Shown here: one piece after another, positions 1 to 33,594 of the stretch
Layout: every line of letters begins with the position of its first letter
Position numbering within the stretch: the stretch's first letter is position 1
Source: Candidatus Kaiserbacteria bacterium
GTDB lineage: Bacteria > Patescibacteriota > Minisyncoccia > Phycocordibacterales > UBA2100
Length of the DNA stretch: 33,594 nucleotides
Assembly: GCA_019247335.1 (NCBI GenBank)
Contig: JAFAPB010000046.1
Coordinates: forward strand, 1-33,594
Direction of reading: 5' to 3'
Made by a program: the position numbers and the translations under genes
The notes under the pieces: generated by a model
Seen by the model: only the letters and a program-made list of their open reading frames with translations
Told to the model about the DNA's origin: nothing
Databases searched by the model: none

Positions 1-1
1 G

Positions 2-1027
2 GTCTCGACCGCGGTCAATCCCGGCAGCGGTGTGAACCTCGGAACGATCACGCTTGTGGGTAACCCCTCGGGCGCGACGATCACCTCGATCCCGCTCACA
101 GTGACTCCGGGCAGCGGCGGCTCGTTCTCGAACCTGTCGAACTGCCAGATCTTTAACAGCTCGGGCCTCTCGGTCACGTCCGGCACGCCGGTCACGATCG
201 GCAGCGGCTCGAATGCGTTCAACTTGAACGCGCCTCTTAACCTCGGTAGCGGCACGACGACCTTGACGGTCCGCTGCGATGTCAGCGCCTCGACGGCTTC
301 CGGCTCGACCTTCCAGGTCATCGCCGGCACCCCGACGCTCACGCCGTCGCTCAACGTCAACCTCGACACCGCCCCGTCCGTTCCGCGCGGCTCGACTGAC
401 GTTGCCCTCGCGAACATCTCTGTCGGCGGCCTTAATTCCGGCGGCACAGTAAATGTCCGCTCTATTCCGCTCACGATCAATGCGGGCTCGGGCGGCTCGG
501 TCGCGAATCTCGCGAACTGCCGCATCCGCGATACGCAGAACGTTGACGGTCAGCTGACAGCCCCGGTATCAGTCTCGAGCGGCACCGCGACGACGTTCGT
601 CTTCTCGAACCCGCTCTCGGTCTTCGCAGGCACGGCTCCGATGCTCGCACTTGCGTGCGATGTCCAGCCGGCGACTCCGATCGGCAGCACCTTCACGATC
701 TCCGCTGATCCGGGCTCCGTTTCGGCGACCAACAGCTCCGGCGGCACAGTCACGGCGACCCCGGTCGTCGGCGTCGGCCCCAATGGCCTTCCTGCTTCGC
801 TCTCCGGCACGGTTATCGTGACTGACACAACCGGCACTGGTACTGGCACAACTGGTACCGGCACTGGTACGACCGGCACAGGTACGGGCACGACTGGCAC
901 CTCGACCGGTACCCCGGGCATCCCGAACACCGGCGTAGGCGATGTTGCGCAGACCTTCGCGATCCTTGCGGCGGCGGCGCTCATCGCGCTCGCCAGCGGT
1001 TTCTACCTCCGCCGCTCGCTCCGCTAG
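2..1027 (+). CDS. Repeat-containing surface protein with LPXTG-like C-terminus (5' end missing)
   Basis: The reading frame is open to the left edge, so the N-terminus lies outside the window. About 340 residues are visible. Two diverged repeats of roughly 110 residues share an Ile-Pro-Leu-Thr strand, a Gly-Ser-Gly-Gly turn and one Cys pair each, which suggests beta-sandwich modules with one disulfide. A Gly-Thr repeat linker follows (bases about 836-905). The C-terminus reads IPNTG, then a hydrophobic stretch of about 20 residues, then a Tyr-Leu-Arg-Arg-Ser-Leu-Arg tail. That order is the layout of a sortase sorting signal, but the motif is IPNTG rather than LPXTG. The sequence shows a secreted, wall- or membrane-anchored protein; sortase processing is inferred, since no sortase gene is in the window. 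Its function could be adhesion or S-layer-like, which I cannot decide. Confidence 0.8.
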   Translation, partial: VSTAVNPGSGVNLGTITLVGNPSGATITSIPLTVTPGSGGSFSNLSNCQIFNSSGLSVTSGTPVTIGSGSNAFNLNAPLNLGSGTTTLTVRCDVSASTASGSTFQVIAGTPTLTPSLNVNLDTAPSVPRGSTDVALANISVGGLNSGGTVNVRSIPLTINAGSGGSVANLANCRIRDTQNVDGQLTAPVSVSSGTATTFVFSNPLSVFAGTAPMLALACDVQPATPIGSTFTISADPGSVSATNSSGGTVTATPVVGVGPNGLPASLSGTVIVTDTTGTGTGTTGTGTGTTGTGTGTTGTSTGTPGIPNTGVGDVAQTFAILAAAALIALASGFYLRRSLR

Positions 1028-1044
1028 TCTCTCCAAGGAGTAAA

Positions 1045-1072
1045 GAAAAAGTCCGCTTCGGCGGACTTTTTC
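1045..1072. terminator. Bidirectional intrinsic terminator
   Basis: The stem AAAAAGTCCGC / GCGGACTTTTT closes a TTCG tetraloop. A T-run follows on the plus strand and an A-run precedes it, so it can stop both the surface-protein gene and the converging histidine kinase gene that ends at 1079. Confidence 0.88.
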
Positions 1073-1078
1073 TTTTGG

Positions 1079-3097
1079 TTATGAAAGTTGCGCAAAGAGC
1101 CCCTGGATGTCGGTAAGTCCGACGGGCTTCGTGAGATGCGCGGTGAATCCCGCATCCTTCGCTTTCTGTACATCGCTCGCAAGGCCGTATCCGGTCAGCG
1201 CGACGACCGGGAGCGTCACGCCGCGCGAGCGGATCTCACGGACCAGCTGGTAGCCGTCCATTTCCGGCATGCCAATGTCGAGGAGGATCACGTCGAAGTG
1301 CGAAAGATCGCTCTCGAGCGTCTCTTTCGCTGAATAGCGTGCCTGGGCGCGCATGTCGATCTTATTGAGAAGCCGCGCGAGCGCGTCGGCCGCGGGAGAG
1401 TTGTCATCGACGATGAGCACGCTCAAACCCTTCGCGGCCGGTGTCGCCGGCGATGCGCTCGTATTTTTGGATTGATCCGCTGCAAGCGGGAGTTCGATGG
1501 TAAAAGTGCTGCCACGTCCGGGGCCATCGCTCTGCGCATAGACGCTGCCATGGTGCAACTCGACAATGCGTCGGACAAGCGGCAGCCCGATGCCAAGCCC
1601 CGTATTCGTGCCGACGCCATGCTTGCCCTGGTAGTACATCTCGAATATCTTTGTGAGATCTTCTTTCGCGATACCCGCGCCGCTGTCGGAAACGATGATC
1701 TTAGCGCGATCATCTTCCGCTTGCACGTCTACTTTTATCGATCCGCCCGCCGGCGTAAATTTGGCGGCGTTGGTCACGAGATTGATGACCGCTTGTTCGA
1801 TGCGGGTCTGATCGACCTCCGCATAGATCGGCTTGCCGGGGAAATGCGTCGAGAGCGTGATGTCGGCGGCGCGGACGAGCGATTCAGCTGACTTGAGCGC
1901 GCGGTCGACAAGCGAGGTCAGCTCGTGCCGCGCGGTATTGATGACGATCTTGCCGCTCGTGAAGCGCGTCACATCGAGCAGGTCGTTCAAAAGGCGTGCC
2001 ATGTGATCGAACTGGTGCTCGATGACATCGATCTCATCGCGGATCTCCGGTGGGATCTCCTTGAAGCGGAGCATCTCGATCGAACTTCTGATCGGCGCTA
2101 AGGGATTTCTCAATTCATGCGAGAGCGAGGCGAGGAAGTCATCCTTCGCCTCATCGCGCTTTTTGATCTCCTCATAGAGCCTCGCGTTATCCAAAAGAAC
2201 GCCGACATGGTGGCAGAATTCTTGAAAGAAAGTCAGGTCCTCTTCGCTGTACACGCGGCCGCTCTCCGCATACGCAAGGGTCATGGCGCCGAGACCTTTG
2301 CCGCGCGAATCGATCGGTATCACCATGACGGATTTGAGCGAGAGCTTGCGGATCGCCTGGTACTGCTCCTCGTCGAGCGCGCTTTCGCGAAGTATTTCAT
2401 CCGTAATGACGGGGACAAACTGCGCTTTTCCGCTTTTGATGACTTGGTAGACGGACCCAGGCGCATTCGGATCCGGCGGATATCGGCGTTCAAATTCGAA
2501 CACGTAATCGATCATTGTCTGATCTCGGTGCACGACGACGACGCGCTCGACCTTGCCGGATTCGTTTATGACATCGATAGCGCACCAGTCGGCGAGCGAC
2601 GGCACCGCGAGCTGTGCTTTTTTCGTGAGACGCTCGCGGAAGTCGTCCGTGAGCGAGAGCATTTTTGCGGACTCGACCATGAAGCGCAGCCTGTCCTCGC
2701 GCGCTTTCTTGCGCGTGATATTGCGCACGGTCGCAACCGCATATTCCAGTTTGCCGTCCTGCTCGATACGTTTGCATGTCACCGAGAGCCACGTATGCGT
2801 GCCGTCCGGCGCAACGTATTCGAATACCTTATCCTCGGTCTCAATGCCATTGAATACCTGTGCGATAGGGAAGTCTTCTCGAAGTATCACGCTGCCTTTC
2901 TCGTCGCGCAGCTGGTGCCGCTCGATGAGATCGTTGAGCGACCAACCGACGCCGTTGTGGCCGCCGGTAATGTGCCGCATGGCATCGTTCACAAAGAGCA
3001 ATTTGCGGTTCGCGTCGAAGACGGCGACGCCCTGATCGAGGGTGGAGAAAAGGGCTTTGAGCGCAGGATCCCGCTCAAAATCATGCGTCATAGCCAT
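1079..3097 (-). CDS. Hybrid sensor histidine kinase (PAS-GAF-HisKA-HATPase-REC)
   Basis: The protein has 672 residues. The order is a PAS-like domain (about 12-130), a GAF-like domain (about 145-305), a HisKA helix with SHELRNP (phospho-acceptor His327), and an ATPase domain with N-box Asn443, DSGAGI (471-476) and GLGIGL (500-505). A C-terminal receiver follows with Asp564/Asp565, phospho-acceptor Asp607, Thr635 and Lys657. All catalytic residues are present. There is no membrane segment, so it should be a cytoplasmic sensor; the PAS/GAF ligand is unknown. No response regulator with an output domain lies nearby. Two in-frame ATGs occur, at 3097 and 3091. A TATAGT box ends 9 bases before the first, which I chose. 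The downstream partner must be encoded elsewhere, or the internal receiver acts through protein contacts. Confidence 0.93.
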   Translation of the reverse strand: MAMTHDFERDPALKALFSTLDQGVAVFDANRKLLFVNDAMRHITGGHNGVGWSLNDLIERHQLRDEKGSVILREDFPIAQVFNGIETEDKVFEYVAPDGTHTWLSVTCKRIEQDGKLEYAVATVRNITRKKAREDRLRFMVESAKMLSLTDDFRERLTKKAQLAVPSLADWCAIDVINESGKVERVVVVHRDQTMIDYVFEFERRYPPDPNAPGSVYQVIKSGKAQFVPVITDEILRESALDEEQYQAIRKLSLKSVMVIPIDSRGKGLGAMTLAYAESGRVYSEEDLTFFQEFCHHVGVLLDNARLYEEIKKRDEAKDDFLASLSHELRNPLAPIRSSIEMLRFKEIPPEIRDEIDVIEHQFDHMARLLNDLLDVTRFTSGKIVINTARHELTSLVDRALKSAESLVRAADITLSTHFPGKPIYAEVDQTRIEQAVINLVTNAAKFTPAGGSIKVDVQAEDDRAKIIVSDSGAGIAKEDLTKIFEMYYQGKHGVGTNTGLGIGLPLVRRIVELHHGSVYAQSDGPGRGSTFTIELPLAADQSKNTSASPATPAAKGLSVLIVDDNSPAADALARLLNKIDMRAQARYSAKETLESDLSHFDVILLDIGMPEMDGYQLVREIRSRGVTLPVVALTGYGLASDVQKAKDAGFTAHLTKPVGLTDIQGLFAQLS

Positions 3098-3106
3098 TAA
3101 AAGAAG

Positions 3107-3112
3107 ACTATA
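3107..3112 (-). promoter_or_regulatory. -10 box of the hybrid kinase gene
   Basis: TATAGT on the minus strand lies 9 bases before the ATG at 3097. No Shine-Dalgarno sequence lies between, which fits the leaderless pattern seen across the window. Confidence 0.6.
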
Positions 3113-3142
3113 CCTTCTTTAAGATGAGCGAATCATGAAGAA

Positions 3143-3904
3143 CTACGCCGTGAAAATGAAGACTGCTGCGGCAAGAAGGATCCGGTAGATACCGAACGGT
3201 ACAAAACTGTAGCGGCGGATGGCGGCGAGGAGGAAGCGGATGCCGAGAATAGCGACGACGAACGATACGACAAAACCGACGAGGAGGACGCCGATACCGC
3301 CGCTCTCGATCGTACCGAAGCTCTTCAGGATATCGAGCGCGGACGCTGCGGCCATGGTCGGCACGGCGAGGAGAAATGAGAATTCGACGATCGTCGCGCG
3401 CTTGAGGCCCAAAAGCATGCCGCCGACGATCGTCGCTGCCGAGCGCGAAACGCCGGGGATGATCGCAATCGCCTGGAAGAGGCCGATGAGCGCGGCTTGC
3501 TTGTACGTGATCGAGGAGAGCGATTCTTGGTCGCCCTCGGTATGCAGATATTCAAATGCGATGAGTACGATGCCGCCGATAAGCAGCGCCCACAGGACGA
3601 CGGTTTCGTTGCCAATGAGGTATATCTTTACGATCTTATAGAGCGCAAGCCCGATGATACCGGTCGGGAGGAACGCGACGAATAATTTTTTGAGTATTTC
3701 GATATCGAGAAAGCGACGCCAATAGAGGACAACGACGGCGAGGATCGCACCGAGCTGGATCACGATCTCAAAGCTCTTGAGAAAATCTGTTTGCGGTATT
3801 TGCAACAAGTGGCTTACCAGTATCTGGTGGCCTGTCGAGGAAATCGGCAGAAATTCGGTAAAACCCTCGATGACGCCGAGGATGATCGCGTGGATGATGT
3901 TCAT
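3143..3904 (-). CDS. uppP: Undecaprenyl-diphosphatase UppP (BacA family)
   Basis: This integral membrane enzyme removes one phosphate from undecaprenyl diphosphate, which recycles the lipid carrier for peptidoglycan synthesis. It has 253 residues, close to the family norm of about 265. Both family signatures are present: EGFTEFLPISSTGH at residues 13-26 (Glu13, Glu17, His26) and PGVSRSAAT at 150-158 (Arg154). The rest is a chain of hydrophobic helices. A TATAGT box (3911-3916) ends 6 bases before the ATG and no ribosome-binding site is visible, so the mRNA is probably leaderless. The gene follows the terminator of the upstream small secreted-protein gene and is its own unit. It belongs functionally with the mre and PBP2 genes at the other end of the window. 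Confidence 0.96.
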   Translation of the reverse strand: MNIIHAIILGVIEGFTEFLPISSTGHQILVSHLLQIPQTDFLKSFEIVIQLGAILAVVVLYWRRFLDIEILKKLFVAFLPTGIIGLALYKIVKIYLIGNETVVLWALLIGGIVLIAFEYLHTEGDQESLSSITYKQAALIGLFQAIAIIPGVSRSAATIVGGMLLGLKRATIVEFSFLLAVPTMAAASALDILKSFGTIESGGIGVLLVGFVVSFVVAILGIRFLLAAIRRYSFVPFGIYRILLAAAVFIFTA

Positions 3905-3918
3905 GAGAACACTATAGC

Positions 3919-3945
3919 AAAAGCCGCCTGCGTACGCAGGCGGCT
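3919..3945 (-). terminator. Intrinsic terminator downstream of the small secreted-protein gene
   Basis: The perfect stem AGCCGCCTGC / GCAGGCGGCT has a GTAC loop and is followed on the minus strand by TTTTGC. It sits between the stop at 3961 and the uppP -10 box, so the uppP -35 position falls inside the hairpin. Confidence 0.75.
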
Positions 3946-3960
3946 CTGCGGCGAGCGCCC

Positions 3961-4398
3961 TTAGAGCGAAAGCTCGGAGGAGGCGTTCGCGGAATCCGTA
4001 ACGCTCGCGCCGCCTTTGCAGGCCTTAGCGCTTGAGCGGTACTGCTTCCACGCGAGATCGCGCGCGGCGTTGTACGCCTTGCGCGCGTTCTTCATCGCGG
4101 TCGAGAAGTTGCTCCACGCGACTTTGACGGCGGCTTTCACGGTCTTCTGGTTTGTTCCCGTGTAGGCGCTCGCGAGTGCGGAAGCGCGAGCGGAGTACGC
4201 GGCGCTTGCTGCAGAGGTGAAGGTGGCGAGCGAAGAGCCGATGGCCGCTTCACGCGTCGCGACAGCCGCGCCGACGCATTGAATCGTTGTGTTCGATCCG
4301 GCCGCCGGCGATGTCGACGCCTGCGCGTAAGCGATGGCTGCACTGCCGAGAACTACGCTGGCCCCGATTGCTCCCGTAAGAATGAGTTTTTTGAACAT
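3961..4398 (-). CDS. Small secreted Ala-rich helical protein
   Basis: The protein has 145 residues. Residues 1-26 form a clear signal peptide (two Lys, a hydrophobic core, and a site after Ala-Tyr-Ala-Gln). The mature part is rich in Ala, Ser and Lys with a helical pattern and contains two Cys (after Thr-Ile-Gln and after Ala-Lys-Ala) that could form one disulfide. I do not recognise a family by motif; short proteins of this style are common in Parcubacteria. It probably acts outside the cell membrane. A TATTAT box lies about 18 bases before the ATG, so this gene would have a short leader rather than none. It ends in a strong terminator and is monocistronic. Confidence 0.75.
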   Translation of the reverse strand: MFKKLILTGAIGASVVLGSAAIAYAQASTSPAAGSNTTIQCVGAAVATREAAIGSSLATFTSAASAAYSARASALASAYTGTNQKTVKAAVKVAWSNFSTAMKNARKAYNAARDLAWKQYRSSAKACKGGASVTDSANASSELSL

Positions 4399-4431
4399 GA
4401 TTGATGAATGATGCAGATAATAATTCGTCGA

Positions 4432-4740
4432 TCAGCCGAGCGGTGGCCCGCGTGATGCGCGTGCTAAACGATCGTATTCAGGCGTCACGATTCGCGCCGG
4501 TTCAGTTCGACGGCGCGTGTGCGACGCCATAAGAGCGGCCCCGAGAACCGACAAGATGAGCGGGAGGATCATCGCGTCGCCCAAAAGGGTTTTCGCGATG
4601 GAGAGCGTGATCGAAGAGACAGCAGCACCGTCTATGTCACTCGCGTCTGTTGCGGTGATCCCGCGCGCCACGCCATAGAGAAAGACAGCAATAAGGAGGG
4701 AAACTATCAGAGCGAACGAGAGGACGTTCTGATACCGCAT
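4432..4740 (-). CDS. Small two-helix membrane protein, unknown
   Basis: The protein has 102 residues. Helices are seen at about residues 7-27 and 55-72, with a short loop rich in Asp, Ala and Ser between them. A basic Arg-Arg-Arg stretch and a polar tail follow, which suggests the tail is in the cytoplasm. I do not recognise a family. A TATACT box (minus strand, 4747-4752) ends exactly 6 bases before the ATG, which both supports this start and predicts a leaderless mRNA. It lies just upstream of the small secreted-protein gene on the same strand, but that gene has its own -10-like sequence, so an operon is possible and not certain. Confidence 0.65.
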   Translation of the reverse strand: MRYQNVLSFALIVSLLIAVFLYGVARGITATDASDIDGAAVSSITLSIAKTLLGDAMILPLILSVLGAALMASHTRRRTEPARIVTPEYDRLARASRGPPLG

Positions 4741-4774
4741 CTATGCAGTATACCGCGCTTATCGCGACGCTTGG

Positions 4775-4879
4775 TCACTCAATATCGTCATCTTCTTCGG
4801 TCGTATCCGCGGTGGTCTCTGGTACGTCGTTCTTGCGACGATCCCGCCATTCGTCCTCACTCTCGGGAGCGTTATCCAT
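4775..4879 (-). CDS. Possible 34-residue acidic peptide downstream of the VOC gene
   Basis: The ATG lies one base after the TGA stop of the VOC gene, so translation could be coupled. The 34-residue product is strongly acidic, with a Glu-Glu-Asp-Asp-Asp-Ile-Glu end, and has a short basic Arg-Asp-Arg-Arg-Lys middle. No domain or signal peptide is visible. It is kept because the junction is so tight and the frame is clean; it could still be chance. Confidence 0.35.
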   Translation of the reverse strand: MDNAPESEDEWRDRRKNDVPETTADTTEEDDDIE

Positions 4880-4880
4880 A

Positions 4881-5297
4881 TCAATTGTTGATGATGGTGA
4901 CACTCGGGGCTGCGGCTGCTTCTTCAGCGGCAGGGTTGGGATCATGATAGACGACCTCGATATTGTTGCCGTCGACATCTTTTGCGAACGCCGCGTAATA
5001 GCCGGGCGAGTAATCCTTGCGGTAGCCGGGCGCGCCGTTATCAATACCGCCTGATGCGAGCGCAGCCGCATGAAATGCATTCACCGTTTCTTTGTCGCGC
5101 GCTCTGAATGCGACATGCGAATGCTCGGCGGCTTCTTTTTGCGAGATCCAAAAATCCGCCTCCGGGTCGCCGAATCCGACGACGGACCACTCTGGCATTT
5201 CCATCTTGATCGAATAGCCGAGCGGCTTGAGCGCCGCCGCGTAAAACGCTTTTGCTTTGTCGATATCGCTCACGTAGATTCCGATGTGATCGAGCAT
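4881..5297 (-). CDS. VOC-superfamily (glyoxalase/bleomycin-resistance-like) protein
   Basis: The 138-residue protein starts with the typical Leu-Asp-His-Ile-Gly-Ile-Tyr-Val-Ser-Asp strand and ends its core with DVDGNNIEVVYHD, the usual second-half metal-binding strand. His4, a His in the Ser-His-Val-Ala-Phe strand and a Glu in the last strand are plausible metal ligands. A single paired beta-alpha-beta-beta-beta domain is expected, normally active as a dimer. Members include glyoxalase I, dioxygenases and antibiotic-binding proteins, and the sequence does not decide between them. The last 15 residues are an Ala/Glu-rich extension. A possible promoter is TTTACA, 16 bases, TAGTAC, about 10 bases before the ATG. 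Confidence 0.87.
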   Translation of the reverse strand: MLDHIGIYVSDIDKAKAFYAAALKPLGYSIKMEMPEWSVVGFGDPEADFWISQKEAAEHSHVAFRARDKETVNAFHAAALASGGIDNGAPGYRKDYSPGYYAAFAKDVDGNNIEVVYHDPNPAAEEAAAAPSVTIINN

Positions 5298-5363
5298 AGG
5301 AGAGAAAGTACTAATTGCTATGTCGTAACTGTAAAACGACCTTTATGCGAAGTCCATGAAGAT

Positions 5364-6689
5364 TCAGGCGCGCGCTTCGGCGGGCTCGTCGAGATGGACG
5401 ATCTGGGCGTTCTTCGCTCCGATCAAGCGCGAGACGGCCGAGAAAAGCGATTGCGGGTCGGTCATCTGCAGCTTGGCACGCTGCCAATCGAACTTGCCGC
5501 GCACGTAGTAGCGCGGATCGCGCACCCCTTCGCGCACATCGAGATTTTCCATCCCGATCTCATCGCCATAATACGTGATGTGCGCGCCCGGCAGGGAATA
5601 GAAGAGTCGATAGAGCTCTTCCATTTTTTTGCGGTCGTTCTGAAAGATGTTCGCGATGCGTATCGCCGTCCTCCCGGAGCGCTCCCAGACGTAGCGGCGA
5701 TCAGGGTCAAGGAAGGCGAGAAGCGCCGCGCGCTCTTCTTCTGGCACGGTGCCGAACGAGACCTCGTCGTGATTGCGCAGAAAGATCGCCCACTGGCAAT
5801 TTTCAGGAATATCGAGCGACTCGAGCAGCGTCTTGCGCACCCGCTCCGGGTCGCTCCGCTGCAGCGAGAGCCAGATCTGTTCCATGAGGCCGAAGTGGTA
5901 GGCCATGTGGCATTCGTCGCCCTTGCCGAAGTATTCCTTGGTCGTTGCGATATCGTGATGCGCTTCGGCGACGAGGATGACCTCGGGGTATTTTTCTTCC
6001 AAGCGCGCGCGGATCTTCTTGAGCATCGCGTGGGTCTCCGGAATGCCTTTGCTCGATGTGCCTTCGCGCTTAATGATGTAGCACGCTGCGTCGAGCCGGA
6101 ATCCGTCGACGCCGATCTCCGCCCAGAATTCCATATTCGCCAGCATTTCTTCGAAGACAGCAGGATTATCCCAGTTGAGGTCGGGCTGCTCGGGGTAGAA
6201 GGTCGCATAGTAATACTCATTGGTCTCGGCGTCGTAGATCCAATTGTTCGGCTTGATGTCGGGGAATGCATTGGTCGCGCCCGCGAATTCCGTGCCCTTC
6301 TCGCTCCAGAGATAATAGTCGCGCTTGGGGCTCTCTTTGGAGCTGCGCGCCTCGATGAACCACGGATGTTCGACGGAGGTGTGGTTGAAAACGAAATCGA
6401 CGATGATACGGATGCCGCAGCCGTGCGCCGCTTTCACGAGCGCCTTGAAATCATCCAGCGTCCCGAGCTCCGGGCGGATGTTGCGATAGTCCGACACGTC
6501 ATAGCCTTCGTCGACTAAAGGCGAGGGGTAATGCGGCAGAATGTGGAGGCAATTGATGCCGAGCTTCGTAAAATAGTCGAGGTTTTCCGTGAGTGTCGGA
6601 ATATCGCCCGCAAATTTATCGATGTACAGCTCGTATATCTTGGCGTCCTTCCACCAATATTTTTTTTGGCCATTTATTTTTTTCGCCAT
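5364..6689 (-). CDS. GH13 alpha-amylase-family enzyme, trehalose-synthase-like, short form
   Basis: The 441-residue enzyme has an intact GH13 catalytic barrel. Visible signatures are DFVFNHT (98-104), GVDGFRLDA with nucleophile Asp200, VAEA with acid/base Glu242, and RNHDE with Asp308. The stretch around ENCQWAIFLRNHDE and YGDEIGM is close to trehalose synthase (maltose-trehalose interconversion), as is the Glu-Cys-His-Met-Ala-Tyr-His-Phe segment. At about 440 residues it is shorter than the usual 550-600 and seems to lack most of the C-terminal beta domain. So the family is sure and the exact reaction is not; an alpha-glucosidase or glucosyltransferase is possible. I start at the ATG at 6689 because the longer frame adds about 78 residues unlike any GH13 N-terminus and runs through the promoter. 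A TATAGT box lies at 6702-6707. Confidence 0.9.
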   Translation of the reverse strand: MAKKINGQKKYWWKDAKIYELYIDKFAGDIPTLTENLDYFTKLGINCLHILPHYPSPLVDEGYDVSDYRNIRPELGTLDDFKALVKAAHGCGIRIIVDFVFNHTSVEHPWFIEARSSKESPKRDYYLWSEKGTEFAGATNAFPDIKPNNWIYDAETNEYYYATFYPEQPDLNWDNPAVFEEMLANMEFWAEIGVDGFRLDAACYIIKREGTSSKGIPETHAMLKKIRARLEEKYPEVILVAEAHHDIATTKEYFGKGDECHMAYHFGLMEQIWLSLQRSDPERVRKTLLESLDIPENCQWAIFLRNHDEVSFGTVPEEERAALLAFLDPDRRYVWERSGRTAIRIANIFQNDRKKMEELYRLFYSLPGAHITYYGDEIGMENLDVREGVRDPRYYVRGKFDWQRAKLQMTDPQSLFSAVSRLIGAKNAQIVHLDEPAEARA

Positions 6690-6782
6690 ATTCGCATTGT
6701 TACTATATTCGGTGATAGACGTATGAAAAAACGTATCCACAGGCGGTGCAAATATGCGTGCGGAAGGCGATAGCATGAAGGC

Positions 6783-8060
6783 ATGAGAAAGGGGGTCGTC
6801 GCGCTTATACTCCTCACGTTTTTCGCGACGGCTATCATCTCCGTGAGCGGGCACACCGTCGCGCTCCGGAAACGCCTCTCTGATTTTGCGCTCGCGGCAA
6901 AGACCGCAAGCAATCATCCACATGCGGTGCGCATGCAGGCGGCCTCCGGCGCGATGCTCGCCTACTACGACGAAGAGGGCAATTGGGTCGACGAGCAGCC
7001 TATCATCTATTACGAAACGCCGTACCCCGCTGTTACACCGGATCAGGTCCCGAATACCGTCTCGATCCCGTGGAACAGCATCCAGACCGATCCGTGCGCG
7101 CCGACGACCGTCGAGGAGATGAACGACGGCAGCAGCTGCTATGCGCCGATCCAGGATATTAACTGGGCCGCGCAGTCACCCTGGTACTCCGTGCCGGATT
7201 ACGGTCCCGCTTACGACCCATCGACGTATCAGCCGATGCCCATGGGCGGCGCTGATCAGGGATACGTGCCGACGTCGGATTCGAACGTTCTCTACAACAC
7301 TGATACGCAGACGTATTACGATCCTATCTCCGACACGCATTACGATCCATCTTCGAATACGTACTACGACCCCAACACCGACACGACATACGACGCAAAC
7401 ACCGGCGCAGTCATCGGCTCATCGCAACCGTACGATCAAGCGTACTCGTACTATCAACAGCAGCCGGTGCAACAGAGTTGGTACCAGCGCATGCTGCCTG
7501 GCTTCAGCAGCATCATCACGCCGCTTTTGCCGCCTTTGTACCAGCCGACGAGCGTTTCGCCGATCTACATCGAACCGCAGCCGCCCGCGCCCCAGCCGGA
7601 CTGTCAGGTGGCGGTATCACCGCAGACCATCGCCTACGGTGGCTCGGCTATCGTCTCCTGGATATCTCGCAATGCGACGCGTGCATCGCTAAACAATTAC
7701 GGTTCGATCCCGCTCTCAGGCTCGCAGACATTAAATAATCTTACGAGCTCGCGCACCTTCGGTGTGACAGTCTCGGGTCCGGGCGGCGACAATGCGTGCT
7801 ATGCGACGCTCGTCGTCCAGCCGCAGCCCCAGCCGCCGACCTGTATGATCTCCGCATATCCTGCCGACATCTCTCACGGCCAGAGCGCGAACCTCGCATG
7901 GAACTCATCGAATGCGTCGAGCGCGACGCTCTCCGGTATCGGCCCGGTCGCGCCCTCGGGCGGGACCATGATTGCCCCCACGCAGACGGCAAGCTTTACG
8001 CTCACCGTCTCCGGGAACGGCCGATCGGGCAGCTGCTCGACCCGCATAACGGTGCATTAA
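6783..8060 (+). CDS. Secreted protein with Tyr-Asp-Pro repeats and two Ig-like domains
   Basis: The protein has 425 residues. The N-terminus has an Arg-Lys pair and a hydrophobic segment (about 5-22), either a signal peptide or an anchor. Around residues 172-205 a short motif of the form Tyr-Tyr/Tyr-Asp-Pro-x-(Ser/Thr)-Asp/Asn-Thr repeats about four times. Two similar domains of about 75 residues make up the C-terminus. Each begins with a Cys strand (DCQVAVSPQTIAYGG and TCMISAYPADISHGQ) and ends with a Cys-x-(Ala/Thr) strand, with Trp-Ile/Trp-Asn in the middle, which fits Ig-like beta sandwiches with a disulfide. An extracellular binding role is likely; the ligand is unknown. An upstream ATG at 6775 stops after three codons, so I start at 6783. 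The neighbouring downstream gene is also a Tyr-rich secreted protein. Confidence 0.82.
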   Translation: MRKGVVALILLTFFATAIISVSGHTVALRKRLSDFALAAKTASNHPHAVRMQAASGAMLAYYDEEGNWVDEQPIIYYETPYPAVTPDQVPNTVSIPWNSIQTDPCAPTTVEEMNDGSSCYAPIQDINWAAQSPWYSVPDYGPAYDPSTYQPMPMGGADQGYVPTSDSNVLYNTDTQTYYDPISDTHYDPSSNTYYDPNTDTTYDANTGAVIGSSQPYDQAYSYYQQQPVQQSWYQRMLPGFSSIITPLLPPLYQPTSVSPIYIEPQPPAPQPDCQVAVSPQTIAYGGSAIVSWISRNATRASLNNYGSIPLSGSQTLNNLTSSRTFGVTVSGPGGDNACYATLVVQPQPQPPTCMISAYPADISHGQSANLAWNSSNASSATLSGIGPVAPSGGTMIAPTQTASFTLTVSGNGRSGSCSTRITVH

Positions 8061-8102
8061 TCTTCATCTTTTCTTACCGATAGCGGGGTATCGTGCCTCT
8101 AT

Positions 8103-8558
8103 ATGAAGCGATATCTGGCAGCACTCTCGGTCGGCGCGGCACTCGTTTTGCCGTTTGCGGTATCCGCACAGAGCTACGTCACCCCGCAGATGTGGGGTGG
8201 GGGAAGCCAGTATGGAAATACCGGCATGCAGTACGGTTCTTCGTACGCCTCGAATTCATACTCCTACAATCAGCAGCAGATGTACTGGTGCAACGGCTAC
8301 TATTCATATAGCCCGTGCCAGCAGCAACATCAGCAAATGTATTGGTGCAATGGCTCGTGGCAGTACGGTCCGTGCAATTACAATCAATATCAACAGCACT
8401 ACCAGCTCTACTGGTGCAATGGATACTATTCGTATAGCCCATGTCAGCAGTACTACTATTACTATCCCTCCTCGTACTACTATTACTACCCGTACTACGA
8501 CTCTTGGGATCCGTACGGATATGACAACTCCTATTATTACGATTACAGCGGCTGGTAA
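8103..8558 (+). CDS. Secreted Tyr/Gln-rich protein with YWCNG...PC repeats
   Basis: The 151-residue protein has a signal peptide (about 1-23, ending Val-Ser-Ala-Gln). Three copies of YWCNG, six or seven residues, then PC follow, linked by Gln-rich stretches. Each repeat has two Cys, so three small disulfide loops are likely. The C-terminal 45 residues are dominated by Tyr runs mixed with Pro, Ser and Asp. I know no family with this pattern. Low-complexity Tyr-rich secreted proteins elsewhere can act as adhesive or cross-linked matrix, but that is only an analogy here. A weak -10-like TATCGT lies 8 bases before the ATG. It sits 42 bases after the gene for another secreted Tyr-rich protein on the same strand. 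Confidence 0.8.
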   Translation: MKRYLAALSVGAALVLPFAVSAQSYVTPQMWGGGSQYGNTGMQYGSSYASNSYSYNQQQMYWCNGYYSYSPCQQQHQQMYWCNGSWQYGPCNYNQYQQHYQLYWCNGYYSYSPCQQYYYYYPSSYYYYYPYYDSWDPYGYDNSYYYDYSGW

Positions 8559-8600
8559 CAGGGCTGTCAACAGCTTGCGGACAGGAAAGGGTATCTGGTA

Positions 8601-8635
8601 TATACTTACGCCGTCGAACTCATTAGAAAGGGCGT
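8601..8635 (+). promoter_or_regulatory. Promoter and leader hairpin of the SWIB gene
   Basis: TATACT (8601-8606) lies 42 bases before the ATG at 8649. The predicted leader holds a 6-bp inverted repeat, TACGCC (8607-8612) / GGCGTA (8630-8635), with an AAAGGG Shine-Dalgarno-like stretch in its loop and 3' arm. Pairing could mask the ribosome site. Confidence 0.45.
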
Positions 8636-8648
8636 AGCAACTTTTAGT

Positions 8649-8906
8649 ATGGTGAGAACAGCCAATCCGGCTTTACTAAAACCGATGGAACTCTCTCCCG
8701 AGCTGGAGGCGGTCGTCGGTAAGGGTCCGATGTCCCGCGGGGAGGTCGTGAAGAAGATCTGGGAGTACATCAAGAAGCACAACCTCCAGAATCCGTCCAA
8801 CAAGCGCAATATCTTGGCGGATGACAAGCTGAAGCCGATCTTCGGCGGCAAGGGGGAGGTCACGATGTTCGAGATGACGAAACTTGTTTCGGCGCATCTC
8901 AAGTAA
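8649..8906 (+). CDS. Stand-alone SWIB/MDM2-domain protein
   Basis: The 85-residue protein is almost entirely one SWIB domain. The signs are Leu-Ser-Pro-Glu-Leu, then Met-Ser-Arg-Gly-Glu-Val-Val-Lys-Lys-Ile-Trp-Glu-Tyr-Ile, then LQNPSNKRNILADDKLKPIF, then Val-Thr-Met-Phe-Glu-Met-Thr-Lys-Leu, ending in a lysine. In eukaryotes this fold occurs in chromatin-remodelling complexes. Bacterial copies occur in Chlamydiae and CPR bacteria, where a DNA- or chromatin-related role is suspected. The role here is inferred only. Unlike most genes around it, it has a leader of about 35 bases with a hairpin, and it ends with a strong GC-rich hairpin, so it is its own transcription unit. Confidence 0.93.
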   Translation: MVRTANPALLKPMELSPELEAVVGKGPMSRGEVVKKIWEYIKKHNLQNPSNKRNILADDKLKPIFGGKGEVTMFEMTKLVSAHLK

Positions 8907-8930
8907 GAGAAAGGGTTTTTGAAAAGAAGA

Positions 8931-8956
8931 AGCGCGCGGTCGGAAGGCCGCGCGCT
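8931..8956 (+). terminator. Hairpin terminator after the SWIB gene
   Basis: AGCGCGCGG / CCGCGCGCT form a 9-bp stem around an 8-base loop. The following T-tract is weak (TTGCGTTGG). It could also serve the minus-strand gene that ends at 8979. Confidence 0.6.
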
Positions 8957-8978
8957 TTGCGTTGGCATCAGGCGCTTC

Positions 8979-9563
8979 TCACTCTTCAAGCTGAGTTTCG
9001 CGCCGCTTCGCGATGCGAGACCAGACCCGTGAGCGCGGAGAGCGGACGAACGTCGAGCTCTCCTTCGAAGGCTTCACGAGGAACTGCGTCTCGCCGGTCA
9101 CGGTAACGCCAAGAACGCGCTCTGCAATTCGCGGATGCGCGAGGATGGCATTGCGGTCGAGTACCGCTTTCACCACGATGAACTCCTCGTGGCCGCTCGC
9201 ACGTGCACGCGCGATGAGGGTTTCGTCGTCGACCTCGGCCTTCACCGACGGCCGAATGCGTCGCCAGCCGACGCGGCCGGTGCCGAAGGAGAGTGTACCG
9301 AGATACGCGCGTCCGCTTCGGCGCTTGCTGAAGAGCGAACGGTGATCGAGCGCATAGCGGCGAATGCCGTGCGCGAAGCGTGCGATAAGCCGCTCGCGCC
9401 GCTTGATGCGCCTGTCGGCGTCTGCTTGGATGCGGTTCTTCTCAACGTCCGCCGCGTTCTGGATCTCGATGATCTCCGTGTCGAGCTCACCGATCCGTCT
9501 TTGCGCCGCCAACACCATTTCACTCGTCTGCGGCGCTTCGAGCGCTTCTACTCTTGCTTCCAT
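8979..9563 (-). CDS. Mu Gam-like DNA-end-binding (host-nuclease inhibitor) protein
   Basis: The 194-residue protein matches the layout of the phage Mu Gam family. A charged helical N-terminus (about 15-60, coiled-coil-like) is followed by AYLGTLSFGTGRVGWRRIRP (86-105), then Glu-Glu-Phe-Ile-Val-Val-Lys-Ala-Val-Leu-Asp-Arg-Asn-Ala-Ile-Leu, then GVTVTGETQFLVKP (152-165). Mu Gam has the corresponding Gly-x-Val-x-Trp-Arg-x-Arg-Pro-Pro-Ser-Val and the later Gly-Ile-Thr-Val strand. Gam dimers bind double-stranded DNA ends, resemble Ku, and block exonucleases. A basic tail rich in Arg and Lys extends the C-terminus. No phage gene lies nearby, so it may be a resident DNA-end protector. GGAG lies 10 bases before the ATG, and a good -35/-10 pair lies upstream, so this gene is not leaderless. 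I am confident in the family and unsure of the function. Confidence 0.87.
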   Translation of the reverse strand: MEARVEALEAPQTSEMVLAAQRRIGELDTEIIEIQNAADVEKNRIQADADRRIKRRERLIARFAHGIRRYALDHRSLFSKRRSGRAYLGTLSFGTGRVGWRRIRPSVKAEVDDETLIARARASGHEEFIVVKAVLDRNAILAHPRIAERVLGVTVTGETQFLVKPSKESSTFVRSPRSRVWSRIAKRRETQLEE

Positions 9564-9593
9564 TACCGTCTAACTCCGATTTGAGATGATGCC

Positions 9594-9639
9594 CGAAAGG
9601 GCCTCTTTCGAAATTACGCGATTGAAAATGCCGCGTCAA
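9594..9639 (-). promoter_or_regulatory. Promoter of the Gam-like gene with an inverted repeat at the start site
   Basis: Reading the minus strand: TTGACG (9639-9634), a 17-base spacer, then TAATTT (9616-9611). An inverted repeat CGAAAG / CTTTCG with a 5-base centre (9594-9610) lies where transcription should begin, and could be an operator. Confidence 0.55.
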
Positions 9640-10182
9640 TTATCCGCTCACCTTTTGATCATGAATTTTGATGTATGGCATCGCGGATCGATGGATGAGA
9701 TACGCGCTTCCGAGTCCGATGAGTGCCCCGATCGTCACGTCCGACGGGTAATGCACGCCGGCAGCGACGCGGGCAAGCACGACGAGCACCGAGAGCCCGC
9801 AGAAGACAATGCCGAGGCGCTTGTTATAGAAGTAGGCGCTGCCGCCGATCGCAAAGAGCGTGAGCGCGTGTCCTGACGGGAAGGAATGTGAGAGTTCGGG
9901 GAAGAGCGAATGCAGATTGAGCGCCGTATAGGGGCGTATGCGTGGTAGCAGGTAGCGGATACTCTCGCCCAAGATAAAGCGCGACAGGACGACTGATAAG
10001 AGCGTTGCGATCGACGCCTGGATAAGCCTGCGCCATGGGAGCGTGACCGCCAGGTAAAGAAGCGTCGCAAAGCCGATGAAGTAGGGGAGATAGACCGCAA
10101 GAAATATGATACCGTTGTCGAGTATCGGCGATCGTCCCGAAAGCGAGAAAAGCGCCTGGAAGAGCCATTGATCGAGCATCAT
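9640..10182 (-). CDS. PAP2-superfamily membrane phosphatase
   Basis: The 180-residue membrane protein carries the PAP2 signature: Arg-Ile-Arg-Pro (81-84), Pro-Ser-Gly-His (102-105, catalytic His105), and Arg138 with GVHYPSDV (His144, Asp148). Five or six hydrophobic helices are visible. Relatives remove phosphate from lipid substrates such as undecaprenyl diphosphate, phosphatidate or phosphatidylglycerol phosphate. Next to a diacylglycerol-kinase-like gene the substrate is probably a lipid phosphate, but uppP is also present, so a role in undecaprenyl recycling would be redundant. It is transcribed away from the diacylglycerol-kinase-like gene, with only 10 bases between the start codons, so each promoter must overlap the other gene. 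Confidence 0.93.
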   Translation of the reverse strand: MMLDQWLFQALFSLSGRSPILDNGIIFLAVYLPYFIGFATLLYLAVTLPWRRLIQASIATLLSVVLSRFILGESIRYLLPRIRPYTALNLHSLFPELSHSFPSGHALTLFAIGGSAYFYNKRLGIVFCGLSVLVVLARVAAGVHYPSDVTIGALIGLGSAYLIHRSAMPYIKIHDQKVSG

Positions 10183-10192
10183 CTACAGAAGT

Positions 10193-11071
10193 ATGCCAAA
10201 GATCGCCATCATAGCGAATGAACGCTCAGGCGGTACCGTATGTGCGGCCTGGCTCAAGAAAGCTGAAGGCGGGATGACCGACTATTCGATCTATCGGATC
10301 GGTGAGCACTCGATCGATGAGATCATTCGCGAGGCGCATCAGGCGGGTTGCCGCACGATCGTCGCGGCCGGGGGCGACGGTACGATCTCATCCGTCGCGG
10401 GTGCGATCGTGCGATCAGGGCTCGATCTTCGGCTCGCGGTTCTTCCGCTCGGCACCTTCAATCACTTCGCAAAAGATCTTGGCATTCCGCTCGATCCGAC
10501 CGCGGCGCTTGAGATCGCGAAGAGCGGCGAGACGCGCATGATCGACGTCGCGCGCGTCAATGGCGTCATATTCATCAACAACTCCTCGATCGGTGCCTAC
10601 CCGCTCGCGATCCGCGAGCGCGACGCGTATGTCGAGCGAGGCTGGCGCAAGATCCCCGCCACCGTGATCACCTTTTTACGGATGCTGCGAACGCCGTCAC
10701 CGATCGCCCTCGCGATCGAGAAAGAGAGCGGACGCGTCGAGAAACACACGCCCTTCGTGCTCATTGGCAACAACCGGTATTCGCTCTCCGGGTTTTCTCT
10801 CGGCGCCCGCGCCCGGCTCGACGAGGGCACGCTCTTTATCGCATTCGTGCAGGCGAGCGCCCGGCTTTCGATCGCGCGCCTTCTCTATAAGGCGCTCCTC
10901 GATCGCGCGCTCGAAGAAAAAGAGCTTGACGTCATCGGGCTTCGCTCGTGTAGCATAGAGACGAAACCGCGTCGGATCCATGTCTCGCACGACGGGGAAG
11001 TGAGCTATCTCACGAGCCCGTTGCAATACGAGATCATGCCGCGTACGCTCGCCGTTGCATCTCCGAAATAA
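10193..11071 (+). CDS. Diacylglycerol-kinase-family lipid kinase
   Basis: The 292-residue protein has the catalytic-domain signature GGDGT (60-64) and PLGTFNHFA (85-93), then the Asn-Asn-Ser-Ser-Ile-Gly strand typical of the second subdomain. The family (DgkB, YegS, sphingosine kinases) uses ATP to phosphorylate a lipid hydroxyl, at the inner membrane surface. The exact lipid is unknown. It is one base from the metallophosphoesterase gene downstream, so the two form an operon. Together with the divergent PAP2 phosphatase they suggest a phosphorylation and dephosphorylation pair on lipids; that link is inference from position. Confidence 0.92.
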   Translation: MPKIAIIANERSGGTVCAAWLKKAEGGMTDYSIYRIGEHSIDEIIREAHQAGCRTIVAAGGDGTISSVAGAIVRSGLDLRLAVLPLGTFNHFAKDLGIPLDPTAALEIAKSGETRMIDVARVNGVIFINNSSIGAYPLAIRERDAYVERGWRKIPATVITFLRMLRTPSPIALAIEKESGRVEKHTPFVLIGNNRYSLSGFSLGARARLDEGTLFIAFVQASARLSIARLLYKALLDRALEEKELDVIGLRSCSIETKPRRIHVSHDGEVSYLTSPLQYEIMPRTLAVASPK

Positions 11072-11072
11072 T

Positions 11073-11897
11073 ATGCGGACCATCGTGCATATTTCAGACC
11101 TGCATTTCGGGCGCACGGACCCTCGTGTCATCGAAAAGGTGCTCCATGCGTGCATCGAGGCGCAGCCGCGTCTCTTGGTCATCTCAGGCGATATGACCCA
11201 GCGTGCGCGGATTCACGAATACGAAAGCGCGCGCGCCTTTCTCACTGAGATCAAAAATGCGGGTATCGAATACATGGTCATCCCGGGGAATCACGACATT
11301 TCGCCCCTTTACGCGCCGCTCTCACGGGCACTGAAGCCCTATGAGCGATACCAGAAATACATTTCGACCGATGTCGAACCGCGCTACCGCGACAAAGAGA
11401 TCGCTGTCTGCGCTATCGATACGGTGCGACGTCAGAAGATCTCGAACGGCCGCATCGCCAAAAAGCAGCTCGACCGGGCGCGCGCGTTTTTTGCCGAGCT
11501 CTCGTCGGATATCATCCGCATTGTCGTCACGCATCATCCGCTCGATATGCCCGAGCAGTATGCGCGTTTACGCCTCGTGCGCCGCGCCAAGCGCGCCGTC
11601 TATGGGCTCGCGGGCAGCAGGATCGATCTCTACCTCTCGGGCCATTATCACCAGAGCGGAGTCGTCGAAACGACGGCGCGGTACGCGAAGCTCGAGAATC
11701 CGTCGATCGCGGTGCAAGCGGGGACCGTGTCGCTGCGCGAGCGCGGCGAGGCGCAATCGTTCAACGTACTCACCATCGACCACACGAAGATCCGTATCGA
11801 TATGTATCTGCTCGATCGCAAGACGACCGAGTTTCGGCCGGCATCGACCAAAGAATTCGTACGCGAGCTCGGCCGTTGGCGCGCCTTGAAAAACTAG
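11073..11897 (+). CDS. Calcineurin-like metallophosphoesterase
   Basis: The 274-residue enzyme has the full metal-binding set: DLH (Asp9, His11), GDM (Asp40), GNHD (Asn73, His74), THH (154-155) and GHYH (His191, His193). Such enzymes cleave phosphomono- or diesters with two metal ions; the substrate could be a cyclic nucleotide, a nucleotide sugar or a phospholipid. A TTG six codons upstream would extend it into the previous gene. I prefer the ATG at 11073, because the domain begins right there (Arg-Thr-Ile-Val-His-Ile-Ser-Asp) and it follows the previous stop by one base. Its stop overlaps the stop of the converging kinase gene in a shared CTAG. Confidence 0.93.
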   Translation: MRTIVHISDLHFGRTDPRVIEKVLHACIEAQPRLLVISGDMTQRARIHEYESARAFLTEIKNAGIEYMVIPGNHDISPLYAPLSRALKPYERYQKYISTDVEPRYRDKEIAVCAIDTVRRQKISNGRIAKKQLDRARAFFAELSSDIIRIVVTHHPLDMPEQYARLRLVRRAKRAVYGLAGSRIDLYLSGHYHQSGVVETTARYAKLENPSIAVQAGTVSLRERGEAQSFNVLTIDHTKIRIDMYLLDRKTTEFRPASTKEFVRELGRWRALKN

Positions 11898-13528
11898 CGC
11901 TCCGCCGGGAAGCGGACGGTAAAGCAGCTGCCTTTGCCCTCGCCTTCGCTCGTCGCGGTGATCGTGCCCTCATGCATCTCGACGAGCCGCTTCACGATGG
12001 TGAGGCCGATGCCGAGGCCGCCGACGCCGCTTCCGTGTATCTGATGGAAGGGCTCGAATATCTGGCTGATGGTCTCTTTGGGCAAGCCGATGCCGTTGTC
12101 GCACACGTCGATGATGACCTCGCCCTCTTCGCAACGGGCGGAGAGCAGAATGCGGCCGCCCGGCGGTGTATATTTCGCCGCATTCGATAGCAGATTCGTG
12201 ACGATCTGGTCGAGGCGCAAGGGATCAGCGTAGATCTGCACGCGCCCGTCGGGAAGCGAGACCTCGAGCGTGTGCCCGCGCTCCGCGATAAGCGCCGCCG
12301 TGCTTTCGATCGAGCGCGCGATCGTCTCACGGAGATCCACTGTCTCGCGCAGGAGCTCGAACTTTTTCTGCGTGATGCGTGCGATGTCGAGCAGATCATC
12401 GAGGAGGCGCCGCACCTTGCCGACGCCGCGTTCCATGTCGGCGAGCACAGCTTTGCCGCCTTCGTCGATACCTTCTTCAAGCGACAGATATTCGATGCCG
12501 CTCATGACCGGCGCGAGCGGATTGCGAAGTTCATGCGCAAGAATCGCAATGAACTCGCTCTTGGCCTTATCTTCCTGTTCCAGTTTTTTCAGCACGATCT
12601 CCATCTGCTTGATATGCGCTTCGAGCTGGAGGATCGCGTGCCGGCGCTCTTCCGTGATCGCGCTGATCACGAGGAACATGAACGCGAGCACTTCCATGAA
12701 TATTTCGTTCAAAAAGAGGCGCTGGCCGATCGGGATGGTATCGCCCGGCGTCGCGGTGCCGAGCGCGGTCCCGCTGAGCACAAAAAGCGCGGTCACGACG
12801 AGCGCGAGCGTGCTCGCGCGCGTGCCGAGGCGCAGCGACACCCAGAAAAGCGGCACGAGCATGACGTAGACGAGCGGTATGCCACCGACGGATCCCACAC
12901 CGGCAATAAAAATGACCGTATTGATGAGGATGAGGAAGATGAACGCGATCGAGCCTTCGACCAATTCGCGCCGCGAGCGGCTGAAGGTGGGTTTCGCGAG
13001 CCAGCGAATAAGAAACGGCGCGATGATGACAAGGCTCAATACGTGTCCGACCCACCAGTCACCCCAGCCGATCGACACGCCGCTGCCGCCGAACGATTCC
13101 TGGACGTAATAGCCGAGAATGCCGAGCGAGGGAACGATGAGGCTTGTGAGAAGCGCGACGCCGATCAAAAGCAACATGTCTTTCATGCGGTGCAAGAGGG
13201 GATTGAATCCGCTGCGCTTCAAGGCGTAGGCGGCAAGAAGCGCCTGCGCAGTGTTCGCGATCGCGAGCGCGGCGATCGCAATGGGCGCTACGCCGATGTA
13301 AAGATAGACAGCGACCGAGGCGATAAAGATCGCGGGCCAGAGATCAAGGCTCGCAACCGTGAGGACCGCGACACCAAGCCCTGCATGCACGGGAAAGACC
13401 GCTGGCGCGACGTAAAAGAGGCGCGAGAGGGACATCGCGCCGAGATACGTTATGAAAAGCGTGGTGAGCAGTATGGCATGCCGAGCGCGAGGGGAGAGGC
13501 TCCGGTAGCTTTTTGCTAGGTAAGCCAT
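11894..13528 (-). CDS. Membrane histidine kinase with MASE1-like sensor
   Basis: The protein has 544 residues. The first 300 hold about eight hydrophobic helices with a MASE1-like pattern (Phe-Pro-Val-His-Ala-Gly-Leu-Gly near 45-52; Trp-Gly-Asp-Trp-Trp-Val-Gly-His near 155-162). A HisKA helix follows with AHELRNP (phospho-acceptor His332), then an ATPase domain with Asn449, CDNGIGLP (476-483) and GLGIGL (504-509). There is no receiver domain. The signal sensed by MASE1 proteins is mostly unknown. No response regulator is adjacent. It could pass phosphate to the receiver of a hybrid kinase like the one at 1079-3097, which I only infer. A TATAGT box ends 6 bases before the ATG, with no Shine-Dalgarno sequence. 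Confidence 0.92.
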   Translation of the reverse strand: MAYLAKSYRSLSPRARHAILLTTLFITYLGAMSLSRLFYVAPAVFPVHAGLGVAVLTVASLDLWPAIFIASVAVYLYIGVAPIAIAALAIANTAQALLAAYALKRSGFNPLLHRMKDMLLLIGVALLTSLIVPSLGILGYYVQESFGGSGVSIGWGDWWVGHVLSLVIIAPFLIRWLAKPTFSRSRRELVEGSIAFIFLILINTVIFIAGVGSVGGIPLVYVMLVPLFWVSLRLGTRASTLALVVTALFVLSGTALGTATPGDTIPIGQRLFLNEIFMEVLAFMFLVISAITEERRHAILQLEAHIKQMEIVLKKLEQEDKAKSEFIAILAHELRNPLAPVMSGIEYLSLEEGIDEGGKAVLADMERGVGKVRRLLDDLLDIARITQKKFELLRETVDLRETIARSIESTAALIAERGHTLEVSLPDGRVQIYADPLRLDQIVTNLLSNAAKYTPPGGRILLSARCEEGEVIIDVCDNGIGLPKETISQIFEPFHQIHGSGVGGLGIGLTIVKRLVEMHEGTITATSEGEGKGSCFTVRFPAER

Positions 13529-13608
13529 GGCCCGACTATAACAAAACAGCAGCGCTTCGCGACGGCCTCTTCATCATTCCTCCACGCAAAGAGCGGCACA
13601 GTATTCAC

Positions 13609-13947
13609 ATGACGGAATATGTCATAACGCGTCCGTATTATGATTCGCGCATGTATGCGACGCGGCTTTTGAGCGCGATCTTTGGCCTCATTGAATTTCT
13701 GCTCGTACTCCGCTTTGTCCTCGAGCTTCTGGGCGCGAATCCCTCGTCGCAGTTCGTTGCATGGGTCTATTCCGTGAGCGGCTCCTTACTGGCGCCGTTC
13801 GCGGGCGCATTCCCGAATTGGGATCTCGGCGGCTTCACCATCGACCTCTCGGTCATATTCGCAATGATCGGCTATGCGATCATCTTCGGCCTCATCTCGT
13901 GGGTGCTCTCGCTTCTTTTTTCTGCGATGAATGAAGCGCGGCTGTAG
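13609..13947 (+). CDS. YggT-family membrane protein
   Basis: The 112-residue protein begins with about 20 polar residues, then a helix (Ile-Glu-Phe-Leu-Leu-Val-Leu-Arg-Phe-Val-Leu-Glu-Leu-Leu-Gly-Ala-Asn) and Val-Ser-Gly-Ser-Leu-Leu-Ala-Pro-Phe-Ala-Gly. A central Asp-Leu-Ser-Val-Ile-Phe-Ala strand and a last helix follow. This is the YggT pattern (two halves with Leu-x-Pro-Phe). The family sits in the inner membrane and is linked to osmotic tolerance or cell division, without a known reaction. I start at the ATG at 13609 because the longer frame overlaps the divergent kinase promoter and adds residues unlike the family. A short terminator follows. Confidence 0.82.
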   Translation: MTEYVITRPYYDSRMYATRLLSAIFGLIEFLLVLRFVLELLGANPSSQFVAWVYSVSGSLLAPFAGAFPNWDLGGFTIDLSVIFAMIGYAIIFGLISWVLSLLFSAMNEARL

Positions 13948-13973
13948 TTCATCTCTCCTTCAATCTGACTTCG

Positions 13974-13995
13974 CTACTCTTCAATGAGTAGTTTT
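13974..13995 (+). terminator. Intrinsic terminator after yggT-like gene
   Basis: CTACTC / GAGTAG stem with a 6-base loop followed by TTTT. Confidence 0.6.
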
Positions 13996-14015
13996 AGCAG
14001 TAATAAAAAATTTGT

Positions 14016-14150
14016 ATGTCGTTGGAAGATTACATCAAGCAGCAGGAAGCGAAATTACAACGGGGTGCGCAAGAGGTGAAGCACGGGGCCGAAAACGTGT
14101 GGGATGACACTAAGGCGGAGGCGCGCAACATAACGCGAGAAACCGAATAG
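14016..14150 (+). CDS. Small 44-residue charged helical protein
   Basis: The product has 44 residues, with a continuous charged helical pattern (Lys-Gln-Gln-Glu-Ala-Lys-Leu-Gln, then Val-Lys-His-Gly-Ala-Glu-Asn-Val-Trp-Asp-Asp). It is somewhat like CsbD-type stress proteins but too short to assign. A TAATAA box ends 9 bases before the ATG, the same spacing as leaderless genes here. Its stop TAG directly abuts the stop (CTA on this strand) of the converging gene, which is a gene-dense arrangement that favours a real gene. Confidence 0.5.
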   Translation: MSLEDYIKQQEAKLQRGAQEVKHGAENVWDDTKAEARNITRETE

Positions 14151-15002
14151 CTACATTTCGATCGGCTCACCCTTTGCGGCGATCTCGAAGAGTTTTGCCA
14201 GTGTCTCATCTGATATCGACTGCGTGAAGAAGCGGTCAACGGAACCGCGCCAGCTCGGGTCTTTCGGCGCGGGCATGCCGATGATCGGACACGCCACGGT
14301 AAGGAACTTTCGCGCGACTTGTTTCGCCATTTCTTCGCGCTCGGCATCGCGGCTTTCACCTGGCGCCATCGCCAGGACCGCGCGCGAGATGGCCGATGAG
14401 ACCATTGCCGACTGCCCGGAGCGGTAGATCTCGCTAACGCGCATGAGCGCGTCGTTGATGACCCTCTCCGACAGCGCCTCGGCAGGCGCACTGCCTAAAA
14501 ATGACCAATCGGGCGCCGGACCGGCGATTAACGGCCCGTGTGGATCAGGTGGCGCTACTTTCGGCTTCGTTGCTCGCCGTACGGCCGCTTTTTCCCGTGC
14601 GCGCACATTGACTCGCTGACGGCGAAATTCGGCAATCAGCTTAGTCGCTGCCAGACCGGCAGGGACAGGAGTGCCGTAAAGTGCGCGATAGAGCGCTCGG
14701 ACATCTTCTTCTGCCCACGATCTGACGCTCGCCATCGCGTCATTGCCGGCGCCGCCCTGATGCAGGGTGGCGCGGACCAAGCCGGCTTGATAATCAGCTA
14801 TAAGCTGGGCGAATTGCTCATCATTCGGCGCTTTCTCACGAAGAGCGGCTATGTATTTACCGACGATTTCGGCCTGGTGAGCGTCTCGTATTTGAGCGAC
14901 GCGTCGCTCGATCGCCGCGATCTTGTCCTCCGGCTTCTCCGACTGGTCCGTCGGCTTATCGGCTGAAAAGACGGGCTTTTTGTCGAACCGTTCCAATGCC
15001 AT
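14151..15002 (-). CDS. Hypothetical protein, 283 residues
   Basis: I do not recognise a family. The protein is soluble, without signal peptide or membrane segment. It is rich in charged helices (residues about 20-70 and 100-150) with an Ala/Pro-rich linker (about 150-165) and a second helical half (about 175-280). TAAAAT on the minus strand (15014-15009) ends exactly 6 bases before the ATG, so the start is well supported and the mRNA should be leaderless. It lies downstream of a terminator, so it is transcribed alone. Amino-acid composition is normal for the window, with no sign of transfer. Confidence 0.75.
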   Translation of the reverse strand: MALERFDKKPVFSADKPTDQSEKPEDKIAAIERRVAQIRDAHQAEIVGKYIAALREKAPNDEQFAQLIADYQAGLVRATLHQGGAGNDAMASVRSWAEEDVRALYRALYGTPVPAGLAATKLIAEFRRQRVNVRAREKAAVRRATKPKVAPPDPHGPLIAGPAPDWSFLGSAPAEALSERVINDALMRVSEIYRSGQSAMVSSAISRAVLAMAPGESRDAEREEMAKQVARKFLTVACPIIGMPAPKDPSWRGSVDRFFTQSISDETLAKLFEIAAKGEPIEM

Positions 15003-15021
15003 AGCGCGATTTTACCATTTC

Positions 15022-15057
15022 AAAAAAATCATCCGGCGGGCCGATGGCACGCCGGAA
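15022..15057 (-). terminator. Intrinsic terminator for the gene ending at 15082
   Basis: On the minus strand TCCGGCG pairs with CGCCGGA around an 11-base loop and is followed by ATGATTTTTTTG. Confidence 0.75.
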
Positions 15058-15081
15058 GGATAAGAAGAGCGAGGACGGCGG

Positions 15082-15414
15082 CTAAGCAGCCGCGAGCGCG
15101 GGATGCGGCGCGCCGTTATTGGCCTCCTTCACCAAGCGCAAAAGCGTCTTTACCACGCTCGCCGGGCATCCGCTGTGTAGGTGCGGATCGATGATGCGCG
15201 CCATCTTCAGGGTTTGCGCGTCCGGCAGGGGTACGATATGCGCGTCGCGGATCTCGAGTTGCGGCCGCAGCTCGCGCGCGATGCGCATGCCATGCGACCA
15301 AACTTCGGCCGCGCTGTGCGAGACGAACTCGGCGATCACAATGCCGATCTCATCGGCCATGCCGTGCATTCCCACTGTCGCGGTTATCGCGAACTTCCCA
15401 AGGGTGTGATTCAT
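15082..15414 (-). CDS. Hypothetical protein, 110 residues
   Basis: I do not recognise it. It has an alternating strand and helix pattern (Phe-Ala-Ile-Thr-Ala-Thr-Val-Gly; Ile-Gly-Ile-Val-Ile-Ala-Glu-Phe-Val) and a small Ala-rich tail, and no signal peptide. Several His residues (3, 17, 33, 41) are spread without a metal-binding pattern. GGAGG lies 6 bases before the ATG, an excellent Shine-Dalgarno spacing, so unlike its neighbours it uses ribosome-site-led initiation. A strong terminator follows. It faces the tRNA-Asn gene divergently. Confidence 0.7.
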   Translation of the reverse strand: MNHTLGKFAITATVGMHGMADEIGIVIAEFVSHSAAEVWSHGMRIARELRPQLEIRDAHIVPLPDAQTLKMARIIDPHLHSGCPASVVKTLLRLVKEANNGAPHPALAAA

Positions 15415-15499
15415 TTTTGGCCTCCACTCACGAAACTCTACGATATTTTGAAGGGCGCGTCTATGTGAGCTTGAATCTCGATTTTTGAGAGAAATTGGC

Positions 15500-15505
15500 T
15501 ATACT
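15500..15505 (+). promoter_or_regulatory. -10 box of the tRNA-Asn operon
   Basis: TATACT ends 9 bases before the first tRNA base. A good -35 is not obvious (TTGAGA is too near, TTGAAT too far). It gives an internal reference for where transcription starts after a -10 box in this genome. Confidence 0.7.
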
Positions 15506-15514
15506 CTTCAAGAT

Positions 15515-15586
15515 TCCCCGGTGGCGCAATGGTAGCGCAGCTCGCTGTTAACGAGTTGGTTGTAGGTTCGAATCCTACCCGGGGAG
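15515..15586 (+). tRNA. tRNA-Asn (anticodon GTT)
   Basis: All arms fold. The acceptor is TCCCCGG / CCGGGGA with discriminator G. The D arm is GCGC / GCGC with loop AATGGTA. The anticodon arm is GCTCG / CGAGT with loop CTGTTAA. The T arm is GTAGG / CCTAC with TTCGAAT. The 3' CCA is not encoded; the next bases are C and then the ATG of a protein gene. G as discriminator fits Asn. Confidence 0.97.
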
Positions 15587-15587
15587 C

Positions 15588-15755
15588 ATGAGAAAGATCG
15601 CAGACATCGTGCTGATCGCGGGTTTTTTGATCGTCGATTTTCTGCTGTTCCACGACCTCTTTAAGCCGGGCGAGAGCTATACCGTCGCGGAGTATCTCAT
15701 CGGCGCCTTGAGCGTGCTCGTCTTTATTACGTCGGCCCGGTCATTACTGAAATAG
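15588..15755 (+). CDS. Small two-helix membrane protein directly after tRNA-Asn
   Basis: The product has 55 residues. Hydrophobic helices lie at about 7-22 and 36-50, joined by a polar loop (Asp-Leu-Phe-Lys-Pro-Gly-Glu-Ser-Tyr). No family is recognised. Its ATG begins two bases after the tRNA discriminator base, leaving no room for a ribosome-binding site or promoter. It must be translated from the tRNA-mRNA transcript or from the product of tRNA 3' cleavage. The next gene starts two bases after its stop, and the whole run to 18095 is on one strand, so I treat it as the first gene of the operon. Confidence 0.65.
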   Translation: MRKIADIVLIAGFLIVDFLLFHDLFKPGESYTVAEYLIGALSVLVFITSARSLLK

Positions 15756-15757
15756 CT

Positions 15758-15982
15758 ATGGGCGTCAAAGACTTTCTGTTCTATATAACCAACAACGAAG
15801 AGACTTCGCGCCACGAGGAATATTTTGATATCGCGTTCTTCATCATCAATACTGCTGTCGTCTTGATCGGCGGTTGGTATCTTATTCACGAAGGGGAATC
15901 GCACTGGCTGCCGTTTCTCATCATCGAATACACTTGGGCGATCGATACCATGCGGCATAACAGACCGAAGGGCGGCCTATGA
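15758..15982 (+). CDS. Small membrane protein, unknown
   Basis: The 74-residue product has a polar charged N-terminus (Asn-Asn-Glu-Glu-Thr-Ser-Arg-His-Glu-Glu), a helix at about 24-43 and a second, less hydrophobic one at about 49-62, and a basic C-terminus. I do not recognise a family. It shares a 4-base ATGA overlap with the HIT-domain gene downstream, so translation is probably coupled. Together with the 55-residue protein before it, it makes a pair of small membrane proteins ahead of a membrane-anchored HIT protein and an exporter, which may point to a shared membrane job; that is inference. Confidence 0.72.
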   Translation: MGVKDFLFYITNNEETSRHEEYFDIAFFIINTAVVLIGGWYLIHEGESHWLPFLIIEYTWAIDTMRHNRPKGGL

Positions 15983-16686
15983 AATACACCGGCAACGACT
16001 TTTATTGCGACGTCGCGCTCAAAGGGAAAGAGCCGATCGAGAAAGAGTACGAGAGCGATCAGGTGCTCGCATACAAGCATACGCGCCCTCACTGGGAGAC
16101 GCACTATGTAGTCGTGGCGAAAAAGCACATCGATTCGTTCAGCACGTTGAAAGCGGCGGACGCTCCGATCCTTTCAGAGATGCTTGAGGTCGCGCGGAAG
16201 ATCGCGCGCAAGCTCGAAAAAGAGGAGGGCGGCGCTCGCATTCTGACGAACCTCGGGGAATATCAGGATTCAAAGCATCTGCATTTCCATGTGACTGCCG
16301 GCGAGGAGATCGAAGGCTTGAGTCTGGAAGATCTGGAAGATCTTGAGCCTGACACCGAGAGCGAAGATCAGAAAGACCCGAATGATCCGTCAAAGGTCTC
16401 GACCGCTCGCACCGTCTCATACACGATCCTTGGCATTACTTTCGGCGCCGCGATCGGCGCCGCAGGCGCGTCGCAGTTGGTGCAGCCGTCGATCGCGCCC
16501 GCAGTCGCGTGCATGGCTACGACGACCGTACAGGCTCTTACGCCTATTAAAGCGACGCCCGCCGTATCCAAGCCCGCCGTGACGACGCCGAAGTCGCGCG
16601 CGACGACAACCCCTGCCGCGACGAGCTCCGCCGGCGCTATAGCGACCACGTCCGCCGCCACGAGTTCGAGTGCGACCGGGATTTAA
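15979..16686 (+). CDS. HIT-family protein with C-terminal membrane helix and Ala/Thr-rich tail
   Basis: The protein has 235 residues. The first 110 are a HIT domain: Thr-Arg-Pro-His-Trp-Glu-Thr-His-Tyr-Val-Val-Val near 36-46, and the catalytic triad KHLHFHV with His100, His102 and His104. HIT enzymes hydrolyse or transfer nucleotidyl groups (such as AMP-lysine or AMP-NH2 linkages). An acidic linker (about 110-140) leads to a single hydrophobic helix (about 146-167) and a 65-residue Ala/Thr/Ser-rich tail. That extension is unusual, since HIT proteins are normally soluble and about 110-150 residues long. The tail would lie outside the membrane if the N-terminus is inside. It overlaps the previous gene by 4 bases and is 5 bases from the exporter gene. 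Confidence 0.85.
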   Translation: MKYTGNDFYCDVALKGKEPIEKEYESDQVLAYKHTRPHWETHYVVVAKKHIDSFSTLKAADAPILSEMLEVARKIARKLEKEEGGARILTNLGEYQDSKHLHFHVTAGEEIEGLSLEDLEDLEPDTESEDQKDPNDPSKVSTARTVSYTILGITFGAAIGAAGASQLVQPSIAPAVACMATTTVQALTPIKATPAVSKPAVTTPKSRATTTPAATSSAGAIATTSAATSSSATGI

Positions 16687-16691
16687 GAAAT

Positions 16692-18095
16692 ATGAGGGAT
16701 AAACGCTGGCTCGCGCTTTTTGTACTGTGCCTCGGCACGCTCATGATCGTGCTCGACACGACCATCGTGAATGTCGCACTACCCTCGATCCGTGAGAGTC
16801 TTGGCTTTACGCAAACGGCGCTCGCTTGGGTCGTCAACGCATACGTGCTGACATTTGGCGGCTTCCTGCTTCTCGGCGGGCGGCTCGGTGATCTCTACGG
16901 CAACCGCCGCCTTTTCGTGCTTGGGATCACGCTTTTCACGCTCGCGTCGCTCGCGTGCGGTCTTGCACAGTCGCAAACGTTTTTGATCATCGCGCGAGCG
17001 ATACAGGGTTTAGGAGGCGCGGTCGTATCTGCGGTCGGACTTTCGCTCGTGATGAACCTCTTTGTGGAAGAGACGGAACGTGCTCGCGCGATGGGCGTCT
17101 TTGGTTTCGTCGCCGCCGGCGGGGGAGCGATCGGCGTTCTCCTCGGCGGTATCCTGACGGGCGGGTTGAATTGGCACTGGATCTTTCTCGTCAATATTCC
17201 GGTCGGCATTTTGGTCGTCGCATTATGTTTATGGCTGATTCCAGAGAGCCACGCCGCTGAGAAAACGCATCTTGACGTCGGCGGCGCGGTCACGGTGACG
17301 CTCGCGCTCATGCTCGCTGTCTACTCGATCGTCGGCGGTAACGAGGCGGGCTGGACATCGCTTACAACGATCGGTCTTCTTGTGCTTTCCGCGGTTTTTC
17401 TCGGTATATTCATTTGGATCGAAAGCGTCGTGAAAGCGCCGCTCGCGCCGCTACGTCTTTTTACACGCGGCAATATCGTCGCGTCGAACATCGCAGGAAT
17501 CTTGTGGTCGGCGGGCATGTTCGCGTGGTTCTTTCTCTCGGCGCTCTACATGCAACTCATTCTCGGCTACACGCCGCTCCAGGTCGGCCTCGCGTTCTTG
17601 CCGTCGAATCTCATCATGGCGGCGCTCTCGGTCGGGCTCTCTGCACGGATCGTTATGCGTTTTGGCATTCGTGCATCACTCGCGACGGGGCTCTCGCTCG
17701 TCGCGCTGGGACTCCTTCTCCTTTCGAGAGCGCCGATCGATGGTTCGTTTGTGCGCGATCTTCTGCCGAGCATGACCCTGCTCGGTCTCGGCGCGGGCAT
17801 TTCATTTAATCCGATGCTCCTCGCTGCGATGAGCGATGCCGAGCAAAAAGACAGCGGTCTCGCATCCGGCGTTGTGAACACCGCGTTTATGATGGGCGGC
17901 TCGCTCGGCCTTGCGATCCTCGCGAGCGCAGCCGCGGCGCGCACGGAGAGCCTGCGCGGATCGGGTGCCAATATGCTTGCCGCGCTCAATGGCGGATATC
18001 AACACGCGTTTCTCATCGGATTTTGCTTCGTGGCGCTCGCGGCACTGGTCGCTGCATTCGGATTGCGTTCCAAGACGGTCACCGCGCAAAATTAG
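16692..18095 (+). CDS. MFS multidrug exporter, DHA2 (14-helix) family
   Basis: The 467-residue protein is hydrophobic throughout, with 13-14 helices. Motif A (GGRLGDLYGNRRLFV near 56-70) and the antiporter motif C (about 138-155, Gly-rich, followed by WHWIFLVNIPVG) are both present. Asp22 in MIVLDTTIVNVALP, the first helix, is the family's conserved acidic residue. The family exports drugs, dyes or metabolites in exchange for protons, and the substrate is not readable here. It is the last gene of the tRNA-Asn operon. Its stop TAG overlaps the stop of the small basic protein gene on the other strand (shared TTAG). Confidence 0.94.
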   Translation: MRDKRWLALFVLCLGTLMIVLDTTIVNVALPSIRESLGFTQTALAWVVNAYVLTFGGFLLLGGRLGDLYGNRRLFVLGITLFTLASLACGLAQSQTFLIIARAIQGLGGAVVSAVGLSLVMNLFVEETERARAMGVFGFVAAGGGAIGVLLGGILTGGLNWHWIFLVNIPVGILVVALCLWLIPESHAAEKTHLDVGGAVTVTLALMLAVYSIVGGNEAGWTSLTTIGLLVLSAVFLGIFIWIESVVKAPLAPLRLFTRGNIVASNIAGILWSAGMFAWFFLSALYMQLILGYTPLQVGLAFLPSNLIMAALSVGLSARIVMRFGIRASLATGLSLVALGLLLLSRAPIDGSFVRDLLPSMTLLGLGAGISFNPMLLAAMSDAEQKDSGLASGVVNTAFMMGGSLGLAILASAAAARTESLRGSGANMLAALNGGYQHAFLIGFCFVALAALVAAFGLRSKTVTAQN

Positions 18096-18244
18096 CGCGC
18101 CATTTTGCCGCCGCGTCCTTTGTTGGACGACGGCGCTTTGCCTTTTTGTTCCTGGCGGCCGTTCCTGCCGCGCGCCGCTGCCGCATTCCTGCTGATAGTC
18201 TGCTTCACCTTGGCCTGTGCGCGGCTCACGTATTTATTTTGCAT
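18092..18244 (-). CDS. Small 50-residue highly basic protein
   Basis: The product has 50 residues, about a third of them Lys or Arg, with no acidic cluster and a Gly-Arg-Gly-Gly-Lys end. It looks like a nucleic-acid-binding or ribosome-associated peptide, but I cannot name a family. AGGA lies 8 bases before the ATG. It converges on the exporter gene with overlapping stops, and its upstream region is shared with the PEBP gene promoter, which again suggests a true gene in a compact layout. Confidence 0.5.
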   Translation of the reverse strand: MQNKYVSRAQAKVKQTISRNAAAARGRNGRQEQKGKAPSSNKGRGGKMAR

Positions 18245-18291
18245 GCTGTCATCCTAAAAGTGCGTTGATATAGAACATATGAACGAAGCAG

Positions 18292-18297
18292 TATACT
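18292..18297 (+). promoter_or_regulatory. -10 box of the PEBP gene
   Basis: TATACT ends exactly 6 bases before the ATG at 18304, with no Shine-Dalgarno sequence between. Confidence 0.65.
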
Positions 18298-18303
18298 TTT
18301 CGC

Positions 18304-18888
18304 ATGCGGGGCGCATATCTCATGGTCGGTATCGGCGTCCTTGTGATACTCGTCGGCCTCGCGTTCATTAATAAAAGCTTCACGCGCGCGCCTCATACTG
18401 AAAAAGACGCTATGGCCACCTCGACCTTCTCCATCACAAGCAGCGCATTCGAGCAAAACGGCTCGATTCCATCGCAGTACACCTGTGACGGCGATCAGAC
18501 GCCGCCGCCGCTTTCGATTTCCGGAGCGCCGGAGGGGACGAAATCATTCGCGCTCATCGTGATCGACCCCGACGTGCCTAAGCAAGTGAAGCCGGACGGC
18601 ATATTCCTCCATTGGCTGCTGTTTAATATCCCTGCGTATACGACGACGATCGGCCCGACCGGCTCGATCGGCACAAGCGGCGCGAACGGCATGGGCAAAG
18701 AAGGCTACGTCGGCCCCTGTCCGCCGAAAGAATACGAGCCGTCCGAGCACCGCTATTTCTTCCATCTCTACGCGCTCGATACGATGCTCGGTCTTGAGGC
18801 GGGAGTCTCCGAAGAGGAGGTGCGGCAGGCTATGGAAGGTCACATTGTGGCGGAGGCCCAGCTCATCGGGAAGTACAAGAAGAAATAA
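18304..18888 (+). CDS. PEBP-family (YbhB/YbcL-like) protein with N-terminal membrane anchor
   Basis: The protein has 194 residues. A hydrophobic helix at about 7-22 is an anchor or signal peptide. The rest is a PEBP domain: Thr-Cys-Asp-Gly-Asp-Gln-Thr-Pro-Pro-Pro-Leu, DPDVP, FLHWLLFNIP, GYVGPCPP, then HRYFFHLYALD. These include the conserved ligand-pocket residues (Asp, His, and the Gly-Pro-Cys-Pro-Pro loop). PEBP proteins bind phosphate-bearing ligands; the bacterial members have no firm enzymatic role. It would face the outside of the cytoplasmic membrane. The start at 18304 is fixed by the TATACT box 6 bases upstream; an ATG at 18322 is the only alternative. Confidence 0.93.
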   Translation: MRGAYLMVGIGVLVILVGLAFINKSFTRAPHTEKDAMATSTFSITSSAFEQNGSIPSQYTCDGDQTPPPLSISGAPEGTKSFALIVIDPDVPKQVKPDGIFLHWLLFNIPAYTTTIGPTGSIGTSGANGMGKEGYVGPCPPKEYEPSEHRYFFHLYALDTMLGLEAGVSEEEVRQAMEGHIVAEAQLIGKYKKK

Positions 18889-18917
18889 CGAGCCGCCGAA
18901 TGGCGTACAATAGAAAT

Positions 18918-19280
18918 ATGAATACCCGCATCAAGCAGACCGATTATGAGATGACCGACAAAGTGGCCGATTATCTCGACGGCCGCCTTGCGGCGATCGA
19001 GCGCATGCTCGGCGACGATGCGGACGAGACGCGCTGCGAAGTGGAGGTAGGGAGGGCGACAGGGCGACACAAGCACAGCGACTATCAGTATTTCGCGGAG
19101 ATCATCGTGAAGCGGGGTGCCGCGCCGCGGCTCGTCGCGCGCAATCACGAGCCATCGATCAATGCTGCCATTGATAACGCCAAAGATGAAATGCTCCGCC
19201 AGCTGCGGAAGGAAAAGACCGCGCGTAAAAGCAAAGGGCGGCGCGATGCCGGCAAGGCGAAGCGTTTGATCCGCTCTTAG
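18918..19280 (+). CDS. raiA: Ribosome hibernation promoting factor, short HPF/RaiA type
   Basis: The 120-residue protein fits the S30AE/RaiA fold: Ile-Lys-Gln-Thr-Asp-Tyr-Glu-Met-Thr-Asp-Lys-Val, Tyr-Leu-Asp-Gly-Arg-Leu-Ala, then a beta strand set with Cys-Glu-Val-Glu-Val-Gly. Then come Tyr-Phe-Ala-Glu-Ile-Ile-Val and INAAIDNAKDEMLRQLRKEK. Such proteins bind the decoding centre of idle ribosomes. It lacks the long-HPF C-terminal domain and ends in a Lys/Arg tail. TACAAT (18906-18911) ends 6 bases before this ATG. An ATG at 18900 would put the -10 inside the gene, so I chose 18918. Its stop overlaps the fmt stop in TTAG. Confidence 0.87.
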   Translation: MNTRIKQTDYEMTDKVADYLDGRLAAIERMLGDDADETRCEVEVGRATGRHKHSDYQYFAEIIVKRGAAPRLVARNHEPSINAAIDNAKDEMLRQLRKEKTARKSKGRRDAGKAKRLIRS

Positions 19281-20158
19281 AGCGGCCTTGCTCCCGAGCG
19301 AAGGAATTCCTCATATTTCATTTCGCTCTTGCCCTCGGGCTTTACGGTATCGATCACAAGCGCGCCATTTTCTATATGCGCGTCGAGAATGCCGACGCGG
19401 ATCTGCTTGCCGCCTCTTTCGAAATAGGCGAACGTGCCGGGCCAGCCCTCGAGCGCGCGGATCTTGCGTAGATTCTCGTGCGCGTCGGCATTGAGATCAA
19501 GCAGGCCATCGCTCTTTGTGAACTTGAGCGAATACGTCGCGATGTCGTGATTCTGTTCATGCGCTTCGATCTCACCTCGAGTCCAGTGCGGCAAGATTTC
19601 TGCGAGCAATTTGCCTCCCGCGCGTGCCAGCGTCTCTTCGAGCGCGGCCGCACGCGGCGGCCAGGGTGCGACATCGACCCGCTTTTGTGCGATCACCGGC
19701 CCGTGATCCATTTTCTCGTCGACGAGCATGATGGTGACACCGGTTACTTTTTCATCATTCAATATCGCGGAGCGAATGGGGGAGGCGCCGCGCAAGCGGG
19801 GCAAAAGTGAAGGATGCATATTCAAGGTGCCGCGCTCAGGCAGATCCAAAAGCGCTTTGTGCAGTATCTGACCGTAATCAGCGACGACGAAAAGTTTCGG
19901 CGCACGCGCTCCCATTTCCGCGATGAATGCATCATCAAGCTTTTCCGGCTTCAATATTTCGAGCCGGCGCGACTCGGCCCACTGCGCGATAAGCGACTGT
20001 CCGATCTCCATGCCGCGCCCTTTCGCTTTGTCGGGCGCCGTCACGACGAGCGCGGGCAGATGCCCAGCTGCTTCGAGCTCGAGCGCGACAAAAAGCGCGA
20101 TCCTGCCCGTGCCGAAGAAAACGAACGGAATATCACTCGTCTTCAGGTTCTTCGTCAT
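19277..20158 (-). CDS. fmt: Methionyl-tRNA formyltransferase
   Basis: Fmt formylates the amino group of initiator Met-tRNA using 10-formyl-tetrahydrofolate. The 293-residue protein has the catalytic NMHPSLLP (113-120, Asn113 and His115), RGASPI (123-128), and Asp151 in DHGPVI. The C-terminal domain (about 205-290) with the Trp-Pro-Gly-Thr-Phe strand for tRNA binding is present, and the length is slightly under the usual 310. Its start lies 26 bases inside the end of def, so the two are translated from one mRNA. Def removes the formyl group that Fmt adds, so this is the classical pair. Confidence 0.95.
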   Translation of the reverse strand: MTKNLKTSDIPFVFFGTGRIALFVALELEAAGHLPALVVTAPDKAKGRGMEIGQSLIAQWAESRRLEILKPEKLDDAFIAEMGARAPKLFVVADYGQILHKALLDLPERGTLNMHPSLLPRLRGASPIRSAILNDEKVTGVTIMLVDEKMDHGPVIAQKRVDVAPWPPRAAALEETLARAGGKLLAEILPHWTRGEIEAHEQNHDIATYSLKFTKSDGLLDLNADAHENLRKIRALEGWPGTFAYFERGGKQIRVGILDAHIENGALVIDTVKPEGKSEMKYEEFLRSGARPL

Positions 20159-20678
20159 ACAATTCTTTTGCCTTATCGATATAGAGAATACCGTCGAGGT
20201 GATCCATCTCGTGCTGGAAAATGTGAGCGAGAAAGCCGGAGGCGCCCCGCGTGAATTCTTCGCCGCGTTCGTTGTATGCGCGCAGCGTCATTTTTTCCGC
20301 TCGCGGGACGATGCCCCATTTGCCGCGTACCGAGAGGCATCCTTCATGCTTGTCCTTTTTCCCGCGCGAGGTCTTGATGATGACGGGATTTATATACACC
20401 TGGTCAGGAAGCGCCGTGGCAGGTTCGTCGGCTTTTGCCGGCTCGTCCTTGGCGTTGCGCGTGCCGCGCGCGAGCGCCTTGCCGGAGACGATGAAAAGGC
20501 GGAGCGGCTCGCCGAGTTGCGAAGCCGCGAGCGCGACACCGTAGACCTCATTTGAAAGCAGATCTTTCATTTCTTCGATCAAATGCTGTATGCGTGTGCT
20601 CCCGATATCGTCGATCGGTATCTCGCGCGCCGTCTCCCGCAGCGCCGGGTTTTGTTCGTAGGGGATAATGCTCCGCAT
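20133..20678 (-). CDS. def: Peptide deformylase
   Basis: This metalloenzyme removes the formyl group from nascent proteins. The 181-residue product has all three motifs: GVALAASQLGEP (47-58), EGCLS (112-116, metal ligand Cys114) and HEMDH (156-160, two His ligands and the Glu). Motif 1 has Ala where most have Gly in its third position. An insert rich in Lys, Asp, Glu and Ala lies at about 71-89. A longer TTG start at 20687 is possible, but TATAGT (20687-20692) would overlap it. From the ATG at 20678 the box is 8 bases upstream, which matches the leaderless pattern. Transcription is away from the RNA-like region. Confidence 0.96.
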   Translation of the reverse strand: MRSIIPYEQNPALRETAREIPIDDIGSTRIQHLIEEMKDLLSNEVYGVALAASQLGEPLRLFIVSGKALARGTRNAKDEPAKADEPATALPDQVYINPVIIKTSRGKKDKHEGCLSVRGKWGIVPRAEKMTLRAYNERGEEFTRGASGFLAHIFQHEMDHLDGILYIDKAKELYDEEPEDE

Positions 20679-20715
20679 TGCGTTCAACTATAGAGGCGCT
20701 GCGTATAAAAGTGAA

Positions 20716-20930
20716 GCGCCCAATCCGCAAGCAGACTGGGCGTTCAGAGCGGTCGGTAAACTACCGACTGAGGCGGAAGCCTCTACGGCCACGTGACTAA
20801 CGTCGTCGCTCTAAGAAAGTGGCCGGCCGGGTGGCGGCGTGTCATTGAGGAGGCCACTCACACGCTGCCCCCGGACCGGCCGAACCCCACGGGCCTCAGG
20901 AGATGCGGCGGACCTGAGCATTCCGTAGGG
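20716..20930. ncRNA. Candidate structured RNA (about 215 bases), family not recognised
   Basis: No supported gene occupies this stretch, and nearly all of it folds into consecutive stems: 20717-20722/20737-20742, 20752-20758/20762-20768, 20770-20774/20779-20783 (GGAA tetraloop), 20786-20792/20819-20825, 20825-20830/20876-20881 enclosing 20833-20842/20860-20869 (10 bp, one G-U), and 20886-20892/20923-20930 enclosing 20895-20900/20913-20918. The fourth and fifth stems compete for base 20825. The plus orientation gives a proper GGAA tetraloop and has TATAAA at 20704-20709 before it. Neither orientation shows a clean terminator. I looked for the consensus cores of RNase P, tmRNA, SRP RNA and 6S RNA and did not see them. 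Confidence 0.55.
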
Positions 20931-20969
20931 AACGAAACTTAATGCAATTTAGCAAAAAACAGCGTTTGA

Positions 20970-20975
20970 TACAAT
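20970..20975 (+). promoter_or_regulatory. -10 box of the small gene between the two RNA-like regions
   Basis: TACAAT ends 7 bases before the ATG at 20983 and overlaps an earlier ATG at 20974, so that earlier one cannot be the start if this box is used. Confidence 0.6.
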
Positions 20976-20982
20976 GCTTCGC

Positions 20983-21267
20983 ATGAAGCACATCAGTGCG
21001 CATATAAAAAGGAAGGCCGCTGCGACTCGCGAGACGGAGCGGGGAGAACTCATGCAGTATTTCTGCGAACAGCTCAATAAGACCCGTGCGCGCGATGGAT
21101 TGCCCAAGATCACCATGGGTCGCATGGGTTTTATGCTCGCCAAAATCCCGACCAAGGACCTCTACTATCTCAAAAAGGTCTGCGACGACTCCGCAAACTT
21201 CTCCAAAAAATTCTGGTGGGAGATCAATCCGAAGAAACACACAGGCGACGGTACGGATAAAAAGTAG
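20983..21267 (+). CDS. Small basic protein, 94 residues, unknown
   Basis: The product is basic (Lys/Arg-rich ends) and has a helical middle: Met-Gln-Tyr-Phe-Cys-Glu-Gln-Leu-Asn-Lys, Thr-Met-Gly-Arg-Met-Gly-Phe-Met-Leu, and Leu-Tyr-Tyr-Leu-Lys-Lys-Val-Cys-Asp-Asp-Ser. It then has Phe-Trp-Trp-Glu. No known domain is visible, though the style suggests nucleic-acid or ribosome binding. The start at 20983 is favoured over 20974 because the -10 box overlaps the latter. It sits between two structured-RNA-like regions and ends in a GC-rich hairpin. Confidence 0.72.
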   Translation: MKHISAHIKRKAAATRETERGELMQYFCEQLNKTRARDGLPKITMGRMGFMLAKIPTKDLYYLKKVCDDSANFSKKFWWEINPKKHTGDGTDKK

Positions 21268-21268
21268 A

Positions 21269-21290
21269 CGGCTCGCGCAAGCGCGAGCCG
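21269..21290 (+). terminator. GC-rich hairpin after the 94-residue gene
   Basis: CGGCTCGCG / CGCGAGCCG stem with a 4-base loop. The following T-tract is short (TTCGAC), so termination may be partial and could let transcription run into the next region. Confidence 0.5.
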
Positions 21291-21520
21291 TTCGACATAC
21301 AAATGCAATGCCCCGCATGTGTCGAAGGTGCGAGATCGGATTCAGCTTTTACCGTTTAGCCAACCTGTCCGGTATTCAGGTCGGGATCCGGTGCCGGAGC
21401 CGCATATCGCTGGCTGGTCGGCGGCCTAGTGCGCTCGCGGTGCCCCCATGCATCCCGGGAGGAGACTCGTTGGTCGGAGGATGCATTAGATTACCTACGT
21501 TTATTCTTGCGCCGGCTAAA
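21291..21520. ncRNA. Second candidate structured RNA region
   Basis: This non-coding stretch before mreB has a 7-bp stem at its left end (TTCGACA 21291-21297 / TGTCGAA 21320-21326, with an inner ATGC/GCAT). A long-range 7-bp pair TTTAGCC 21355-21361 / GGCTAAA 21514-21520 closes a domain. That domain holds ACCTG/CAGGT (21363-21367/21377-21381) and an 8-bp stem ATGCATCC 21448-21455 / GGATGCAT 21479-21486. The nested order supports a fold, but pairing alone cannot prove transcription. No similarity to the first region is visible, and no RNase P or tmRNA core. Confidence 0.4.
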
Positions 21521-21560
21521 TCTTTGTCAAAGCCGACTGTGCATATACAATGCGTGCACC

Positions 21561-22577
21561 ATGGCGTTCTCTTTTGCTCCGAAGCTGGGCATCGATCTCG
21601 GTACGACGACGGTCTTGGTTTTCGTTCCCGGCCACGGCATTGTGCTCAACGAGCCCTCGGTCGTCGCCGTCTCGCAGGGTGAGAATAAGATACTCGCGAT
21701 CGGCAACGATGCTAAGAATATGATCGGCAGAACGCCGGAAGAGATCATCGCGTACCGTCCGATGAAAGACGGCGTCATCGCGGATTATCGCGTAACGGAA
21801 GCGATGCTGCGCTATTACATCAAGAAAGCGCTGGGGCGATGGAATCTCTTCCGCCCCGAAGTCATGGTCTCGGTGCCTGCAGGAGTCACCTCGACCGAGC
21901 GCCGCGCGGTCGTCGAGGCAGCGACGAAAGCAGGCGCGCGCGAAGCATATGTGGTGAAAGAGCCGATCCTCGCGGCGATCGGCGCGGGGATTCCCATTCA
22001 GGAGGCGCGCGGACACATGATCGTCGATATCGGCGGCGGCACGACCGACGTCGCGGTCATCTCGCTCGGCGGCATCGTTGCCTCGACTTCGGTCAAATGC
22101 GCGGGCAACCGCATGGACCGCGCGATCGCTGATTACATCAAAAAGACGGCCAATCTTTCGATCGGTGACAAAATGGCGGAGGATATCAAGATTCATATCG
22201 GCTCGGCAGTGCCTGTAGAGGACGAGCTCATGATGGTCATCAAAGGCCGCGATCATCTGACGGGACTCCCGCGCTCGATCGAGATCGGTACCAACGAGGT
22301 CGTGCGCGCGATCGGCAAGGAATTGCGCACGATGGTCGGCGCGATCAAGGATGTATTGCAAGATACGCCGCCGGAACTGGCCGCAGACATCATCGACAAC
22401 GGCATCACCATGACGGGCGGCTCCTCGCAGCTGCGCAATCTGCCGGAACTCATCTATCGTCGCACAGGGGTGAAGGCGCGAATGGCCAAAGACGCACCGT
22501 ACTGCGTCGCGAAGGGGACCGGTGAAGCGCTGAAGCATTTGGACACCTACAAAAAAGCCATCATTTCGAAGCGATAG
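21561..22577 (+). CDS. mreB: MreB-family actin-like protein (first paralogue)
   Basis: The 338-residue protein has the actin-fold ATPase signatures: GIDLGTTTVLVF near 10-21 (phosphate 1), IVDIGGGTTDVAV near 154-166 (phosphate 2) and MTGGSSQLRNLP near 285-296 (adenosine). MreB filaments at the inner membrane guide cell-wall synthesis in rods. Unlike the second MreB it is not next to mreC. The first residues (Met-Ala-Phe-Ser-Phe-Ala-Pro-Lys) lack a long amphipathic helix, though Phe residues may contact membrane. I start at 21561; TACAAT (21546-21551) ends 9 bases before it. A longer frame from 21429 would cross the RNA-like region. It could serve a distinct job from the second paralogue. Confidence 0.93.
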   Translation: MAFSFAPKLGIDLGTTTVLVFVPGHGIVLNEPSVVAVSQGENKILAIGNDAKNMIGRTPEEIIAYRPMKDGVIADYRVTEAMLRYYIKKALGRWNLFRPEVMVSVPAGVTSTERRAVVEAATKAGAREAYVVKEPILAAIGAGIPIQEARGHMIVDIGGGTTDVAVISLGGIVASTSVKCAGNRMDRAIADYIKKTANLSIGDKMAEDIKIHIGSAVPVEDELMMVIKGRDHLTGLPRSIEIGTNEVVRAIGKELRTMVGAIKDVLQDTPPELAADIIDNGITMTGGSSQLRNLPELIYRRTGVKARMAKDAPYCVAKGTGEALKHLDTYKKAIISKR

Positions 22578-22584
22578 GCTGCTG

Positions 22585-22613
22585 TTGACTTCGTCATTAT
22601 ATAATGACATAAT
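22585..22613 (+). promoter_or_regulatory. Promoter with a perfect 16-bp palindrome in its spacer
   Basis: TTGACT (22585-22590), 17-base spacer, CATAAT (22608-22613). The palindrome GTCATTATATAATGAC (22593-22608) fills nearly the whole spacer and includes a TATAAT. It has the shape of an operator. Confidence 0.6.
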
Positions 22614-22668
22614 AAAGGGAGCGGTGGATACCGACCGGTACCATCGGGGCAACAGGAGCACGACCAAG

Positions 22669-23409
22669 ATGCGCTTCAATGTGATCGGTGCTGCACTTGC
22701 AGCACTTCTCTTCGCCGCACCCATCCAGGCGCAGGCGACCACGACCACGATGATGTCGGAGGACAACAGCGGGTGTCTCGTCAGTGGGCAAGCTGCCTGC
22801 GACGACGACGCGACCGACACGTCGTCGGACCGCGACATGCTGCTCGATTTCATCCGGGGACCAGCGAAAATGCTGGATTATCTCGACGCGGGTCAGATCG
22901 TCGGCAGCGGCGATACGGGCGGCGCGATCCTCTCGACGATCGAGCAGCTCAAGTCCTTGATCGGTGAAGACGGCGTGCTCGAAGCGGTGCGCGATATCGT
23001 CGAGCAACCGCTCATGCTCAACGCGATCTTCTCCGGAATCGAGCCGCACCTTCTCAAATGGGTGCAGACGGCAGGCGTGTATTCGCAGGTCGTCGAGGCG
23101 GTGAACGACCGGCGGGTCATCATCGAGCTCGGCTTCGATACGGCGACCGCTCGTCTCGCGAAACGCTGGATCGATAACCGGTGCTTCGTGACGGAGCCCG
23201 TCGGCGACGTGAAGCCGGCGAGCCTCTGCAAGGAGCTCGGTCCGAAGTTCACCGAGACGTTCAAAGGGGTCTATGAGGTCGATCCAACGTTCAAGACCGC
23301 CCAGACGCTCGTGCTGCTTCTGCACCGGCAAAACCGTGCGGGGCCCGAGAGCGTGAACGGCATCATGGACATCGCGGAACGCATCGCGAAGATCTTCCCG
23401 GCCAACTGA
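22669..23409 (+). CDS. Secreted protein with four cysteines, unknown
   Basis: The 246-residue protein has a signal peptide (about 1-22, ending Gln-Ala-Gln-Ala). Two Cys sit near the start of the mature chain (Gly-Cys-Leu-Val and Ala-Ala-Cys-Asp), then an acidic Asp run, and two more in the second half (Arg-Cys-Phe-Val and Leu-Cys-Lys-Glu). Two disulfides are possible. The middle and end are helical. No known family is recognised. AGGAG lies 10 bases before the ATG, and a -35/-10 promoter with a palindrome lies upstream. The gene ends in a strong terminator and is monocistronic. The longer frame from 22585 begins in the promoter and is rejected. Confidence 0.8.
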   Translation: MRFNVIGAALAALLFAAPIQAQATTTTMMSEDNSGCLVSGQAACDDDATDTSSDRDMLLDFIRGPAKMLDYLDAGQIVGSGDTGGAILSTIEQLKSLIGEDGVLEAVRDIVEQPLMLNAIFSGIEPHLLKWVQTAGVYSQVVEAVNDRRVIIELGFDTATARLAKRWIDNRCFVTEPVGDVKPASLCKELGPKFTETFKGVYEVDPTFKTAQTLVLLLHRQNRAGPESVNGIMDIAERIAKIFPAN

Positions 23410-23433
23410 CGGAAACGGAGAGCGATCTCCGGG

Positions 23434-23466
23434 GGCGGACACGACACGTGGCCGCCTTCCTTTTTT
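23434..23466 (+). terminator. Intrinsic terminator after the four-cysteine secreted protein gene
   Basis: GGCGG-A-CAC / GTG-G-CCGCC stem with a 5-base loop and TTCCTTTTTT after it. Confidence 0.82.
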
Positions 23467-23470
23467 ATAC

Positions 23471-23508
23471 AAAAGAGAAACGTCCTGCCGAGCAAGCCCG
23501 GCAGGACG
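23471..23508 (-). terminator. Intrinsic terminator for the gene ending at 23521
   Basis: CGTCCTGCCG / CGGCAGGACG stem, 8-base loop, followed on the minus strand by TTTCTCTTTTG. Confidence 0.8.
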
Positions 23509-23520
23509 ATCGCGTAAGAC

Positions 23521-23874
23521 TTACGCAAGCCCACGCGCTTCAAGCTCCGCTCGCAGCGATCGCCGCATCAGCATCTCGCGTCCGAACGGGAGCATCACGG
23601 CGAATGCCGCGATTAGCCCGATGCAGAGTGCGATAGCGATCAGCGAGTAGCTGCTTTGCTGCCGCTCAGCGGGCGCGAACAGGTCCTTGATGTGCAGCGG
23701 CGCTGCCAGGCGAAGCGCGACGCGCTTCTCGGCAGGCGAGCGAGTGTCGAAAGAACGCATACCAGTACCCCACGTGCGCGCTCCGATCGACGGATCGACG
23801 GCGCCCACGGCCCCAGTTGTTGTGAAGATTGTGATCGCGGCAGCCGCGATCAATGCCCGAATCTTCATTCCCAA
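23521..23874 (-). CDS. Small secreted or anchored protein with C-terminal helix
   Basis: The product has 117 residues from a TTG start (115 from an ATG two codons later). GAGGAG lies 7 bases before the TTG and 13 before the ATG, so the TTG start fits better. A signal peptide covers about 1-24, and a second hydrophobic helix at about 75-94 lies near the basic C-terminus (Arg-Arg-Ser-Leu-Arg). The stretch between is polar. I recognise no family. It has its own -35/-10 promoter and a terminator, and it converges with the secreted-protein gene. Confidence 0.68.
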   Translation of the reverse strand: MGMKIRALIAAAAITIFTTTGAVGAVDPSIGARTWGTGMRSFDTRSPAEKRVALRLAAPLHIKDLFAPAERQQSSYSLIAIALCIGLIAAFAVMLPFGREMLMRRSLRAELEARGLA

Positions 23875-23922
23875 GCGACTTCTCCTCAGACTTCTAGTGC
23901 ACCCCGATTTTGAGGCCTTTTA

Positions 23923-23951
23923 ATTATACAACGACGCCATTAACTTGTCTA
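23923..23951 (-). promoter_or_regulatory. Sigma70-like promoter for the gene starting at 23874
   Basis: Minus strand: TAGACA (23951-23946), 17-base spacer, TATAAT (23928-23923). A leader of about 40 bases with a GAGGAG site follows. Confidence 0.65.
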
Positions 23952-23975
23952 GTCAAGAGTGTTGAGAGACTCGGT

Positions 23976-24461
23976 TTACCGAGATTTCAGTTTCTCAATA
24001 TCGTCCATGAGCTTGCGCAAGTCGGTCTGGATATCGGTAAGGGTTTTCCGTTGCTCCTCGTCTTCGCGCTCTTCCGCCTTATCTTCTTCGGTCATTTCCT
24101 CCACGTCTTCGCCTATGTCTTCGACGTCTTCCTGGAGCTCGTCTACGTCTTCCTGGATCTCTTCGACGTCCTCCTGCATTTCATCGATATCCTCCTGGAT
24201 CTCGTCGATATCTTTGCCGACCTCCTGAATACTTTCGGCCTGCGAATTGACGGTCATTTGAATGAAAAGGGCGAGATAGATCGCCTCGAGAGAGACGGCC
24301 GTATTAAAGACGAGAATAAGTGTGTCGAACGGAAAGACTCTTTTTAGCAGCAAAAAAATCATGATTGCAAAAAATGCTGTATGGAGAAGAATCGACTGCG
24401 TCGATCCGATCCAGCGCGTGATCGCGAGCGCGGCTTTTTCCATTCCTTTCGGCGCTGACAT
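23976..24461 (-). CDS. DUF1003-like two-helix membrane protein with regular coiled coil
   Basis: The 161-residue protein starts with two helices (about 23-40 and 46-66); the second contains Val-Ser-Leu-Glu-Ala-Ile-Tyr-Leu-Ala-Leu-Phe-Ile-Gln-Met, typical of DUF1003-type membrane proteins. Then six near-perfect seven-residue repeats of the form Ile/Val-(Asp/Glu)-(Asp/Glu)-hydrophobic-Gln-Glu-Asp form an acidic coiled coil (about 84-125), followed by a charged helix. It may be a membrane anchor for a self-assembling stalk. A TATAAT box ends 6 bases before the ATG and overlaps the promoter of the divergent gene. Confidence 0.82.
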   Translation of the reverse strand: MSAPKGMEKAALAITRWIGSTQSILLHTAFFAIMIFLLLKRVFPFDTLILVFNTAVSLEAIYLALFIQMTVNSQAESIQEVGKDIDEIQEDIDEMQEDVEEIQEDVDELQEDVEDIGEDVEEMTEEDKAEEREDEEQRKTLTDIQTDLRKLMDDIEKLKSR

Positions 24462-24467
24462 GGCGCG

Positions 24468-24475
24468 ATTATACT
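24468..24475. promoter_or_regulatory. Overlapping divergent -10 boxes
   Basis: ATTATACT holds TATAAT reading left (24473-24468) and TATACT reading right (24470-24475). They share four bases, and each is exactly 6 bases from its start codon. Two polymerases could not occupy them together. Confidence 0.7.
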
Positions 24476-24481
24476 ACTCAT

Positions 24482-25126
24482 ATGGCGCTCTCGGGCAATG
24501 TGCAGCTGATCGCGGGAAATCAGGATGCGGTTCCGGAGGTTTTGGCGTTGCTCGAAGCGGAGGGAATCGAAACGACAGGAAATCCCGATCTCGACGTGCG
24601 CACCTATTCGCAATTTCTCGTGGAAGACGCTCGCTCGCTGTGCGAGCGCGCCTCCGGCAAGGCGCTCGGCACGGGTAGGCGCGTTTTTATCGTCGTCACC
24701 CCGAATCTTACGTATGAGGCGCAGAACACGATGCTGAAGACGCTTGAAGAGGCACCGGGTGATGCGCTTTTTATATTTATCGTGCCGTCACCGTCGCAGC
24801 TTTTGCCGACGGTTCGTTCGCGCGCGCAGATCATGTCGTTCGACGCAGCAGATGAAAGCGCTGCGGCGCGCTCGTTTCTGGCGGCGACTCCGCAGAAACG
24901 CCTCGATCTCCTGAAGCCGTTGCTCGAAAAGGACGAAGCTGACGTGCGTGATATCGGCAATGCGCTCTCGCTCCTTGCGGCGCTCGAGCGTGAGCTTTCT
25001 AAAGACCCGATGAACAACCGCGTCGGCATTGATGCGGTGTATCGCGCCCGCAAATATATCGGAGACAAAGGCTCGCTTCTCAAATCGCTCCTTGAACAAG
25101 TGGCACTTCTTGCCCCGCGTGTATAA
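24482..25126 (+). CDS. DNA polymerase III delta'-like clamp-loader subunit, short form
   Basis: The 214-residue protein has the delta' marks QNTMLKTLEEAP and LLPTVRSRAQ. The latter is the SRC-like arginine-finger region; here Ser-Arg-Ala replaces the usual Ser-Arg-Cys. It is shorter than E. coli HolB (334) and has no visible Walker A motif, as expected for delta'. The N-terminal third is diverged, and the C-terminal domain is small. The protein would help load the sliding clamp. Its stop TAA lies inside the -10 box of frr, so the two genes are packed but probably transcribed separately as well as together. Confidence 0.82.
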   Translation: MALSGNVQLIAGNQDAVPEVLALLEAEGIETTGNPDLDVRTYSQFLVEDARSLCERASGKALGTGRRVFIVVTPNLTYEAQNTMLKTLEEAPGDALFIFIVPSPSQLLPTVRSRAQIMSFDAADESAAARSFLAATPQKRLDLLKPLLEKDEADVRDIGNALSLLAALERELSKDPMNNRVGIDAVYRARKYIGDKGSLLKSLLEQVALLAPRV

Positions 25127-25127
25127 T
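25122..25127 (+). promoter_or_regulatory. -10 box of frr inside the end of the clamp-loader gene
   Basis: TATAAT ends 8 bases before the frr ATG and contains the TAA stop of the upstream gene. Confidence 0.6.
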
Positions 25128-25135
25128 GGTTGCCT

Positions 25136-25690
25136 ATGGCAGATTTCGATCTGAAGCCGCTCGATACCAAACTTGCCGACGCCCGTGAATGGCTCGCCAA
25201 GGAATATCGCGGACTCCGCACCGGCCGCGCAACGCCGGCGATACTCGATAGCGTGCAGGTCTCCGCTTACGGCTCGATGATGCCGCTCAAGCAGGTGGGC
25301 AATGTCTCTGTGGAAGATGCGCGCACGCTGCGTGTCACTGCGTACGATGCAGGTATCGTAAAAGACATCGAGCGCGCGATCACCGCCGCCAATCTCGGCC
25401 TCGGCACGTCATCCGACGGATCGAGCGTCCGCGTCTCGTTTCCGGAGTTGACCGCCGAGCGCCGCGAGCAGCTCGTGAAGCTTGCTAAGCAAAAGCTCGA
25501 AGAGGCGCGCACGAGCGTGCGTCTCGCGCGCGATGAGTCGTGGAAGGAGATCCAGGAGCGCGAGCGCGAAGGGACGCTGACCGAGGACGACAAATTCATG
25601 CTCAAGGACGATCTGCAGAAGCGCGTCGACAAGGCCAATGAAGAACTTGAGAAAGCGTTCGAGGCAAAAGAATCGGAGATGAGTTCATGA
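25136..25690 (+). CDS. frr: Ribosome recycling factor
   Basis: Frr splits the post-termination ribosome together with EF-G. The 184-residue length is standard. Visible marks are GLRTGRATPAILDSVQVSAYGSM split over residues 25-50, then PLKQVGNVSVEDARTLRVTAYD, and the C-terminal helix with RRDQLVK-like RREQLVKLAKQKLEEARTSVR and DDKFMLKDDLQKRVDKANEEL. A TTG two codons upstream could start it, but the ATG at 25136 is 8 bases from TATAAT. It overlaps rseP by 4 bases (ATGA), so the two are translationally coupled. Confidence 0.97.
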   Translation: MADFDLKPLDTKLADAREWLAKEYRGLRTGRATPAILDSVQVSAYGSMMPLKQVGNVSVEDARTLRVTAYDAGIVKDIERAITAANLGLGTSSDGSSVRVSFPELTAERREQLVKLAKQKLEEARTSVRLARDESWKEIQEREREGTLTEDDKFMLKDDLQKRVDKANEELEKAFEAKESEMSS

Positions 25691-26769
25691 TCGCGCTCTT
25701 AGTCATCGCGATCCTCGTGTTTCTTATTGTCGTCCACGAGCTGGGCCATTTCATCGCTGCGAAGATCTTCGGCGTGAAAGTGACGGAGTTCGGCGTGGGC
25801 TATCCGCCGCGCGCATTTCTCTTCGGGAAGATCGGCGATACCGAATATTCGCTCAACTGGATCCCATTCGGCGGCTTCGTGCGACTCTTCGGCGATGACG
25901 GAGACAAGCAGCACGGGGTAGGGAGCTTTGTCGATTCGCCGCGCTGGAAGCAGGCGGTCATATTAGTCGCGGGCGTCACCATGAACGCACTCGCCGCGTG
26001 GCTGCTTTTCTCGAGTGCGTACGCAGTCGGCATTTTGCATCCGGTTGATTCGCCGAGCCCGACCTCGCGTCTCATCGTCTCCGATCTGGTCGTCGGATCG
26101 CCGGCCGATGTCGCCGGCATCCAAGTAGGGGACGACATAGTTGCGCTGACCGATGATAAGGGTGCGTCGCCCGCGCCGCTTACGCCGGAAACCGTGCTCG
26201 ACTTCGTCAGCGCGAGAGCGGGAGCGGCGCTCTCCATCACCTACAAGCATCTTGATGCGACGACAACCGCGATCGTGCATCCTGCGCACGCCGTAGTCGC
26301 AAGCGAAGCGGGTAGGCCGGCGATCGGTGTAGGGCTCGTTCTCGTCACGACCGAATCGCTGCCATGGAAGCAAGCATTTATAGAAGGGTACTACCAATCG
26401 CTCGGCACGCTTGAGGTTTCAATCGCAGGACTTTGGAACATCATCAAAACGGCGGCGCATGGTGCGCCGGATCTGCAGCACGTGACCGGTCCCGTCGGTC
26501 TCGTGAGCTATGTTGCGGAAGCATCGCGCAGCGGCTTAGGCTACGTACTTTCGCTCGCAGGATTTATTTCGATCAATCTCGCGGTCATCAACCTGATCCC
26601 GATCCCGGCGCTCGACGGCGGCCGCCTACTTATCGTCGGCATCGAAGCTTTGATGCGCCGCAATGCACCGCGGCTTGCGCTGCAATTATTGAATACGCTC
26701 GGCGTCGCGCTCATCATCATGCTTATGGTGACTGTCACGTACCACGATATCATTCGGCTCGTTACATAA
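25687..26769 (+). CDS. rseP: Site-2 membrane metalloprotease, RseP family
   Basis: The 360-residue protein has the zinc motif HELGH (17-21), a PDZ domain (about 128-190, Leu-Val-Val-Gly-Ser-Pro-Ala-Asp-Val-Ala-Gly-Ile-Gln-Val-Gly-Asp) and the second metal site NLIPIPALDGGR in the third core helix (about 297-308). It cuts transmembrane anti-sigma factors or leftover signal peptides within the membrane. Usual RseP has 420-450 residues; this version has one PDZ. The 4-base overlap with frr forms an operon. A terminator for the opposing gene overlaps its end. Confidence 0.94.
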   Translation: MIALLVIAILVFLIVVHELGHFIAAKIFGVKVTEFGVGYPPRAFLFGKIGDTEYSLNWIPFGGFVRLFGDDGDKQHGVGSFVDSPRWKQAVILVAGVTMNALAAWLLFSSAYAVGILHPVDSPSPTSRLIVSDLVVGSPADVAGIQVGDDIVALTDDKGASPAPLTPETVLDFVSARAGAALSITYKHLDATTTAIVHPAHAVVASEAGRPAIGVGLVLVTTESLPWKQAFIEGYYQSLGTLEVSIAGLWNIIKTAAHGAPDLQHVTGPVGLVSYVAEASRSGLGYVLSLAGFISINLAVINLIPIPALDGGRLLIVGIEALMRRNAPRLALQLLNTLGVALIIMLMVTVTYHDIIRLVT

Positions 26770-26799
26770 AAAGAAGAAGGCGCCGCGATGCAGCGCCTT
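26767..26799 (-). terminator. Intrinsic terminator for the acidic-tail gene
   Basis: AAGGCGC / GCGCCTT stem followed on the minus strand by TTCTTCTTTTTATG. It lies directly against the rseP stop. Confidence 0.8.
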
Positions 26800-26824
26800 C
26801 AGATCGTTGTTGGGTGAGCGGAGC

Positions 26825-27640
26825 TCAGTCGCCGCTGTCACCTCCGTCGAAATCACCGTCGTCGCGATCTCCGTCATCGCCGGAGTCATCGAAGTCGGCA
26901 TCGTCAGCAGTGTCGTCTTGCTGATCGTCTTCGGTCGCATTCTCCGCCGCCTCGCCTTCGGGCTGCTCGACCGGCTCGGTCAACTCCTTGAGCTCCGGAT
27001 GCTGCTCGAGCAACTGCGCGCGACCCTCATCCGAGGGCGTGAGCAGCCAGAGCATGACCAGCGCCGCGAGAATGAGACCGCCGGAGCTCTGATACGAACC
27101 GTCGTCCTGGCGCTCATAGGTCTCGCCGCGATAGCGCAGCTTCTGCGGCATACCGCGGCCGGATGCGATCAGGTACTGGTTGGCCTGCTCGTCGCTCGCG
27201 AAATAAACTTTGAGCGACCGCTCGTCGCTGTCATAGGTCTCCTTGCCAGTCCCACGATTGCAGTAAGTCATTACCGCGACGGGCTTGCCGCCGTACTTCG
27301 CGACAAGATCGGGATTGATAGCGATTGTGAGCTGCTCCGCGCCCGCCGTGAAGGTCTTGCCATTGATGACATAGCAGACGACCCGCAGGGCGCCGCGGTA
27401 GCCGTTGGCCTGCACAAGACGCAGCACATGCCGGCTGTATTGATACCAGCGGCGTCCGTACTTGCCAGCGAGGACATCCGGATGATCGACTGGTACATCC
27501 GGCCACGACACGGTTTTGGTGCGCTCGACGACGTTCGTTCCCCAGAGCCAGCCCGGTTCTTCGACGCGGGAAGTAGTCTTCAATTCTTCCAGTTGCGCGC
27601 GAACCATCTTCGGCGCAGCAGTCAGATCGAGTTCCATCAT
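26825..27640 (-). CDS. Membrane-anchored protein with extremely acidic tail, unknown
   Basis: The 271-residue protein has a soluble domain (about 1-185) with beta-rich segments (Trp-Pro-Asp-Val-Pro-Val; Val-Ile-Asn-Gly-Lys-Thr-Phe-Thr-Ala-Gly) and one hydrophobic helix (about 193-206). A tail of about 65 residues made largely of Asp, Glu and Gly ends the chain. No signal peptide is present, so the N-terminal domain is likely cytoplasmic. I recognise no family. AAGGAGG lies 10 bases before the first of two ATGs, and a consensus promoter lies upstream, making this the best-equipped gene in the window for strong expression. Terminators lie on both sides. Confidence 0.8.
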   Translation of the reverse strand: MMELDLTAAPKMVRAQLEELKTTSRVEEPGWLWGTNVVERTKTVSWPDVPVDHPDVLAGKYGRRWYQYSRHVLRLVQANGYRGALRVVCYVINGKTFTAGAEQLTIAINPDLVAKYGGKPVAVMTYCNRGTGKETYDSDERSLKVYFASDEQANQYLIASGRGMPQKLRYRGETYERQDDGSYQSSGGLILAALVMLWLLTPSDEGRAQLLEQHPELKELTEPVEQPEGEAAENATEDDQQDDTADDADFDDSGDDGDRDDGDFDGGDSGD

Positions 27641-27679
27641 GCGAATAGGGCCTCCTTGACCCCGTTATACGCTGTGCAT

Positions 27680-27708
27680 ATTATACACCATAAAAATATA
27701 TATGTCAA
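27680..27708 (-). promoter_or_regulatory. Consensus sigma70 promoter of the acidic-tail gene
   Basis: Minus strand: perfect TTGACA (27708-27703), 17-base spacer rich in A and T, perfect TATAAT (27685-27680). A leader of about 33 bases with AAGGAGG leads to the ATG. Confidence 0.88.
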
Positions 27709-27741
27709 ATCAATTTCGTGGCTCAAAATCTATAAAGATAG

Positions 27742-27764
27742 CCGGTGGCGTTGACCGCCACCGG
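27742..27764. other. 9-bp hairpin between the acidic-tail gene promoter and the tandem terminators
   Basis: CCGGTGGCG / CGCCACCGG with a 5-base loop. No T-run follows on either strand, so its role is unclear. From 27641 to 27972 there is no gene I can support; the stretch holds the promoter, this hairpin and two terminators. Confidence 0.5.
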
Positions 27765-27844
27765 TGGGGTTCCTCCGCTAGACTTGGGCGTCCGCTGTTG
27801 GAGCTTGCGTCATAGCAACCTGCTTTGTTGTCCCGCTTCCTCGC

Positions 27845-27875
27845 ACAAAAAGAAAAATGGCGCCTTGCGGTGCCA
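27845..27875 (-). terminator. Second of two tandem minus-strand terminators
   Basis: TGGCACC / GGCGCCA-type stem (27858-27875) with a GCAA loop, followed by ATTTTTCTTTTTG on the minus strand. Confidence 0.72.
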
Positions 27876-27913
27876 CGGAATCATTTCGCGCGCACGAGAT
27901 GCAGAGAATCTAG

Positions 27914-27948
27914 CAAAAAGAGAATGCCCCGGCAAGCGAGCCGGGGCA
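27914..27948 (-). terminator. First of two tandem minus-strand terminators
   Basis: TGCCCCGG / CCGGGGCA stem with an 8-base loop, followed by ATTCTCTTTTTGC on the minus strand, just after the stop at 27973. Confidence 0.82.
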
Positions 27949-27972
27949 AAGGTCTCCAGTTACGCAGGCTCG

Positions 27973-28344
27973 TCAGTCTGACGACATCGCTGCGGTGATT
28001 CGGCGATCAAACGCCTGCGCGAATTGGTTGCGCATCCACGAAAGAACCTCGCTTTCTTCCGCTCCCGTCTCCGCGACGAAGATGTCGACGCCCTCACGTA
28101 ACAGCTGCATGAAGGCACCGATGAGATTGCCCTCGTCGACCTCCGCGCGGGTCGGGAGTCCGCTCTTCACTGCGGCGTCGAATGCCGAGAGGAAAGCCCC
28201 CGCCACGATCGCGACGGTCTGCGTTTTCTTCAGGATATGCGGGGGTCGGAGAGCACGTTCACAGAGATCATCGACCAATGCGATGATCTCGTCTGCCGTC
28301 TTGGTAGCATGCACACTCGCGCGCCAGTCTTTATCATCAGCCAT
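27973..28344 (-). CDS. Hypothetical helical protein, 123 residues
   Basis: The protein is all-helical and acidic, with no signal peptide or membrane segment. One helix has Thr-Gln-Thr-Val-Ala-Ile-Val-Ala-Gly-Ala-Phe-Leu-Ser-Ala-Phe, which looks like a packing helix. I recognise no family. A GTG one codon upstream is an alternative start. The 14-base gap to the gene before it and AAAGGCAGG before the start point to an operon of two. Both genes end in the tandem terminators. Confidence 0.68.
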   Translation of the reverse strand: MADDKDWRASVHATKTADEIIALVDDLCERALRPPHILKKTQTVAIVAGAFLSAFDAAVKSGLPTRAEVDEGNLIGAFMQLLREGVDIFVAETGAEESEVLSWMRNQFAQAFDRRITAAMSSD

Positions 28345-28358
28345 CACGATCCTGCCTT

Positions 28359-28724
28359 TCAGTGATATGCAGAGATGAGCGGCCGGTGGAATTCGAATGC
28401 CGGCAGCCAGAGAAATGTCCTCGCGTCGTAATCCATACGGATCGGCGACGCCCAGATCAGCTGTCGGGATTCGCCCGGGCAGTGGCGTTCGACCGCGTGC
28501 TGCATCGCATAGAGTTGGGCGAGCGGGTGCCCGGCATACTGCGGTGCACTGTATTCGCGTGCGATCTCTGCTGCCTCGCGGTCATCCGGCAGCAGATAAT
28601 GATGGTCGCGGTTGGTCATGGCGTAATCCAGCAAAGCCTCGCCGAAGCAGTCGGGCTTCGGCAGCGCTATCGCGGGGGTTGAAGCGGCCCACGATTGCGG
28701 TCCGGTTTGTCTAACAATCAGCAT
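28359..28724 (-). CDS. Hypothetical protein, 121 residues
   Basis: I recognise no family. It is His-, Tyr- and Pro-rich (Asp-His-His-Tyr-Leu-Leu-Pro-Asp-Asp; Tyr-Ala-Met-Gln-His-Ala-Val-Glu-Arg-His-Cys), with no signal peptide. GGAG lies 5 bases before the ATG at 28724, better than the GTG at 28730. The leader before it contains a small GTCGC/GCGAC hairpin (28744-28758). It is the first gene of a two-gene unit. Confidence 0.66.
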   Translation of the reverse strand: MLIVRQTGPQSWAASTPAIALPKPDCFGEALLDYAMTNRDHHYLLPDDREAAEIAREYSAPQYAGHPLAQLYAMQHAVERHCPGESRQLIWASPIRMDYDARTFLWLPAFEFHRPLISAYH

Positions 28725-28773
28725 GTTCACTCCGCATCTCTCTGTCGCTTGGGGCGACGTTGCTACTGCCCGT

Positions 28774-28802
28774 ACGATGCATTCGTGTCTCTAAAGTGTC
28801 AA
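28774..28802 (-). promoter_or_regulatory. Possible promoter of the two-gene hypothetical operon
   Basis: Minus strand: perfect TTGACA (28802-28797), 17-base spacer, weak CATCGT (28779-28774). Confidence 0.35.
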
Positions 28803-28840
28803 GTACAGTACCTATAAAGTGCGCTAGAATAATCGCCACC

Positions 28841-30088
28841 ATGCGACAATCGCACCTCTTCACCAAGACGCGCAAATCGGCTCCGAAAGACGAGGTCGCG
28901 AAAAACGCGCAGCTTCTCATTCGCGGCGGCTTCATTCATAAGGAAATGGCCGGCGTGTATTCATACCTTCCGCTCGGCGTCCGCGTCCTATCGAAGATCG
29001 AGAACATCATCCGAGAAGAAATGAACGCGATCGGCGGGCAGGAAGTACGAATGGCGACGCTCCACCCGAGCGAGAACTGGAAAAAGACCGGCGGCTGGGA
29101 CAATGTCGACGTACTCTTCAAGATCCAGAGCCGCACGGAAAAAGAATACGCGCTCGGGCAGAGCGAGGAGGAGATCGTCACGCCGATCGCGCAGGAATAC
29201 GCCGCGTCGTACAAGGATCTGCCGTTCGCCATCTACCAGATCGGGCAGAAATATCGCGACGAGCTGCGCGCAAAAAGCGGCATTATGCGCGGTAGGGAGT
29301 TCGGCATGAAAGACATGTACAGTTTTCACGAATCGCAGGCCGACTTCGATCGTTTTTACGAGACGGTGAAGCAGGCGTATTTCCGCGTCTATCAGCGCTG
29401 CGGACTGGACGCCAAGGTCACCGAGGCATCCGGCGGCAGCTTTTCCGAAAAGCTTTCGTACGAATTTATGGTACTCACCGATGCGGGCGAGGATGACATC
29501 GTGTACTGCGATTGTTGCACGCACTGCGCGAATGTCGAGGTATCAAAGGTCGCAGAAGGCGAGACCTGCCCCAAGTGCGGCAAATCAACGCTCAAGAAAG
29601 CGCGCGCGGCGGAGGTGGGCAATGTCTTCGACCTCGGCACGAAATATCCCAAGAGCTTCGGATTCACCTATAAAGACAAAGACGGCAACGATCAGACACC
29701 GATCATGGGTTGTTACGGCATCGGCACGACGCGGCTCATGGGAACGGCGGTCGAAGTGCTCGCCGACGAGAAGGGGATCGTCTGGCCCGAGACGATCGCG
29801 CCGTTCGATGTGCATCTCGTTGCGATTACGGGCGGGAACGCGGAACTGCAGGCCGAAGCGGATAAATTGTACGAACAGTTTAAGGAAAATGATATCGATG
29901 TGCTCTATGACGACCGCGATATCCGCGCGGGAGAGAAATTCGCCGACGCGGAATTGATCGGCATTCCGACGCGACTTGTCATTTCCGAGAAGACCATGCA
30001 GGAAGGCGGCGTCGAGGTCGCTGAGCGCAAGAGCGGCTCAACCACATTTGTATCGGAAAGCGGGATTATCGAGCACTTGCAGAAATAA
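28841..30088 (+). CDS. proS: Prolyl-tRNA synthetase, short form without editing domain
   Basis: The 415-residue enzyme charges tRNA-Pro. Motif 2 (Tyr-Arg-Asp-Glu-Leu-Arg near 138-143, then GREFGMKDMYSF 151-162) and motif 3 (GCYGIGTTRLMG 290-301) are intact, and the anticodon-binding domain covers about 323-415. Where long bacterial enzymes have the 180-residue editing insert, there is only a short stretch with Cys223, Cys225, Cys226, Cys229, Cys243 and Cys246, a likely zinc ribbon. Mischarging with Ala would need a separate editing protein. The ATG at 28841 is preferred over an upstream one that crosses the promoter; AATAAT ends 7 bases before it. It is 2 bases from mreB. Confidence 0.96.
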   Translation: MRQSHLFTKTRKSAPKDEVAKNAQLLIRGGFIHKEMAGVYSYLPLGVRVLSKIENIIREEMNAIGGQEVRMATLHPSENWKKTGGWDNVDVLFKIQSRTEKEYALGQSEEEIVTPIAQEYAASYKDLPFAIYQIGQKYRDELRAKSGIMRGREFGMKDMYSFHESQADFDRFYETVKQAYFRVYQRCGLDAKVTEASGGSFSEKLSYEFMVLTDAGEDDIVYCDCCTHCANVEVSKVAEGETCPKCGKSTLKKARAAEVGNVFDLGTKYPKSFGFTYKDKDGNDQTPIMGCYGIGTTRLMGTAVEVLADEKGIVWPETIAPFDVHLVAITGGNAELQAEADKLYEQFKENDIDVLYDDRDIRAGEKFADAELIGIPTRLVISEKTMQEGGVEVAERKSGSTTFVSESGIIEHLQK

Positions 30089-30090
30089 GT

Positions 30091-31164
30091 ATGTTCAAGG
30101 CATTGCGCGAGATGAAAGACAGGGTGCTCGGTTGGTTTTCGAACGACATTGGCATCGATCTTGGGACGGCGAATACGCTTGTTAACGTGAGCGGACGCGG
30201 CGTCGTTATATCGGAGCCATCGATCGTCGCGATGAACACGAAAACGGGGCAGGTGGTCGCAGTCGGGCAGATTGCCAAAGACATGCTCGGACGCACGCCG
30301 CCGCACATCCAGGCCGTTCAACCGGTCATCGACGGCGTGATCTCCGACTTCGAAGTGACTTCGGAGCTGCTTTCATACCTGATCAATAAGGCGCAGGCGG
30401 GGCACACGAAGCTCCTCGGGCCGCGTGTCGCTGTCGGCGTGCCGTCCGGTATCACCTCCGTCGAGGTGCGAGCCGTGCGCGATGCGGCGCGCGCCGCAGG
30501 CGCGCGCGAGGTACATATCATCGAAGAGCCGCTCGCGGCCGCGATCGGTATCGAGCTGCCGGTGCATGAGCCATCAGGAAGCATGGTGATCGACATCGGC
30601 GGCGGTACGACGGATATCGGAATCGTTAGCCTCGGCGGACTCGTCAACGCGCGCAACGTACGCATCGCAGGCGATAAATTCAACGCAGACATCATCAGCC
30701 ACATCAGGAACGAATATAAGCTCTTGATCGGTGAGAAGACCGCCGAGGAAATTAAGATCGCGATCGCGAATGTTGCGCCCGGCCGCGATCGGCTCGAGGC
30801 GATCGTCCGCGGGCGCGATCTCGTTTCGGGACTGCCGCGGGAGATCCTCATCACCGATCAGGACATCCGCAATGCGATCGACCACTCGATCGACGAGCTT
30901 TTGGAATCCATCAAAGAGGTGCTCGAAACGACGCCGCCGGAAATCGTCGCCGACGTGATGCAGCGCGGTATGTATCTCGCCGGGGGCGGGGCGCTGATCC
31001 GCGGCCTCCCGGATTACATCTCGCGCATGATCGGCATTCCGGTCATCGTCGCGACCGACCCTTTGACCGCTGTCGTCCGCGGCACATCGATCGTACTCGG
31101 CGACCTCGACCGATACCGCGAGGCGCTCCTTAAGAGCGATGACGAGCTCATTCCGACCGAATAG
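30091..31164 (+). CDS. mreB: MreB (second paralogue, in the mreBCD cluster)
   Basis: The 357-residue protein has GIDLGTANTLVNV near 21-33, VIDIGGGTTDIGIV near 167-180 and MYLAGGGALIRGLP near 293-306, all actin-fold ATP-binding motifs. The N-terminus has a short amphipathic start (Met-Phe-Lys-Ala-Leu-Arg-Glu-Met-Lys-Asp-Arg-Val-Leu-Gly-Trp-Phe) that could bind membrane. The sequence is closer to canonical MreB than the paralogue at 21561. It starts 2 bases after proS, without its own -10 box in view, and is followed by mreC at 2 bases, so proS-mreB-mreC-mreD is one operon. Confidence 0.96.
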   Translation: MFKALREMKDRVLGWFSNDIGIDLGTANTLVNVSGRGVVISEPSIVAMNTKTGQVVAVGQIAKDMLGRTPPHIQAVQPVIDGVISDFEVTSELLSYLINKAQAGHTKLLGPRVAVGVPSGITSVEVRAVRDAARAAGAREVHIIEEPLAAAIGIELPVHEPSGSMVIDIGGGTTDIGIVSLGGLVNARNVRIAGDKFNADIISHIRNEYKLLIGEKTAEEIKIAIANVAPGRDRLEAIVRGRDLVSGLPREILITDQDIRNAIDHSIDELLESIKEVLETTPPEIVADVMQRGMYLAGGGALIRGLPDYISRMIGIPVIVATDPLTAVVRGTSIVLGDLDRYREALLKSDDELIPTE

Positions 31165-31166
31165 GT

Positions 31167-31955
31167 ATGGCGGAATTCTCGCACCGATCGCTGCACGGAG
31201 CGCGCGCGGGGCGGCGGCGGCTCCTCGCCGCGACATTTCTCGTCGTTTTTTTGATCGTGCTCGACATCGTAACGGGCGGATCGGTTCGCTCGCTCATTCG
31301 CACGGGCGCGACGACACTGTGGTCGGCGACGGCGCGTGCGCGCGCCGGTATCATAGAGACCGGCTATTTCAGAAGCCATCGTGCGCTCGCGAGCGAGAAC
31401 GCGTCGCTGCGTGATGAGGTCGCATCGTTGCAGGAAAAGGCGGCGCAGTACAATGTCGTCGCCGACGAAAATACGCAGCTGCGCGATCTCGTGCACCTTG
31501 CGTCGACTGAGCGAGGCATCACGGCGCCCGTCGTTTCGTCGTTTCGAAGCTCACCCTATGGGACATTTCTCATCGGCGCCGGAAAAAATGATCCGGTCGC
31601 CGCTGGCGATATCGTGCTCACGCCCGGCGGATTCGTGATCGGCATCATTGCCGACGTGCAGGATCGAACGAGCGCAGTGCGCGGCATCTTTTCATCCGGC
31701 ATGACGAGCGACGTGCTCATCGGTACGACTCCCGTCACGCTCACGGGTGAGGGCGGCGGCAATGCAAAAGGCAGCGCGCCGCGCGGCGTTTCGATCCAAG
31801 CGGGCGATCCTGTTATCGCGCGCCAGTACGGCGGGCGGCCCGTCGGCATCGTCGGCAAAGTGGAGTCTTCGCCGACGAGCCCCGACCAGACGGTCTATGT
31901 GCGCATTCCGGTGAATCTCGAGTCGCTCCGCTTCGTCTACATTCTCCATGCATAA
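31167..31955 (+). CDS. mreC: Rod-shape protein MreC
   Basis: The 262-residue protein has a cytoplasmic basic start, a membrane helix (about 20-38), a coiled coil (about 70-105: Leu-Ala-Ser-Glu-Asn-Ala-Ser-Leu-Arg-Asp-Glu-Val) and the beta-rich MreC core (Gly-Ala-Gly-Lys-Asn-Asp-Pro-Val-Ala-Ala-Gly-Asp; Gly-Phe-Val-Ile-Gly-Ile-Ile-Ala). It links MreB filaments to PBP2 outside the membrane. It overlaps mreD by 8 bases. Confidence 0.93.
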   Translation: MAEFSHRSLHGARAGRRRLLAATFLVVFLIVLDIVTGGSVRSLIRTGATTLWSATARARAGIIETGYFRSHRALASENASLRDEVASLQEKAAQYNVVADENTQLRDLVHLASTERGITAPVVSSFRSSPYGTFLIGAGKNDPVAAGDIVLTPGGFVIGIIADVQDRTSAVRGIFSSGMTSDVLIGTTPVTLTGEGGGNAKGSAPRGVSIQAGDPVIARQYGGRPVGIVGKVESSPTSPDQTVYVRIPVNLESLRFVYILHA

Positions 31956-32199
31956 CGTCCGCCCCGCGCTCGCTGTGATCGGTTTCTTGGGGGCGATGAT
32001 CGCGCCGCCCTGGGTCCCGATCGCGTGCATCGTGCTTTTGGCACTGCGCTTCCGCGCCATCGAAGCGATCGCCATCGGGTTTTTTACCGATATGCTCTGG
32101 ATCGGCGCGCCCGAGACACACGCACTCCCGCTTTTTACGATCGCATCGATCATTATCGTCTGGGGGCTTGAGCCGCTGCGACTCGAATTTCTGCGCTGA
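31948..32199 (+). CDS. mreD: MreD-like short membrane protein
   Basis: The 83-residue product has about three hydrophobic helices. Its place right after mreC with an 8-base overlap and the Gly-Phe-Phe-Thr-Asp-Met-Leu-Trp segment (MreD proteins have a Gly-Phe-x-x-Asp-Leu-hydrophobic pattern here) support MreD. It is half the usual length of about 160, so this is a reduced form or a placeholder. The name rests mainly on context. Confidence 0.6.
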   Translation: MHNVRPALAVIGFLGAMIAPPWVPIACIVLLALRFRAIEAIAIGFFTDMLWIGAPETHALPLFTIASIIIVWGLEPLRLEFLR

Positions 32200-32229
32200 G
32201 ATTCTCTTAGCCGTAGGCCTTAGAGAATC
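32200..32229 (+). terminator. Hairpin between mreD and mrdA
   Basis: GATTCTCT / AGAGAATC stem with inner GCC/GGC pairs, starting one base after the mreD stop. No T-run follows directly, so it may be an RNA-stabilising end or a weak terminator. Confidence 0.45.
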
Positions 32230-32276
32230 CAAGTACTCTCGGGGTGCGGTAATTTTTCGGCCGATGCTTTTTTTGA

Positions 32277-32282
32277 TACAGT
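32277..32282 (+). promoter_or_regulatory. -10 box of mrdA
   Basis: TACAGT ends 6 bases before the ATG at 32289, so mrdA seems to have its own leaderless promoter. Confidence 0.5.
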
Positions 32283-32288
32283 GCGGTC

Positions 32289-33594
32289 ATGTTCCGACGA
32301 CGACGGAAGATTCATGAAATAGCGCCTGATGAGATCTTCCTCGATTCGTCCAACCTTCCCGAGTTCAACGCCAAAGCATTCGAAGGACGCGTCGCGCGTC
32401 CCGTTCCCATTCGATCGATCCTGACCGTTGGATTCGTTTTCACCGCGATCGTCTGTCTCTTCGCGTACCGGGCGTTTTCGCTTGAGGTCTCCAACGGCGT
32501 GAAATACGCGGAGATATCGCGCGACAACACGCTCGATCAGAATATTCTTTTCGCGACGCGCGGCCTGATCTACGATCGGACAGGGAAGGAGCTCGCGTGG
32601 AACGAGGCGCAGGCGACAACGAGCGCGACGTCGACCTATGCGCTCCGTAAATACACGACGCTGCCGGGACTCGCGCATCTGCTCGGATTCCTGCAGTATC
32701 CGCGCGCCGACGCGAACGGCACCTGGTGGCGCGAGGATTATTCCGGCGTCTCCGGCGTCGAACTTTCATACAACGATCAACTTGCCGGCGTGAACGGCCA
32801 CACGATGATCGAGCGCGACGCGCACGGCGAGGTGCAGCGTGAAAATATCATCGCGCCGCCGCAAAGCGGCAAAGATATCGCGCTCTCTATTGATGCAGAG
32901 GTGCAGAGCAAGCTCAATACGGTCTTAATGCAGCATGCGAATGACATGGGCTTCCGCGGCGGCGCGGCGGTCATCATGGATGTACGTACGGGAGAAGTGA
33001 TCGCGATCACGAGTTTTCCCGAATACAGCAATCAGGCGTTCACCGACGGCGAGAATGCGGCGGTGCTTGCGGCATCGAACGATTCGCGCACGCCGCTGTT
33101 GAATCGCGCGGTCGCGGGACTCTACACTCCCGGTTCCATCGTGAAGCCGATCTTCGCCGTCGCAGCGCTCAACGAAGGCATCATCTCGCCGGATAAGCAG
33201 ATCCTTTCGACCGGCGCGCTCACGTTGCCGAATCCATATGACCCGGCGCACCCGAGCGTTTTCCATGATTGGACGGTGCACGGCTGGATCGACATGCGCA
33301 CAGCGATCGCCGTTTCCTCCGACGAATATTTCTATACGATCGGCGGCGGCTTCGGTTCGCAGAACGGTCTCGGCATCACAAAGCTCGATGAATATGCGCG
33401 CAAGTTCGGCTTGGGATCGACGACCGGCATCGCGCTCCTCGGCGAGAAATCCGGCATCCTCCCGACCCCTGCGTGGAAAGCGCAGGTCTTCGGCGCGGAC
33501 GACCCGTGGCGCATCGGCGATACGTATCACACTGCGATCGGGCAGTACGGATTCCAGATCACGCCGCTTCAGGCGGTGCGTTATATCGCCGCGA
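32289..33594 (+). CDS. mrdA: Penicillin-binding protein 2 (transpeptidase), 3' end beyond the window
   Basis: The frame is open from the ATG to the right edge, giving 435 residues. A basic cytoplasmic start leads to a membrane helix (about 43-62), the dimerisation part and the transpeptidase domain. The active-site Ser283 lies in PGSIVKP (Ser-x-x-Lys). The second motif is Ser-Ser-Asp (343-345, in Ser-Ser-Asp-Glu-Tyr-Phe-Tyr), the Ser-x-Asp form usual in PBP2. The Lys-Thr-Gly motif is off the window. PBP2 crosslinks peptidoglycan during rod elongation with MreB, MreC, MreD and RodA. rodA may follow outside. Confidence 0.94.
   Translation, partial: MFRRRRKIHEIAPDEIFLDSSNLPEFNAKAFEGRVARPVPIRSILTVGFVFTAIVCLFAYRAFSLEVSNGVKYAEISRDNTLDQNILFATRGLIYDRTGKELAWNEAQATTSATSTYALRKYTTLPGLAHLLGFLQYPRADANGTWWREDYSGVSGVELSYNDQLAGVNGHTMIERDAHGEVQRENIIAPPQSGKDIALSIDAEVQSKLNTVLMQHANDMGFRGGAAVIMDVRTGEVIAITSFPEYSNQAFTDGENAAVLAASNDSRTPLLNRAVAGLYTPGSIVKPIFAVAALNEGIISPDKQILSTGALTLPNPYDPAHPSVFHDWTVHGWIDMRTAIAVSSDEYFYTIGGGFGSQNGLGITKLDEYARKFGLGSTTGIALLGEKSGILPTPAWKAQVFGADDPWRIGDTYHTAIGQYGFQITPLQAVRYIAA

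Follow-up and report, generated by a model that had tools for sequence, protein, structure and literature searches.

In animal mitochondria, mRNAs are cut out from between tRNAs by RNase P and ELAC2/RNase Z, an arrangement known as tRNA punctuation. Leaderless mRNAs of actinobacteria and archaea arise when transcription begins at the start codon itself, and exonucleolytic routes to the tRNA 3' end are known in other reduced bacteria, such as that of RNase R in Mycoplasma. The tRNA-related passages of a differential RNA-seq study of Propionibacterium acnes (P. acnes), a species in which a tRNase Z is not obvious, place endonucleolytic cleavage inside CCA, between C74 and C75, and its authors regard the cutting enzyme as open to speculation (PMC3848588). 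Corresponding passages on Streptomyces coelicolor (S. coelicolor) describe cleavage of its tRNAs at the same place, C74/C75 (PMC4681348).

The junction analysed here lies in a 33,594-nt stretch of DNA (the window), which is contig 67 of an apparently reduced Patescibacteria (Parcubacteria-type) genome of 861 kb in 89 contigs, 94.8% complete. It resembles mitochondrial tRNA punctuation in that a tRNA abuts an ORF and 3' processing would release a nearly leaderless mRNA, and separations of 1–3 nt between tRNA and ORF occur repeatedly within one genome. It differs in its location on a bacterial chromosome, in the individual promoters of the tRNAs and in the involvement of only a minority of genes; the mitochondrial RNase P cut, moreover, concerns a tRNA that follows the ORF, whereas at this locus the tRNA precedes the ORF and is served by a promoter of its own. 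An RNase Z to make the 3' cut, a defining feature of the mitochondrial system, was not found here, and the arrangement is therefore placed as a variant of mitochondrial tRNA punctuation and not as a member of it.

With P. acnes and S. coelicolor the locus would share an endonucleolytic cut between C74 and C75 (PMC3848588, PMC4681348). An RNase Z was not found here and C74 stands at the 3' ends of the tRNA genes, and the lack of an obvious tRNase Z together with many leaderless mRNAs is a likeness to P. acnes as described in the same passages (PMC3848588). On the other hand, the tRNAs of the present genome mostly encode only C74, S. coelicolor is credited with a tRNase Z homologue (PMC4681348), and the relevant passages of both reports do not describe leaderless mRNAs produced by the cut (PMC3848588, PMC4681348). 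As in leaderless mRNAs made by initiation, which are the dominant style of this genome, AUG would stand at or within a few nucleotides of the 5' end; unlike in those, the end would come from processing and carry a monophosphate. Taken as a whole, comparison of the sequences makes it probable that tRNA 3' processing by a cut after C74, made by a nuclease other than RNase Z, creates a leaderless mRNA at this junction.

The tRNA-Asn junction and its setting

The initial annotation had described a tRNA-Asn joined directly to a start codon, and this description stands. ARAGORN and Rfam agree on tRNA-Asn(GTT) at 15515-15586/7, the acceptor stem pairs TCCCCGG with CCGGGGA, and C15587 is the only nucleotide between discriminator G15586 and the ATG at 15588-15590, a gap of 1 nt. 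Upstream, the -10 box of the tRNA (Table 1) lies where TANNNT motifs reach their maxima in front of tRNAs of the genus (-15/-16/-14), and the motif ggctatact recurs 5' of many tRNA-Asn genes in relatives. No terminator-like site was found between tRNA-Asn and the 55-aa ORF.

Table 1. Positions of the tRNA-Asn junction and of the genes following it in the window
Feature	Position	Strand	Remarks
-10 box TATACT of the tRNA-Asn promoter	15500..15505	+	15 nt upstream of the tRNA; read from the sequence
tRNA-Asn(GTT)	15515..15586	+	discriminator G15586; CCA not encoded; ARAGORN and Rfam
C74	15587..15587	+	encoded; the cut would probably follow it (5'-AUG) and less likely precede it (5'-C-AUG)
55-aa ORF	15588..15755	+	first gene of the putative tRNA-linked unit; two hydrophobic stretches (hydropathy)
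74-aa ORF	15758..15982	+	conserved small hydrophobic protein; 2 nt past the stop of the 55-aa ORF
HIT-domain protein with long low-complexity tail	15979..16686	+	PF11969/PF01230; 4-nt overlap with the 74-aa ORF
MFS transporter	16692..18095	+	PF07690, E=1.5e-48; 5 nt past the stop of the HIT-domain gene

Codon use in the 55-codon ORF is gene-like, with a score of 0.46 bits per codon where known genes have a median of 0.42 and where just 0.8% of wrong-frame windows score as high, and no in-frame start exists upstream of its ATG before the stop codon inside the tRNA. It has no Pfam match and no detectable homologue in 69 genomes of the family. The 74-aa protein, in contrast, has relatives within the genus (the best 60-70% identical), which are encoded at other loci with no tRNA within ~1.5 kb. 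A conserved spacing between tRNA-Asn and this gene family, for which the initial annotation had proposed a check in relatives, is consequently not seen, and the idea that tRNA-Asn is kept beside the operon of the window was rejected. An antisense frame of 71 codons (15438-15653, - strand) contains RVGFEPTTNSL, a well-known spurious peptide that arises when the complement of a tRNA is translated, and is not a gene.

Abutment of tRNAs and reading frames within and beyond the genus

The genome style was assessed on 487 ORFs of at least 250 codons in 800 kb of a congeneric genome (G037). The motif TANNNT precedes these ORFs at -12/-13/-14/-15 in 66/28/21/16 cases, with approximately 4 per position elsewhere, and Shine-Dalgarno cores upstream of the same ORFs form no peak. 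A -10 spacing of 12–15 nt combined with the absence of a Shine-Dalgarno peak implies leaderless translation in this genome, many promoter-proximal AUGs lying 0–3 nt from the presumed 5' end, in line with the leaderless genome style suggested earlier.

Abutment was then counted among 130 tRNAs of six congeneric genomes, namely all 40 found in the genome of the window and 90 from parts of five others, with ORFs called mechanically. ATG-initiated ORFs of at least 50 codons begin 1–3 nt past the discriminator in 17 of the 130 tRNAs, distributed as 9/6/2 over gaps of 1/2/3 nt with none at gap 0 or gap 4, against a background of ~0.7 per position at gaps 10–59. Such ORFs follow 4 of 40 tRNAs in the genome of the window, 6 of 42 in G037 and 4 of 19 in a third genome (G033). 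Besides the 55-aa ORF after tRNA-Asn, the genome of the window has abutting ORFs after the tRNAs for Gly-TCC (387 aa), Lys-CTT (253 aa, inositol monophosphatase family, IMPase) and Leu-CAA (168 aa, NUDIX). Those of G037 are release factor 2 (RF2) after Thr-CGT, a riboflavin kinase after Ser-TGA, a DNA methylase after Cys, a NUDIX protein after Tyr, a GNAT acetyltransferase after Leu-GAG and a 285-aa protein after Lys-TTT. In G033 an AMP-binding enzyme (Ala), a VTT-domain (DedA-like) protein (Leu), a threonylcarbamoyl-AMP synthase (Val) and a 70-aa ORF (Tyr) are found in this position. What recurs is the architecture, across different tRNAs and different genes, and not one particular gene.

Where an ATG is given, it opens an ORF of at least 100 codons in 15 of 22 cases at gaps 1–3 but in 23 of 98 at gaps 10–59 (Fisher p=1e-4). 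When each tRNA is represented solely by its closest ORF of 100 codons or more, up to 120 nt away (n=38), 15 lie at gaps 1–3, none at gap 4, five at gaps 5–8, none at gaps 9–18 and 18 at 19 nt or beyond. A uniform distribution of gaps would yield 15 of 38 at gaps 1–3 with a binomial p=8e-15. Part of the peak is owed to the frequent A75 (62% of tRNAs), by which an ATG at gap 1 forms more easily than elsewhere, yet the excess persists (p=1.6e-6) when the expectation is raised four-fold for this bias. The empty zone at gaps 9–18 is as expected if a gene either uses the tRNA end, at gaps 1–3, or needs room for its own promoter; the five ORFs at gaps 5–8 fit either model poorly. All these figures describe six genomes of one genus, most of them in part only.

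If the cut follows C74, the mRNAs of the abutting ORFs have leaders of 0/1/2 nt in counts of 9/6/2. Two unrelated routes to a 5' end, initiation and tRNA processing, would then share the spacing of AUG, with the same decay in 66/28/21/16 as in 9/6/2.

Outside the genus, GTDB contigs scanned for tRNA-Asn followed by C and ATG gave at least 118 records, mostly Streptomyces among the matches listed. The Streptomyces matches were rejected; the DNA of their ORF MLNEDPxGVLFHV forms an inverted repeat with T behind it, a terminator by eye. This terminator-like ORF could be mistaken for a small gene by gene callers. At least 23 of the records belong to streamlined freshwater-type actinobacteria (Planktophila, Nanopelagicus and variously named MAGs) and have conserved genes at gap 1, which among the matches listed encode ACT-like proteins of 79-80 aa (13), Rieske proteins (6) and DoxX-Rieske fusions (4). 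The N-terminal twin-arginine motif of the Rieske protein is found at the abutting ATG. No full-length RNase Z match was obtained in 11 such actinobacterial genomes. Judged by these records, abutment with conserved proteins recurs independently in unrelated streamlined actinobacteria.

A different phenomenon is the CCATG of CCA-encoding Patescibacteria, in which the A of CCA is also the A of ATG (at least 21 of 98 among the matches listed), and it was set aside. It is common because a fixed CCA leaves only TG to be supplied for an ATG (~1 in 16), and the four ORFs checked run for 12, 23, 48 and 116 codons, with frames mostly closed. Four tRNA-Asn genes of relatives (L056, L057, L059 and L060) are interrupted behind position 34 by ~230-580 nt of inserted sequence, and Rfam recognises group I introns in four of the split tRNA-Asn genes. 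Group I introns in tRNA genes of Patescibacteria have already been reported (Nakagawa 2025 preprint, as cited in a passage of PMC12641178).

Maturation of the tRNA 3' end and competing explanations

Among the 130 congeneric tRNAs, C74 is encoded in 108 (83%), A75 in 80 (62%) and the full CCA in only 12 (9%), while 16 of the 17 abutting tRNAs have C74. Retention of C74 at 83% with CCA at 9% points to C74 either remaining on the tRNA or directing the cut. The exceptions to C74/A75 in the genus cluster in Glu, Pro and Arg tRNAs.

The initial annotation had assigned the cut to RNase Z, acting directly after the discriminator to leave an mRNA that starts C-AUG. That CCA is not encoded in 91% of the tRNAs agrees with this, such tRNAs being the usual substrate class of RNase Z, but the enzyme itself was found neither in the genome of the window nor in 20 relatives, nor in the sampled order and class. 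The search relied mainly on one profile, TIGR02651 (cut-off 293 bits), which a very divergent enzyme could escape, and in these 21 genomes it gave only short matches of 17-28 bits, whose frame length and matched region point to RNase J or other metallo-beta-lactamases. The profile gives matches in 14 of 14 control genomes, 9 of them above the curated cut-off, and in none of 143 Patescibacteria does a match exceed that cut-off; a full-length RNase Z-like ORF is present in ~15 of the 143, none of them in the sampled order or class. A scan of G037 (93% of the genome) for H-x-[HS]-x-D-H revealed a single plausible metallo-hydrolase, a 626-aa ORF of RNase J-like size. Cleavage by RNase Z is thus very unlikely, and the cut would probably fall one base later than had been proposed, after C74, to give 5'-AUG. 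Exonucleases could instead make the tRNA 3' ends, each transcript becoming either a tRNA or an mRNA whose 5' end is made otherwise. The failure to find RNase Z speaks for such a route, as do the exonucleolytic routes of other reduced bacteria, and if exonucleases alone acted, the mRNA half would not be released intact, a point against the preferred reading. However, the 1–3 nt spacing and the kept C74 are left unexplained, and in P. acnes, where according to the cited passages an RNase Z is likewise not obvious, the cut at precisely C74/C75 is endonucleolytic (PMC3848588). We regard the exonucleolytic account as unlikely.

Two further explanations dispense with a cut. The downstream gene might possess its own leaderless promoter within the tRNA gene, a finding that the initial annotation had named as evidence against its reading, and TA does occur at -12 in the window, yet in the form TACCCG, which is devoid of the final T. 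No TANNNT -10 box stands at leaderless spacing (12–15 nt before ATG) in any of 18 abutting ORFs, their best -10 score being -2.5 bits where 25% of all long ORFs reach 4 or more, and no sigma-70-like site was detected in tRNA-Asn. An internal promoter would also leave unexplained why gaps of 1–3 nt occur with many different tRNAs, and this is the least probable of the alternatives, scarcely credible on these data. Alternatively, translation could proceed from the uncut tRNA-mRNA or from a later start codon, the abutment reflecting mere genome compaction. In its favour are the compactness of the genome and a GTG at codon 8 of the 55-aa ORF, but on an uncut transcript the ribosome should be obstructed by the acceptor stem folded 1 nt ahead of AUG, compaction does not predict a peak at gaps 1–3 beside an empty zone at 9–18, and the actinobacterial proteins keep their N-termini, twin-arginine motifs included, at the abutting ATG. 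This explanation, too, is improbable.

Proposed route and its implications

In the preferred reading, a non-RNase Z cut after C74, the tRNA-Asn promoter would drive a single transcript comprising tRNA-Asn and at least the first gene. A tRNA 3'-maturing endonuclease, probably akin to the C74/C75-cutting activity of P. acnes, would cut this transcript after C15587. The tRNA half would end in N73-C74 and could be completed to CCA by a putative CCA-adding enzyme, and the mRNA half would be leaderless, starting at AUG 15588. The translation system would normally start on leaderless mRNAs, so that no further signal would be needed, and translation would depend on the cut. The initial proposal that the tRNA end serves as the mRNA 5' end is supported on comparative grounds by the distribution of gaps, the leaderless spacing, the lack of a -10 box in the tRNA and the recurrence in actinobacteria. 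Placement of the cut after C15587 draws on the retention of C74 and on the cuts at C74/C75 in P. acnes and S. coelicolor.

More broadly, in streamlined bacteria of at least two phyla in which RNase Z was not found, a tRNA endonuclease acting after C74 may constitute a genome-wide route to leaderless mRNAs that ties selected proteins, release factor 2 among them, to tRNA transcription and maturation; this extension is put forward tentatively, as somewhat less than an even prospect. No description of leaderless mRNA formation by bacterial tRNA 3' processing was found in the open-licence PMC literature, which is not proof of absence. Repetition of the layout in minimal-genome bacteria would show that tRNA punctuation evolved more than once, and punctuation would need only leaderless translation and an exact tRNA 3' cut. 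By the same reading, an activity other than RNase Z must make the tRNA 3' ends in these lineages, and the junctions offer a direct assay for it, since the cut can be read to the nucleotide from the 5' end of a named mRNA. For genome annotation, ORFs that touch a tRNA in such genomes should be neither discarded nor given a later start.

Elsewhere in the window, Rfam RF02500 (Atu_C6/EcpR1), a family known from alphaproteobacteria, matches 20816-20933 on the - strand with 80.5 bits (gathering threshold 60); either the model misfits a GC-rich hairpin or the RNA at this place is an unrelated one. Two predicted MreB-like ORFs lie on the + strand at 21429-22577 and 30091-31164, and the second is followed by a predicted MreC-like ORF at 31167-31955.
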